A DNA stretch of 64,000 bases, taken from assembly GCA_913061465.1 (NCBI GenBank), contig CAJXSU010000002.1, positions 62,001-126,000 on the forward strand, in the 5' to 3' direction. Made by a program: the position numbers and the translations under genes. Positions 1-64,000 of the stretch are shown in pieces (within the stretch, counting starts at the first letter, position 1; each line of letters begins with the position of its first letter). This stretch comes from an uncultured Flavobacterium sp. (GTDB taxonomy: Bacteria > Bacteroidota > Bacteroidia > Flavobacteriales > Flavobacteriaceae). A model generated the notes under the pieces. It did no database searches, had not been told where the DNA came from, and worked only from the letters and a program-made list of their open reading frames with translations.

Positions 1-1834
1 AGATAATAGTGGAACTAAGAAAATTAATTTAAGTGCAAAAACAAAGTACACAGATTACAAAATTTTTTCGTTCCTAAAAGATACCACTTATGTAGATACC
101 ACTCTAAATATAAAAAAACATTACAAATTTAATTTTTTAAGAAAAGATAACTTTGGCTTGCTACCCTTTCACAATATTGGTCAAACTTTTAACCAACTAA
201 CTTATGATTTTGATAAAATTAATACTGTTCCTGGTATTGGTTTTACAGCCAAACAGTTTTCTTTTAACACGATAAGAGATATTAAGTACTATGAAGTTCC
301 TACCCCAACCTCAGAGATTATGTTTTTAACTACACTAGAGCAAGGAAGATTTTTGGATTCTTTTTTTACATTAAATTTCTCTAGAAGGCTCAATGTATCT
401 ATTGCATATACAGGCTTACGTTCTCTAGGTAAATATAGAGCATCTCTGGTAAGTCAGGGTAATTTTAGAACTACGTTTCATTATGAGACTAAAAATAACC
501 AATACAATGTTAGAGGACATATAGCAACCCAAGATGTTTTAAATGAGGAAAGTGGTGGTCTCACTTCTGAATCTTTGCTTGCTTTTATAGATAATGATCC
601 TAATTTTTCAGATAGAGCAAGACTTGATGTTAATTTGGAAGAAGCAGAAAATTTCCTTAAAGCTTCTCGAGTATATCTAGAACAAGATTATCAACTTCTA
701 TCCTCTAAAGATTCAGCCAATCAAAAAGACTTCACGAATTTAAAAGTTGGTCATGTACTTGTAAGCAGTAAAAAAGCCTATGAATTTTCGCAAAACTCTC
801 CTAGTAATTTTATTGGAACTACTAATTTTTCTGGGAATATTAAGGATGACGTTAACAATACATTTTTAAAAAATCAGTTTTTTTTAGAGTTTAACTCAAA
901 GTATGTTTTGGGAACATTCAAAGCAAAGTCAAGTATTATGAGTTATTCTTATGGATATGATAAAATTATTAATCAAACTAGTAATATTAACACCAGAAAA
1001 TTAAAAGGAAGTGCAATCTCTTTTGGTGCTGACTGGAGAGCTAAAATAAATAAATTTCAACTTGATGCAACTGGGGAAATTACACCAGGCTCAGCAAGGC
1101 TAGCTGGAACTAATCTACTAGGGAATTTATCTTACAAAAAAGATAGTTTGTTTGACATAAAAGCTAGTATTTTATTAAATTCTAAATCGCCAAATTTTAA
1201 TTATCTTCTTTATCAAAGCACTTACGATGCATACAATTGGGAAAATGATTTTGAAAATATAAGAACTCAAAATCTAGGGTTTCAGATTGATTCAAGATGG
1301 TTAAATGCAGCTGTAAATTTGACAAATATTGAAAATTACACCTACTTTGATGAAAACAATAAACCTCAACAATACTCAGAAAATGTTACTTACCTAAAGG
1401 TTAAAGCATCAAGAGAATTTATCTACAAAAAATTTACACTAGATAATACTATTATGTACCAAAATGTAAGTGGAGGATCTGCTGTTTTTAGAGTTCCAGA
1501 GCTCATCACAAGAAATACATTATACTATTCAGATTATTGGTTTAAAGGAAAACCTATGCAGGTTCAAATTGGTGCTACATTTAACTACTTTACAGCATAT
1601 AAAGCGAATGCTTATAATCCATTGTTAGCTGAGTTTACTCTCCAAAATTCTGAAGAAATTGGTTTCCCTACAGTAGACTTATTTTTTAACGCACAAATAA
1701 GAAGAACACGAATTTTTTTCAGAGTAGACAACGCACTCTCAGAATTTGGAAAAAGAAATTATTTCTCTGCTCCTAATTACCCATACAGGGATTTCACCAT
1801 AAGATTTGGTTTAGTTTGGAATTGGTTTATTTAG
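1..1834 (+). CDS. Putative outer-membrane porin (Porin_10-like), 5'-truncated by window edge
   Basis: Frame is open from nt 2 (DNSGTKKINLSAKTKYTDYK...) through the track ORF; the track start at 158 is an internal TTG. Beta-strand-rich C-terminus ending in aromatic residues (WNWFI). Confidence 0.75.
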   Translation, partial: DNSGTKKINLSAKTKYTDYKIFSFLKDTTYVDTTLNIKKHYKFNFLRKDNFGLLPFHNIGQTFNQLTYDFDKINTVPGIGFTAKQFSFNTIRDIKYYEVPTPTSEIMFLTTLEQGRFLDSFFTLNFSRRLNVSIAYTGLRSLGKYRASLVSQGNFRTTFHYETKNNQYNVRGHIATQDVLNEESGGLTSESLLAFIDNDPNFSDRARLDVNLEEAENFLKASRVYLEQDYQLLSSKDSANQKDFTNLKVGHVLVSSKKAYEFSQNSPSNFIGTTNFSGNIKDDVNNTFLKNQFFLEFNSKYVLGTFKAKSSIMSYSYGYDKIINQTSNINTRKLKGSAISFGADWRAKINKFQLDATGEITPGSARLAGTNLLGNLSYKKDSLFDIKASILLNSKSPNFNYLLYQSTYDAYNWENDFENIRTQNLGFQIDSRWLNAAVNLTNIENYTYFDENNKPQQYSENVTYLKVKASREFIYKKFTLDNTIMYQNVSGGSAVFRVPELITRNTLYYSDYWFKGKPMQVQIGATFNYFTAYKANAYNPLLAEFTLQNSEEIGFPTVDLFFNAQIRRTRIFFRVDNALSEFGKRNYFSAPNYPYRDFTIRFGLVWNWFI

Positions 1835-3311
1835 TGGCTAACTGTCTTATTTTAATTCTTAACGCAGCAAATAACAAGGTAGTAAATGGAGATAACCAAT
1901 TAAAAATTGCATAAATAAAATACTCCCCAACGCTTACTCCTAATACACCAGAATGATAGGCTCCACAAGTATTCCATGGGATTAATACCGAAGTAACCGT
2001 TCCAGAATCTTCTAGGGTTCTACTTAAGTTTTCAGGAGCCAAGCCTTTTTCTTTAAAAGCTTTAGAATACATTTTACCCGGCACAACTATAGCCAGATAC
2101 TGATCTGAAGCTGTGAAATTTAATCCAATACATGTAAATACTGTACTGGCAAACAATCCAAAAACAGAATCAAAAAGTTGTAACATAAAACTACTAATCT
2201 TAGCCAAGGCTCCAATGGCATCCATAATTCCTCCAAAAACCATTGCACATAAAATAAGCCATATCGTTCCCATCATTTTTGCCATCCCTCCAGCAGTAAA
2301 TAACTTTGCTAAAATTTCATTGTCTGTTGCCACAGCAGTATCTACTGTTATTGCAGTCATCAAACCTTTGTATGCTGAATTAAATGTTAATTCAGTTGCA
2401 CCTGCTATGTTCAGGATAATTTGTGGCTGAAAAAATAAGGCAAAAACTGCCGCTAAAAGCGTTCCTGCTAATAAAGCTATTAAGGGAGGTGTTTTTTTTA
2501 TGATAAGAGCAATTACCATAACTGGCACTAGAAACAACGAAGGATTGATGTTAAAAGCCTTATCAATATCTACTAACATCGCTGAAGTGTCAGCATCACC
2601 ACTAACGCTGAGTGTGAGCCCTATAATTATAAAAATAATTAGGGTAACAATAAATGTAGGAACTGTGGTGTAAGACATGTACTTTATGTGTGTGAATAAA
2701 TCTGTACCTGCCATTGCTGGAGCTAAATTAGTTGTGTCTGACATTGGTGACATTTTATCTCCAAAATAAGCACCAGATAAAACCGCCCCTGCTGTCATCC
2801 CTAAAGATATATCTAATGCTCCTGCAATTCCAATTAATGCAATACCCACAGTAGCTGAAGTAGTCCAAGAACTTCCCGTTGCAACAGATATAACTGCACA
2901 AATAATTAAACATGCCGGTAAAAATATTGTGGGATTTAAAATCTGTAGGCCATAATAAATCATTGTAGGTATAATACCACTAACCAACCATGTTCCTGCC
3001 AAAGCTCCAACCATCAATAAAATGAATATAGCACTAGAAGTTGACTTTACATTCTCTGCAACCTCATCCATCATTCTAGAAAAGGAAACCTTATTTCTAA
3101 AACCAACTACAGATGCTACTGCTCCTCCTATTAATAATATAAACTGATTTGAACCACTTAATGAATCATCTCCAAAAATAAAAACATTATAAGCCAACAG
3201 CCCTACTAAAATGATGATAGGAATAATAGCCTCAAAAATTGAAAGCTCACTATTCTCAACAATTTTTTGGTCTTGTATTTTTATCTCTGAAAGATTTTCT
3301 TGGTCTTGCAT
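1827..3311 (-). CDS. nhaC: Na+/H+ antiporter NhaC family
   Basis: Hydrophobic 494 aa protein with NhaC-like motifs (GSSWTTSATVG, GAYFGDKMSPMSDTTNLAPA, IPWNTCGAY). Confidence 0.88.
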   Translation of the reverse strand: MQDQENLSEIKIQDQKIVENSELSIFEAIIPIIILVGLLAYNVFIFGDDSLSGSNQFILLIGGAVASVVGFRNKVSFSRMMDEVAENVKSTSSAIFILLMVGALAGTWLVSGIIPTMIYYGLQILNPTIFLPACLIICAVISVATGSSWTTSATVGIALIGIAGALDISLGMTAGAVLSGAYFGDKMSPMSDTTNLAPAMAGTDLFTHIKYMSYTTVPTFIVTLIIFIIIGLTLSVSGDADTSAMLVDIDKAFNINPSLFLVPVMVIALIIKKTPPLIALLAGTLLAAVFALFFQPQIILNIAGATELTFNSAYKGLMTAITVDTAVATDNEILAKLFTAGGMAKMMGTIWLILCAMVFGGIMDAIGALAKISSFMLQLFDSVFGLFASTVFTCIGLNFTASDQYLAIVVPGKMYSKAFKEKGLAPENLSRTLEDSGTVTSVLIPWNTCGAYHSGVLGVSVGEYFIYAIFNWLSPFTTLLFAALRIKIRQLATK

Positions 3312-3389
3312 ATTTTCAATTTTTGTTTTGTAATGTTACGATTTTAGAAGAAGCTATGCAAGTGAAATGAGTTGGTTACATTTGCACCC

Positions 3390-4427
3390 ATGGATTCAAT
3401 TACTCAAATTGTTTTAGGGGCTGCATGTGGCGAAATAGCTTTAGGAAAAAAAATAGGAAATAAAGCCATTCTATTTGGAGCTATTGGTGGAACAATTCCA
3501 GACTTAGATGTACTTATTGGAAGTCTTTATTATTCTAACGAAATAGATAGCCTGGCTTTTCATAGAGGATTTATGCATTCTATTATTTTTGCAATTTTAG
3601 GAGCCTTCCTTTTTGGTTTTATAAGTTCAAAAGCCTACGATTATGGGCCTCTAAGAAAAGGGACTACTAACTTAAAAGATTGGATCTGGTTGTTCTTTTT
3701 ATCTATTTTTACCCACCCAATTCTGGATAGTTTCACTCCTTATGGAACACAATTGTTTTTACCCTTTTCAGATTATAGAGTTGCTTTTAACAACATTGCT
3801 GTTGCAGATCCACTTTACACACTTCCCTTTCTATTATGTATTATTATTGCTATGTTTTATAATCGGAAAAACCCTACTCGAAGAAGATGGACAAAAGCAG
3901 GTCTTTATCTTAGTTCTGCATATATGATTTTTACCATCGGCAATAAATTACATGTAAATCATATTTTTAAAAAGTCTTTTCAGGAGGCTAACATAAACTA
4001 TTCAAAATTTAGCGCTCAACCTACAATTTTAAATAATATATTATGGTATGCAGTTGCAGAGACTGATACAGATTATAAAGTAACTTTTTATTCAATTTTT
4101 GATAAAAACACAAGATCTACCAATTTTATAAATATTCCTAAGAACCATACTCTTGTGGATATAAATCATCCAGATATAAAAACATTACGATGGTTTAGTA
4201 ATGAATTTTATACATTAAGTTCTCTAAATAACAATCAAGTTATTTATAAAGATTTACGCTACCCATTACTAGATCAAAAAGATTCAACGTCCTCTCTATT
4301 TAGTTTTGAATTAATCAAAGAGGATAAAAGATGGAACACAAATAGCCTTTCAGAGGAAAGATTTAAAGATAGCAACATGAAAAAATTATCTAAAGAATTA
4401 TTCTACAGAGCTTTTAGAGATTTTTAA
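3390..4427 (+). CDS. Metal-dependent hydrolase, YdjM/LexA-binding inner membrane family
   Basis: MDSITQIVLGAACGEIALGKKIGNKA...GTIPDLDV...HRGFMHSI motifs; likely start is the second Met of the track ORF (3372). Confidence 0.8.
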   Translation: MDSITQIVLGAACGEIALGKKIGNKAILFGAIGGTIPDLDVLIGSLYYSNEIDSLAFHRGFMHSIIFAILGAFLFGFISSKAYDYGPLRKGTTNLKDWIWLFFLSIFTHPILDSFTPYGTQLFLPFSDYRVAFNNIAVADPLYTLPFLLCIIIAMFYNRKNPTRRRWTKAGLYLSSAYMIFTIGNKLHVNHIFKKSFQEANINYSKFSAQPTILNNILWYAVAETDTDYKVTFYSIFDKNTRSTNFINIPKNHTLVDINHPDIKTLRWFSNEFYTLSSLNNNQVIYKDLRYPLLDQKDSTSSLFSFELIKEDKRWNTNSLSEERFKDSNMKKLSKELFYRAFRDF

Positions 4428-5647
4428 TTTGAAACAAAATATTCACTAGGTAAAACTCCAACCTCTTTCATGCACTTTTTTATGGTCTGATATGTTCTTT
4501 CGATATTGTTATCTAAACCAATAGAAAAACGAATTAAGCCATCAGATAAACCCATTTCAGCTTGTTCATCCTCTGGAATCTCTGAAGAAGTAGAAGTTCC
4601 AGGAGCAGAAAATAATGTTTTGTAAAAACCTAAACTTACCGCTAAATAACCAACATTATTTTGTTGCATAGCTTCCATGAGTGCATTGGCTTTTTCTAAT
4701 GATCCAGCATCTATTGTTAACATACCTCCATATCCGTACTCAGAATTCATCATAGAAGTAAATAATGGATACGAGGGATGAGATTCTAGACCAGGATATA
4801 CTGTTTTTATCCCATCTTCTTGAAACTTTGAAGCCAAATAAGAAGCGTTATAACTGTGCTGCTTCATCCTAATATGGAGCGTTCTTAAATTTTTCAAAAT
4901 CGAAGAAGCTCGAAGGCTATCCATTGTAGATCCAAGAAGCATAGAAGCACCATCTATGACACTTCTTAATTGATTTATAAATTCTTGACTACCACAAACA
5001 ACACCACCTACAGCGTCTGAAGAACCGTTAATAAATTTAGTTAGACTATGAACCACAACATCTGCACCTAATTGAATGGGAGAAATAGATAATGGTGAAA
5101 ATGTATTATCTACTACTAAGGTTAGCTCATACTTTTTTGCTAAAGCTGCTAATCCTTTAATATCAGCAACCTCTAATAAAGGGTTACTCACAGATTCACA
5201 ATATAAAACCTTGGTACTATTAGTAATTGAAGCCTCCACTATTTCTAAATTTGTGATATCAACAAAAGAAGTTTGAATGGCTAACCTAGGTGTAAAGTTC
5301 TTTAAAAATGCATAGGTACCTCCATAAATAGTTCTACTAGATACAATATGATCACCTGCGCCACATAATTGCAATAAAACGGGAGTAATAGCCCCCATTC
5401 CTGATGCAGATACATTGGCTGTTTCTGTTCCTTCCATAGCAGCTAGTGCCTCCCCTAAACACAAATTACTTGGTGTGGTATGACGAGAATACAAATGACA
5501 ACCATCTGTATTGCCCTCAAAGGTATCAGCCATGGTTTTTGCTGCCATAAAAGTATATGTTGATGAATCTGAAATAGAAGGGTTTACTCCTCCAAACTCT
5601 CCAAAGTTTTGAAGATCTTGAATATTATCTGCTGGACTGAAACTCAT
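4424..5647 (-). CDS. Cys/Met metabolism PLP-dependent enzyme (methionine gamma-lyase-like)
   Basis: PLP motif SLTKFINGSSDAVGG, YSRHTTPSNLCLGEALAAMEG; likely start at internal Met MSFSPADN rather than 5695. Confidence 0.85.
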   Translation of the reverse strand: MSFSPADNIQDLQNFGEFGGVNPSISDSSTYTFMAAKTMADTFEGNTDGCHLYSRHTTPSNLCLGEALAAMEGTETANVSASGMGAITPVLLQLCGAGDHIVSSRTIYGGTYAFLKNFTPRLAIQTSFVDITNLEIVEASITNSTKVLYCESVSNPLLEVADIKGLAALAKKYELTLVVDNTFSPLSISPIQLGADVVVHSLTKFINGSSDAVGGVVCGSQEFINQLRSVIDGASMLLGSTMDSLRASSILKNLRTLHIRMKQHSYNASYLASKFQEDGIKTVYPGLESHPSYPLFTSMMNSEYGYGGMLTIDAGSLEKANALMEAMQQNNVGYLAVSLGFYKTLFSAPGTSTSSEIPEDEQAEMGLSDGLIRFSIGLDNNIERTYQTIKKCMKEVGVLPSEYFVSN

Positions 5648-5840
5648 AATAGTAGTATTTTTACCAAATCTAACATTAATTAGATATATTATCAATAAAA
5701 ATAAATAATATTAGTTTATTTTTAATTAAAATAATAAAATTTTAAACTTTAAATCTTTATTTTTATATTTTAATTGAAAGTTTTAGAAAATTTTTCGGTT
5801 ACTCATTTTAAAAATAGAACAACGAATTAAAAACAGTTAA

Positions 5841-6299
5841 ATGAAATTAGATCATATAGATAAAAAGTTAATTAGTCTGCTTCAAAACGATAGTAAACAA
5901 ACTAGCAAGCAACTTTCTTTACAATTAAATTTATCGGTTACTGCTGTATATGAAAGAATAAAGAAATTAGAAAAAGAAGGTGTTATAAAAAAATATGTGG
6001 CTATCATAGACAAGGAAAAAATCAACAAATCATTTCTTATTTTTTGCCACATAAAGCTTCTTCAGCATTCTAAAGAATTCTTGTCAAATTTTGAAAAAGA
6101 AATTTTAAAATTAGATGAAGTTTCTGAATGTTTTCATGTGAGTGGAGAATATGATTATATCATAAAGATTCATGTATCTGATATGAAAGAATATCGTGAA
6201 TTCATGGTTACAAAACTAACCACCATTAAACATATAGGAAGTACTCATAGTACCTTTAGTATAGAACAGGTTAAGAGTACTACTGAAATACAAGTGTAA
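5841..6299 (+). CDS. Lrp/AsnC family transcriptional regulator
   Basis: LDHIDKKLISLLQNDSKQTSKQLSLQLNLSVTAVYERIKKLEKEGVI HTH plus RAM domain; divergent from PLP enzyme. Confidence 0.92.
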   Translation: MKLDHIDKKLISLLQNDSKQTSKQLSLQLNLSVTAVYERIKKLEKEGVIKKYVAIIDKEKINKSFLIFCHIKLLQHSKEFLSNFEKEILKLDEVSECFHVSGEYDYIIKIHVSDMKEYREFMVTKLTTIKHIGSTHSTFSIEQVKSTTEIQV

Positions 6300-6300
6300 A

Positions 6301-6331
6301 AAAAAGCCCAAAACTATGTTTTGGGCTTTTT
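6301..6331. terminator. Bidirectional intrinsic terminator
   Basis: Perfect 14-bp inverted repeat AAAAAGCCCAAAAC-TAT-GTTTTGGGCTTTTT between convergent lrp and the CDGSH microORF. Confidence 0.9.
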
Positions 6332-6333
6332 AT

Positions 6334-6426
6334 TTAATTATTTGAATGTGAACCGTCACAAAATCCTTGTGAGTCTGATGTATTTCCACATCCACACTTT
6401 GGTCTATCAATTTTTAAAGTTTTCAT
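6334..6426 (-). CDS. 30-aa CDGSH-type iron-sulfur microprotein (MKTLKIDRPKCGCGNTSDSQGFCDGSHSNN)
   Basis: Manual reverse-complement translation ATG...TAA; C-x-C...C-D-G-S-H motif; 18 nt downstream of yceI stop; followed by terminator. Absent from ORF track (length cutoff). Confidence 0.8.
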   Translation of the reverse strand: MKTLKIDRPKCGCGNTSDSQGFCDGSHSNN

Positions 6427-6444
6427 ATGTATTGGTTTTTATTA

Positions 6445-7074
6445 TTATTTTGTTACTACTGTAAAAGACATCTCTACGAGATCATCAATAAATTTATCTT
6501 TCAACCCTTCTATCCATCTTTTGGAACCGTATTTTACATTAAAATCTGCACGATCTATATTGAATAATTCACTTTTGAAAGTTGTTGTGCCATCTGTAGT
6601 TGAGATAGACGCAGGAATCGTAATGCTTTTGGTTACATCCTTAATAGTTAAGTTTCCAGTAACTGCCAAGTTCCCTTCAACTTCTAGTGCTGATGTAATT
6701 ACAAATTTTGAGGTAGGATATAGAGTAACATCAAAAAAATCTGATGCTTTTAAATGTTTTTCAATTTTTCCTGCTCCTTCACTACCAGCCATGTCAAGAT
6801 TTTTAATAGTATTCATATCTATGACAAACTCACCTTCTTTTAAAACTCCATTTTCAACAACCATCCCTCCACTTAAAAGGGAAACTGTTCCATCATGAGA
6901 CCCAGTTGGTTTTGTACCTTTCCATGTCATTAAAGAAGCAGTTAAATCTACATTATTTACTATAGTGGTTTCTTCAACTTTAACTTCTTCTTTGACAACA
7001 ACTTTTTCTTTCTTTTCTCCTTTACAAGAAAATAAAACAGCAGAAACAACTACTGCCATAATTATATTTTTCAT
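6445..7074 (-). CDS. YceI family lipoprotein
   Basis: Lipobox (VLFSCKG), YceI-type repeats (DLTASLMTWKGTKPTGSHDGTVSLLSG, DFNVKYGSKRW). Confidence 0.88.
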   Translation of the reverse strand: MKNIIMAVVVSAVLFSCKGEKKEKVVVKEEVKVEETTIVNNVDLTASLMTWKGTKPTGSHDGTVSLLSGGMVVENGVLKEGEFVIDMNTIKNLDMAGSEGAGKIEKHLKASDFFDVTLYPTSKFVITSALEVEGNLAVTGNLTIKDVTKSITIPASISTTDGTTTFKSELFNIDRADFNVKYGSKRWIEGLKDKFIDDLVEMSFTVVTK

Positions 7075-7103
7075 TTTTTAATAATTTAAATTAGTCTCGA
7101 CGA

Positions 7104-7111
7104 CAAATATA
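7104..7111 (-). promoter_or_regulatory. Bacteroidota-type -7 element (TATATTTG) for yceI-CDGSH
   Basis: Minus strand reads TATATTTG (TAnnTTTG consensus) 30 nt upstream of yceI ATG. Confidence 0.5.
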
Positions 7112-7145
7112 TACTAATGTAATTTCCATGGAAACTAAAAAAATG

Positions 7146-7598
7146 TTAAAATTTGTTTTTTGTATCTATGATAATAGTAACGGGACCATCATTGTAAATT
7201 TCTAACTCCATATGGGATCCAAACTTTCCAGTTTGAATTTTTTTTCCAAGTTTAGATTCTAAAGTATCTATAAATTTATTGTACAAAGGAACCGCTATAG
7301 ATGGTTTAGCAGCTTTAATATAACTAGGCCTATTCCCTTTTTTTGTCGATGCATACAAGGTAAACTGACTAACCACTATAACTTCACCATCACTATCATG
7401 CAAAGAATTATTCATGACACCATTTTCATCATCAAAAACTCTAAGATTTATAATTTTACTGGAAAGCCAATTGATATCTTCTTGAGTATCTAATTCCTCA
7501 ATTCCAAGCAAAACAAGAACACCATGAAGAATATTAGCAACTTTTTTATTGTCTATAGCTACACTAGCCTTGGAGACTCTCTGAATAACTGCTTTCAT
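7146..7598 (-). CDS. dtd: D-aminoacyl-tRNA deacylase
   Basis: MKAVIQRVSKASVAID, VVSQFTLYA, NDGPVTIIIDT motifs. Confidence 0.95.
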   Translation of the reverse strand: MKAVIQRVSKASVAIDNKKVANILHGVLVLLGIEELDTQEDINWLSSKIINLRVFDDENGVMNNSLHDSDGEVIVVSQFTLYASTKKGNRPSYIKAAKPSIAVPLYNKFIDTLESKLGKKIQTGKFGSHMELEIYNDGPVTIIIDTKNKF

Positions 7599-7630
7599 TA
7601 AATTTTAAATTTTTTAAAGAAATAAAATTA

Positions 7631-8575
7631 CTAATCCCAAATATCAGTTCTATAATTTTCTTCTTCACCTTCCAAGATTTGCAGATAACTTTTATAACGG
7701 GACCAAGATATTTTTCCATCCTCTAAATCCTCTTTTACTGCACATTGAGGTTCGTTAACATGAATACAGTTGTGAAACTTGCAACCACTTTTCAAAGCAA
7801 AAAACTCAGTAAAATAATCTCCAAGTTCTTCTTTTTCTATTTCTACAACACCAAACCCTTTAATTCCAGGTGTATCAATAATTTTAGCATCAAAACTTAA
7901 ATCAAACATTTCTGCAAATGTTGTTGTATGTTGTCCTTGTTGGTGTTGAAATGAAATTTCCTTTGTCTTTAAATTTAATCCGGGCTCTAGAGAATTTAAT
8001 AATGTTGTTTTGCCCACCCCTGAATGTCCAGAAAATAAACTAGTCTTTCCTTTCATTAGGTCTTTTATAATATTTAAGTTTATGTTTTTTATGGCAGAAA
8101 CCTCCACACAAGTATAGCCAATTGTTTCATAAATATCTTTTAAGTAAAGAATCTCACTTTTTTCTGCTACTTTATAACTATCTATCTTGTTGAATACTAA
8201 AATTACTTTTATAGAATACGCTTGAGCAGTAACTAAAAATCGATCTATGAATGTGGTTAAAGTTGGTGGATTATTAATGGTGATTAACAGAAATGCTAAA
8301 TCAATATTGGATGCAATAATTTGGGTTTGCTTTGACAAATTAACAGATTTACGAACTATATAATTTTTTCTGTCATGAATTAATTTAATGACTCCAATTT
8401 CTTCATCACCTTTATTTTCAATATCAAATTCTACAGAATCGCCAACAGCAATAGGGTTGGTGCTTTTTATTCCTTTTATCCTAAACTTACCTTTTATTCT
8501 ACATTGATAAAGGCCTCCTTCTTCGGACTTTACAAAATACCAACTTCCAGTAGATTTATAAACAGTTCCTGTCAT
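7631..8575 (-). CDS. rsgA: Ribosome small subunit-dependent GTPase A
   Basis: Circularly permuted GTPase motifs (NKID, GHSGVGKTTLLN, DTPGIKGFG) and C-terminal zinc site. Confidence 0.95.
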   Translation of the reverse strand: MTGTVYKSTGSWYFVKSEEGGLYQCRIKGKFRIKGIKSTNPIAVGDSVEFDIENKGDEEIGVIKLIHDRKNYIVRKSVNLSKQTQIIASNIDLAFLLITINNPPTLTTFIDRFLVTAQAYSIKVILVFNKIDSYKVAEKSEILYLKDIYETIGYTCVEVSAIKNINLNIIKDLMKGKTSLFSGHSGVGKTTLLNSLEPGLNLKTKEISFQHQQGQHTTTFAEMFDLSFDAKIIDTPGIKGFGVVEIEKEELGDYFTEFFALKSGCKFHNCIHVNEPQCAVKEDLEDGKISWSRYKSYLQILEGEEENYRTDIWD

Positions 8576-8645
8576 ATAGCAAAGTAAATCAATTCTAAAT
8601 TAAAATATTGTACAATTAAAATGTAATTTAAAAAAACCTATTACT

Positions 8646-9107
8646 ATGAGAAAAATTTATTTATTAATTGCAGCTTTATGTTTTGTTTTTTACTCTGAAG
8701 CGCAAACTTACAAATATCAAGTAATTACAAGTGTAGAATCTATTATTCCTAGTGTTGCTGGGAGATCTAGATTGATTAGTACTATTGAGTCTCGTAACTA
8801 TCAAGACTTTACATCTGAAAGAACTGATGGAAAAACAGTAAAAGATAAAAGAAACAAATCTGACAGAGGTGATATTAGAGTGAAAAATTTTGAAGAAACT
8901 AAATTGTTAAACTTTTACAATATAGCAGGTATTCGTTTTCAAAATATTGCTGCTAATGATGCAGTAATTACTTCAAAAATAAACACCATGACAGAGGAAG
9001 GGTGGGAATTAGCTTTTGTTTCAAGTGCTGTAGAAAGTGATGCAGGTAAAAATGATGGAAGAGGTATCTTTATAACTCGTTATATCTTTAAGAAACTAAA
9101 AGAATAA
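8646..9107 (+). CDS. Secreted hypothetical protein
   Basis: 153 aa with signal peptide (MRKIYLLIAALCFVFYSEAQ). Confidence 0.6.
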   Translation: MRKIYLLIAALCFVFYSEAQTYKYQVITSVESIIPSVAGRSRLISTIESRNYQDFTSERTDGKTVKDKRNKSDRGDIRVKNFEETKLLNFYNIAGIRFQNIAANDAVITSKINTMTEEGWELAFVSSAVESDAGKNDGRGIFITRYIFKKLKE

Positions 9108-9118
9108 TACAATTTAAT

Positions 9119-9154
9119 AACAAAAAAAGCGGCTTTTCATCCGCTTTTTTTGTT
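9119..9154. terminator. Bidirectional intrinsic terminator
   Basis: AACAAAAAAAGCGG-CTTTTCAT-CCGCTTTTTTTGTT 14-bp stem between convergent genes. Confidence 0.85.
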
Positions 9155-10235
9155 ATCCATTCATCACTTTTTCTTGATGATTAATAGATTCTTGGTGAAT
9201 GGCTTTAAATACCCTTAAAATAAATTCTTCACTTAATTTATTCTGCTCGCCCTCTAGAATCATTTTACCTAAAATTTCGTTCCATCGCTTAGATTGTAAT
9301 ACCGCTACGTTCTTATCTTTCTTAAGTGCTCCAATAGCATCTGCTATTTTCATACGTTTCCCTAAAATATCTATCAATTGATGATCTATAACATCAATCT
9401 GAGTTCTCAACGTATTTAATGAATTTCTATAGTCTGCTTCTGTATCGGTCTCTTTTCTAATCTTTAAATCTTCCATCATTTGAATAAGAGTATCAGGAGT
9501 TACTTGTTGTGCAGCATCACTCCACGCATTATCTGGATCAACATGGGTTTCAATCATTAAACCATTAAAATTTAGATCTAAGGCTGTTTGGGATACTTCA
9601 AAAATCATATCTCTTTTTCCAGTAATATGAGATGGGTCACATATTAGTGGTAAATCTGGAAATCGGTTTTGTAATTCTATGGCAATTTGCCATTCTGGAT
9701 TATTACGATACCTAGTTTTTTCATAAGTAGAAAAACCTCTATGAATCACTCCTAAGTTTTTAATATCAGCAGAATATAACCTTTCTATTCCTCCAAGCCA
9801 AAGAGCTAAATCTGGATTTACTGGATTTTTTACTAATACTATTTTGTCCGTGCCTTGTAAAGCATCTGCAATTTCTTGAACTATAAATGGACTCACTGTA
9901 GATCTTGCGCCAATCCACAACAAATCAATATCATGCTCAAGAGCTAATTTTACATGCGCTGCATTGGCTACTTCTGTAGCGGTCTTCATTCCAGTTTCTG
10001 CCTTTACTTTTTGAAGCCATTTTAACCCAAGTGCACCCACACCTTCAAAATTTCCTGGCCTAGTTCTAGGCTTCCAAATTCCTGCTCTAAAATAGTTTAC
10101 ATCAGAATCTTTTAATTCGTGCGCGATCTTTAATACCTGATCTTCTGTTTCTGCACTACAAGGCCCTGCTACTACGAGTGGATGATCTAAACTTAAATCA
10201 TCCAACCATGTTCTTAATTCTTTTGTATTCTTCAT
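9153..10235 (-). CDS. Bifunctional 3-deoxy-7-phosphoheptulonate synthase / chorismate mutase type II
   Basis: LVVAGPCSAET, RAGIWKPRTRPGNFEGVG, CDPSHITGKR plus C-terminal chorismate mutase (LRTQIDVIDHQLIDILGKRM). Confidence 0.93.
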   Translation of the reverse strand: MKNTKELRTWLDDLSLDHPLVVAGPCSAETEDQVLKIAHELKDSDVNYFRAGIWKPRTRPGNFEGVGALGLKWLQKVKAETGMKTATEVANAAHVKLALEHDIDLLWIGARSTVSPFIVQEIADALQGTDKIVLVKNPVNPDLALWLGGIERLYSADIKNLGVIHRGFSTYEKTRYRNNPEWQIAIELQNRFPDLPLICDPSHITGKRDMIFEVSQTALDLNFNGLMIETHVDPDNAWSDAAQQVTPDTLIQMMEDLKIRKETDTEADYRNSLNTLRTQIDVIDHQLIDILGKRMKIADAIGALKKDKNVAVLQSKRWNEILGKMILEGEQNKLSEEFILRVFKAIHQESINHQEKVMNG

Positions 10236-10303
10236 CTTTACTTGTTAAATTTTGCTTCTTATTTTTATTTGTTATCTTTTATTATTACTCGATTTACTAG
10301 GTA

Positions 10304-11152
10304 TTATTTAATGCCTTTAAGTATAGCTGCAATATGATTTGTTTCTTGCATCTCATCAAAAACTTGATCAAATTTATGCTCTTCCATCAGTTTTTTAAAT
10401 TGTTTTAAATTTCCAATATATTCGTCAAGAGTTTCAATAATATTCTCTTTATTTTGTTCGAAAATAGGAGTCCACATTACAGGAGAGCTTTTTGCTAACC
10501 TAACGGTAGACTCGAAACCACTTCCAGCCATATCAAAAATATCACGTTCATTTTTTTCTTTCTCTATCACTGTTTTACCCAACATAAAAGAACTAATGTG
10601 AGATAGGTGAGATACATATGCGATATGCTTGTCGTGTGAAACAGCATCCATATATCGAATTCTCATTCCTATTTTAGAGAAAATCTCTAAAGCCTTTTCT
10701 TGTAATTTAAAAGCTGTCTTCTCTACCTCACAGATGATGTTTGTTTTTTCTTTATATAATCCTAGCATAGCTGCTTTTGGTCCTGAAAATTCTGTTCCAG
10801 CAATGGGATGGGCTGCTAAAAAATTTCTTCTTTTTGGGTGGTCTTTAACAGCCTCACAAATACGTTGTTTAGTAGATCCTGCATCAATAACTAAGGCGTT
10901 ATCATTTACAACATCTAATATCTTTGGTAATACACTTAAAGTAGCATCAACGGGTATGGTTATAAATACCACCTCTGCATCTTGCACATCATCAAGACTA
11001 GCTTCTTGATGAATTACGCCGTGCGCTATAGCTTCTTTAATATGGCTGTTATTTAAATCTACACCATAAATAATAGCATCTGGATATTCTTGTTGAATAT
11101 CTAGTGCAAAACTCCCGCCAATTAAACCAGTACCAATGATAAAAACCTTCAT
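10304..11152 (-). CDS. tyrA: Prephenate dehydrogenase
   Basis: Rossmann GTGLIGGSFALDI, AAHPIAGTEFSGP, SHDKHIAYVSHLSH. Confidence 0.92.
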   Translation of the reverse strand: MKVFIIGTGLIGGSFALDIQQEYPDAIIYGVDLNNSHIKEAIAHGVIHQEASLDDVQDAEVVFITIPVDATLSVLPKILDVVNDNALVIDAGSTKQRICEAVKDHPKRRNFLAAHPIAGTEFSGPKAAMLGLYKEKTNIICEVEKTAFKLQEKALEIFSKIGMRIRYMDAVSHDKHIAYVSHLSHISSFMLGKTVIEKEKNERDIFDMAGSGFESTVRLAKSSPVMWTPIFEQNKENIIETLDEYIGNLKQFKKLMEEHKFDQVFDEMQETNHIAAILKGIK

Positions 11153-11153
11153 C

Positions 11154-12296
11154 TTACAATCTTTCTAATGCTTCCTTAATTTTTTCTTCAGATACACACA
11201 ATGAAAATCGAATATACCCTTCACCACTACTCCCAAAAATAAAGCCAGGTGCAATAAAAATATCTTTGTTATACAATAAATCATCTACCATATTTTCCGC
11301 TTTTACTCCCTCAGGAGTTTTTGCCCAAACAAACATACCTGTAGTGTTTTTATCGTAACTACACCCAAGAGTATCTGCTATTTTCCAAACTAATTTTCTT
11401 CTATTTTTATATACCTTATTCATTTCAGAAAACCAAGATGAACTAACTTTTAAAGCAGAAATAGCTCCTTGTTGTATTCCATAAAACATTCCAGAATCCA
11501 TTTGTGTTTTCACTTTCAAAACTTCTTTTAAAAATGAGCTTGCACCCAACAACATCCCAACTCTCCATCCTGCCATATTAAATGATTTACTTAAAGAGTT
11601 TAATTCTAGTGCTGTTTCCTTTGCTCCTTTTACACTTAAAATGCTAAGCGGATTATTGTTTAATATAAAACTATATGGGTTGTCATTTATAATTAAAATT
11701 TGGTGTTTTTTACCAAAAGCTATTAATTTTTCAAACAGAGCTTGAGTTGCTTTTGCACCGGTTGGCATGTGAGGGTAATTTACCCACATCATTTTTATAT
11801 TGGATACATCCTCTTTTTCAAGTTCTTCAAAATCTGGCTCCCAGTTATTTTCTGAAGTTAACTCGTAAAAAATAGGAGTAGCCTCAACTAAATTGGTAAC
11901 TGATGTATAGGTTGGGTACCCAGGGTTTGGGATTAATACCTTATCTCCTTTGTTTAAAAAAGCCATAGATATGTGTAAAATTCCTTCTTTACTCCCCATA
12001 AGTGGAAGGATTTCGTGATCTGAACTTACTTCAACATTATACTTGTTTTTATAAAAATCTGCCACAGCTTCCCTAAACTCCGGTAATCCCTGATAGCTTT
12101 GATACTTATGAGCTCCTTCAATAACAACTGCTTGTTGAATAGCTTCAATTACTTTGGCAGGAGGCTGTAAATCTGGACTACCAATCCCCATATTTATAAT
12201 GGGTTTACCTTCAGTTGACAGTGCTCTAACCTCTCTAAGTTTCTTAGAAAAATAATATTCTTGAACCGTATCTAATCTATTGGCTGCTTTCATCAT
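11154..12296 (-). CDS. Class I/II aminotransferase (aromatic biosynthesis operon)
   Basis: MGIGSPDLQPP, NPGYPTYTS, SLSKSFNMAGWRVG (PLP lysine). 4-bp overlap with pheA stop. Confidence 0.92.
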   Translation of the reverse strand: MMKAANRLDTVQEYYFSKKLREVRALSTEGKPIINMGIGSPDLQPPAKVIEAIQQAVVIEGAHKYQSYQGLPEFREAVADFYKNKYNVEVSSDHEILPLMGSKEGILHISMAFLNKGDKVLIPNPGYPTYTSVTNLVEATPIFYELTSENNWEPDFEELEKEDVSNIKMMWVNYPHMPTGAKATQALFEKLIAFGKKHQILIINDNPYSFILNNNPLSILSVKGAKETALELNSLSKSFNMAGWRVGMLLGASSFLKEVLKVKTQMDSGMFYGIQQGAISALKVSSSWFSEMNKVYKNRRKLVWKIADTLGCSYDKNTTGMFVWAKTPEGVKAENMVDDLLYNKDIFIAPGFIFGSSGEGYIRFSLCVSEEKIKEALERL

Positions 12297-13120
12297 TTTC
12301 TACCATTTTTATAGGTTCCTAAAATTTTGAAATCTTCAGCCATAATGTCAATAATTTTTACCAATTTTTGGTACTCTGTATATTCGTCAAAAGTTACATC
12401 TACAAAGAAGGAATATTTCCATGGAGTTTCTATGACAGGTAAGGATTGTATTTTGGTTAAATTCATTTTACAATCACTTAATACATTTAAAACTGCAGCT
12501 AAACTTCCTCTTTTATGACTTAATTCAAATTTTAATGATGCTTTATTAATGTCATCATTTGAAGTATTTGGCAGTTCTGTTTGAACAATCACAAATCTTG
12601 TTGAATTGTCTTTAATAGTCTGTATATCATCTTCTAATACCTGTAACCCAAAAATTTCAGCTGCAATTTTTGGAGCAATAGCTGCAATACCCTTAATATT
12701 TTCTTTTGCAATTCTTTTGGCAACCTCAGCCGTGTCTACATCTTCAACTAATTTAATGTGAGGGTGCTTTTTAAAAAACTCTTTACATTGTAATAATGCC
12801 ATAGGATGAGACCAAACCTCTTTGATACTTTTTATTGTTTGCCTAGGTAATGCCATCAAATGGTGATGAATATTTAAATATTTTTCCCCTATAATATGCA
12901 AATTATTTGAGTCTATGAGTGCATAATTTGGTATTATAGAGCCAGCAATCGTATTTTCAATAGCCATAACACCATCAGTAGCTGAGCCATCTAATAAATG
13001 AGCTACTAAGGCGTCAAAAGACATGCATTCTTTTAATTGAATGTTTTCACCATAAAAGTCTCTTGCTACTTTATGATGATTAGAACCCTCTGCTCCTTGT
13101 ATGGCAATAATTTTATTCAT
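12293..13120 (-). CDS. pheA: Prephenate dehydratase (with ACT domain)
   Basis: AIQGAEGSNHHKVARDFY, GVMAIENTIAGSI, STRFVIV and ESP-like ACT region (SLPVIETPWKYSFFVD). Confidence 0.92.
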   Translation of the reverse strand: MNKIIAIQGAEGSNHHKVARDFYGENIQLKECMSFDALVAHLLDGSATDGVMAIENTIAGSIIPNYALIDSNNLHIIGEKYLNIHHHLMALPRQTIKSIKEVWSHPMALLQCKEFFKKHPHIKLVEDVDTAEVAKRIAKENIKGIAAIAPKIAAEIFGLQVLEDDIQTIKDNSTRFVIVQTELPNTSNDDINKASLKFELSHKRGSLAAVLNVLSDCKMNLTKIQSLPVIETPWKYSFFVDVTFDEYTEYQKLVKIIDIMAEDFKILGTYKNGRK

Positions 13121-13127
13121 TTATATC

Positions 13128-13156
13128 AAAAAAAAAATCTCGAATTAGATTCGAGA
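13128..13156 (-). terminator. pheA-operon attenuator terminator
   Basis: Minus strand TCTCGAAT-CTA-ATTCGAGA stem followed by T10 (forward A10 at 13128-13137), 8 nt upstream of pheA ATG. Confidence 0.9.
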
Positions 13157-13193
13157 CTTTCAGTTATATAGTTTTTACAATATACGTAGCGTC

Positions 13194-13256
13194 TCAACTT
13201 TTGCTAAAAAAGTAAAAGTAGAAAAAGAAGCTATTCCAAACGTATTGCATATTCAT
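13194..13256 (-). CDS. Phe/Tyr leader peptide MNMQYVWNSFFFYFYFFSKS
   Basis: ATG AAT ATG CAA TAC GTT TGG AAT AGC TTC TTT TTC TAC TTT TAC TTT TTT AGC AAA AGT TGA; eight consecutive Phe/Tyr codons just upstream of the attenuator. Confidence 0.88.
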   Translation of the reverse strand: MNMQYVWNSFFFYFYFFSKS

Positions 13257-13274
13257 GTTAAATTTTAATCCCGA

Positions 13275-13305
13275 CAAATCTAAGTATTAAATTTACATAA
13301 ACAAA
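13275..13305 (-). promoter_or_regulatory. Promoter of aromatic operon (TTTG-N19-TAGATTTG)
   Basis: Exact match to Bacteroidota -33 TTTG / -7 TAnnTTTG consensus with 19-nt spacer, about 18 nt upstream of leader ATG. Confidence 0.8.
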
Positions 13306-13576
13306 TAATAGTGTCCTGATTTTTAAATAAATACGAAATCAATAAATTAGTGTCTGTTTTTTTAACATTTTAATAACCAATAAGTAAAAAAAGGGTTTTT
13401 AGACAATAACAGTATTATGAATTTGTTATGTTTTAAATTGCAGATTTTTGTCTTTATTTGCCTTACAAAAAAAGCAACTCTTTTAATTTAACTTTAGTTT
13501 ATAAGACTAATTGTAGAAATTAGAAAAAACTGAAAAGCTTAAAAAGAAATTATTCTAAAGAAAAATAAAAACCCAC

Positions 13577-15529
13577 ATGAAACCGATTAATAGCTTCATT
13601 TTATTTCTATTTATTACTTTCACAAGTTTTGCACAAACTGAACCCTTCTTTAAAAATTACGATTGGGAATTAAAACCAAAGTATACTATAGAGTCATCTG
13701 ATAAAGATATGATTGCTATAAAAGATAAAGTGATAACTGAATTTATTTTTGAAGACCAAAATTTAATAGAATACTATCTAGAACATAAAGTATTATGGTT
13801 AAATTCTGATGATAGAATTGAAGAGTATGCTAAAGTTTATTTACCCGTTGCTAACGAGGCATCTCAAGTGGTAATAAATGTTCGAATTATTAAGAAAACA
13901 GGAGAGATTATTGTATTAGATAAATCAAGAATTTTACGGTCTGAAGATGATGAAACAGGGAGGGATTTCAATTATTTTTCTTTTGATGATATTGAGAAAG
14001 GGAGCATAATTGAATATTATTATGTTGCAAAAAGACGTCCAAAATTTCAAGGTGCAATAGTGGATATTGAGAGTGATTATGACAAACAAACTGTAGAGTT
14101 TGATTTGTACGCACCAAGCAATTTAAGTTTTAGCTTCAAAAGTTTTAATTTAGAAGCTACTGTAAAAAAAAATGAAAGTTTTAAAGAAAAAACACATTGG
14201 AAGTTCTCGGCTAAAGACATCAAGGCTGTAAGAAAAGAAGAAAAGGCTCCTTACACCGCTGCAATTGGTTTTATTATGTATAAATTACATGAAAATACCA
14301 CCAACAATGCTATTATTGATTCTTATAATAATGTCGCTCAAAATTTATTTGATTTCTATTATTCAACATACAGCGAATTAGAAAAAAAACTCATACATAA
14401 ATTTGCTAAAAATTTCAAATTTGATGATGAATTTAATGATGAAAATAAAGCAAGAATTATTGATTTATATATTAAAGAAAATATATTCATCTCAGAAAAT
14501 GATTCTGAAAACTTAACAAACGTATTAAAAACTAAAACTGCAAATGAAACAGGAATTATAAAACTATATATTGCTTTATTTGAAAAATTTGATGTTACGC
14601 ATGAAATGGTTCTCACTACCAACAGATTACTATTGAAATTTGATAAAGATTTTGAGGCTACCAATTTTTTACAAGAATTTTTATTTTATTTTCCAGCATC
14701 AAAAAAATACCTTTCGCCTAGTAAATTTGGTACTAGATTTGGTTTTCCACCCCCTTACTTCATGAATAATTTCGGTCTTTTTATAACTGGATATGATATC
14801 AATGGTAAAAGAAAAGCTTTTTCAGAAGTGAAATTTATAGAAGGTATTTCTGCAAGCTTATCTAGTGATGAAATGTTTATAGAGGTAAAATTTAATACTG
14901 AAGATTTGACTAAAAACAAGATAGCATTAGAGAGAAAATTAAATGGATATTATGCCATGAACTTACACCCTTTTATGAATCTTATTCAGCCAAAGCGTAT
15001 AAATGAGGTAATAGACCAATATTTTGTTCAGAATAGTGATAAAAATGCCAAGGTATTAAAAAGAGAATTTATTAATAAGGATCCAAGTCTTTTTGGAGTA
15101 AAACCCTTTGTGGTAAAATTTGATATTGACTCAAAGTATTTTGTTGAGAAGAAAGGTGATAAATACCTTTTTAAGCTTGGAGATTTAATAGGTCCTCAAA
15201 TGGAAATGCAACAAGAGAAAAAAAGAATTCTACCTTTGGAAGCAGAGTTTAATAGAAGTTATTACAGAACGATAAAAATACACATACCTGAGGGATACCA
15301 AATTTCAAATTTAGAGGACATTACCATAAAAAATAGCTACGCTACAAAAGAAAAAGAACTCTTTATTTTTGACTCTTATTACACTTTAGAAGGAAATGTA
15401 TTAACCGTTACTGCAGACGAACATTACAGAGAAACTTTTGTAGCACCAGAAATATTTGAGGCTTACAGAACTGTGATTAATAGTGCTGCAGATTTTAATA
15501 AAGTTACCCTTATTTTAGAACCTAAATAA
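13577..15529 (+). CDS. DUF3857 domain-containing secreted protein (transglutaminase-like region)
   Basis: Signal peptide; DUF3857-type segment (EYAKVYLPVANEASQVVINVRIIKKTGEIIVLDKSRI) and DUF3858-like C-terminus. Confidence 0.75.
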   Translation: MKPINSFILFLFITFTSFAQTEPFFKNYDWELKPKYTIESSDKDMIAIKDKVITEFIFEDQNLIEYYLEHKVLWLNSDDRIEEYAKVYLPVANEASQVVINVRIIKKTGEIIVLDKSRILRSEDDETGRDFNYFSFDDIEKGSIIEYYYVAKRRPKFQGAIVDIESDYDKQTVEFDLYAPSNLSFSFKSFNLEATVKKNESFKEKTHWKFSAKDIKAVRKEEKAPYTAAIGFIMYKLHENTTNNAIIDSYNNVAQNLFDFYYSTYSELEKKLIHKFAKNFKFDDEFNDENKARIIDLYIKENIFISENDSENLTNVLKTKTANETGIIKLYIALFEKFDVTHEMVLTTNRLLLKFDKDFEATNFLQEFLFYFPASKKYLSPSKFGTRFGFPPPYFMNNFGLFITGYDINGKRKAFSEVKFIEGISASLSSDEMFIEVKFNTEDLTKNKIALERKLNGYYAMNLHPFMNLIQPKRINEVIDQYFVQNSDKNAKVLKREFINKDPSLFGVKPFVVKFDIDSKYFVEKKGDKYLFKLGDLIGPQMEMQQEKKRILPLEAEFNRSYYRTIKIHIPEGYQISNLEDITIKNSYATKEKELFIFDSYYTLEGNVLTVTADEHYRETFVAPEIFEAYRTVINSAADFNKVTLILEPK

Positions 15530-15538
15530 TAATTTTTT

Positions 15539-15898
15539 ATGGAACTTAATATTTTTGGAGACCCACTTATTCCGTGTTGTACCAATCCAATGACCGGATA
15601 TTTTAGAGATGGTTTTTGTAAAACCATTTCAGAAGATACCGGAACACATACAGTTTGTGCAATAGTAACTAAAGAGTTTTTGGCCTATTCTGTATCAAGA
15701 GGAAATGATTTAATGACACCCATACCCCATTGGAACTTTCCGGGCTTACAACCTGGAGACAAGTGGTGTTTGTGTATTTCAAGATGGTTAGAGGCTGAAA
15801 AAGCAGGGAAAGCACCCCCTATTGTTTTAGAGGCTACCCATCAAAAATCATTACAGTATGCTTCTTTAAAATTGTTGCAGCAATATGCCTATGTGTAG
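15539..15898 (+). CDS. DUF2237 family protein
   Basis: CCTNPMTGYFRDGFC, PGDKWCLC, APPIVLEATH. Confidence 0.88.
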   Translation: MELNIFGDPLIPCCTNPMTGYFRDGFCKTISEDTGTHTVCAIVTKEFLAYSVSRGNDLMTPIPHWNFPGLQPGDKWCLCISRWLEAEKAGKAPPIVLEATHQKSLQYASLKLLQQYAYV

Positions 15899-15908
15899 AA
15901 AGCCTTTT

Positions 15909-17150
15909 TTATTTGAGAGAGGCTATAACTTGCAACGCAGCTTTTTCTCCAGCGATCATTGCCGCATTTAAAGAGCCATTTAGTTGCACATCCCCTGCTA
16001 AATAAACACCTGAAGACAGCTGTGTTTCTGAGGGTGAAACTTCATATTTTATATCTTTTAAATCTGGCAATGCTCTTTTTATGTTATAAATAGCCAAGAA
16101 AGTAAGGTGGTCTATAGTGCACTCTTCTTTTAATTGTTTGATAACAGCAGCTATTAATTGTTTTTCAGAGAACTGATGTGCTTTAACTACGGTTACTGAC
16201 AATAATTCTTCAGTATTATTAGTATCAGTAGCTACACTCGTATGATAAAAAATATTATTAACTAGACCATGTGCATTGCACATTAAACCAATCATAGGTT
16301 TGTTTATCATCCTTTTTTTGGCCGTAAAATAAAGGGTTTGACAAGATTTCCAGATAAGATTTTTTGGAGGCGCATCTCTTACTAGTTTACTAGCATCTGT
16401 AGCAATAATTGTTGCAGTACTTGCTAACTTATCTCCTGAATGTAGCAAAATTTCCTCTTCAGAAACTAAGGTTACTTTGGTGTTATATTGAAAAGTTGTG
16501 TTGCTAAGATTGGCTACCAACTGTTTAGAAATTTCTTCCATACCTCCTTTAGGAAGTACAGCCAAACCTTCTCCAAACATTTTAAACACAAATTCAAACA
16601 TTCTACTAGAGGTTGTTAGCTCATTTTCTAAAAATATTCCTGTAAAAAATGGAGTAAAAAACTGAGTTATGATTTGAGATGAAAACCCAAACTCTTGCAA
16701 ATACGCTTTGGTGCTTGTTTCATCTGATAAAAAAATAGCCTCCATAGATTTGTTTTTCAATTTCATATTTAATTGAAAAATCTTAAACTTATCAGATAAT
16801 GTTCCCACTTTTGAAAAGAGTGTAGAAAAAAGTGTAGAAATATCTCTTAAAGGATCTCCAATAATTTGTTGTTTTCCTTTTTTAAAAATAACTGCACCAG
16901 GCTTTAATTTTTGAAGTTTAAGCGCTTTAAAATCTAAATATTTTTGAGCTGCCGGATACGAAGATAGTAACACTTGAAACCCACGATCTAGTTGAAAACC
17001 ATCTGTAATATCAGTTTTAACTCTCCCCCCTGCTCTGTCTGATGCTTCAAGAATAATTGGATAATAGCCTTTGTTTTCTAAAACTTGAGCTGCTACCAAA
17101 CCACTTACTCCTGCTCCAATAATATATATTTTTGAATCTTTTTTCATCAA
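15909..17150 (-). CDS. FAD-dependent oxidoreductase (protoporphyrinogen/amine oxidase-like)
   Basis: IIGAGVSGLVAAQVLENKGY FAD motif; LAGDVQLNGSLNAAMIAGEKAA C-terminal motif. Confidence 0.88.
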   Translation of the reverse strand: MMKKDSKIYIIGAGVSGLVAAQVLENKGYYPIILEASDRAGGRVKTDITDGFQLDRGFQVLLSSYPAAQKYLDFKALKLQKLKPGAVIFKKGKQQIIGDPLRDISTLFSTLFSKVGTLSDKFKIFQLNMKLKNKSMEAIFLSDETSTKAYLQEFGFSSQIITQFFTPFFTGIFLENELTTSSRMFEFVFKMFGEGLAVLPKGGMEEISKQLVANLSNTTFQYNTKVTLVSEEEILLHSGDKLASTATIIATDASKLVRDAPPKNLIWKSCQTLYFTAKKRMINKPMIGLMCNAHGLVNNIFYHTSVATDTNNTEELLSVTVVKAHQFSEKQLIAAVIKQLKEECTIDHLTFLAIYNIKRALPDLKDIKYEVSPSETQLSSGVYLAGDVQLNGSLNAAMIAGEKAALQVIASLK

Positions 17151-17434
17151 CAGTTTTTAATTAAAAAGTTCTTTGTAAAACTACTATTTTATATTCTTAA
17201 ATAATTATTAATTATTTTGCTTTTTTTCATTAAAATTACTTGTTTACTCCTAGACTTTGGTTTGTTTATTCTGATATGGATGGTGCAATTAATTATATAT
17301 ACTAACTTTCTTTTTAAGACTTTAAAACAAAGGAACTCAGAACATGGTATTCGAAAAATACGAGTTAAATACAACAGATAAACTCATGGTGGACTTATCT
17401 AAAATATTATGATAAAAAAATCCTTTTAAGCACA

Positions 17435-17460
17435 AAGAGCCACCTTAAAGGTGGCTCTTG
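17435..17460 (-). terminator. Intrinsic-type terminator hairpin of 17.5-21.3 kb operon
   Basis: AAGAGCCACC-TTAAAG-like loop-GGTGGCTCTT perfect inverted repeat just 3' of the operon; U tract is displaced. Confidence 0.7.
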
Positions 17461-17482
17461 ATGATTATAAAAATAAATCTTA

Positions 17483-18607
17483 TTATTTGATAATTCGGGT
17501 ATAAGTAACTGTTTTGGGTTGGTTTTTACCATAAGCAACTCCTACATCTCTTGCTGCTTTTATTAGGGCAGCTGCATTGTCTAACTTTCTGTTCTTAATG
17601 GCTTGACCATCTTTATATTTCTCATAGTTTAAGTCCCAATCTCGTTGTTCTCTCTCATCTAACAAACCAGATATTTCTTGAGCTATTTGAAGACTTTCTT
17701 GATAACATGGAGAGCTTGCATTTATTTTTGCTAATGCATTTGCAGCAGAAGTAGAATTTCTGTTTGCCCAATGCCCTCTAGCTTCTCCTAGGTATTTAGA
17801 ACAAAGACCCACATTAATTTCTTTTAGCAATGCTTCAACATCACTGTAACAATCCATGTCTTGAGTGAAAAAATTCAAAATTTGAGAGGCTCCTGAAAAA
17901 TCTCCATTGGCAATTAAAGCTTTCGCCTCAGCAATTTTAGACTGACATTCAAATTCAAACTTTCTTTTTGTTATTTCTACTGCTAAATCCATAGATTTAT
18001 CATAGCACTCTTTAGTTACCTCAGGCACCTGATTAAGTAAAAATACAGCTTCATCAAACTTCCTAGAATCTGCCAAGGCAGAAGCTTCTTTTAAAATAAA
18101 ATCACATCTAGAATTGTAATATTCAATAATTTTTTCTTTTCCTTCTGTGATTGCTTGCTTAATCAGTTTATGTCTTGGATTAATCTTTCTGATGGCTGAA
18201 ATAAAAGCTTTGTCTTCAGAAATACCAATTCCTTTAAATTCTATAAATTCTGAGCTAAATGCTTTTCCATCTATACCGTCACCTACTGCAAGAGTGGTTT
18301 CTATGGTAACCAGATATTTAGTTGGTACAGTTGCCGTAATATCCTTAGTTAGGATATTAATGTCTCCAGAAATAATAAATCTGTTATTTCCTGAAGCTCC
18401 ACCTCCACCCATACCATTTCTACTTGCAATTTGTCCTAACTTAGTAACAAATAATTTTCGAGCACTGGGTGCATTTTCAAGTATGTCATCTGGAACAAAT
18501 GTATTCAACACTATTCTTGCTTCATCATCACTCTTTCCAAGATCATTTTGTGAATGAATGGATAGTGATAATGATAATAAAAAAACTACTATTAAAATTT
18601 TTTTCAT
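17483..18607 (-). CDS. Secreted protein of unknown function, operon gene 3
   Basis: Signal peptide; helical-repeat-like C-terminal half with regularly spaced Cys (SRCDFILKEASAL..., ECQSKIAEAKAL..., DMDCYSDVEALL). Confidence 0.7.
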   Translation of the reverse strand: MKKILIVVFLLSLSLSIHSQNDLGKSDDEARIVLNTFVPDDILENAPSARKLFVTKLGQIASRNGMGGGGASGNNRFIISGDINILTKDITATVPTKYLVTIETTLAVGDGIDGKAFSSEFIEFKGIGISEDKAFISAIRKINPRHKLIKQAITEGKEKIIEYYNSRCDFILKEASALADSRKFDEAVFLLNQVPEVTKECYDKSMDLAVEITKRKFEFECQSKIAEAKALIANGDFSGASQILNFFTQDMDCYSDVEALLKEINVGLCSKYLGEARGHWANRNSTSAANALAKINASSPCYQESLQIAQEISGLLDEREQRDWDLNYEKYKDGQAIKNRKLDNAAALIKAARDVGVAYGKNQPKTVTYTRIIK

Positions 18608-18612
18608 AATAT

Positions 18613-20058
18613 TTATTTTTCTCCTATTGTTATTCTAGCCTTACCTAATCCAATGGTGGTTACTTTAGATGGATAACCAAATTGTTTTTTTATGAAACTG
18701 GAAATTTTCTTGGCAAACTTGGTGGCATCCATCGGTTCTAAAACAGGATCTCCCCCACCAAATAAATCCTCTACTTCTTCATTCATTTCTATTCTTAATT
18801 GAGTAATTCCAATTTTATTCTCACCAGGATTGTAAGAAAAATTTCTGTCTTTGGCAATAGACCCAACAAAACCTCTAATTAAAGATGAAAATTCCATTTC
18901 TCTACCTTTAAATTCAACGTCGTCATTAAAGTAATATTCAAAACTATCAAATCTTCTAAAGTCTAAAGCAATTTCTCTACCATTTTCAGCTATCTTTTTA
19001 AAATGATCTTGATGTCTTGCAAGAAAACCATCCATTTTGTCTGTTACAGCTTGTCTAAGTAAAGCTCCTACTGAGGCACCCATAGACTTTGGACCCTCAT
19101 CATTTGCAACACCAATTGATTTATTGGTATATGAATCTAAAGCATCTATCCCATAAGATACCCATTTTTGAATACCATTGGTCTCAACAGACCAGGTAAC
19201 TTTCCAGGTAATATCTGCTTTAGCTACATTTAATAATTCATCCAAGATACTAGTTTCTTGAGCTCCACCATCTCTACCCTCTACTGCATTGTCTAAAGCG
19301 CTACCACCACTTATACTTTTAAGGGTTTCTGCTAATCTTACTGTTGGGTATCCTCTCTCAGATACCATTTTATCTAAAGTACTGATCGCTATATTTAAGT
19401 TTTTATCTAAAAGAGCTGAAGTATAATCAGGAATTAAAGTTTTAACACCTTGGTTATCTACAAATTTTGCATAACCATTATCCTTTAGCCAACCATCACT
19501 AGGAAAAATCATGATTGTGGGTTTCAATCCACTACCTCCACCCAATGCAGCACCCATGGGTTCAATAATTTTATCATATTCTAGTTTTTTCCTCAAATCA
19601 TCTACATTTACTGAAATAATGAATGTTACTCTGTTCATTTTTCTTTTTAACTTTTCAGAGGATTCTGCAGAGCCAGAAGGTGAGGTAGCAAACTGGTTAT
19701 ATTGTCTGGTATTGTAAAAAAAATCTTCAAAGTATTCAAAATTATCATTGTATACCCCATTTTTTATTAATGGCTCTTTGGCAGTACATCCTAAATTATT
19801 TCCAGCAACCCCTTTGAATAATACAGCATGGATGGCATTTTTTTTAGCTTGGTTAAGTGCTAAACGTAAATCACCAACATAAGAGGTAACTTGAATTAAA
19901 TAAGAACTTCCCGTTCCTCCGGATTCACTACAAATAGATTCATATTGCCAATTTCTTGTTCTTTCTTCAGTAACTTCTCTATTGCTATTAGTCTGGGAAA
20001 ACAGAGAATTAATTGGTACTATTAATAAGGCAACTATACAGATTTTTATAAATTTCAT
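18613..20058 (-). CDS. Secreted protein of unknown function, operon gene 2 (DUF6175-like)
   Basis: Signal peptide; 481 aa; family assignment from memory, not verified. Confidence 0.65.
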   Translation of the reverse strand: MKFIKICIVALLIVPINSLFSQTNSNREVTEERTRNWQYESICSESGGTGSSYLIQVTSYVGDLRLALNQAKKNAIHAVLFKGVAGNNLGCTAKEPLIKNGVYNDNFEYFEDFFYNTRQYNQFATSPSGSAESSEKLKRKMNRVTFIISVNVDDLRKKLEYDKIIEPMGAALGGGSGLKPTIMIFPSDGWLKDNGYAKFVDNQGVKTLIPDYTSALLDKNLNIAISTLDKMVSERGYPTVRLAETLKSISGGSALDNAVEGRDGGAQETSILDELLNVAKADITWKVTWSVETNGIQKWVSYGIDALDSYTNKSIGVANDEGPKSMGASVGALLRQAVTDKMDGFLARHQDHFKKIAENGREIALDFRRFDSFEYYFNDDVEFKGREMEFSSLIRGFVGSIAKDRNFSYNPGENKIGITQLRIEMNEEVEDLFGGGDPVLEPMDATKFAKKISSFIKKQFGYPSKVTTIGLGKARITIGEK

Positions 20059-20065
20059 GTTTATA

Positions 20066-21325
20066 TTATTTTATTAGTCTAACAAAGTGTATTCCAGGGA
20101 TATATTTTTTACTTCCTTTCTTAAAATAGGTTAATCCAGGTTCAATATCTTCTCCAGTCCAGGTATTGTCCCAAACTCTTTTTTTATCAACCTTCATGGT
20201 TCCAATCCTTTTATATTCTCCTTTTTTTGTTTCTAAAACTTCAAAAGTTTCTCCACCATCTATTCCTTCTTTTTTACCAGCAGCTAATGAGAAATCATCA
20301 CGTAATGGGAAAATAGGCTTAAATATATCATTTTTCTTTTGTAATTTAACCAATACCTTGTCCATATTTCTTATGGTGGATAAATCAAATACATCTTGTT
20401 CTGTTCTTCCTTTATCCTCTTTTTTTAATGAAAAAGTAACTAGTGAAGTAGCTTTTTGTTGACTTATAAATTCCAATTCAAAGTTAGCAGCAGCAAATTT
20501 TTCTAAGTCAATTGCTTGCTTCTCTTGATCTATGGTAGAGAGGAATAAATTAAAAACATCTTGATCCCACTTTAATCTATACAACCAAGCTGTGGTCCAA
20601 ACAGAAAAACCTTCAGAAGTTTTTTCAAAAATTTTATCAGCTACTTTATAACCTTTGGCTTGCAAAAGAGCAGGGAGTTTTGCAACTTGCGCGTAAGCAA
20701 TCTCTTTAATCACTGAAGCGGCAATAGCATTACTCACATAATTTAATCTAGTGTACACAACAAATGTGTTATTAATTAATGAATTTACTTGATCAATTCC
20801 CCCTGTACCGGATGCACCTGCGATGGCAGACATTTCCATAGTTTTAGTTTGAATAGATCTAAGAGTTACTGTACCCATATTGTATGAACCATCCTCCTTA
20901 ATATTAAACCACTTTTTAACAAGTTCGTGTGCTATCTTATTAGATGTATTATACTTATTTAGTTGTAGCTTAACCATAGAATTGTCTTGAGCTTTAACAA
21001 GCCCACCTGTACTTCCTTCAAGAGCTCCTGATGCAACATCTGAAATAGCAGCACCTAATAAACTTTTTTTCTTTCCTGAAGAAGCTTTTTCCTCATCGGT
21101 AAGTTCGTATTCAGATAATTTAATTTTATTTAAAACTATACGATGGTCATTGTAATTTTGAGGAAACTGAAACTTATTATAAGAATCTAATACTTTATCT
21201 CCATTGTCAAAACTAAAATCGTCAACTAAATGCATGTGAAGAGAACTTCGCACAAAATCTTTTTTTTGCTGAGCCAATAGTAAATTAGGAATAACCAATA
21301 ATAAAATTAGTACTGTTTTTTTCAT
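20066..21325 (-). CDS. Secreted protein of unknown function, operon gene 1
   Basis: Signal peptide; 7-nt gap to gene 2. Confidence 0.7.
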   Translation of the reverse strand: MKKTVLILLLVIPNLLLAQQKKDFVRSSLHMHLVDDFSFDNGDKVLDSYNKFQFPQNYNDHRIVLNKIKLSEYELTDEEKASSGKKKSLLGAAISDVASGALEGSTGGLVKAQDNSMVKLQLNKYNTSNKIAHELVKKWFNIKEDGSYNMGTVTLRSIQTKTMEMSAIAGASGTGGIDQVNSLINNTFVVYTRLNYVSNAIAASVIKEIAYAQVAKLPALLQAKGYKVADKIFEKTSEGFSVWTTAWLYRLKWDQDVFNLFLSTIDQEKQAIDLEKFAAANFELEFISQQKATSLVTFSLKKEDKGRTEQDVFDLSTIRNMDKVLVKLQKKNDIFKPIFPLRDDFSLAAGKKEGIDGGETFEVLETKKGEYKRIGTMKVDKKRVWDNTWTGEDIEPGLTYFKKGSKKYIPGIHFVRLIK

Positions 21326-21580
21326 GATGTTTGTTTTTAGGTTTTAATTAATTAGTTGATAAATATTCACACTACTTGAATTTAATGGGGTATTATAAAT
21401 ATTGCAGGGGTAATAACCTTTATCAGGTAACAGTATAAACTATTGGGGTAAGGAATTTTATTTTATTTTTTGGGGGGGGAGTATATTAAAAAATAAATAT
21501 TGCTAAAAATAAAATAAAGTTATTTCTGACTTAGTACAAGTTTAGTACATTTTAAAAAACTTAAACATAAATTATTATTA

Positions 21581-24500
21581 TTATAAATTATCCCTAAGTT
21601 CTGTAGGTAAAAACTCAAAATAATCTTTAAAACATTTAGTAAAATATGATGGAGAAGAAAAACCTACTTTATAGCACACTTCACTTATCGTATATTCTGT
21701 GGTTTCAATCAGTTGTTTTGCTTTTTCCAAACGAATCTTTCTAATAAACTCATTGGCTGTATCACCAGTTAAAGCCTTGATTTTACGGTATAATTTACTT
21801 CTACTTAACAATAATTCTCCAGCAAGGTTTTCTACATTTAACTTTTCATCATTTATATTTTCATTAATATAATTAAGAACATTATTCATAAACTCCTTAT
21901 CTAAAGAAGTTGTATAATCTGAATTTATTGTTGTACTTACACTATTAAAATACTTATCAAATAAAACTTGTCTACTTGTAATTAATTGGTTTAAGTGAGA
22001 TTTTAAAACCCTCATATTAAAAGGCTTATTTAAATAAACATCTGCCCCAGAATCTATTCCTTTGACTTTATCTATTTGCATTCCTTTTGCAGTAACCATT
22101 AAAATAGGTATATGACTAGTTTTTAAATCACTTTTAACTCTTAAGCATAATTCAAAACCATCCATTATTGGCATCATAACATCCGTAATGATAATATCTG
22201 GCATGTATTTATTTGCTTTTTCAACACCCTCTAAACCATTTTCTGCTTCTTTAATACTATATTCAGTGATCAATTCATTTTTAATATATGATCTCAACTC
22301 AGCATTGTCTTCAACAATTAAAACTATTTTTTTACTAGTATACTCCTCCTCTAACAATGGTTCAAACTCCTCTATATTTTTATTTTGAGATTCTGAGTAT
22401 TGATTAATAATCTTATTATCTTCTTTATTAACATCTGCGATCTTAAGATGATGATACCCAAGCGGGAAGTAAATTTTAAATTGAGTTCCAACATTTTCCT
22501 TACTGGTTAAAACAATTTTACCTTTGTGCATGTTTACAAAGTTCTTAACTAATTCTAAACCAATTCCTGTTCCACCATAATATTGCTCATTCATTTCATC
22601 AGCCTGATAAAAACGGTCAAAAACCTTGGTTAGATTTTCTTCTTTGATGCCAAGCCCAGTATCTCTTATAATAATTTTCAATGCTTCAATAGGTTTATTT
22701 TCATTCACTAAAGGAAGATCTATTAATTCTGGAGATTTATTAACATGAACAGTTATTAACCCCCCTATTGGTGTTGCTTTAAATGCATTTGATAATAAGT
22801 TGAAAATGATTTTTTCTAACATAGATGGGTCAGACCATATCATGAGATCGTCCTGGTCATAATCAACAGTTAACATGATATTTTTAAGAAATGCTTCCTC
22901 TTCAAAATGACTAACCACCTCCTGAATAAATGGTACAATATTAATTTGAGAAGCATTAATAGTCATTTTATTGAATTGAAGCTTCCTAAAGTCCATAAGC
23001 TCGTTGATAAGTCTCGAAAGACGCTTAGCATTTTTAAAAATAATATTGTGTTTTTCTTTAATTTCTTTAGGTAATTTATTCTTTGTGTTTTCGATGATAT
23101 CTTCTAACGGAGTTAGAATAAGTGTTAGAGGTGTTCTAAATTCATGAGAAATATTTGTAAAAAATTGTATTTTTTTTGCATTTAGGGCCTCAAACTGCTT
23201 GTACTCTTGTCTTTCTAAATGTAAAATTCTTTTTTCTTCTATTCTAGTGATTAGAAACTTGTAGATAAAATACCCTAACAACAATAAGAATAAACAATAA
23301 CTCATAATTGCTATTTTAGTTGACCACCAAGCTGGTAGAATTTTAATCTTCAACGTTGTAGGAATATTGTTCCAAATACCATCATTATTAGAAGACTTAA
23401 CCATAAAAGTATAATCACCTGATGGAATATTTTTATAAGTAGCACTTCTTGTAGTTTCTACATAATTCCACTCATTATCATATCCCTCTAAAAAATAAGC
23501 ATATTGATTGTTTTTACTTCGAGTATAATTGATCCCAACATAATCAATCGTAAAAACTCTTTGGTTGTGATTTAAGACTAATTCTTTAGTTTCAGAGATG
23601 ACCTCTTTTAACGGACTCTGATCCTTATCTGGCTTAATCAAATCGTTATATATCCTTAAGTTAGATAAATAGACTATTGATTTTTCCTGATTATAGCTAA
23701 TCTCATCAGGATTAAAGTAATTTATTCCCTTAGAGGAGCCAAAATATAATACATTGTTTAGATCTTTATATACAGCATTGTAGTTAAAACTATTGGATAA
23801 TAATCCATCCTTTTTACTAAAATTTATAAAGGTATTTCTTTCTGTATTTAATTTTGTAAGCCCCTTATTACCACCGATCCAAATAGCTCCATTATGATCT
23901 TCAGTAAGTGAAAAAACAGTTTCATGAATTAAACCTGTATTTTTATCGTATTTTTTAAATGATTTCTCTTTAATATTATATTTAGAAAGACCATCACCTA
24001 GTGTTCCTATCCATAAATTATTTTTTGAATCCTCAAATAAGCTAAATACAATACTAGGTATTATTGAATTATTAAAATTTGCTTCAAAGTCGGCATTCAT
24101 TTCTTTATTAAGAGAACTCACTTTAAAAGTATTATTCAAAGACGATTCAACTTTAAATAGGCCCGCTCTAGTCCCTAGCCAAACATTATCATTATGATCA
24201 ACTAACACTTTTCTAATGTTACTTGTGTTAATATTATATTTTTGAAACTCTGATGAATCATGATGTTTAAAAATATCTTTATTTGGATCATATGAATATA
24301 GTCCACTTAAAAAAGTACCAATCCAAATGGTTCCGTTTGAGTCTTCATCAAAACTCATGATTCTATTGGATTTAAATACGCTATTAGCAGAAGACTTATT
24401 TATGTTTACAAACTTGTTACTTTTGCTTTTTAATAAAAACAAACCAGATTCCCAAGTGCCAACCCAAACATTATTATTACTATCAATAAAAATAGTTGGA

Positions 24501-25741
24501 ATCGCTAAACGGTCTAATCCTTTAGAGATATTATTATTTTGATCAAATAAATTAACAAAAACTTTTTCTTTTGGATCATAAACATCAACACCCCCATCAA
24601 ACATACTTATCCAAAATCTACCTTTTCTATCTTTTACGATACTAGTAACAGAGTTCTTGTTTAGTGAATTGGTGAGATTTAGTGAACTTTCAATGGTATT
24701 AAACTTATTATAATTATCGTCATGTACATCTACCCCTTGATTATAATAACCAAGCCAAATCCTATTTTTATCATCTGTAAATACTGTCCAAATAGAGTTA
24801 GATTTAACCCCCCTATCATTTAGCTTATCTTGTAGATAGTTTGTAACTTTTTTGGTTTTATAGTTAATTTCAAAAAGACCATCATTTTCTGTTCCACATA
24901 AAAGATCCCCATTTATTTTTTCGGCTAAAGACAATATTCTTTTTCGAGTTATAGAAAGCTTTTCAATAAAATAAATATCATTATTACTAGTTATTTTGTA
25001 GAGTCCGGATGAAGAAGTCCCAATCCAAATAGAATTATCTTTTCCTATTACCATAGTTTCTATAGACTTACCTATAGTTTCATATCCTTTTTGTGTATTA
25101 AATTTTGCTAATTGAAGAATTTCGTCATAGGGATCAAATGTCAACAAACCATGATTAGTTCCAATTAAAAAACGTCCATTAGAAGATTTAATAATTGTAT
25201 TAATTTGAAGGGTTTTTAAGGTTTTTTTTTCTTGATATTTTATTAATTTTGATTCAAGTGAATTCTTATCAAGTTTATGTAATCCATTTTCGTGAGTACC
25301 AATAAGTAAGGTGTTTTCGTCATACTCTGTAATAGCATGTATGGCAAATTTTTGTTTTTTACCATCTAAATCTATATTCTCAAACTTATCTAGTTTATTA
25401 TTATAAATATTTAAACCGAGCTGAGTTCCTGCCCAAATATTTTTTTGAGAATCTTGAAATATTGAAAAAACTATAGAGCTATTTAAAGATTTTTTATCTG
25501 AATTTTGTCCCTGATTATAGCTCTTAAAATCTACACTATTATATCTTACAATTCCATCACCATAAGTAGTAATCCAAATAAAACCCTCTGCATCTTTGTA
25601 TATGGAAGTTATGGCACTTTGAGTTATATCTTCATTTATCGAAACAAAGTTATACTCATTAGCATTTGACTGCCCAAATAATGAATTAAAAGCAAAAATT
25701 AAAGAGAAAGACAAGAGATAAATAAACTTTCGTAAATCCAT
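21581..25741 (-). CDS. Hybrid two-component system regulator (HTCS) of the PUL
   Basis: Signal peptide, two-component propeller repeats (WIGT.. repeats), Y_Y_Y domain, HisKA (NISHEFRTPLTLI), HATPase, receiver (IITDVMMPIMDG), AraC HTH. Confidence 0.96.
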   Translation of the reverse strand: MDLRKFIYLLSFSLIFAFNSLFGQSNANEYNFVSINEDITQSAITSIYKDAEGFIWITTYGDGIVRYNSVDFKSYNQGQNSDKKSLNSSIVFSIFQDSQKNIWAGTQLGLNIYNNKLDKFENIDLDGKKQKFAIHAITEYDENTLLIGTHENGLHKLDKNSLESKLIKYQEKKTLKTLQINTIIKSSNGRFLIGTNHGLLTFDPYDEILQLAKFNTQKGYETIGKSIETMVIGKDNSIWIGTSSSGLYKITSNNDIYFIEKLSITRKRILSLAEKINGDLLCGTENDGLFEINYKTKKVTNYLQDKLNDRGVKSNSIWTVFTDDKNRIWLGYYNQGVDVHDDNYNKFNTIESSLNLTNSLNKNSVTSIVKDRKGRFWISMFDGGVDVYDPKEKVFVNLFDQNNNISKGLDRLAIPTIFIDSNNNVWVGTWESGLFLLKSKSNKFVNINKSSANSVFKSNRIMSFDEDSNGTIWIGTFLSGLYSYDPNKDIFKHHDSSEFQKYNINTSNIRKVLVDHNDNVWLGTRAGLFKVESSLNNTFKVSSLNKEMNADFEANFNNSIIPSIVFSLFEDSKNNLWIGTLGDGLSKYNIKEKSFKKYDKNTGLIHETVFSLTEDHNGAIWIGGNKGLTKLNTERNTFINFSKKDGLLSNSFNYNAVYKDLNNVLYFGSSKGINYFNPDEISYNQEKSIVYLSNLRIYNDLIKPDKDQSPLKEVISETKELVLNHNQRVFTIDYVGINYTRSKNNQYAYFLEGYDNEWNYVETTRSATYKNIPSGDYTFMVKSSNNDGIWNNIPTTLKIKILPAWWSTKIAIMSYCLFLLLLGYFIYKFLITRIEEKRILHLERQEYKQFEALNAKKIQFFTNISHEFRTPLTLILTPLEDIIENTKNKLPKEIKEKHNIIFKNAKRLSRLINELMDFRKLQFNKMTINASQINIVPFIQEVVSHFEEEAFLKNIMLTVDYDQDDLMIWSDPSMLEKIIFNLLSNAFKATPIGGLITVHVNKSPELIDLPLVNENKPIEALKIIIRDTGLGIKEENLTKVFDRFYQADEMNEQYYGGTGIGLELVKNFVNMHKGKIVLTSKENVGTQFKIYFPLGYHHLKIADVNKEDNKIINQYSESQNKNIEEFEPLLEEEYTSKKIVLIVEDNAELRSYIKNELITEYSIKEAENGLEGVEKANKYMPDIIITDVMMPIMDGFELCLRVKSDLKTSHIPILMVTAKGMQIDKVKGIDSGADVYLNKPFNMRVLKSHLNQLITSRQVLFDKYFNSVSTTINSDYTTSLDKEFMNNVLNYINENINDEKLNVENLAGELLLSRSKLYRKIKALTGDTANEFIRKIRLEKAKQLIETTEYTISEVCYKVGFSSPSYFTKCFKDYFEFLPTELRDNL

Positions 25742-25972
25742 ATTTTTACATTATTTTTAATATAAACGACACCAATTAAATTTTCATGAATTATTCATAA
25801 ATATAATTGATTAATAGGAACTACCTAATATAATAAATAGTTTTGCTTCAAATGTGTTATTTATTTCTTCATAAGTTACAAATAGTAAAATACTTATAAT
25901 CCTATATTTGTTACTATATGTGTAATAATCTACCCATTTAAAACTAACTTAAAACAATAAATATAGAAACTT

Positions 25973-28900
25973 ATGAAAAAACTTTTTTTTATTTTTTTTG
26001 TGTTACCCACAATGTTACTATCACAATCCAAAATAATTACTGGTAATGTTACCGATGATACTGGCGAAGGTTTACCTGGAGTAACAATCCAAATTAAAAA
26101 TTCACCTAAAAACGGTGCTTTAACAGATTTTGATGGTAATTTTAAAATTACTCTAAGTTCAGAGGATGAAAAAGTTTTAATTTTTTCATATTTAGGATTT
26201 AAAAGACAGGAAGTTAACGTTTCTGATAGCTCATTTTTAAAAATACAACTTGAAACAGATGCAACACAATTAGATGAAGTTGTTGTAGTTGGTTATGGAT
26301 CAGTTTTAAAAAAGGACGTTACTGGTGCATTGGTGTCTGTTAAAGTTAAAGACAATATTGCAAATCAATCTTTTTCTGTAGATCAAATGTTACAGGGAAG
26401 AGCTGCTGGTGTTCAAGTAACTCAAAATGCTGGTTCACCAGGATCAGGTATTAGCGTAAAAATTAGAGGAACTAATAGTTTAAGAGGGAATAATGAACCG
26501 CTATATGTTATTGATGGTGTTATTATATCATCTGCTGGTGAAGATGTTCTTGCAGCAGGAGGGGTTGGTAATTCTGGGCAAGAAAATCAAAATGGATTAA
26601 ATGGAATAAACCCTCGAGATATTGAAAGCATTCAAATTTTAAAAGATGCATCAGCTACAGCAATTTATGGATCTAGAGGAGCTAATGGAGTAGTTTTAAT
26701 AACTACCAAAAAAGGAGAAAAAGGAAAAGTAAAAATGAGTAGTTTTATCACAAATTCTATTAGATCTATTGATAAAACTTACGATGTGTTAGATGGAGTT
26801 GGTTACGCCAATTACCAAAATGAATTAGCATTACTTAATGGTAATCTTCCTAGATTTGATGTTGGTGCCTCTGGAGTATTTGGAGTGACCTATGATCCTG
26901 CTGGAAATCCAACTGTATCAGACACACCCGCTCAAATATTAAATTGGCAAGATGAACTTTACCGCCAAAGTTTTAGTACTAAAGTAGGTTTCACAGCTTC
27001 TGGTGGAAGCGATAATGGTAATTATTATATTTCAGCTGGATTTGATGAGCAAGAAGGTATTGTAAGTAGCTCCAGTCTCAAAAGCACTGATATTCGAATT
27101 AATTTAAATCAAGACCTTACAGATAAATTAAAATTAAGTGCAAGAGTTAGTGCTTCTTTCAATGATACTAACTTTGCTGAATCTGGAGACTTAATTGGTG
27201 CTAACCAAAGTTTTGTAAGAAATTCAATCTTATTTAGACCTGTACTTACAGGAGAAATTGAAGACTTAGGAGATGATTTAGAGTCTGGAAATCCTTACTC
27301 TTGGGTAAACGATTTTTTGGATGTATCTAAAGAGAAAAGATATATTGCTTCCATTGGACTTACTTATAAACTTCCTCTTAAAGGGTTAACGTATCAAATA
27401 AAAGCAGGTGGAAATATTAGAACAAAAGATCGAAGACGTTTTTATGGATTAACTACATGGCAAGGAGCTATTGGTAACGGAGCTTTACAGATATCAACTT
27501 TAAATGCGAAATCTTATCAAATTAATAATTTTTTAAGATTTAATAGAACTTTTAACAGAAAACATAGATTTAATGCAACTGTAGGTGTTACATATGATGT
27601 TAGAAATGTAGAAAATAGTATTTATGCTGTTGAAGATTTTGTTACAACTGAACTTACAATTCAGCAACCTTTTCTGGCTTCAGTTATTACTCAACCCTTA
27701 AGATTCTTGAAGTCAGATCAACAGATTTTTTCTATGTTAGGTCGATTAAATTATACTTATAATAATAAATATATTCTTACAGCGTCATTTCGAAGAGACG
27801 GTGTTTCTAAATTTGCAAAAAATAATAGATTTGGATTCTTTCCATCCTTTGCATTAGCTTGGAGAATGGATAATGAAAACTTTATTAAAAATTTAAATAT
27901 TTTTGAAAACTTAAAGCTTAGAGCTGGTTGGGGGCAAATTGGAAACCATGGTGTTAGAGCATATGGAACCCTTTCTGATTATGGCATAAACGGACAACTA
28001 TACGGAACCCCAGGAAATGGAACCAGTGTAGTTTTAACACTAAACAATATTGCAAATCCTAATTTAACATGGGAAACAACTGAGCAAATAAATTTAGGAT
28101 TAGATTTTGAAAGTAAAAATAGTAGAGTTTCGGGTAGTATAGATTTTTATGAAAAAACAACAAAAGATTTATTACAAAACACTCCTATTCCAACTTCTTC
28201 AGGGTTCAGTAATATCCTTATCAATAGAGGATCAATGTCTAACAAAGGATTAGAAATTGCATTGAATTTCAATCCTATTTCTACCGATGATTTTGATGTA
28301 AATATTGGGGGAAATATTGCTTTTAACAAAACCAGGATAGACGAATTAGGAATTCCTCTGAAAGACTTTTATATTGATGGAGTTGCAGAGCAACGTTCAT
28401 ATTATTTTGGCGCCCAAATAAGTAGAGGGCAGTATTTCAGAACTCCAGCTAATGTATTTGTAGAGGGAGAAGAAACCAGTCTTTTTTATGGTTTACAAAC
28501 CAACGGTATCTATCAAACCGATGATACAGATATTGTAGATGGTGCTCAACCTGGAGATGTTAGATTTGTTGATCAAAATGAAGATGGTGTAATTGACATT
28601 TTTGACAGGACCTTTATTGGGAATCCAAATCCAGATTTTATTTATGGTTTTAACCTAAATTTCAAATACAAACGATTTACCACAAACTTCCTTTTTAATG
28701 GTGTTTACGGAAATGATATTGCCAACGGAAATTTAATTAAACTTAATAATGCAGAAGGCTTACAAACAAACATAAGCCCAAATGCATACAATAACGCATG
28801 GAGGCCAGATGCTCAAACCAACCTATACCCGAGAATAGGGTATGAAGTAATTCCAAATCAATCCCTAGCAGTATCAGACCGTATCATAGAAGATGGTAGT

Positions 28901-29134
28901 TTTTTAAGATTAAATAATGTAACCTTAAGCTATGATATTCCTGTAGATAAAATTAAAATGCTTGAACGATTTAATATATATGTAGCAGGACAGAATTTAG
29001 TAACTTGGACAAGCTATAGTGGATATAATCCAGAAGTTTCAAGTTTCTTAAACAACGGACTGATTAACGGAGTAGATTGGAATGGTGCTCCAAATGCAAA
29101 GACATTTTTATTAGGGTTAAATATTAATTTCTAA
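25973..29134 (+). CDS. SusC-like TonB-linked outer-membrane transporter
   Basis: CarboxypepD_reg-like N-terminus, plug (DEVVVVGYGSVLKKDVTGAL), RGANGVVLITTKKG, C-terminal FLLGLNINF. Confidence 0.97.
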   Translation: MKKLFFIFFVLPTMLLSQSKIITGNVTDDTGEGLPGVTIQIKNSPKNGALTDFDGNFKITLSSEDEKVLIFSYLGFKRQEVNVSDSSFLKIQLETDATQLDEVVVVGYGSVLKKDVTGALVSVKVKDNIANQSFSVDQMLQGRAAGVQVTQNAGSPGSGISVKIRGTNSLRGNNEPLYVIDGVIISSAGEDVLAAGGVGNSGQENQNGLNGINPRDIESIQILKDASATAIYGSRGANGVVLITTKKGEKGKVKMSSFITNSIRSIDKTYDVLDGVGYANYQNELALLNGNLPRFDVGASGVFGVTYDPAGNPTVSDTPAQILNWQDELYRQSFSTKVGFTASGGSDNGNYYISAGFDEQEGIVSSSSLKSTDIRINLNQDLTDKLKLSARVSASFNDTNFAESGDLIGANQSFVRNSILFRPVLTGEIEDLGDDLESGNPYSWVNDFLDVSKEKRYIASIGLTYKLPLKGLTYQIKAGGNIRTKDRRRFYGLTTWQGAIGNGALQISTLNAKSYQINNFLRFNRTFNRKHRFNATVGVTYDVRNVENSIYAVEDFVTTELTIQQPFLASVITQPLRFLKSDQQIFSMLGRLNYTYNNKYILTASFRRDGVSKFAKNNRFGFFPSFALAWRMDNENFIKNLNIFENLKLRAGWGQIGNHGVRAYGTLSDYGINGQLYGTPGNGTSVVLTLNNIANPNLTWETTEQINLGLDFESKNSRVSGSIDFYEKTTKDLLQNTPIPTSSGFSNILINRGSMSNKGLEIALNFNPISTDDFDVNIGGNIAFNKTRIDELGIPLKDFYIDGVAEQRSYYFGAQISRGQYFRTPANVFVEGEETSLFYGLQTNGIYQTDDTDIVDGAQPGDVRFVDQNEDGVIDIFDRTFIGNPNPDFIYGFNLNFKYKRFTTNFLFNGVYGNDIANGNLIKLNNAEGLQTNISPNAYNNAWRPDAQTNLYPRIGYEVIPNQSLAVSDRIIEDGSFLRLNNVTLSYDIPVDKIKMLERFNIYVAGQNLVTWTSYSGYNPEVSSFLNNGLINGVDWNGAPNAKTFLLGLNINF

Positions 29135-29169
29135 GAACCATTGATTTATAAAAAATAAAAAATAAACAC

Positions 29170-30696
29170 ATGAAAAATTTAAAATTTATAATAGTAATTA
29201 TTTTTGGTATTCTAACGAATTCATGCAACTTAGATGAAGATCCGATATTCCTTGATGAAACAATGTATGATAATCCTCAAAGTGCAAAAGCTGCATTAGA
29301 TGGTATTTATGAAAAACTTACTTCATATGATTCTATGGAAAGACGTTATTGGATTAATAATGGTTTTTCAGGGCTCTTTATTACTCACAGACAGGGTAAT
29401 AATGTTAACAATCCTCATAATAGTAATTTAATGGCATTAAAACCGGTTCAGGACTTAGATTCTGAACGATTTTGGAGAGGTATTTATGCTGCAATCGCAC
29501 AAGCAAATGCAGCAATTAGAAATATTACAATAATTGAAAACCCAACGACAAGCGATGAATTACTTTTTAACGATATTCTTGGACAAGCTTACTTCGTTCG
29601 TGCTTGGGCATATTTTGATTTAACTAGACTTTTTAAAGATATTCCTGTATGGACAGAACTTTCTGATCAAGACAATCTTAATAAAGCTAAATCATTATCA
29701 AAAGAAGTATACGCTCAAATTATTAGTGATGCTGAAGTGGCTGCTAGTTTAATAAATGGTTCAACTGGACTAGGTTATCCAAAACAATACGCCTCAAACA
29801 TGTTGTTAGCAAAAGTATATATGACATTGGCTACCAATTCTGAATTAAGAAATGAATCTATGTCTGAAATGGATTATTGGCAAATGGCATATAACGAAGC
29901 CAATAAGGTATATGGCCAATATTCATTAGTTTCTGATTACAGTAGCATATTTACAGATTCCAATGAAAATAATTCGGAGTCTATTTTTGAGCTTCAAACA
30001 AGTCAGGATGCCAGTAATTCTCAAATGGGAAGAAATTATACTCCACTCAACTATAAAATGTCTCAAAATTTCGGTTGGTTTAGAGTTAATGCTGATGTTT
30101 TTGAAATTCATAGAAATATGTATCCAAATGATCCTAGAATAGATGCTACATACATGTATGATTATACCCATGGAAGAACTGGAGCCCCCCAACGAACATA
30201 TCCTGCTATTACTCATCGAAATAATGTTAGAGCAGCCCACCCATTTCTTTTCAAATTTGCTGAAAAGGATAAAACACATAGTAATCAATATAACAGTCAA
30301 AATATAGTGGTTTACAGATATGCTGATTTACTTCTTATGTTGGCTGAAATTTCTAATGAATTACAAAATGGTCAACAATTAGGATTTGTTACTGAAGTTT
30401 TAAATAGAGTTGGTATGACACCTCAAGATGGCTTTTATGGCTCTCAAGTTGATTTTAGAAAAGCTATAATGAATGAATATCGTTTTGAGTTGATCGGAGA
30501 GGGTGAAGATTCTCATAACAATAGAAGACGAGGATTTGATTATTTTTTAAACAATACTATTTTAATTCATAATAATAATTCTAACCCTGGTTTTAAACCT
30601 TCAGTTGATATTCTTTTGAGTACAGACCCAACAGAAACAATGAGTCTACCAATTCCTCAAATAGAAATTAACACTAATGAATTAATTAATGGATAA
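29170..30696 (+). CDS. SusD-like surface glycan-binding lipoprotein
   Basis: Lipobox (LTNSCNLDEDP), RagB/SusD motifs (GQAYFVRAWAYFDLTRLF, YRYADLLLMLAEI). Confidence 0.96.
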   Translation: MKNLKFIIVIIFGILTNSCNLDEDPIFLDETMYDNPQSAKAALDGIYEKLTSYDSMERRYWINNGFSGLFITHRQGNNVNNPHNSNLMALKPVQDLDSERFWRGIYAAIAQANAAIRNITIIENPTTSDELLFNDILGQAYFVRAWAYFDLTRLFKDIPVWTELSDQDNLNKAKSLSKEVYAQIISDAEVAASLINGSTGLGYPKQYASNMLLAKVYMTLATNSELRNESMSEMDYWQMAYNEANKVYGQYSLVSDYSSIFTDSNENNSESIFELQTSQDASNSQMGRNYTPLNYKMSQNFGWFRVNADVFEIHRNMYPNDPRIDATYMYDYTHGRTGAPQRTYPAITHRNNVRAAHPFLFKFAEKDKTHSNQYNSQNIVVYRYADLLLMLAEISNELQNGQQLGFVTEVLNRVGMTPQDGFYGSQVDFRKAIMNEYRFELIGEGEDSHNNRRRGFDYFLNNTILIHNNNSNPGFKPSVDILLSTDPTETMSLPIPQIEINTNELING

Positions 30697-30723
30697 TTAA
30701 TTTTTCTTAAACTTATGATTTAT

Positions 30724-30756
30724 AACAAACCATAATCTTTAAGGTTATGGTTTGTT
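30724..30756 (+). terminator. Hairpin between SusD and downstream enzyme genes
   Basis: AACAAACCATAA-TCTTTAAGG-TTATGGTTTGTT perfect 12-bp stem 28 nt after the SusD stop, then TGTT-rich. Confidence 0.75.
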
Positions 30757-30861
30757 TGTTGTAAAGCGTTGATTTAGCTTCAAATTTAATACTTATTTCT
30801 TCAAAAATAATATTGAACCCAATTATCAAAATGTAAATTTGATTATATAGAAATAGTTCGA

Positions 30862-33021
30862 GTGTATATATTAAGAGTTTTTTTATTGATTAATCTCATA
30901 TCTGTTTTCCAGTTGACTTCTCAAAATCAACTTCCAATTGAGAATGGTGAGATGGAAAGTATTGAAAATGGTTTTTTTTCTCACTGGCAGACTCAAGCAA
31001 ATAATGGAGGAAATGCTAACTTTTCCATCACAACAAATAATCTTATCCCAGGAAGCACAAAGGCACTAAAGAGTGAGATTATTTCTTTAGGAGATAATAA
31101 TTATGACATAAGTACCTCTAGTCAATATAATTTTGAGGTCATTGCAGGTCAAAAATATACAGTTTCATTTTATGCTAAAATAGATGGTGCTTCCTCAAGA
31201 CAATTGAAAGTAATTTTTAGATCTGAAATTGACAATAGTTTTCAAGGTCAAAATATATGGATAACTGATTCATGGCAAAGATACACACACACATTTACCG
31301 TTAATGAGTCAGGAAACTCAAATCAGTTAAAGTTTTGGTTTTTAAATGATGGAGTTACCTATTACTTGGATGAAATTTCTGTAATACCTGGAAATTATGT
31401 AAACATAACTCCAATGAATACACATCAAAGTATTGATGGGTTTGGTGCAGGTATTAAAAGAAGAACTGAAGACCTATATAACTTAGAGGATGATTTAAGA
31501 AATCAAATAGAGGCTTATTGTTTCCAAGATTTAGAGGTTAATATGATTCGTTTTTTTGTTTATCATGACCTTGAACCTTCAAATGACAATAACGACCCTT
31601 ATGTATTAGATGACTCACAACTAGATTGGACACGTTATGATAGTGATCCTAATCAATCTAGAACTCGCTACGTTGCTGAAGCATTACAAAATGCTTTTAG
31701 TTTGAGTAATAATGGTTTTGATCATGTTATTGGTAATTGCAATTCAGCTCCGGGATGGTTAAAAACTAATGGACAGCATAATAATGGAGGTACGTTAATA
31801 TCTGGTGGTGAGTCAGAATATAGTGAGTTTTTAATTGCATTTCTTCAAGGGATGAAATCAAGGTATAACATTGATGTAACTGCCATTTCACCAACCAACG
31901 AACCAGATTATGAAGTTTCATATGAATCTATGAATACTTCACCCTCTGAACTCTCTTCAATTATCTTAAATTTAAATGGAAGACTAACTAGCGCTGAATT
32001 AGACCATGTTAAAATTATTTCACCAGAATGTTTTAGAGTTGAAAACTCTAACAATAATTCAAATTCTACAACAAATTATATAAATAGCATGTTTACAAAT
32101 CCGTCTGTTGAAGCTGCGGTTGATGTAGTCGCTACGCATACGTATGCAGATGCTCAACATAATGCAAATTGGAATAGTTTAAAACTAGCGGCTCAAAATA
32201 AACCTGTATGGGTTACAGAATCTGCAAACCTTAATAGTACAGATCAATCAATGACTGATGCTGCTAATTATATAAAATGGATGTTGAGAGGTTTTAATGA
32301 AGGAGGTATGACTGCATATATGATGCATTTATTTTACGAAGAAGCAGATGCAGGTGGATACTCTAGCTTAGTAGCTTGGGATGAAAATGGAACAATTATT
32401 TTACCTAAAAGATACCATGCTTTTAAGCATTTTTCAAATCTTATAAAAAAAGGATATAGAGTTATAGATAGTCAAACAATAGAGGGAGATATCATGGTTG
32501 GTTCATTTATATCTCCTGACCAAACAAAAATTATTCTACAATTATTTAACGAAGGTAATTCTCAAGATTTTTCCATAGATGTTCCTATTGGAGCTACAAA
32601 TGTCTCTCATTATGTGACCTCAAATACTGAGAATAATAATTTTAGTATTTACAATGATATTTCATTTGACATAGGTTCTAGGTATACAAGTATCAACATC
32701 CCTCCAATGTCTTTGCACTCAGTAATTTATACTATAGATCCTTCAGCCCTATCTATAAATGATATTGAAAATAAATCTCAATTAACTCCTTTAGCAACTG
32801 CATATCCGAACCCCACAAAGAACAAATTAACACTTAAGTTTCATGAAGAAGCCGAATATTTAATAACTCTATTTCAACCTGATGGGGGAAAAATATATGA
32901 AACAACATCAATAAATAAACACACACAAGAGATAAAAACGTCAGCACTATCCGAAGGAGTATACTTTATAAAAATTAAATCAAAATCATCAAATACAGTA
33001 ATTAAGTTTATCAAAAATTAA
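30862..33021 (+). CDS. GH30 family glycoside hydrolase with N-terminal CBM and T9SS C-terminal domain
   Basis: GTG start; CBM4/9-like N-terminus (GQKYTVSFYAKIDG); GH30 acid/base SPTNEPDY and nucleophile VWVTES; C-terminal AYPNPTKNKLTL...GVYFIKI. Confidence 0.88.
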   Translation: MYILRVFLLINLISVFQLTSQNQLPIENGEMESIENGFFSHWQTQANNGGNANFSITTNNLIPGSTKALKSEIISLGDNNYDISTSSQYNFEVIAGQKYTVSFYAKIDGASSRQLKVIFRSEIDNSFQGQNIWITDSWQRYTHTFTVNESGNSNQLKFWFLNDGVTYYLDEISVIPGNYVNITPMNTHQSIDGFGAGIKRRTEDLYNLEDDLRNQIEAYCFQDLEVNMIRFFVYHDLEPSNDNNDPYVLDDSQLDWTRYDSDPNQSRTRYVAEALQNAFSLSNNGFDHVIGNCNSAPGWLKTNGQHNNGGTLISGGESEYSEFLIAFLQGMKSRYNIDVTAISPTNEPDYEVSYESMNTSPSELSSIILNLNGRLTSAELDHVKIISPECFRVENSNNNSNSTTNYINSMFTNPSVEAAVDVVATHTYADAQHNANWNSLKLAAQNKPVWVTESANLNSTDQSMTDAANYIKWMLRGFNEGGMTAYMMHLFYEEADAGGYSSLVAWDENGTIILPKRYHAFKHFSNLIKKGYRVIDSQTIEGDIMVGSFISPDQTKIILQLFNEGNSQDFSIDVPIGATNVSHYVTSNTENNNFSIYNDISFDIGSRYTSINIPPMSLHSVIYTIDPSALSINDIENKSQLTPLATAYPNPTKNKLTLKFHEEAEYLITLFQPDGGKIYETTSINKHTQEIKTSALSEGVYFIKIKSKSSNTVIKFIKN

Positions 33022-33026
33022 AATAA

Positions 33027-34460
33027 ATGAAAAGATTATTTTCAAGTGGTTTTACAATACTATTATTTTTTGTTTTTTTTTCAGGAAAAAATAGTACGAA
33101 TATTACGTTCACAAAAACAGTTACCGAAAAAGAAAATTTAGAAAAACCTAATTTCATTTTTTATTTGGCCGATGATCAAGATCAGTTAGATTATGGTTGT
33201 TATGGAAATCCAAAAGTAAGTACTTCTAATGTAGATCAACTAGCCAAAGAAGGAATGAGGTTTACTAACTTTTATACAGCTCAAGCTATTTGTGCTCCTA
33301 GTCGTTCTCAGATTTTCACAGGAATTTACCCTGTAAAAAATGGATGCATGGCAAATCATATTGGTGTAAAACCAGATTTAAAGAGTGTAACAGACCGTCT
33401 ACAAGACGCTGGCTATGAAGTTGTTTTAGCTGGAAAAAGTCATGTTAAACCAAATTCTGTTTTTAATTGGAATCATTATTTTGGATCAATTAAGCATCGT
33501 TATTTACCTCTAGAAAAAATTGATGATTATTTAAAAAACTCAAAAAAACCTTTTTGTTTATTTATTACTTCAGATTATCCTCATGGTCCTTATCCTAAAG
33601 CTACAAAATATTCTAAAAAAGATATTTACAAACTTCCTTATCACAAAGGAAATGTTAAAAATCATATGCCAGGATATTATAAAAATATAGAAGATGATAA
33701 TATTCAATTAGGAAAGATTTTAAAAATGGTTGACACCTACGGGCTAAGAAATAACTCTATGTTTATTTATGCATCAGATCATGGTATGTCTGGTAAATGG
33801 GGGCTTTCAGAACAAGGTCTTAAAGTACCTTTTATTGTAAGATGGCCTAATCATATTCAACCCAATACTACATCGAATACGCTACTAACCTTTGTAGATG
33901 TTTTACCAACTTTTTTAGAAGCATCTGGTTCTTCAATTCCAAAAAATTTAGATGGCAAGAGTTTTTATAAGACTTTAAAAGGGAATGAAAAGGATGTTCA
34001 TCAATACATATATGGAGTTGCAACTAAGCAAAATATTCGCGCTTGTACTGTTTTTCCTTCAAGAATGGTCAGAGGAGAAAGATATAAACTGATAAGAAAC
34101 TACAATGCACTAGAAGTAATGGAATCGAACTTAGGCGAAAATGAAATTATAAATCAATTTATTAAGATAGGAGCTCAATCATTTCCGAATATACCTTATG
34201 AGGAATTATATGATTTAAAAAATGACCCTTACCAATTCAAAAATCTTGCAAATGATAAAAAGTATGCAAAACAAAAGGCACTATTGTCAAAAGAATTGCA
34301 AAACTGGATGATATTACAAAATGATTTTTTAATTACAGATAAAATGCCCTTGATAAAACCCACACTTCATCCTTTAGACAGACTATCAAAATGGAATGAT
34401 GTTAGTGAAAAATTACAAGGAAAATTAACTTCGAAGGATTATAAATCTATTCATTATTAA
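33027..34460 (+). CDS. Type I sulfatase (heparan N-sulfatase-like)
   Basis: Catalytic CAPSR (QAICAPSRSQIFTG), LADDQD metal site, SDHGM. Confidence 0.93.
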   Translation: MKRLFSSGFTILLFFVFFSGKNSTNITFTKTVTEKENLEKPNFIFYLADDQDQLDYGCYGNPKVSTSNVDQLAKEGMRFTNFYTAQAICAPSRSQIFTGIYPVKNGCMANHIGVKPDLKSVTDRLQDAGYEVVLAGKSHVKPNSVFNWNHYFGSIKHRYLPLEKIDDYLKNSKKPFCLFITSDYPHGPYPKATKYSKKDIYKLPYHKGNVKNHMPGYYKNIEDDNIQLGKILKMVDTYGLRNNSMFIYASDHGMSGKWGLSEQGLKVPFIVRWPNHIQPNTTSNTLLTFVDVLPTFLEASGSSIPKNLDGKSFYKTLKGNEKDVHQYIYGVATKQNIRACTVFPSRMVRGERYKLIRNYNALEVMESNLGENEIINQFIKIGAQSFPNIPYEELYDLKNDPYQFKNLANDKKYAKQKALLSKELQNWMILQNDFLITDKMPLIKPTLHPLDRLSKWNDVSEKLQGKLTSKDYKSIHY

Positions 34461-34470
34461 AAATATAAGA

Positions 34471-36120
34471 ATGAAAAATATACACCTTCTATTCATACTT
34501 TTTTGCTGTCTTTATATTCAAGCTCAAGAGAAAACTGAAAAGCCATTAAATATTATTTGGATTAGTTGTGAAGATATTGGCCCAATCCTTAGTACTTATG
34601 GTAGTGAAACGATCAATACACCTAACATAGACCGAATAGCTGCTGAGGGTGTAAAATACACTAATGCTTATTCTACAGTAGGTGTCTGCGCACCAAGTCG
34701 ATTTTCTATTATTACAGGAATGTACCCTGCTAGATTAGGAGCTCACAATATGCGGACAGGAAATCATAATAATTTCAAAGCACCAGAAGATGTTTTCCAC
34801 AAACTCGACAAAGGAATCTTAGATAAATTTGGAAAAAATGTTCCAGAATATGAAGTTGTAACTCCATCTTATGTAAAACTTTTTCCAGAATACCTGAGAG
34901 CAGAAAATTATTATTGTGTAAATGATAATAAATGTGACTATCAGTTTAATGCACCATTTACAACTTGGGATGATGTGTTTGGTGGTGGTTCATACAAAAA
35001 TGCTCCTAAAGGAGCACCATTTTTTTATGTGAAAAATTTCTACACAACCCATGAATCAAGAATTTGGCTAAGGAAAGACAAACCTATGACGGTAAATCCC
35101 TCTGAAGTACCTATCCCAGATTATTATCCCGATATTCCTGTGGTAAGAAGAGATATTGCTCGAAAATATTCAAATATTGAAGCTCTTGATAAAGAAGTAG
35201 GTCAATTGTTAAAACAACTAGAGACCGACGGGGTACTGGATAATTCTATAATTTTCTTTTGGAGTGATCATGGAGGGAATCTTTTAAGACAAAAAAGAGC
35301 TGTAGGGAATAGTGGTCTTCACGTTCCTCTTTTAATTCGCTATCCAAATGGTTTCCGAGCTGGAGAAGTAGATGATCGTTTAGTCTCTTTAATGGATTTG
35401 GGACCTACTGTGATGTCACTTTTAGGAATAGCACCTCCAGAACATTTGGATGGAAAAGCTTTTGCTGGTGAATACGAACAAGCTCCAAGAAAGTTAATTT
35501 TTGGCTCTGCAGATAGGTTTGATGAATCGACTGATATGCAAAGATCTGTATTGGATGGTCGCTTCGTATACATTAAAAATTTTATGCCTGAATTACCTTT
35601 AATTTATAGGAATAAATACAGAGAGCAAATTCCTATGAATGCAAAATTAATTGCATTAAATCAAGAAAAAAAATTAAAAGGGAATGCTTCATACATATTT
35701 ATGAATACCAAACCTAAAGAGGAGTTTTATGATTTACAAAACGATCCTTATGAAGTTCACAATCTTGCTGATGACCCTAAATATTCGAAAAAAATTGAAG
35801 GATATAGACTGGCGCTTAAAGACTGGCAGTCAGAAATTGGAGATAAAGGCTTTATTCCAGAACATGATTTAATTAAATCTTTTTGGCCAGAAATGAAACA
35901 GCCTATTACGGAAAATGTAACTTTTGAAAAAGATAAAACAGGAACTTTAAAATTGAACTCTTCAACAACTGGTGCTTCTATAGGTTATCAAATTGGAGAT
36001 GGTATAGGGACAAATTATTGGAATCTATATTACAAACCCATAAGGATCGATAAAAATCAAAAGGTTGTTGCTAGAGCTATCCGAATAGGTTATAAGACAT
36101 CAGAAATCACATCATATTAA
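34471..36120 (+). CDS. Type I sulfatase (heparan N-sulfatase-like) with extra C-terminal beta domain
   Basis: CAPSR (VGVCAPSRFSIITG), SCEDIGP, WSDHGGN; C-terminal IGYQIGDG...RAIRIGYKTSE domain. Confidence 0.93.
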   Translation: MKNIHLLFILFCCLYIQAQEKTEKPLNIIWISCEDIGPILSTYGSETINTPNIDRIAAEGVKYTNAYSTVGVCAPSRFSIITGMYPARLGAHNMRTGNHNNFKAPEDVFHKLDKGILDKFGKNVPEYEVVTPSYVKLFPEYLRAENYYCVNDNKCDYQFNAPFTTWDDVFGGGSYKNAPKGAPFFYVKNFYTTHESRIWLRKDKPMTVNPSEVPIPDYYPDIPVVRRDIARKYSNIEALDKEVGQLLKQLETDGVLDNSIIFFWSDHGGNLLRQKRAVGNSGLHVPLLIRYPNGFRAGEVDDRLVSLMDLGPTVMSLLGIAPPEHLDGKAFAGEYEQAPRKLIFGSADRFDESTDMQRSVLDGRFVYIKNFMPELPLIYRNKYREQIPMNAKLIALNQEKKLKGNASYIFMNTKPKEEFYDLQNDPYEVHNLADDPKYSKKIEGYRLALKDWQSEIGDKGFIPEHDLIKSFWPEMKQPITENVTFEKDKTGTLKLNSSTTGASIGYQIGDGIGTNYWNLYYKPIRIDKNQKVVARAIRIGYKTSEITSY

Positions 36121-36130
36121 ACTTATACTA

Positions 36131-37609
36131 ATGAACGAATCAAATTTTTATAAACTAACACTTTTTACTTTTTTTATAGCATTTACTATAATGGGATATA
36201 AAAATAAAGAAAGTGATATATCAGTCGCTAATCTGTCACTTAAAAAACAAAATATTCTTTTTATTTCTATTGATGATTTTAGACCAAAAATCAGTTCATA
36301 TGGAGAAACAAAAATGATTACTCCAAATATTGATAAACTAGCCTCAGAAGGACTTCAATTTAACAATGCTTATACAAATATTGCCGTTTGTGGCGCTAGT
36401 CGGGCAAGTATTATGACTGGAATACGTCCTAGTGAAAAAAGGTTTAATGATTTTTCAACAAGAGCATCAGTAGACACTCCAGATGCAATTCCATTAAATC
36501 GGATTTTTAAAGAGAATGGGTATGAAACCATATCTTATGGTAAAATTTATCATCATAAAGACGATTTTCAAGAGTATTGGACTGAAAAAGATGGAGGGCA
36601 AATACAATCAGACTTTCAAGACCCCAAATCAATCGCTAGAATAGAAAGTGCAGAAAGAGGAGAATATGGCAAAAAGCAACCAACATTTGAATATCCTGAT
36701 GTTGATGATTATGCATATAATGATGGAAAAATTACAAGAAGAGCTATCAATAAATTAAAAGCTTTAAAAAATGAAAATAAACCTTTCTTTATGGCAATAG
36801 GTTATGTATCTCCTCATTTACCATTCATTCAACCCAAAAAATACTGGGACATGTACGACCATGATGCTATTAAATTAGCGGACAATTCATTTCAACCTAA
36901 AAACTCACCAGACATAGCCATTGAGGCACAACATAACTCTGCTGAAATGAGAAAAAATTATTTAGATATTCCAGAAAATGGAAAACTTGATGATAGCCTT
37001 GCACGTAATCTAATTCATGGTTATTATGCAAGTGTGACCTATATGGATGCATTAATTGGAGAGTTAATAAAAGAATTAGATGACTTAGGTTTAAGAGAAA
37101 ATACAACCATTGTATTTTGGAGTGATCATGGTTATTTTTTAGGTGAACATGGTTTTTGGTGTAAGCATAGTACCTTCGAAGAAGCGGTTAAAATACCCTT
37201 TATTATTTCTTCACCCAATCATATCAAAAATAAAACTACAGCATCTTTCACCGAATTAGTTGACGTTTATCCAACATTGTGCGATATCGCAAACATAAAA
37301 GCTCCTTCTTACCTTCAAGGTGAAAGTTTAATTCCTGTTTTAGAAAATCCTTCAACAATTCTTAAAACTGAGGTTTATACACGCTATAAGCAAGGTGAAG
37401 CAGTTATAGATAAAGATTTTTCTTACACAGAATTTTATGAAGGTGAAAAATATTTAGGAAATATGCTGTATGATAATCTTAATGATTATAAACAGAATAC
37501 AGATATTTCTAAGTTATCCTCGAACAAATTAGTTGTAAAAAAGTATAAAGAAAAGTTAAAAGTAATGCGTGAAAAAGTGAATAAAGATCCTTTTCATGAT
37601 TATAAATAA
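36131..37609 (+). CDS. Type I sulfatase (iduronate-2-sulfatase-like)
   Basis: FISIDDFRPKISSYGE, CGASR (C-x-A-S-R), SDHGYFLGEHGFWCKHSTFEEA. Confidence 0.93.
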   Translation: MNESNFYKLTLFTFFIAFTIMGYKNKESDISVANLSLKKQNILFISIDDFRPKISSYGETKMITPNIDKLASEGLQFNNAYTNIAVCGASRASIMTGIRPSEKRFNDFSTRASVDTPDAIPLNRIFKENGYETISYGKIYHHKDDFQEYWTEKDGGQIQSDFQDPKSIARIESAERGEYGKKQPTFEYPDVDDYAYNDGKITRRAINKLKALKNENKPFFMAIGYVSPHLPFIQPKKYWDMYDHDAIKLADNSFQPKNSPDIAIEAQHNSAEMRKNYLDIPENGKLDDSLARNLIHGYYASVTYMDALIGELIKELDDLGLRENTTIVFWSDHGYFLGEHGFWCKHSTFEEAVKIPFIISSPNHIKNKTTASFTELVDVYPTLCDIANIKAPSYLQGESLIPVLENPSTILKTEVYTRYKQGEAVIDKDFSYTEFYEGEKYLGNMLYDNLNDYKQNTDISKLSSNKLVVKKYKEKLKVMREKVNKDPFHDYK

Positions 37610-37615
37610 ATAATT

Positions 37616-39913
37616 ATGGTAAACATGAAACTATTTCATACTCCTCGAATAGCTAAAAAAATAGGATTGTTTTTCTTCTTGTTTTTTACAAGTATCCTAT
37701 ATTCTCAGAATAATTATTATGTTTCATCTACAAATGGATCTGACTCTAATGATGGCCTCTCAGAATCCTCTCCCTTTTTAACTATTAATAAAGGTATTTC
37801 TCAGGTTTCAGAAGGGGGTACTGTTTATGTTATGAATGGAACTTATCGAAATGTGGGTTATGGAATAGTAGATCCCTCTTCGAATACCAATATGAATAAT
37901 CCTCATGTTGTTACCATTAACAAGTCAGGATCTGAGGGTGCATATATTACAATTAGAAACTTAGAAGGACATGAACCAAAAATAGAATTTGATGGAAGAG
38001 GTGGTATCGTCATATCAGACTATATGAACTACATCATAATAGAAGGTTTTGAAGTTGAAGGGCCAGCTGCTAACATTACCTATGATCAAGCTATCGCAGA
38101 TCGAGAGTATAAAGTATTGGCAGCATCTGATGAAAATGATAATATTACCTATAACCACACCTATTTTTCTGGGAAAGGAATTTGGGGAGGTTATAAGGCA
38201 CACAACAATATAATTATTAAAAATAATAAAGTTTACAATTGCACAGGTTCTGGAATCCGATTTAATGATTCTGATCATATAACCATTGAAAATAATGAGG
38301 TTTTCAATTGTACTTGGTGGACATCATCAGCGTCTAGTGCAATTGTTTACGCAGAGACAATAGCTGTAGATGGAGATAACACTACAGATATTAAAATGAT
38401 TATGCGCGGAAATTTAGTGTATAATAATTGGAATCGAATTCCTTTTTATGTTACTCAATTACCTGATAACTCAGGAAATACAAATCCTAACTATGGAACC
38501 GCAGATTATAATAATATTTTAGATGGTCAAGGATTATATGTTACCAGAAGTGACCCAAGCTATGTAGGAACCTTTTTGTTTGAGAACAATGTATGTGTAA
38601 ATAATGGTAAAAATGGAATTAATTTTGACAATTCACTTAGTGCCTCAGCTATTTATCAAAACAATACTCTTTATTACAACGGAGTTCATGAAATTATTCA
38701 AGATTTATCTGTAGCCGAGGGTAACCCCGGACATCGTGGTCAAAAAGTTGGAGGAATAAAAGCAAATAAAGTTCAAAATGCTACTGTAGTAAATAATATT
38801 GTAGTTACAAGAGATAATGAATTTTCAGCATTAAGCTTGAATAACATTGATAATCCTAATACTGAAGAACCTACAAACGATGGAATAAAAATAGCAATAA
38901 ATAATATTTTCTTAAATGGAACCGTTGCCTATCCGGGCAACCAAGAACCTGCAAATTTAATTAATATAGATCCTGGATTTATTAATGTACCTGCAGTAGT
39001 TGACGGAGCTATAGATATCAATCAAACTAATTTTAAATTAGCAGAAGGCTCACCAGCTATTGATGCAGGAAACCCAAATTATTCACCTGTAACAGATATT
39101 GATGGAGAACCTAGACCAGCAAATATTACAGATGCAATTTCATATAGCAGTTTTGAAAATTCTACAGATGGATGGACACAGTTTGGTGCATCAATAGCAA
39201 TATCATCTGATGAATCAGTTACAGGAAATAATAGTCTTTATACAAGTGATAGACAATATAATTATTCAAGCCCAAGACTTTTTCTTGATGGCTTTCTAAC
39301 TATTGATGAAACTTACACATTTTATATAAACGTGAAATTAGCAGAAAATGCTACTGGAACGTCAGATATTACAATTAAAAATACTTTAAATGATGTTGTT
39401 ACCTATACAAATTTACTTGAATCGCCAACTACAGTTACAGACAATGAGTGGACAGAATTGAGTGGAGATTTTACGTATGTTGGTTCTGATCAAATATTTG
39501 TATACATTAAAGGTCCAACTCTAGCTCAGGGCGGTGGGAATTTTTATATCGATGACTTTTCTTTGGTTCCTCAGGGCTCACCACCTGTAAACTTTAATGA
39601 CATCAGTGATGTAGTTGACATAGGTGCTTATGAATATTCGTCAGCATTATCTTTAGATGACACAAATTCTTCAATACCCCTAGTTATTAAAGCCTATCCA
39701 AATCCGGCTACAAATCAAATTACACTTTCAGAAGAATTTGGTAAAGATCAACTTATACTATTTGATTTACTAGGTAAAAACTATCCAATAAAACTTATAA
39801 CTAATTTTAATTCCTCAACTAGGATAGATATAAGTAACCTTTCAGATGGTCTTTATTTTTTGAAAATTACAAATGATAAAAGTATTAAATCTATAAAATT
39901 TATTAAAGAATGA
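37616..39913 (+). CDS. Right-handed beta-helix protein with CBM-like domain and T9SS sorting domain
   Basis: Signal peptide; SSTNGSDSNDGLSESSPFLTINKGIS; repeated IIIKNNKVYNCTGSGIRFNDSDHITIENNEV; CBM4/9-like region; C-terminal AYPNPATNQITL. Confidence 0.85.
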   Translation: MVNMKLFHTPRIAKKIGLFFFLFFTSILYSQNNYYVSSTNGSDSNDGLSESSPFLTINKGISQVSEGGTVYVMNGTYRNVGYGIVDPSSNTNMNNPHVVTINKSGSEGAYITIRNLEGHEPKIEFDGRGGIVISDYMNYIIIEGFEVEGPAANITYDQAIADREYKVLAASDENDNITYNHTYFSGKGIWGGYKAHNNIIIKNNKVYNCTGSGIRFNDSDHITIENNEVFNCTWWTSSASSAIVYAETIAVDGDNTTDIKMIMRGNLVYNNWNRIPFYVTQLPDNSGNTNPNYGTADYNNILDGQGLYVTRSDPSYVGTFLFENNVCVNNGKNGINFDNSLSASAIYQNNTLYYNGVHEIIQDLSVAEGNPGHRGQKVGGIKANKVQNATVVNNIVVTRDNEFSALSLNNIDNPNTEEPTNDGIKIAINNIFLNGTVAYPGNQEPANLINIDPGFINVPAVVDGAIDINQTNFKLAEGSPAIDAGNPNYSPVTDIDGEPRPANITDAISYSSFENSTDGWTQFGASIAISSDESVTGNNSLYTSDRQYNYSSPRLFLDGFLTIDETYTFYINVKLAENATGTSDITIKNTLNDVVTYTNLLESPTTVTDNEWTELSGDFTYVGSDQIFVYIKGPTLAQGGGNFYIDDFSLVPQGSPPVNFNDISDVVDIGAYEYSSALSLDDTNSSIPLVIKAYPNPATNQITLSEEFGKDQLILFDLLGKNYPIKLITNFNSSTRIDISNLSDGLYFLKITNDKSIKSIKFIKE

Positions 39914-41064
39914 TTTTTAATTATAGGATAAATAAAGTAAAAAAATTGAGTAAAATAATAACCCTAATTATAATTATTTGCCTTTTTAGTAATGGAAATT
40001 TTATTAAAGTATCAAAAAACAGTTCACTAAGTGAGAAATTTAAAAACTATTTTTTTGTAGGTGCTGCTATTAATAAAGATCAAATTCTTCAGAAGGATGA
40101 AAAATCAAACTCAATTATTAAACAAAACTTCAATACATTATCTCCAGAAAATGTAATGAAGTGGATGTTTATTCAACCAAAACCAAATATATTTTATTTT
40201 GATGATTCAGATAAATATGTACAATTTGGATTGGATAACAATATGCACATTGTAGGCCATGCATTGATATGGCATTCACAAATTGCTGACTTTATGAATT
40301 CTATTAAAGATAGTACTGAAATGATGCAACATGTTAACAATCACATTAGTACCCTAGTAAATCGATATAAAGGAAAGGTAGATACCTGGGATGTTGTCAA
40401 CGAGGCTTTAAATGAAGATGGAACCCTTAGAGAATCTATATTTCTAAAGGTTTTAGGAGAAAATTATTTGGAAACTGTTTATAAAATGGCTGAAAAACAT
40501 GATTCAAGTGCAGATTTAGCTTACAATGATTACAACTTATGTGAACCTAAAAAGAGAAAAGGAGCTATTAAACTAATAGAATCACTTCAAAAAAATGGAG
40601 CTAAGATTAATAGTGTTGGTATTCAAGCTCACTGGCAATTAACAAGTCCTTCTCTTGAAGAAATTGAAACTAGTATTCTTGCTTTTTCAAAACTCGGTGT
40701 AAAAGTAATGTTTACAGAACTTGATATTTCAGTACTTCCAAGCCCCTGGGATGAAAATGGAGCAGAGGTTTCTCAAAATTTTAAGAATTTTGAAGGAGAC
40801 AAAAAAATGAATCCTTTCCCAAAAAACTTACCAAATTCTATGAAAACAAAGTTAGCAGAACGCTATGAAAATATTTTTAAATTATTTTTAAAGCACAAAG
40901 AAAAAATAAGTCGTGTGACTTTTTGGGGCGTAACAGATAAGTTTTCTTGGTTAAATGATTGGCCAATTAAAGGGCGTACAAATTATCCATTGTTATTTGA
41001 CAGAAACTACAAAGAAAAAAAAGCATATCACCGAATTATGAACTTAAATATGCCAAATAATTAA
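39910..41064 (+). CDS. GH10 endo-beta-xylanase (canonical)
   Basis: ENVMKW, VGHALIWHSQ, WDVVNEAL (acid/base), VMFTELDIS (nucleophile), FWGVTDKFSW. ATGA overlap with upstream stop. Confidence 0.95.
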   Translation: MIFNYRINKVKKLSKIITLIIIICLFSNGNFIKVSKNSSLSEKFKNYFFVGAAINKDQILQKDEKSNSIIKQNFNTLSPENVMKWMFIQPKPNIFYFDDSDKYVQFGLDNNMHIVGHALIWHSQIADFMNSIKDSTEMMQHVNNHISTLVNRYKGKVDTWDVVNEALNEDGTLRESIFLKVLGENYLETVYKMAEKHDSSADLAYNDYNLCEPKKRKGAIKLIESLQKNGAKINSVGIQAHWQLTSPSLEEIETSILAFSKLGVKVMFTELDISVLPSPWDENGAEVSQNFKNFEGDKKMNPFPKNLPNSMKTKLAERYENIFKLFLKHKEKISRVTFWGVTDKFSWLNDWPIKGRTNYPLLFDRNYKEKKAYHRIMNLNMPNN

Positions 41065-41082
41065 ATACAATACCTTACACTT

Positions 41083-42519
41083 ATGACTTCATATTCGCAA
41101 AAATTATCTATCAGAGAGAAAGTAGGTTACAGTCTTGGAGATCTAGCTGCAAATCTAGTGTTCCAGACATTAATGACCTATCTCGCTTATTTCTATACCG
41201 ATATATATGGCTTAGAAGCCAATGATGCAACTGCCATAATGTTTACAGTTGGAACGATCGCTGCCTTTGGATTTAATCCAATTGTAGGCGCTATTGCGGA
41301 TAGAACAAATTCTAAATGGGGAAAATTTAGACCTTGGATATTGTGGACAGCAATACCATTAGGTATTATTTCTGTTTTAGCATTTAGTACACCAAATTTT
41401 GAATATCAAGGCAAAGTAATTTATGCTGTAATTACCTACACATTGTTACTATTATTATATGCAGGAAGTAACCTGCCCTACTCTGCTCTTAGTGGAGTTA
41501 TTACAGGCGACATGAAAGAAAGAAATAGTATTTCTTCTTATCGATTTGTTGCGGTTATGTTTGCACAATTTTTTGTACAGGTTTTTATGCTACCAATAAT
41601 TATTTATGCTGGTGATGGAGACAAGGCAATTGGAATAGAAATTGTAATGACGTGGCTAGCTGTTATAGGAACAATTATGTTACTCATTACCTTTATGACT
41701 ACGAAAGAACGAATTGTTCCAAAACCCGAGCAAAAGTCTAGTGTAAAAGAAGATTTATTAGATTTAGTAAAAAATAAACCTTGGGTAATTATGTTAATTC
41801 TTACAACGTTAACATTTATAACTCTAGCCATGAAAGGAGGGTCTTATATTTACTATTTTGAAAATTTTGTAGATGAAAATCACCTTACGATCTTTATAAG
41901 TCCAATATTAGATTTCTTATCTTCTATAGGCATTAACTTTTTTGGAAATGACCCTATATCAGCAGGATTTGGATTATTTAATGCTGGAGGTATTATTTTT
42001 ATGATTTTTGGTATTGGTTTATCAAAAAATCTTGCAGATAAATATGGAAAGCGAAACGTATTTGGCTTCTTTTTATTTATCTCTACACTTTTTATAATTT
42101 TATTTAATTTCCTAGATAAAACCTCTGTTCAACTTATGTTTGCAGCTCAAATTTTACATGGTTTCTTTTACGGAATCACAATTCCTTTATTGTGGGCTAT
42201 GATTGCTGATGTAGCTGACTATTCTGAATGGAAAAATAATCGTAGAGCAACTGCAATTATTTTCTCTGCGATGATGGTGGGTTTAAAACTTGGACTTACT
42301 ATAGGGAGTTCATTGGTTGCAAAAATTCTTAGCGTATATGGTTATATTCCAGGTAGTGAAAATGTACAAACAGAATTTGCAATACAAGGAACAAAAATGC
42401 TAATAAGTATATACCCAGCAATACCTTTTTTAATTGGAGTTTCCTTATTATTCTTCTATGAAATTAATAAAAAAATGGAATTGCAAATTGAATCCGATTT
42501 AAAAGCTAGAAGAAACTAA
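41083..42519 (+). CDS. GPH family (MFS) sugar:cation symporter
   Basis: REKVGYSLGDLAANLVFQT, GAIADRTNSKWGKFRPW, IADVADYSEWKNNRRA. Confidence 0.94.
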   Translation: MTSYSQKLSIREKVGYSLGDLAANLVFQTLMTYLAYFYTDIYGLEANDATAIMFTVGTIAAFGFNPIVGAIADRTNSKWGKFRPWILWTAIPLGIISVLAFSTPNFEYQGKVIYAVITYTLLLLLYAGSNLPYSALSGVITGDMKERNSISSYRFVAVMFAQFFVQVFMLPIIIYAGDGDKAIGIEIVMTWLAVIGTIMLLITFMTTKERIVPKPEQKSSVKEDLLDLVKNKPWVIMLILTTLTFITLAMKGGSYIYYFENFVDENHLTIFISPILDFLSSIGINFFGNDPISAGFGLFNAGGIIFMIFGIGLSKNLADKYGKRNVFGFFLFISTLFIILFNFLDKTSVQLMFAAQILHGFFYGITIPLLWAMIADVADYSEWKNNRRATAIIFSAMMVGLKLGLTIGSSLVAKILSVYGYIPGSENVQTEFAIQGTKMLISIYPAIPFLIGVSLLFFYEINKKMELQIESDLKARRN

Positions 42520-42531
42520 AAATATAAGAAA

Positions 42532-43566
42532 ATGCCCGAAGACAGTATAGAACACATCAATTTTGAAGATTTAAATAATAGAGCCATCTCAAAGCCATTA
42601 GTTGACCATATCTTCACTGCGGACCCTTCTGCTCATGTTTTTAATGATAAAATTTACATATATCCATCTCATGATATTGATGCTGGAGAAGCATTTGACG
42701 ATCTTGGAAGTCATTTTGCCATGGAAGACTATCATGTTTTTTCTATGGAAGATATAGACAGTGAAACTAAAGATCATGGTGTTGCTTTGCATGTGGATGA
42801 TGTTGCGTGGGCAAAACAACAAATGTGGGCTCCTGATGCTAATGAAAAAAATGGAACCTATTACTTATTTTTTCCAGCAAAAGATTACGAAGGAATTTTT
42901 AGAATAGGTGTTGCCACAAGTCAATCTCCCGTAGGTCCTTTCTCAGCAAGACCAAATCCCATTGAAAATAGTTTTTCTATAGATCCTGCAGTTTTTAAAG
43001 ATGATGATGGAGAATATTATATGTATTTTGGTGGTCTTTGGGGTGGTCAATTACAACGATGGAAAGAAGGAGTATTTAACAATAAAGAGCCCAATAGCCC
43101 AACGGCTCATATCCCAAAAGACAATGAACCCGCTTTACTCCCTTTTGTTGCTAAAATGACTGCTGATTTATTTGAATTTGCCGAAGCTGCAAAAGAAATT
43201 AAAATTCTAGATGAGTACGGTAATTTAATCTTAGCGGGAGACCATAATCGTCGTTTTTTTGAAGCAGCATGGCTGCACAAACATAATGATTTGTATTATT
43301 TTTCATATTCAACTGGAGATACCCATTTTATCTGTTATGCCATTGGAGATAATCCATACGGACCCTTTACTTATCAAGGTAAAATTTTAAACCCTGTAGT
43401 TGGTTGGACTTCTCACCACTCAATCTGCTCTGTTAAAGGAAAAGATTATTTATTCTATCATGATTCCTCTCTATCAAAAGGAATTACTCATTTAAGATCT
43501 ATAAAAATGACTGAAATTAAGTATAGAGATGACGGAACCATTGTAACAATTAATCCCTACAATTAA
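42532..43566 (+). CDS. GH43 family beta-xylosidase/arabinofuranosidase, apparently cytoplasmic
   Basis: FTADPSAHVFNDKIYIYPSHD, MWAPDANEKNGTYYLFFPA, SIDPAVFKDDDGEYYMYFGG; no signal peptide. Confidence 0.92.
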   Translation: MPEDSIEHINFEDLNNRAISKPLVDHIFTADPSAHVFNDKIYIYPSHDIDAGEAFDDLGSHFAMEDYHVFSMEDIDSETKDHGVALHVDDVAWAKQQMWAPDANEKNGTYYLFFPAKDYEGIFRIGVATSQSPVGPFSARPNPIENSFSIDPAVFKDDDGEYYMYFGGLWGGQLQRWKEGVFNNKEPNSPTAHIPKDNEPALLPFVAKMTADLFEFAEAAKEIKILDEYGNLILAGDHNRRFFEAAWLHKHNDLYYFSYSTGDTHFICYAIGDNPYGPFTYQGKILNPVVGWTSHHSICSVKGKDYLFYHDSSLSKGITHLRSIKMTEIKYRDDGTIVTINPYN

Positions 43567-43580
43567 ACTAACTTTAAAAG

Positions 43581-46500
43581 ATGAATTTTCGACTTTTTTA
43601 TTTGTTATTATTTTCCAATTTATTAACTGGTTTTTCTCAGGATTTAATTGGTGGAATAGGGAGTTTTACAGATGATTCTTCATTTAGCAATAATTGGTAT
43701 AGTGAAACAAATAGTAAAGGGTCATTCAGCACAACAACCAATGGATATTATTATGGTTCTGCCTCTTTAAAAGTTGAGGTTACTTCAAATAATACCTCTG
43801 ATGTAAGAATGCACAACAGAGCTGCCTCATATTTTAACGTTACAGATAGTGGTAAATATACTATATCCTTTTACGCAAAAGGAACTGTTGGTAATGATTT
43901 TAGAATTACCCTTATGAATGGCTCAACGGATATAGTTTCAAGCACTCAACAAATTGGATTAGATGAATGGATGTTTTACACATTAACCTTAACCTCTAAC
44001 GTAACAAGTTCAGAGGGTAGAATTAAATTTAATTTTTTAAACGAAGGAGTATATGAAATAGATGAATTAATTGTTAAATCCGGCGGTTTCGATATTTGGT
44101 ATGTTGATGATAGTGGTAATAATTCTAATGCGGGAAATGATATTAATAGTCCTTATCTAACAATAAATAAAGCAATCAGCTCGTGGACCTCTGGAGATCT
44201 CATTTATGTTAGAGGTGGAATCTATCAAAATAGTGATTATAATTCAGGAAATTTAACTAATGGTTCAGTTGTTTATATAAATAAAGCGGGAAGCTTAAAT
44301 GGCCCGCTTGTGATCAGAAATTATCCAGGTGAAACCCCAATCGTTCAATTTGATGGATCAGGGGGATTTATCTGTGGCACAGGTCAGTACTTAGAAATTT
44401 CAGGTTTTGAAATTTCAGGCCCTAATGCATCAATCACAAAATCAGCTGCAGAAGCCGAGCGTGCGAGTGTAGTTGCTGGGAATACAGCAAATAATTATTA
44501 TAAAGGAAGAGGGATTGCTGTTTGGGCAGGTTCAGGAGGTCATCATATTCTCTTACATTCAAATAAAGTACATCATGCTCCTGCCTCTGGAATTCGAATT
44601 AATAATTCAGATTATTGTACGATAACAAATAATGAAGTATACGAATGTACTACGTGGTCTCATGCGGCAGAAAGTTCAATTGTTCTTGCTCAATCAAAGC
44701 AAATAGATACTGACACTAAAATAAAAATGCGAATCACCAAAAACAAGACTTATGACAATGTAAATAAGATTCATTACTTTAATTCCTCTTACGCATGTTC
44801 AGATAATACAGACTATGGTTGCGAAAATTATCCTGATATCATTGATGGATCAGGGTGCTATATCACCAGAAATAATGATAGAGGTACTGGAGCTAATGAT
44901 GAAAACCCAAACGGACAGTATGTAGGATATTTTTATTTCGCTAATAATATTTCTTATGGAAATGGGATCAATGGTCTAGTTGTTCATAAATCAGACAATT
45001 CAATTGTTATGAATAATACGATTTATAATAATGGCGCAGTTCCACTCGATGAGGGTCGACAGTCAGCCGGAGGGATTACTGTTAATAATTCAACTGAAGT
45101 GAGGATGTATAATAATATTAGTTGGACAAGATATGATACCGATTATGGTTATAAAATATATGGAACAACTTCAGTTGTTGGGAGTAATAATTTATTATAT
45201 AATGGACTATCAGACAACAATAGTTTAACAAATATGATTTCTTTAGATCCTTTATTTGTAGATAGAAATAATGCAGATTTTAGATTAAACACAACAAGCC
45301 CTGCACTTCATACAGGAGTAGAGAATGCCAATATTTCCTTATTATCTGGAACTGTTGTATCTGAATATACCCCATCTTTTGATTACGTAAATAATAAAAG
45401 AGCTTATTCTGGAACAGATATTGGTGCTTATGAATCGGTTATTTCTTCCTGGTCTGGAACAGCAGCCGACAATAATCCAAATAATTCTAATAATTGGTCT
45501 GATAGTAGTTTACCTGACAGTTCAATAGGGATTGTCGATATTGGTTCCAATGATCAAGTGACATGGAATGCCAATTTTACAACTGGAGCAATAAACATTT
45601 CCTCAGGAGGGACCCTCGTAACCTCTCACAATATTACTGCAACCATTAATTATAGTAGAACTTTAGGAACTAACAAATGGTATTTGGTATCCTCTCCAGT
45701 TGTGGAAGAAACGATAGAGGATGTAATTTCTAATCATGATTTTGCTACAGGATCAGAATCCAATATTGGATTAGCCACTTACACTACCTCTAATGATACT
45801 TGGAGCTATTTTACGTCTTCTACAACAGGAACAATTTCGTCTGGGACTGGCTATGCGGTGAAGTTAGCTTCTGCTGGAGACATCTCATTTTCAGGAACCA
45901 TGAAAGTAGATGATACCAGTATTGAACTAACTACCTCAGGGAATGGATATAACTTGATTGGAAATCCTTATCCTTCATACATCGATAGTGGTTCAATATT
46001 ATCAAACAGTTCCAGTGCCCTAGAAAATCAAACCTTATGGATATGGAATCAATCCAGTTCTAGTTACGATGCAAAGGTGACAATTGATGCGTTTAAAATT
46101 GCTCCAGGTCAAGGGTTTTTTGTCAAATCAGATGGTGATGATGGAAGTATTCTGATTGATGAAGATGACCAAAGTCATCAATCTTCAGATACCTTTCAAA
46201 GAACTGATCCTAGACCAGAAATTCATCTAACGCTATCTGATGATTCAAACTCTAAACTAGCAAAGATTTATTATATAGACGGAGCTACCACAGGTTTTGA
46301 CAATGGTTATGATGGTCCCATGTTTACTGGTAGTAATAATAGTTTTGCTGTCTACACTCACTTAGTCAGCGATAGTGAAGGAGTCGATTATCAAATCCAA
46401 TCCCTACCTCCTGATGACTATGGAAATATGGTGACCCCTATAGGAATTAATGCCGTTTCTGGTTCAACTATTAGCATTGAAGCTTCAACCTTCGACTTTC

Positions 46501-46898
46501 CTGAAGGAATGAATATCTATTTAGAGGACAAAGAGGATAACAGCTTTACGCTATTAGATGGGGATGCTAATTTTACCACCACACTAGAAAGTGATCTTAA
46601 TGGAATCGGTCGTTTTTACTTGCATACCACTACTGGTTCTCTAAGTGCTGACGATCTTTCGATAAGAAACAATATTAGTATTTATAACTCTTCTAAGGAG
46701 AACTTACGAATTGTTGGAGTAAAAAACGGAACTAATGCCAAGGTTCATCTGTATACTATACTAGGGAAAGAAGTTTTTACGACAAGTTTTCAAGGAGTTA
46801 GAGTAAATGATATTCTATTACCAAAATTAGCAGAGGGAGTATATATCATCAAACTTTCAACAATGAATAGTAAGACTATCAAAAAAATTATTTTGTAA
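43581..46898 (+). CDS. Large multidomain right-handed beta-helix protein (CBM-beta-helix-surface domain-T9SS)
   Basis: Signal peptide; N-terminal CBM4/9-like; beta-helix repeats (NNYYKGRGIAVWAGSGGHHILLHSNKVHHAPASGIRINNSDYCTITNNEV); C-terminal VYIIKLSTMNSKTIKKIIL. Confidence 0.85.
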   Translation: MNFRLFYLLLFSNLLTGFSQDLIGGIGSFTDDSSFSNNWYSETNSKGSFSTTTNGYYYGSASLKVEVTSNNTSDVRMHNRAASYFNVTDSGKYTISFYAKGTVGNDFRITLMNGSTDIVSSTQQIGLDEWMFYTLTLTSNVTSSEGRIKFNFLNEGVYEIDELIVKSGGFDIWYVDDSGNNSNAGNDINSPYLTINKAISSWTSGDLIYVRGGIYQNSDYNSGNLTNGSVVYINKAGSLNGPLVIRNYPGETPIVQFDGSGGFICGTGQYLEISGFEISGPNASITKSAAEAERASVVAGNTANNYYKGRGIAVWAGSGGHHILLHSNKVHHAPASGIRINNSDYCTITNNEVYECTTWSHAAESSIVLAQSKQIDTDTKIKMRITKNKTYDNVNKIHYFNSSYACSDNTDYGCENYPDIIDGSGCYITRNNDRGTGANDENPNGQYVGYFYFANNISYGNGINGLVVHKSDNSIVMNNTIYNNGAVPLDEGRQSAGGITVNNSTEVRMYNNISWTRYDTDYGYKIYGTTSVVGSNNLLYNGLSDNNSLTNMISLDPLFVDRNNADFRLNTTSPALHTGVENANISLLSGTVVSEYTPSFDYVNNKRAYSGTDIGAYESVISSWSGTAADNNPNNSNNWSDSSLPDSSIGIVDIGSNDQVTWNANFTTGAINISSGGTLVTSHNITATINYSRTLGTNKWYLVSSPVVEETIEDVISNHDFATGSESNIGLATYTTSNDTWSYFTSSTTGTISSGTGYAVKLASAGDISFSGTMKVDDTSIELTTSGNGYNLIGNPYPSYIDSGSILSNSSSALENQTLWIWNQSSSSYDAKVTIDAFKIAPGQGFFVKSDGDDGSILIDEDDQSHQSSDTFQRTDPRPEIHLTLSDDSNSKLAKIYYIDGATTGFDNGYDGPMFTGSNNSFAVYTHLVSDSEGVDYQIQSLPPDDYGNMVTPIGINAVSGSTISIEASTFDFPEGMNIYLEDKEDNSFTLLDGDANFTTTLESDLNGIGRFYLHTTTGSLSADDLSIRNNISIYNSSKENLRIVGVKNGTNAKVHLYTILGKEVFTTSFQGVRVNDILLPKLAEGVYIIKLSTMNSKTIKKIIL

Positions 46899-47340
46899 TA
46901 AACAAAGTAACCAGAGTTAATTTTATGCAATCAATTGTTTTAAAAAAAATAGGGAAAGATGGTAAATTTATCCCTATTTGTATATTTTTAGCCATTATAC
47001 TTCTCAACATAAATGAGCATAAATATCTAGTTTTTAGATGAAACTTCTTCTCAAATCCCCAATTTACCAATTCATTAAGTTGTCCTGTTGAAAAACAAAT
47101 ATCCTCAATATGAGTAGGTTGCTCGATAGGCCAAAATCCAACTTTCCAAGCAGGATAAACAGACAGTTGAATTCCGGTATAATTCTCTATAATAAATTCG
47201 CGATTTTTAGTTGCCTCTGTTCCACGGAGTAAGGCTTTTTTTTTCTCAGATCTAACTTGGGAAGATATGATAGTGGTTCCAGCGAAATCCTTGAAATTTT
47301 TTTGATCTTGTCTTTGGCTAAAAGAGGATTTTACGATAAA
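46888..47340 (-). pseudogene. Start-less 151-codon open frame, probable decayed gene
   Basis: Minus-strand frame open from TAA at 47341-47343; protein-like translation ...NREFIIENYTGIQLSVYPAWKVGFWPIEQPTHIEDICFSTGQLNELVNWGFEKKF; no start codon before internal Met at 47070. Confidence 0.4.
46947..46979 (+). terminator. Terminator-like hairpin after PUL plus-strand operon
   Basis: AAATAGGGA-N15-TCCCTATTT followed by T-rich sequence. Confidence 0.6.
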
Positions 47341-47374
47341 TTATAATAAACCAAATTATTTTTTTCCGTAAAAA

Positions 47375-48409
47375 TTATTGAACTAGAAATTTATACGATG
47401 TTTTTGAAGAATAAATCTCACCTGGACATAGAACAACAGAAGGAAATTGTTTTTGATTAGGCGAGTCTGGATAGTGCTGTGTTTCTAAACAAAACCCTGT
47501 CCTTTTTTGATAGTCTCCATTTAAATGATTCCCCGAATAGAATTGAACTCCCGGCTGATCAGAAAATACCTCCAAGAGTCTACCGCTTTTTTTATGGTAT
47601 GCAGAAGCAATCTTTCTTACTCCTTTATTTGGGTTATTTAAGCACCAACAATGATCATACCCTAAACCTAAATTTAGTTGTTTGTTGTCAACGTCAATGT
47701 CTTTACCAATAGGTTTAAAAGTCCTAAAGTCAAATGGTGTATTTTCAACCAGAGCCATATCACCAGTTGGAATTAAAAACTCATCAATTGGCAACATTTT
47801 AGTAGCATTGATTTGTAATTGGTGGTCTAATATATCATTACTGAAACTTCCAGATAAGTTAAAATAAGCGTGGTTTGTTAAATTAATAATAGTTTTTTTA
47901 TCTGTTTTTGCCTTGTAGACAATTTCTAAGCTATTTTCTGAAGTTAAGGAATAGCTAATTGTAGTATAAAGATTTCCTGGAAACCCTTCTTCCATATCTT
48001 TGCTAACGTAATTGAGTATTAAAGTAACAGAATCTTTATTAGTTTTTGAGGTGGCTTCCCAGATCCTTTTATCAAACCCGATATGACCACCATGTAAATG
48101 ATTAGGAGGATTGTTTTTAGCTAAAGTGTACAAAACACCCTCTAAGATAAATTTTCCATTAGCGATTCGATTTCCATAGCGTCCAATAGTAGCACCTAAA
48201 TAGGAATTGTCATCAATATAGTGTTGAAGCGAGTTATGTCCTAAAGTAATATTCTCTATATGTCCACTTTTATCTGGTGTTTTTATAGAAGTAATAATTC
48301 CACCGAAATTCAAAATTTTCACTTCAACACCTCGTTTATTTTTTAGTGTAAAAGAATAGATAATTTCATCATCGTTAAATTGAGCATATATTTCTTTTTG
48401 TATTGTCAA
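47375..48409 (-). CDS. galM: Aldose 1-epimerase (mutarotase)
   Basis: NFGGIITSIKTPD, GRYGNRIANGKF, NLTNHAYFNLSG, GYDHCWCLN, QPGVQFYSGN. Confidence 0.94.
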   Translation of the reverse strand: MTIQKEIYAQFNDDEIIYSFTLKNKRGVEVKILNFGGIITSIKTPDKSGHIENITLGHNSLQHYIDDNSYLGATIGRYGNRIANGKFILEGVLYTLAKNNPPNHLHGGHIGFDKRIWEATSKTNKDSVTLILNYVSKDMEEGFPGNLYTTISYSLTSENSLEIVYKAKTDKKTIINLTNHAYFNLSGSFSNDILDHQLQINATKMLPIDEFLIPTGDMALVENTPFDFRTFKPIGKDIDVDNKQLNLGLGYDHCWCLNNPNKGVRKIASAYHKKSGRLLEVFSDQPGVQFYSGNHLNGDYQKRTGFCLETQHYPDSPNQKQFPSVVLCPGEIYSSKTSYKFLVQ

Positions 48410-48470
48410 TATAATTTTCTTAAAATGTTTTAGAAATTAAAACAACTAAATTTATTCAACTTATAAATTT

Positions 48471-49337
48471 TTAAAATCTTTGAAAGAATAGCCAAATATC
48501 ATCGATCATTTGAGAATTTAAAAGTCCATGACCACCATTTTCAACTCTCAGATACCTAATTTCTTTTCCATTGTTACAATCTTTAAAAACATACAAAGTA
48601 TCTTCTCCTATAGTTTCTATATCTGGTGTTGAGGTACAACTAAAATGATTAGACCACAATTCAGCACTCTCAAGGGCATCTAAAAATAAATGTCCAAACC
48701 TTGGACCTCCCCCAATTGGAATTACTGAATCTGCTCCCCCATTAATTTGAAATACAGAAATAGGCTGAGTATGTGATAACAAAGGACTACTTTCCATTAA
48801 TTGAGAAAATACAGGTGCAATTGCCTTAAAATGAGGCGTTTCAATCCCCAATTTATTTACCATTCCTGAACCATTTGAAGTTCCAATTGCATACATTTTA
48901 TCAAAATCTAAATTATTATAATTTTGTAATTCCTCGATAATTAAATTTACAAAAGCAACATCGTCTGCATTAGAAGCTTCTTGTCCTAAATTCCATGATT
49001 GAGGAAAGCCTTGAGGATATATTCCAACAAATTCACCACTATTCGTATAACTATAAAGTCTGTTCACCCAACTTCTGTTAGTTCCTCCATTTCCATGAAA
49101 AGCAAAAACAATAGGATAGTTAATCGCAGGATTAATGACACTAGGTGCTTGAATAATTACGGGCCTTATTTGCTCAATACCATCTATAACTTGAGAAATA
49201 GTGATCGTTTTTGTAGATAATGAAATATCTATAGGATCAGGATCTGAATCATTCATAGAATCTATACCTTGATCACATGCATAAGCAGAAATAATTAATG
49301 AAAAAATAAAGAGTTTAAAATTAATTTTCAAATTCAT
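48471..49337 (-). CDS. CE1/PHB-depolymerase-like esterase lipoprotein (candidate feruloyl/acetyl xylan esterase)
   Basis: Lipobox (SAYACDQ), FAFHGNGGTNRSW, IGTSNGSGM nucleophile elbow, GGHGLL. Confidence 0.82.
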   Translation of the reverse strand: MNLKINFKLFIFSLIISAYACDQGIDSMNDSDPDPIDISLSTKTITISQVIDGIEQIRPVIIQAPSVINPAINYPIVFAFHGNGGTNRSWVNRLYSYTNSGEFVGIYPQGFPQSWNLGQEASNADDVAFVNLIIEELQNYNNLDFDKMYAIGTSNGSGMVNKLGIETPHFKAIAPVFSQLMESSPLLSHTQPISVFQINGGADSVIPIGGGPRFGHLFLDALESAELWSNHFSCTSTPDIETIGEDTLYVFKDCNNGKEIRYLRVENGGHGLLNSQMIDDIWLFFQRF

Positions 49338-49383
49338 AAAATTTAAAATTATTTACACAAAATAGTAATTAATTTGACTAGAA

Positions 49384-51054
49384 TTAGGTAAAATATGCTA
49401 AAATTCCAATTACTAAGATGATAAGAACTATAGATAATAGTATATCAATTGTATCATAACTATTCTTATGTTCTGCTTTTTGCTCCTCGGTTAGTGTTCC
49501 AAACGATAAGCCAATTATTCTTTTATAGTCTGGTGGGCTGAATGCTAAACTAACTGTTATACAAATTATAACAGAAAATAAAAACATAAAAATAGCCATA
49601 TGTGCAAAATTTATTGTCGCAAAAGCATAAGCTATATTATCTATATTTTGCCCTGACAAAATTTCTTTTTGATAATAAATTTCTGAACCTAACCTTAAAA
49701 TTAAGAGACCAAGACCCGTTAATAAAGTTGTAATTGCAGCTTCTGAATTAACTCGTTTCCATATAATACCAAGAAGAAATACCGCTGTTACTGGGGGTGC
49801 AATGTAAGATTGTACATTTTGAAGATATTGATACATAACCCCTCCTCCAATTTTTTCCATAATTGGAATCCATATAATCCCCAAAACAACAATAAAGCCT
49901 GTGGCGATTTTACCTGTGTTAATAAGAGTTTTTTCAGATGCATTTGGTTTCAATTTCTTATAAATATCAATCGTGAATATGGTAGAACAAGAATTAAAAA
50001 CTGATGCAAGCGAACTCATTAAAGCAGCCATTAAACCTCCAGCAACTAATCCTTTTAATCCAACAGGCAGCAATGTTTTAACCAACATTGGAAAGGCACG
50101 ATCTGCTTTTTCAATAGAAAATATTTCAGGATTTTGAATTGATAATGCAAATGCAATAATTCCTGGAATTAAAAAAATTAAAATGGGCAATAATTTCAAA
50201 TAAGCTCCAAAAATAGCACCTCTTCTTCCAATTTTAATATTATTTGCTGCGAGTGTTCTTTGAACAATATATTGGTCTGTACACCAATACCAAATTCCAA
50301 CTATTGTTCCGCCAAATAAAAGACCGGTCCAAGGAAATTTAGGATCATTCATAGGTCTCCACATGTTAAAGTGATCTGGACTTACAGAAGTAACTGTCTC
50401 TCTAAGTTGATTCCAACCACCAACCTCTTGTAATCCTAAATAAGTGATAATCAAAGAGCCTGAAATTAATATGACAGTCTGTAAAGTTTCTGTATAGATT
50501 ACTGCTTTTAAACCTCCTATAACAGTATAAATTCCTGTAAAGATTACTATACCAATAGCACCGTACCAAAAAGGAATTCCAATCAATTCCGAAACAACAA
50601 TACCTCCAGCGTATATTGTAACTGACACTTTTGTTAAGACATAAGCTAACAATGAAAATAACGACAGAAACCATCTAGATTTAGCATCAAATCGTTTTTC
50701 TAAAAACTCAGGCATAGTAAAAGCGCCACTTCTTATATAAAAAGGAAGAAATAACCACCCTAATAATAATACAATCCAAGCGTGTAATTCATAATGAGCC
50801 ATAGGGGTTCCAGATTCAAAACCAGTACCAGCAAGCCCTACTACATGTTCAGATCCAATATTAGAAGCAAAAATAGAAGCACCAATAACAAACCAACCTA
50901 CGTTTCTTCCTGCAAGGAAATAATCTTCAGTATTTTTGTTTTTTTGTAGAAAAACCCAGACTGCAACAGCAATTAGAGCTAAAAAATAAATTCCTAAAAC
51001 AACCCAATCAAAACTTTCTAGAACAGAGGCGATGTTTCTTACAAGGTAGTTCAT
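49384..51054 (-). CDS. Sodium:solute symporter (SSS, SGLT/xylose type)
   Basis: NTEDYFLAGRNVGWFVIGASIFASNIGSEHVVGLAGTG, GGLKAVIYTETLQ. Confidence 0.94.
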   Translation of the reverse strand: MNYLVRNIASVLESFDWVVLGIYFLALIAVAVWVFLQKNKNTEDYFLAGRNVGWFVIGASIFASNIGSEHVVGLAGTGFESGTPMAHYELHAWIVLLLGWLFLPFYIRSGAFTMPEFLEKRFDAKSRWFLSLFSLLAYVLTKVSVTIYAGGIVVSELIGIPFWYGAIGIVIFTGIYTVIGGLKAVIYTETLQTVILISGSLIITYLGLQEVGGWNQLRETVTSVSPDHFNMWRPMNDPKFPWTGLLFGGTIVGIWYWCTDQYIVQRTLAANNIKIGRRGAIFGAYLKLLPILIFLIPGIIAFALSIQNPEIFSIEKADRAFPMLVKTLLPVGLKGLVAGGLMAALMSSLASVFNSCSTIFTIDIYKKLKPNASEKTLINTGKIATGFIVVLGIIWIPIMEKIGGGVMYQYLQNVQSYIAPPVTAVFLLGIIWKRVNSEAAITTLLTGLGLLILRLGSEIYYQKEILSGQNIDNIAYAFATINFAHMAIFMFLFSVIICITVSLAFSPPDYKRIIGLSFGTLTEEQKAEHKNSYDTIDILLSIVLIILVIGILAYFT

Positions 51055-51073
51055 TTATAATATCTTCTAAAAA

Positions 51074-52390
51074 TTAAATATATTGATTGATAATGTTTTC
51101 AAATAATTCTTGCTTACCACTTTGAAGTATTAATTCACCATTATCTCGAGCAATATCATATAAATCTGATAACTCAAGCTTCCCTTCTGCAAACGATTTA
51201 CCTTTTCCAGAGTCAAATGAACTATACCTTTTTGATCTTAATGCACTGAATGAAGAAGACGTTATTATTTTATCTGCAGTAATTAATGCTCTTGCAAAAG
51301 TATCTGCCCCTCCAATATGAGCATGAAAGATATCATCCATATCTGTTGAATTTCTCCTAATTTTTGCATCAAAATTAATACCACCTCCTTGTAAACCACC
51401 TGCAGCTAAAAATACCAACATGGCTTCTGTTGTCTCCTGTATATTATTCGGAAATTGATCTGTATCCCATCCGTTTTGATAATCACCTCTATTTGCATCA
51501 ATACTTCCTAGCATTCCTGCTTTTGCAGCAACAGCAAGTTCATGTTGCATGGTGTGTTGAGCTAAAGTTGCGTGATTTACCTCAATATTCATTTTAAAAT
51601 CTTTTTCTAAACCGTAAGCTTTTAAAAACCCTATAGCGGTTGCAGAATCAAAATCATACTGGTGTTTCATAGGCTCCATAGGTTTTGGCTCAATAAAAAA
51701 TGTCCCTTTAAATCCTTGAGCTCTTGCATAATCTCTAGCCATGGTTAAAAACTGTGCCATATGATCTAATTCACGTCCCATATCGGTATTTAGTAAAGAC
51801 ATATAGCCTTCTCTACCTCCCCAAAAAACATAATTTTCACCACCTAATTTAATAGTTGCATCTAATGCTAATTTTACTTGACCTCCTGCTCTTGCAACAA
51901 CATTAAAATCTGGATTAGTCGAAGCACCATTCATATAACGTGGGTTTGAAAAGCAGTTAGCAGTTCCCCACAATAATTTTATACCACTTTCTGATTGTTT
52001 CCCTTTTATATAATCTGTGATGATATCTAATCTTTTTTCTGATTCTTCAAAAGTTGCACCTTCTTGAATTAAATCATAATCATGAAAACAAAAATAATCG
52101 AAACCCATTTTAGTAATAAATTCAAATGCTGCATCTGCCTTATCTTTTGCAGCTTGTATTGGGTCTGAAGATATATCCCAAGCAAAATTTTGTGTACCTG
52201 GGCCAAAGGGATCACCTCCTTGACCACAGAATGAATGCCAATAAGCTATTGCAAATTTAAAGTGCTCTCGCATTGTTTTTCCTGCCACTATATGATCTGG
52301 ATTATAATACTTATAAGCCATTGGGTTATCTGATTCTTTTCCTTCAAATTGAATTTTATTAATTCCTTTAAAATATTCTTTATGTGCCAT
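51074..52390 (-). CDS. xylA: Xylose isomerase
   Basis: [58 protein letters not shown]. Confidence 0.98.
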
Positions 52391-52430
52391 TTATTTAATT
52401 TTTTGTAGTGAGGCTATTAGCGATTTATTT

Positions 52431-53915
52431 TTATTTTCTTAATGTAAGTTCTAATTCTTTTTTCCAGTTTTTAAAGGCATCTATATAAGGTTGCTTATCT
52501 TTAAAAGGCATGTAAGTCATTACATGATCATTGTCCATGATTGATTTTCCAAAAGATTCAAAATCACCTGTGTGTAAATTAGCTGCTCTTGCAGCTCCTA
52601 TGGCACCGGTTGTATTAAAAATCTCTATTTCTTGTTCTATTAAAGTAGCTACTGTGTTTGCAAATATCTCTGAGCGAAATAAATTATCATTTCCGGCTCT
52701 AATAACACTTGCATCGATACCATCTGATTTTAAAATTTCTATTCCATAAACAAAAGAGAAGGCAATTCCTTCAAGGGCTGCTCTACAAATATGTCCTTTG
52801 TGATGATTATTTAAATTCATATTAACAATTCGAGTTCCAATTTCCTTATTATTAAGCATGCGTTCTGCGCCATTTCCAAAAGGAATTAAACAAACGCCAT
52901 CTGATCCCACAGGAATTTCTGAAGCCAAAGTATTCATTTCTTCGTAAGAGCTAAGCGCCAAATTATTTAGTAACCAACGATACTGAATTCCAGCTCCATT
53001 AATACACAATAGTTTTCCAATTCTTACAGACGACCCTTTTTGATAATTAACATGTGCAAAATTATTAACTCGTGAACTTTCCTTGACTGACAGGGTGTTT
53101 GTAACAGCATAAACTACTCCTGAAGTTCCACCTGTAGCAGCAACTTCACCGGGGTGAAATACATTAAGAGATAATGCATTATTAGGCTGATCTCCTGCCC
53201 TATAATAAATTGGTGTTCCAGCTGCAATCCCACTTTGCTGCTCTCCTTTTTTATCAACTTTTGATTGTTCACCGAAAGTGTCAACAATATCTGGAACCAA
53301 TGAGGTATTAATTCCATAACTCTCAAATAGAAAATCAGCAATTTTTTGTTTTTTAAAATCCCAAAAAACACCTTCTGATAATCCTGAAATAGTTGTGTTT
53401 ATTTTATTTGAAAATTTAAATGCTATATAATCCCCAGGTAGCATAAATTTATAAATTTGATTGTAAATTTCTGGTTCGTGTTGTTGAACCCATTTTAATT
53501 TTGAGGCAGTGAAATTGGCTGGGGAATTTAATAAATGTGTAGTGCAAATATCTTCTCCTATTTCTTTAAAAGCATTATTTCCAATATCAACAGCCCTACT
53601 GTCGCACCAAATAATACTTTTCCTCAAAACCTTACCAGATTTATCAACTAACACTAAACCGTGCATTTGATAAGAAATACCAATACCTTTAATTTGAGTT
53701 CTACTTACATTATACTGCTGCTTTAGACGAGCAATCGCATTACAAGTATGCAACCACCAATCCTCAGGTTTTTGTTCTGCCCAACCGTTTTTTTGAGCAA
53801 ACATGCTCATTTCTTCGCTAGGTTCTTGAACAACTCCTATAGATTTACCAGAGGAAATCTCAACCAATGCTGCTTTTACGGAAGAACTACCAATGTCTAG
53901 TCCTAAATAATACAT
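52431..53915 (-). CDS. xylB: Xylulokinase
   Basis: YLGLDIGSSSVKAALVE, NGWAEQKPEDWW, GISYQMHGLV, ATGGTSGVVYA. Confidence 0.96.
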   Translation of the reverse strand: MYYLGLDIGSSSVKAALVEISSGKSIGVVQEPSEEMSMFAQKNGWAEQKPEDWWLHTCNAIARLKQQYNVSRTQIKGIGISYQMHGLVLVDKSGKVLRKSIIWCDSRAVDIGNNAFKEIGEDICTTHLLNSPANFTASKLKWVQQHEPEIYNQIYKFMLPGDYIAFKFSNKINTTISGLSEGVFWDFKKQKIADFLFESYGINTSLVPDIVDTFGEQSKVDKKGEQQSGIAAGTPIYYRAGDQPNNALSLNVFHPGEVAATGGTSGVVYAVTNTLSVKESSRVNNFAHVNYQKGSSVRIGKLLCINGAGIQYRWLLNNLALSSYEEMNTLASEIPVGSDGVCLIPFGNGAERMLNNKEIGTRIVNMNLNNHHKGHICRAALEGIAFSFVYGIEILKSDGIDASVIRAGNDNLFRSEIFANTVATLIEQEIEIFNTTGAIGAARAANLHTGDFESFGKSIMDNDHVMTYMPFKDKQPYIDAFKNWKKELELTLRK

Positions 53916-54015
53916 AATTCAATGCTTGTCATATATACAATCAAATATATTTTAAAATTAAAAGCATCATTGTCAAAAATGAGGCATTAAATAGTAAACT
54001 TGAAGCAATATTCTA

Positions 54016-55206
54016 TTAAATAAAATCTAACTTTCTAAAAGTTTTATTTAAAATAGATACGTCATCAACTTCTAACCATTTATCTAATATTGATGCATAA
54101 ATTGATCTAAAGTCTACTGTGTGAATTAAATCACCATTTTTATCTAAACTTAAAAGATCTGGAGCATTATTATAAAAGCCATTCTTTTTTAAATTTTCTC
54201 CTATAATATACACATTATTAGCTGCACCATGATCTGTACCACCTGCACCATTCTGTTGAACACGTCTTCCAAATTCCGAAAAAACAAGAATTAGAGTGTC
54301 CTTAAAAGTATTATTTTGCTTTAAATCTTTTACAAATACATCCATGGCAGAACTAAAAGTACTCAATAACCTATCTTGCCTATTAAATTGATTTGCATGA
54401 GTATCGAAACCACCCATAGAGGCATAGTATACTTTACTTTCTAGATGAGAATTAATAAATTCTGCTGTAGTTTTTAATTGTTTACCAAATGGATTTTTAG
54501 GGTATTCTAGATTACTTTTATATGTTTTAGAAGTTTCATAAATATATTTTGCCGATGATCTTGCTTCAATCATTGTTTTGTATAAATATCCTAAGTTATG
54601 TTCACTCAAATGTTGATCACTTTGATATTTTAACACTTTTTTGAAATAGGGGGTTTGGGTATTAGTAAATAAAGTTCTTGGATTTTTTGTGGCAATACCA
54701 TTCATCTTTTTTCCTTTCATTATCAGAGATAAACTATCATCAATCTCAATTCCTGAATAAGGAATTTTTCCATATTTTTCAATATATCTCCCCAACCAAC
54801 CTGTATCTAAATATTCATTAGTATCACTACCAGTTTGCCAAATATCTGTTGACCTGAAATGTGATCTGTTTGGATTAGGATAACCTACATTATTAATAAT
54901 TGACAAATAACCTTGATCATAAAGATTTTTTAAAGGTGCTAGACTTTTATGAAATCCCAGTTCATCAGTAGCCTTGATAAGATTATTTTTTTTAATAGAA
55001 ATTTGCGGTCTATTTTTATAATAAACATCATTGGTGTAAGGAATAATACTATTTAAACCGTCATTACCTCCAGATAATTGAATAATTACAAGTTTTTTAA
55101 ACCCCAAATTATTTATAGACTCATTTTCAATATTTTTAATGAAATTAGGTACAAAAAATAAACCACTAGCTAAACTACTTCGTTTTATAAAATCTCTTCT
55201 TTTCAT
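54016..55206 (-). CDS. DUF1501 family protein, twin-arginine-like signal
   Basis: MKRRDFIKRSSLASGLFFVP, IQLSGGNDGLNSIIPY, GFHKSLAPLKNLYDQG, FSEFGRRVQQNGAGGTDHGAAN. Confidence 0.92.
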   Translation of the reverse strand: MKRRDFIKRSSLASGLFFVPNFIKNIENESINNLGFKKLVIIQLSGGNDGLNSIIPYTNDVYYKNRPQISIKKNNLIKATDELGFHKSLAPLKNLYDQGYLSIINNVGYPNPNRSHFRSTDIWQTGSDTNEYLDTGWLGRYIEKYGKIPYSGIEIDDSLSLIMKGKKMNGIATKNPRTLFTNTQTPYFKKVLKYQSDQHLSEHNLGYLYKTMIEARSSAKYIYETSKTYKSNLEYPKNPFGKQLKTTAEFINSHLESKVYYASMGGFDTHANQFNRQDRLLSTFSSAMDVFVKDLKQNNTFKDTLILVFSEFGRRVQQNGAGGTDHGAANNVYIIGENLKKNGFYNNAPDLLSLDKNGDLIHTVDFRSIYASILDKWLEVDDVSILNKTFRKLDFI

Positions 55207-55215
55207 GATATAAAT

Positions 55216-56607
55216 TTAACAAAGTTGATATTCTGGGATAGACATTAATTGGATACAATAATCTTTATTAGAGGCAACTCTCAGTTCCTCTAATAAGACA
55301 GCAGTATCTTTGTCTAGCTTTGAAACAATCAATAAATCTCTTAACTCATTAGGTTTGAGGTTTAAATGATTTTTTGTAAAAAAATCCCAATTCTTTATCG
55401 TTTTAATGTATTTATTTTTTTTTCTTTCTTTATTGTAATATTTATTAAATGAATCCTCAAAAGCTCCTTTTTCTTCTAAATTAATAACGGCATCATTTAA
55501 AATTAATGAGGCTAATTTCATCCTAAACATAAGTGTATTAGAATCTATCCAGTTTTTACCACCCTTCCAACCCGAGACATTTTCAGGGTATAATAAAACT
55601 TGACCCATCATTTTTTGTAAATAATTGAGCTGATTTTTTTTCGTAAAAGTAACAGGAACAACTCTTCTAATTCCAACTAACAGCTCTACGGGTGATTTTA
55701 TCTTAACACCTATGTTTTCATCATTATAAAACCATTTAGCATTAAAAATATAAAGCATTAAATTATTAATATCATAATCTTTAAAGAATATCGTTGTAAT
55801 TTCATCTAAATGTCTTTGGTCAACGATAGGATTAACAAAATACCTGTAAACCTTATCACAAATGAATCTAGCGCACTGTTTTTTCTCTAAGATGAGATCT
55901 ATAATATCATCTCCACCAAAATAACCACTCTTATCAAAAAAAGTCTTTACACCCGCATCATGTTGTTTTTCCCTCAACACAAAATCTCCATTCAATTTAA
56001 ATGACCATCCTGTAAAAGCTCTTGCAGCTTCTTTAATGTCTTGTTCTGTATAATTACCAATACCCAAAGTAAAAAGCTCCATTAATTCTCTAGCAAAATT
56101 TTCATTAGGACTTTTTTTCCTGTTTTGCCTATTATTAAGATACTTACTCATTGAGGCTTCTTTGGCAATTGTTTTGACAAGTACTCTAAAATTACCTAGG
56201 GAATTTTTTCGCAAAGTATTATTAAAATGTTGAATGTGGAAAATATGGTTATCTCTACAAACAAAAACATTTGACCAAAATAAAGTCATTTTCTCTCTAA
56301 GGACAGAAGATGGTTCAGTTAATCTTTCTAGCCAAGCATAATTTAAATCTCTTACTTTTCTTTGACTTTTTTGACGAAGTTTTCTATAGGCTTCTTCTCC
56401 CATTTCAATTTTTAGAGCCTTGGAACTTTTGTTTTTTATCAAATCAAATTCTGATAGATCTAATTGAAGAAGGTTTACCTTACTGGCATCATGAAATAAA
56501 TCTTTAATAATCTCATTTTTAGATTTAGATTTTAATTGGTCTATTTTTTTAACACCAATACCAAAACCTGCTCTCCAATATAAATGCTGAATATGCCTTT
56601 GTTTCAT
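55216..56607 (-). CDS. DUF1800 family protein
   Basis: LYWRAGFG, REKMTLFWSNVFVC, NENFARELMELFTLGIGNYTEQDIKEAARAFTGW. Confidence 0.93.
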   Translation of the reverse strand: MKQRHIQHLYWRAGFGIGVKKIDQLKSKSKNEIIKDLFHDASKVNLLQLDLSEFDLIKNKSSKALKIEMGEEAYRKLRQKSQRKVRDLNYAWLERLTEPSSVLREKMTLFWSNVFVCRDNHIFHIQHFNNTLRKNSLGNFRVLVKTIAKEASMSKYLNNRQNRKKSPNENFARELMELFTLGIGNYTEQDIKEAARAFTGWSFKLNGDFVLREKQHDAGVKTFFDKSGYFGGDDIIDLILEKKQCARFICDKVYRYFVNPIVDQRHLDEITTIFFKDYDINNLMLYIFNAKWFYNDENIGVKIKSPVELLVGIRRVVPVTFTKKNQLNYLQKMMGQVLLYPENVSGWKGGKNWIDSNTLMFRMKLASLILNDAVINLEEKGAFEDSFNKYYNKERKKNKYIKTIKNWDFFTKNHLNLKPNELRDLLIVSKLDKDTAVLLEELRVASNKDYCIQLMSIPEYQLC

Positions 56608-56655
56608 TGTTGTGTTTAGTATTGTAGACCTTAAAAAGATAAAAAGGTTTAATTA

Positions 56656-57705
56656 TTAATTTTGATTATTTGGTGAAAAAACAGTTCGAAACCCAACATG
56701 ATCAGAACCTGAATCTATGCTAACACCCATTTTTGCTGAAATTCTAAAACTAGCACAGTATGAAGCGTGACATAAGAAAGAGCCGCCTTTCATTACTCGC
56801 TCCTCTTGATAAGGATTGGATGGGTTAAACCATTTTTTAGATCCAGTCGGATTAATTATTTTTTTAGACTTATCCAATTCATTGTAATAATTTACATTAA
56901 AAAAATCACTTGTTATTTCCCACACATTTCCTAACATATCGAATATACCAATACTATTGGGTTGATATGATCCTACCTCAGCAATTAGTTCAAACCCATC
57001 AATACTTTCATTTTTTACTGGAAAATTTCCTTGCCAAGTATTTGCATTTTGATTCAGACTCTCTAGATTATCACCCCAGGTAAAAATAGTTGAAGCATTA
57101 TTTCCTTGTGCCGCTGACTCCCATTCTGCCTCAGTTGGAAGCCTTCTGTTTGCCCAATTACAATACGCTAATGCATCTTCATAGGCAATATGAACAACAG
57201 GATGGTTATACTTCCCCTCAATTGTAGAGTTGGGACCCTCAGGATGCTGCCAGTTTGCTCCAATTTTCCATGTCCACCATTGCTGATAATTATTCATATT
57301 AACAACTGACTTTACGTTTTTATTAAAAATTAAACTCCCTGGTTGTAAAATTGAATCATGAGGTTTTGGAGTTCCTTCAGGTAATTGTTTTTTTAGCTCA
57401 TTCCAATCAATTTCTTTTTCTGCAATTGTTATATATCCTGTTGCGTCGACAAAGTTTTTAAATTGCGTGTTAGTTACCTCTGTAGCATCAATAAAGAAAC
57501 CATCAACAGTGACTTCATGAGCCGGCTTTTCTCTCGGCATGGCATACATGTCTGAAGACTTAGCTCCTTGTATAAATGTTTTTCCCTCTACCCAAATCAT
57601 TCCTTCTGGAGTTTCAACATGCTCAAAATTGTTAGATTTTGTATTGTTTTTACATGAAAAAACCAATAACAAAATAATAGAAAAAAATAATGGTGATTTT
57701 TGCAT
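56656..57705 (-). CDS. Formylglycine-generating enzyme (SUMF1/FGE-type) lipoprotein
   Basis: Lipobox (LVFSCKN); MIWVEGKTFIQG, ATEVTNTQF, RRLPTEAEWESAAQG, GNVWEITSDF, GGSFLCHASYCASFRISA (C-x4-C active-site pair), DHVGFR. Confidence 0.93.
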   Translation of the reverse strand: MQKSPLFFSIILLLVFSCKNNTKSNNFEHVETPEGMIWVEGKTFIQGAKSSDMYAMPREKPAHEVTVDGFFIDATEVTNTQFKNFVDATGYITIAEKEIDWNELKKQLPEGTPKPHDSILQPGSLIFNKNVKSVVNMNNYQQWWTWKIGANWQHPEGPNSTIEGKYNHPVVHIAYEDALAYCNWANRRLPTEAEWESAAQGNNASTIFTWGDNLESLNQNANTWQGNFPVKNESIDGFELIAEVGSYQPNSIGIFDMLGNVWEITSDFFNVNYYNELDKSKKIINPTGSKKWFNPSNPYQEERVMKGGSFLCHASYCASFRISAKMGVSIDSGSDHVGFRTVFSPNNQN

Positions 57706-57901
57706 AAATTTTTTATAAACAATTAAGATATAAATATAACTTTTTTTGTGAGTAGAGATATTATGATATATAAATTATCCTCAAATTTTATAGATTTATC
57801 CTCAAAAATAATAGTTAATGATTTTTATGAAATTTAACTTTGATGTGGAAGTTTTTGCTCTTAATTTTTCATACAATCTTCCACAAAACAAAAATATTTT
57901 T

Positions 57902-60745
57902 ATGAAAAAATACTTATTTTTATTTTTATTTTTTTTGGGCATCATCAAAATTCAGGCACAAGAAACGTCAAAACCTAATATCTTATTTATCGCTATTGAC
58001 GATTTAAAACCAACTATAGGAAGCTATGGTGATCAATTTGCAATAACACCAAATATTGATGCTATAGCTAAAAATGGAACAACATTTTTAAATAATCACA
58101 CGCAACAAGCAGTCTGTGGACCCTCTAGAGCAAGTTTACTTAGTGGAAAAAGACCAGATTACACTAAGGTTTGGGATTTAAAAACAAAGATGCGTGATAA
58201 AAATCCAGATATTTTAACCATTCCTCAATATTTTAAGCAAAATGGATATGAAACCATTGGTGTTGGGAAAATTTATGACCCAAGATGTGTTGATAATGAC
58301 AGAGACAAACCCTCATGGAGTATCCCTCATATTAAAGAAGGAAATCTTGAATATCCTAGCGGATATTACCAACCTGCATTAGGATTTTATCAAAATGAAA
58401 AAAACTTAACGGTAATTAAAGGCATAAAAAATAAAGCAATAGCAAATAACATAGACAAGAAAAAAATTAATAAATACATTAGAGATCGTTTTAAACCACC
58501 TTATGAAATAGGAGATGTGCCTGATGGAGCCTATATTGATGGTGCAATCGCTAATAAGAGTATACAGATATTAGATGAAATAAACACTTCTAAACCATTC
58601 TTTCTGGCAGTAGGTTTTAAACGACCTCATTTACCTTTTGTAGCTCCAAGAAAGTATTGGGAACTATATGATGAGAATAAAATTGAAATAGCTCCTTATC
58701 AAAAAAAATCAAAAAATGCAGTTGATATTGCCTATCATAAAGCAGGTGAAATGCAGAGCTATAAAACCCCAGAAATAATCTATAAATTAAATAAAGATGG
58801 TTTACTAGAATTAGATGAAAAGCTTCAAAAAAAACTAATTCATGGCTATTATGCCGCCACTAGTTATATTGATGCCCAAATAGGTAAAATCAACGAAAAG
58901 TTAAAAGAAAAAGGATTAGATAAAAATACTATTATTGTGATTTGGGGTGATCACGGATGGCACCTTGGAGACCACAGCCTATGGAACAAGCATTCTAATT
59001 TTGAACAAGCAACACGTTCACCATTAATTATTTATGATCCAAGAATAAATAAAGGATATAAAATAAATACCCCTACAGAATTTGTAGATTTATTTCCAAC
59101 ATTAAGTGATTTAGCAAATTTAAATATTCCTAAGAACCTAGATGGCCTGAGTCTCAAAGGACAACTAAATGGAGAAGTAACTACTAAAAAAATATATGCA
59201 GTAAGTCAATTCCCAAGAGGAAATAAAATGGGGTATAGTTTTAGAACTAATGATTACAGATATACGGTTTGGATTAAAAATAAAAAAAGTTTCGAGCCCA
59301 TCTTCAAGGAAGATATCCACGCAGAAGAATTGTATGATTACAATAAAGACCCGTTAGAAACCGAAAACAAAATTAGTAATGAAAGTTATCAGAAAGTAAA
59401 AGCAACTTTTCAATTATTAGCCGCTCGTTATTTTAATGACCATGTTGTAAAATCTACAACAGACACTAAAAAAGTTGATGTAATTAAATATCAAAATACA
59501 AATAAACGAGCACAGCGCATTTCAGAATTTATAACTAGAGAAATGAAGTTGACTGATGAAAGAAGTCAACTTTTATTAGAAACTTTATCCGAAAAATACA
59601 ACGATAATACATCAAAAATTAAAGGGAAAGACCTTTCTCAAGAAGAAAAAAGAAAGATATATAAAGCTACATTTTTAAAAACAAAAAATAAACTTTTAAC
59701 AAAATTCTCAAAAAGTGAGTTTGCTCAAATTAATAAATTAGAAAAAAACAAAAATTCATCTACTTTATTAATTGGCGCAACTTTAAATCATAATGAGTTG
59801 AATACCATTAAACAAAAACTTTTCTTAAAAGACTTCAACTATCTAACACCCGCTAATGCAGCTAAACAATCAAGAGTTCATCCAAAACCAAATGAATGGG
59901 ATTGGAAACGAATAGATGATTTTATCGAATTTTCTAAAAAACATAATATAAAGGTTCGTTTACACGGTCCTGTATCACCTCAAGCTTCAAAATGGGCGAA
60001 GCAAGATCACAGAACATCACAAGAATTAGAAGATATAATGATTGAATTTACTACAGCCTTTGCTAAAAAATTTAACGATGAACCAACAGTAAAATGGATG
60101 GATGTTGTAAATGAAACCATACTCCCAAGCGGAAAGTGGTTTGGCCCAAAAGAAGGAACTAATAAGTGGGAAAATCCATGGTTAAAAATAGGTTTAGATG
60201 AAAATGAATTTCCAATATATATCTTAAAATCCTTTGAAATTGCAACTAAATATGCTAAAAACATAAAATTAGTGTACAATCAGAATGCAGGTATGCAGTC
60301 AAAATTATGGGAAAAACTAAAGAAAACAATTCTTTATATAAGGTCTAAGGGCTATCGTGTAGATGGGATTGGTTGGCAAGCTCATATTGGATTGAGTTCT
60401 TCTACTAAAGCACTTGTTGAAAATACCGACAGAGAGCTCAAGAAGCTTTCTAACTTAATTGATTGGGCTCACCAAAATAATTTGGAATTTCACGTAACAG
60501 AGTTAGATTATTTTATTGATGACAATAATAAATTGGCTGAAGGTCGAGAAAAACAAGCAAATTTTTACAAAAAACTTATTGAGGTTTTAAAGAAAAAAAC
60601 AACATCAGGAGTTGTTACTCTGAACCTATGGGATCTTGGAGTACGAACAAAAAAAGGGAAACAAGGAGCTTTTCAGTCTATTTATGATCTTGACTTTAAT
60701 CCTACACCTGCCTATGAAATTATTAAAAAAGCAATACAAAACTGA
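57902..60745 (+). CDS. Fusion: S1 sulfatase (iduronate-2-sulfatase-like) + helical linker + GH10 domain
   Basis: Signal peptide MKKYLFLFLFFLGIIKIQAQ (true start internal to track ORF 57818); CGPSRAS, GDHGWHLGDHSLWNKHSNFEQ; C-terminal WMDVVNETI and FHVTELDYF; no stop between. Confidence 0.93.
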   Translation: MKKYLFLFLFFLGIIKIQAQETSKPNILFIAIDDLKPTIGSYGDQFAITPNIDAIAKNGTTFLNNHTQQAVCGPSRASLLSGKRPDYTKVWDLKTKMRDKNPDILTIPQYFKQNGYETIGVGKIYDPRCVDNDRDKPSWSIPHIKEGNLEYPSGYYQPALGFYQNEKNLTVIKGIKNKAIANNIDKKKINKYIRDRFKPPYEIGDVPDGAYIDGAIANKSIQILDEINTSKPFFLAVGFKRPHLPFVAPRKYWELYDENKIEIAPYQKKSKNAVDIAYHKAGEMQSYKTPEIIYKLNKDGLLELDEKLQKKLIHGYYAATSYIDAQIGKINEKLKEKGLDKNTIIVIWGDHGWHLGDHSLWNKHSNFEQATRSPLIIYDPRINKGYKINTPTEFVDLFPTLSDLANLNIPKNLDGLSLKGQLNGEVTTKKIYAVSQFPRGNKMGYSFRTNDYRYTVWIKNKKSFEPIFKEDIHAEELYDYNKDPLETENKISNESYQKVKATFQLLAARYFNDHVVKSTTDTKKVDVIKYQNTNKRAQRISEFITREMKLTDERSQLLLETLSEKYNDNTSKIKGKDLSQEEKRKIYKATFLKTKNKLLTKFSKSEFAQINKLEKNKNSSTLLIGATLNHNELNTIKQKLFLKDFNYLTPANAAKQSRVHPKPNEWDWKRIDDFIEFSKKHNIKVRLHGPVSPQASKWAKQDHRTSQELEDIMIEFTTAFAKKFNDEPTVKWMDVVNETILPSGKWFGPKEGTNKWENPWLKIGLDENEFPIYILKSFEIATKYAKNIKLVYNQNAGMQSKLWEKLKKTILYIRSKGYRVDGIGWQAHIGLSSSTKALVENTDRELKKLSNLIDWAHQNNLEFHVTELDYFIDDNNKLAEGREKQANFYKKLIEVLKKKTTSGVVTLNLWDLGVRTKKGKQGAFQSIYDLDFNPTPAYEIIKKAIQN

Positions 60746-60753
60746 AATTTATA

Positions 60754-63093
60754 ATGAACTTAAATAGCATAACAACACCTATTTTATTTTTTTGTTTAAC
60801 AATGGTATTCACCTCATGTGAAAGAGATAAAAAAATAAATAATCCTAAATACTTAAACCCAATACTATCAATTGAAAAGAGAGTTGCTGATTTAATGCAA
60901 AGAATGACATTAGAGGATAAAGTTTCTCAAATGAACCAGTTTGTTGGCTTAGAACATATGCGATCTGGGAATCCAAACGACGACAAAGCCAATAACGATG
61001 CACAAGGTTTTTATAAAGACTTGTCAATTAATGATGTAACTAAGTTAACAATTGAAGGAAAAATAGGTTCTTTTTTACACGTTTTAACCGCCAAAGAAGC
61101 TAATTATTTGCAAGAATTAGCGTTAAAATCACCATTAAAAATTCCACTATTAATTGGGATAGATGCAATACATGGTAATGCTTTAGTTTCAGGAACTACC
61201 GTATACCCCTCACCTATTGGTTTAGCATCTACTTGGGATGACAGTTTTTTATATTCTGTAGGAAAACAAACTGCTAAAGAGATGCGAGCTACGGGAAGTC
61301 ATTGGGCATTTACTCCAAATATTGATATTTTAAGAGACCCTAGATGGGGTCGTGTAGGAGAAACTTTAGGAGAAGATCCTTTTATGGTTGGTAATATGGG
61401 TGCTTCTATGATAAATGGATTTCAACAAGGTGATTTTACAGGAACACAAAAAGTAATTGCATGTGCAAAACACTTAATTGGTGGTGGTGAATCTATCAAT
61501 GGATTAAATGCAGCTCCTGCCGATATTTCTTTACGAACGCTTAGAGAAGTTCATTTACCTCCTTATAAAAAGGCAATAGATGCTGGTGTATATTCTATCA
61601 TGGCTGCACATAACGAATTAAACGGTGTTCCGTGTCATATGAACAAATGGTTAATGACAGATATACTAAGGGATGAATTTGGTTTTAATGGTTTTTATGT
61701 AAGTGATTGGTTAGATATTGAGCGTATAAACACGTTACACCATACTGCCAACGATATGAAAGAAGCTTCCTATTTATCTGTTGATGCTGGAATGGATATG
61801 CATATGCATGGTCCAAAATTTACAGAGGCAATTATTGCTTCTGTTGAGGAAGGTAAGCTTTCAATAAATCGTGTAAATGATGCATGTCGTAAAATTTTAA
61901 CAGCGAAATTTAAACTAGGATTATTTGAAAATAGATTTGTTGATTTAGAGAAAAAAGAAGAGCTAATTTTTACGGAAGAACATAAAGCTACCGCTCTAGA
62001 ATCTGCAAGAAAAGGGATTGTATTACTTAAAAATAATGGAATATTACCCCTGCAAAAAACTACCTCAAAAAAGAACATATTTGTAACAGGCCCAAATGCA
62101 AATAACCAATCTATTTTAGGGGATTGGCACGCGGCTCAACCTGAAGAAAATGTTACAACTATTTATGAAGGAATTAAAGCGTTGGGGGAAACCAAAGGGT
62201 ACTCCGTAAACTATTTTAATTCAGGGGAAAATATTAGAAAAATTAAAGATTCTAAAATTAAAGAAGCTACTAAGAGAGCAAAAAATGCAGACATTGCTAT
62301 TGTTGTCGTAGGAGATAATTCTATGCGTTACAAATGGAAAGATAAAACAGCTGGTGAAAATATGGCTAGAGCATCTTTAGATTTATTTGGAAAGCAATTA
62401 GATTTGATTCAAGCAATTGAAAAAACGGGAACACCAGTCATTATTGTTTTGGTAAATGGGAAACCCATTTCAGAACCTTGGCTTCAAAAAAATATTCCAG
62501 CTATTATAGAATCTTGGGAACCAGGTAATTTAGGAGGTCAAGCGGTCGCAGAAATAGTATTCGGAGATATAAATCCAAGTGGTAAATTACCTCTAACTGT
62601 TGCAAGGAGTGTTGGTCAATTAAGAATGATTTACAATCACAAACCCTCCGCTTATTTTCACAAATATGCCGATGTGAAAAAAACTCCTCTATACCCATTT
62701 GGATATGGCTTAAGTTATACTAATTATAAATATAGTAAGCCTTTATTATCAAATACCACTCTAAATGCAGAGGATAAGATAATAGTTACCACAGAAATCA
62801 CAAATACGGGTGAAGTTGATGGTGAGGAGATTGCACAACTTTACATTAGAGATAATGTAAGTAGTGTAACTAGACCTGTAAAAGAATTAAAGGGATACCA
62901 ACGAGTTTTTCTGAAAGCAGGAGAAACAAAAAAAATAAAATTTACAATAAACTCAGAAAGTTTAGCCTTTTATGACATAAACATGAATTATGTTGTAGAA
63001 CCGGGAACTTTTACCATCATGACTGGTTCTTCTTCAAATGATAAAGATTTAAAAAAGATAATTTTATCAATTAATAAAAAAATTAAATTATAA
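60754..63093 (+). CDS. GH3 family beta-glycosidase lipoprotein (candidate beta-xylosidase)
   Basis: Lipobox (FTSCERD), IGIDAIHGNALVSGTTVYPSPIGLASTWD, GFYVSDWLDIERI, fibronectin III-like C-terminus. Confidence 0.95.
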   Translation: MNLNSITTPILFFCLTMVFTSCERDKKINNPKYLNPILSIEKRVADLMQRMTLEDKVSQMNQFVGLEHMRSGNPNDDKANNDAQGFYKDLSINDVTKLTIEGKIGSFLHVLTAKEANYLQELALKSPLKIPLLIGIDAIHGNALVSGTTVYPSPIGLASTWDDSFLYSVGKQTAKEMRATGSHWAFTPNIDILRDPRWGRVGETLGEDPFMVGNMGASMINGFQQGDFTGTQKVIACAKHLIGGGESINGLNAAPADISLRTLREVHLPPYKKAIDAGVYSIMAAHNELNGVPCHMNKWLMTDILRDEFGFNGFYVSDWLDIERINTLHHTANDMKEASYLSVDAGMDMHMHGPKFTEAIIASVEEGKLSINRVNDACRKILTAKFKLGLFENRFVDLEKKEELIFTEEHKATALESARKGIVLLKNNGILPLQKTTSKKNIFVTGPNANNQSILGDWHAAQPEENVTTIYEGIKALGETKGYSVNYFNSGENIRKIKDSKIKEATKRAKNADIAIVVVGDNSMRYKWKDKTAGENMARASLDLFGKQLDLIQAIEKTGTPVIIVLVNGKPISEPWLQKNIPAIIESWEPGNLGGQAVAEIVFGDINPSGKLPLTVARSVGQLRMIYNHKPSAYFHKYADVKKTPLYPFGYGLSYTNYKYSKPLLSNTTLNAEDKIIVTTEITNTGEVDGEEIAQLYIRDNVSSVTRPVKELKGYQRVFLKAGETKKIKFTINSESLAFYDINMNYVVEPGTFTIMTGSSSNDKDLKKIILSINKKIKL

Positions 63094-64000
63094 ATGAAAT
63101 CTCATAAACTCATCGTATTAAGTCTTGTTTTGGTTTTTTTAAGTTTTAAAACAACTAGAGAAAATGAAGAGAAATATTCTGCTTCAAAAAAGAAAAATAT
63201 TCTCTTTATTATGATAGATGATCTACGTCCAGAACTTAATATTTATGGAGAAAATAAAATCATAAGTCCAAATATCGATGCATTAGCTAAATCTGGAGTA
63301 GTTTTTAATAGAGCTTATAGTAATGTTCCTGTTTGTGGTGCTTCAAGAGCTAGTTTGCTTACCGGAATTAGACCTACTTCAAAACGTTTTTTGAGATATA
63401 ATGCTAGCATCAAAAAAGAAACTCCAAATGCATTAAACTTAGTTAAACATTTAAAAAATGAGGGCTATACAACGATAAGTAACAATAAAATTACACATTT
63501 AAAATACGATATTGAAGAATGGGATGAAGAATGGTACCCATCTTCAAAAAAATGGAGAAATTATATCACTGAAGAAAATATATTATTAGAAAATAATGGC
63601 AAACACGGGTACGCTTATGAAAGTCCAGATGTAGATGATGATGCCTACAATGATGGTGAAACAGCAAATAAGTCAGTTCAAGATTTAAAAAATTTGAAAG
63701 CAACTGGAAAACCGTTTTTTCTGGCCGTTGGATTTGTAAAACCTCATTTACCTTTTAATGCGCCAAAAAAATATTGGGATTTATACGATTCTAAAAAGAT
63801 TGAGCTTCCTAAAAACAACCAATTTCAAGCTAATGTACCAAATAGAGCAAGACATTTATGGGGAGAATTACGATACTATAAAGACATTCCTAAAAAAGGA
63901 CAGGTATCTAATGAAATGGCAAAAAAGTTAATTCATGGCTATTATGCATCCGTAAGTTATGTTGATGCACAGGTGGGAAAACTCATCAAAGGATTGGACG
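63094..64000 (+). CDS. Type I sulfatase (iduronate-2-sulfatase-like), truncated by window edge
   Basis: ATG directly after GH3 stop; MKSHKLIVLSLVLVFLSFKTT...NILFIMIDDLRPELNIYGENK...PVCGASRASLLTGIRP; open to window end. Confidence 0.92.
   Translation, partial: MKSHKLIVLSLVLVFLSFKTTRENEEKYSASKKKNILFIMIDDLRPELNIYGENKIISPNIDALAKSGVVFNRAYSNVPVCGASRASLLTGIRPTSKRFLRYNASIKKETPNALNLVKHLKNEGYTTISNNKITHLKYDIEEWDEEWYPSSKKWRNYITEENILLENNGKHGYAYESPDVDDDAYNDGETANKSVQDLKNLKATGKPFFLAVGFVKPHLPFNAPKKYWDLYDSKKIELPKNNQFQANVPNRARHLWGELRYYKDIPKKGQVSNEMAKKLIHGYYASVSYVDAQVGKLIKGLD

Follow-up and report, generated by a model that had tools for sequence, protein, structure and literature searches.

The region upstream of pheA in the window (the whole stretch of 64,000 nucleotides that was analysed) very probably holds a classical ribosome-mediated transcription attenuator, which would sense charged tRNA-Phe and tRNA-Tyr and control the operon of pheA, an aminotransferase gene, tyrA and a DAHP synthase–chorismate mutase (DAHPS/CM) gene. 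The region has the anatomy of an attenuator, together with the conservation, covariation and spacing of one, and these point to translation of the leader, termination, and a readthrough that would respond to Phe and Tyr. When both amino acids are ample, the leader ribosome would pass the Phe/Tyr (F/Y) codons and cover segment 2, upon which segments 3 and 4 would form the terminator and transcription would stop near 13128. A shortage of either Phe or Tyr would make the ribosome stall on the F/Y codons, its leading edge not quite reaching segment 2, and the free segment 2 could pair with segment 3 before segment 4 is made, letting RNA polymerase read into pheA. An earlier note, made from the DNA letters of this stretch, had proposed the same classical logic, which is now supported by the conservation, covariation and spacing described below.

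Sequence inspection recovered every element that the earlier note had named on the minus strand between 13305 and 13128 (Table 1), including its promoter of the form TTTG-N19-TAGATTTG, and the profile matches agree with its naming of the four downstream genes as pheA, aminotransferase, tyrA and DAHP synthase/CM. The gene order pheA-aminotransferase-tyrA-DAHPS/CM is kept in 63 of the 74 family loci checked. With regard to the putative promoter, 110 of 213 relatives have TANNTTTG no more than 90 nt ahead of the leader ATG, mostly at a distance of 21–24 nt, compared with about 7% in shuffled sequence. Segment 2 overlaps the leader stop codon TGA (13196-13194), and an intrinsic terminator (13160-13128) is present between the leader and the first structural gene. 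Its hairpin of 12 bp (about -12 kcal/mol) has a three-nucleotide loop, CTA, between AAAGTCTCGAAT and ATTCGAGATTTT; the terminator ends 7 nt before the pheA ATG (13120), and 10 core terminator pairs are formed in 100% of the cells of the genus alignment. The sequences and coordinates of the earlier note are right, its eight consecutive F/Y codons included, but the start codon of the leader ORF has to be moved: the first ATG (13256) is absent from the near relatives L007, L009, L010 and L011, which share the second ATG (13250), so the leader most likely starts at 13250, giving MQYVWNSFFFYFYFFSKS.

Table 1. Predicted elements of the pheA leader region and genes of the operon downstream (positions in the window)
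Feature	Position	Strand	Details
Bacteroidota-type promoter (putative, from sequence)	13275..13305	-	TTTG 13305-13302, 19 nt, TAGATTTG 13282-13275
Leader peptide ORF, conserved start (most likely)	13194..13250	-	MQYVWNSFFFYFYFFSKS*, 18 aa
Leader ORF as first read	13256-13194	-	MNMQYVWNSFFFYFYFFSKS*; start 6 nt earlier than the conserved ATG
Regulatory codons, eight consecutive Phe/Tyr (FFFYFYFF)	13206..13229	-	from sequence
Segment 2, antiterminator 5' strand TTGAGAC	13191..13197	-	pairs with segment 3, -9.4 kcal/mol
Segment 3, AAAGTCTCGAAT	13149..13160	-	partner of segment 2 (antiterminator) or segment 4 (terminator)
Segment 4, ATTCGAGATTTT, terminator 3' strand	13134..13145	-	from sequence and genus alignment
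T10 run of intrinsic terminator	13128..13137	-	from sequence
pheA, prephenate dehydratase	12293..13120	-	PF00800 1.4e-54; ACT-domain match weak
Class I/II aminotransferase	11154..12296	-	PF00155 2.1e-62
tyrA, prephenate dehydrogenase	10304..11152	-	PF02153 9e-34, PF20463 1.9e-24; NF006307 above cut-off
DAHP synthase–chorismate mutase fusion	9153..10235	-	PF00793 4.4e-37, PF01817 2.7e-22

The pheA loci were gathered from named genome contigs and from genus, family, class and phylum samples, which together gave 230 distinct upstream regions. An F/Y-rich leader was found upstream of pheA in 214 of them: 98 of 99 in the genus and close relatives, 99 of 104 in a Flavobacteriaceae sample spanning about 100 genera, and 17 of 27 in a sample of the class Bacteroidia. 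Among 28 pheA loci taken from the phylum outside this class, none had such a leader. Several of the leaderless regions lie directly behind another gene or contain weaker aromatic ORFs. A terminator follows all 214 leaders (213 recognised by script and the last, L164, by eye in the sequence). The terminator with its T10 run, which the earlier note had placed immediately before pheA, is present in this sequence. The same note had staked its reading on a conserved aromatic leader and terminator in related genomes, which these counts bear out, and had suggested a covariance model as a check; the model of the genus element gave one strong match per genome (60–151 bits, next best at most 46), adjoining pheA, in 37 of 40 congeneric genomes, and the other three genomes are incomplete and also without a pheA match. 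The prephenate dehydratase family itself was matched in 41 of the 149 class Bacteroidia sample genomes versus 108 of the 121 family sample genomes.

These counts bear directly on an alternative without any regulated switch, in which the hairpin would be a plain constitutive terminator or a stem of the 5'UTR, and the leader ORF a coincidence of AT-rich DNA. AT-rich DNA easily codes for F, Y, K and N, and within this single sequence the pairing of segments 2 and 3 (2:3 pairing) stands out only modestly, being equalled by 38 of 2000 shuffles; the window sequence by itself would therefore be no proof of a switch, and the comparative pairing evidence is what decides. When the gene-free stretch was shuffled 3000 times with its dinucleotides preserved, no ORF with eight F/Y codons out of eight arose. 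Among about 464 upstream regions of other genes on related contigs, no ORF with at least seven F/Y codons out of eight was found, the one listed exception being pheA itself. The leader, the terminator and a covarying antiterminator recur together in 214 loci, and there is no upstream gene in need of a terminator: the upstream neighbour is divergent (plus strand, start 13577), so the hairpin cannot terminate an upstream gene, and this role was rejected. We consider that a constitutive terminator behind a chance ORF is in practice refuted by the comparative data, and we give it next to no probability.

The alternative pairing between TTGAGAC and the 5' arm of the terminator, noticed earlier in this sequence, is present here and both conserved and covarying across loci. 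The 2:3 pairing energy averages -13.9 kcal/mol across loci versus -5.6 kcal/mol for shuffled segment-2 regions, and in 97% of the loci at most 5 of 100 shuffles match the native energy. The core sequences vary by lineage (GAGAC, GGGAC, CGGGTT, GCGGTC and others) and the partner strand changes along with them; in a matrix of locus types, segment 2 pairs best with segment 3 of its own type. Covariation is uninformative within the genus, because the pairs hardly vary there, and it appears at the family and class level, where, among 118 loci, core pair 3 is a G-C pair in 60 and an A-U pair in 54. This position is paired in 117 of the 118 loci, compared with 89.5 (maximum 97) when partners are shuffled, and the whole core forms 801 pairs compared with 732 (maximum 747). 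An antiterminator that shares the 5' arm of the terminator, and is mutually exclusive with it, is thus present with compensatory G-C/A-U exchange. In folding, a nascent chain that ends with segment 3 adopts the antiterminator, and of the five loci folded, four adopt the terminator once the chain is complete. Since the completed terminator is mostly favoured thermodynamically, the predicted switch has to depend on timing, as known attenuators do.

The position of the regulatory codons relative to the switch is similarly constrained. Segment 2 starts 9.0 ± 1.4 nt past the last F/Y codon across loci, compared with 16.6 ± 11.7 nt in the shuffled null, within a possible range of about 45 nt. A ribosome with the last F/Y codon in its A site has a footprint that reaches downstream about as far as the start of segment 2. 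The codons are therefore placed so that a stalled ribosome would leave segment 2 free and a ribosome further on would cover it, and the spacing fits the stall on the F/Y run by which the earlier note had expected TTGAGAC to be left free. That note had also supposed that a ribosome at the stop codon masks segment 2, which would hold for part of the relatives: of 213 loci, 92 would have segment 2 fully covered and most of the rest would have it partly covered. The stop itself can lie as much as 7 nt ahead of the first base of segment 2 or as much as 31 nt beyond it. Some relatives have the stop about 21 nt beyond that base, and a ribosome resting there would cover segment 2 only partly. Because the stop position varies in this way, masking by a ribosome exactly at the stop codon would not be a conserved feature, whereas the spacing between the F/Y run and segment 2 is fixed. 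As the one is fixed while the other drifts, we infer that the constraint acts on the stall site, as the attenuation model needs.

The textbook 1:2 protector hairpin is weakly supported: 7.1 pairs are expected versus 6.1 in synonymous recodings, and 29% of the loci reach the 5% level or better. In the genus its five pairs (GTTTC:GAGAC) are conserved without covariation. In almost all of the 35 genus sequences (columns 38-42/74-78 of alignment A1), GTTTC, made up of the first Phe codon and its flanks, can pair with the segment-2 bases GAGAC, and this pairing is a possible protector hairpin.

The fixed codon distance also weighs on the idea that the region is a ligand- or tRNA-sensing switch that works without translation, such as a riboswitch or T-box, or a protein-bound one, with the ORF incidental. 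A terminator/antiterminator pair alone would fit such a switch too, but what is conserved is an F/Y-rich reading frame and a fixed spacing between its F/Y codons and segment 2, leaving little room for an aptamer. The Rfam search of the whole window gave no family at the gathering threshold, T-box included, and T-box was also not among the weak matches of a permissive search of the locus. Taken together, an untranslated or protein-bound switch appears extremely improbable. Another proposal is that the aromatic peptide itself is functional, as an arrest peptide or a small membrane protein, and that its codons do not serve as a sensor of charged tRNA. The peptide is indeed about 24 aa long, very hydrophobic and long conserved, and the alternating FYFYFYF in the genus could suggest sequence-specific arrest. 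Against this, little of the peptide is conserved apart from the F/Y run, F and Y differ in order and number among leaders, and the stop codon shifts in position; a peptide that is variable outside the run and ends at a drifting stop is as expected for codons rather than for an acting peptide, and we regard a functional peptide as very improbable.

All 214 leaders contain at least two Phe and at least two Tyr codons, with means of 5.5 Phe and 3.5 Tyr. A dual Phe/Tyr sensor is the natural reading, since the operon makes both products, and both amino acids would probably be sensed; such a leader is predicted to be a compact two-input sensor. Trp occurs in 61% of the 214 leaders (2.8% of residues), often in or near the F/Y run, and the leader of the window has a Trp codon at 13238-13236. 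One enzyme of the operon, DAHP synthase, supplies Trp synthesis as well. We tentatively suggest, as a broader idea that is rather unlikely to hold in full, that one ancestral attenuator, kept in much of Bacteroidia, acts as an aromatic OR gate: shortage of Phe or Tyr would open the first-enzyme operon, shortage of Trp would do so too where leaders carry Trp, and specificity would be set by the codon mix and the fixed codon-to-switch distance, not by the stop codon.

A sample of Trp, His, Thr and Ilv operons, drawn by family search, yielded two further candidate leaders in the same genome. On the one hand, L282 (contig C83, minus strand) reads MQRQQNIWWWNFFS before trpE, followed by the hairpin AAAAAGGCTTATCTCACGATAGGCCTTTT, and its WWW leader recurs in almost every congeneric relative and in two further families of the order. 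On the other hand, L314 (contig C16, minus strand) reads MNFNQNHHHHFYHSTQAK before hisG, followed by the hairpin AACCCGTTTGAGACAATCAAACGGGTTT, and is found in relatives too. Both resemble the pheA leader in having a short ORF with repeated codons followed by a terminator, whereas each of them uses a single amino acid and is unrelated to it in sequence. The Phe/Tyr switch could be traced through Flavobacteriaceae and part of Bacteroidia, and with the Trp and His leaders alongside it, attenuation appears to be a regular means of amino-acid control among these bacteria. Short ORFs rich in Ile/Val (for example MNKQVLNIISIIIVIVIITT) and followed by a terminator-like hairpin were seen upstream of ilvD at L339, L340, L343 and L345, which suggests that the genus has a branched-chain attenuator.

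In Proteobacteria, leader peptides that sense charged tRNA are a textbook form of regulation, and some amino-acid attenuators in Bacteroidetes/Chlorobi were reportedly predicted by Vitreschak et al. in 2004 (FEMS Microbiol Lett). According to a 2010 survey, charged-tRNA sensing by a leader peptide had been shown only in Proteobacteria and Actinobacteria until the survey added a case of its own from Firmicutes (PMC2965389). The 2021 transcriptome of Flavobacterium psychrophilum, of the same bacterial family, yielded strong clues to leader-peptide attenuation ahead of operons for amino-acid biosynthesis; its main text names no pheA case, and its supplementary tables may hold one (PMC9723704). 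Literature searches, which took in the main text of that study, returned no direct report of pheA attenuation in Bacteroidetes. It is well supported by the comparative data that the pheA leader would be a widely conserved case of an already known type of regulation. The locus scored 19.3 bits with the Rfam Phe_leader model RF01859 (threshold 55, E 0.74), and membership in that family was rejected on this score. Like enterobacterial pheL (RF01859), the element has a short Phe-rich leader ORF and an exclusive antiterminator/terminator pair directly upstream of pheA. Enterobacterial pheL is known for Phe codons only, whereas the leader described here combines Phe and Tyr codons in all relatives and its operon makes both amino acids. 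With the trp, his, ilv and thr attenuators of Proteobacteria it shares regulatory codons, segments 2, 3 and 4 and the predicted coupling of translation to transcription, but it differs from them in its weak or variable 1:2 hairpin, a stop codon that is not fixed to segment 2, and a putative Bacteroidota promoter.
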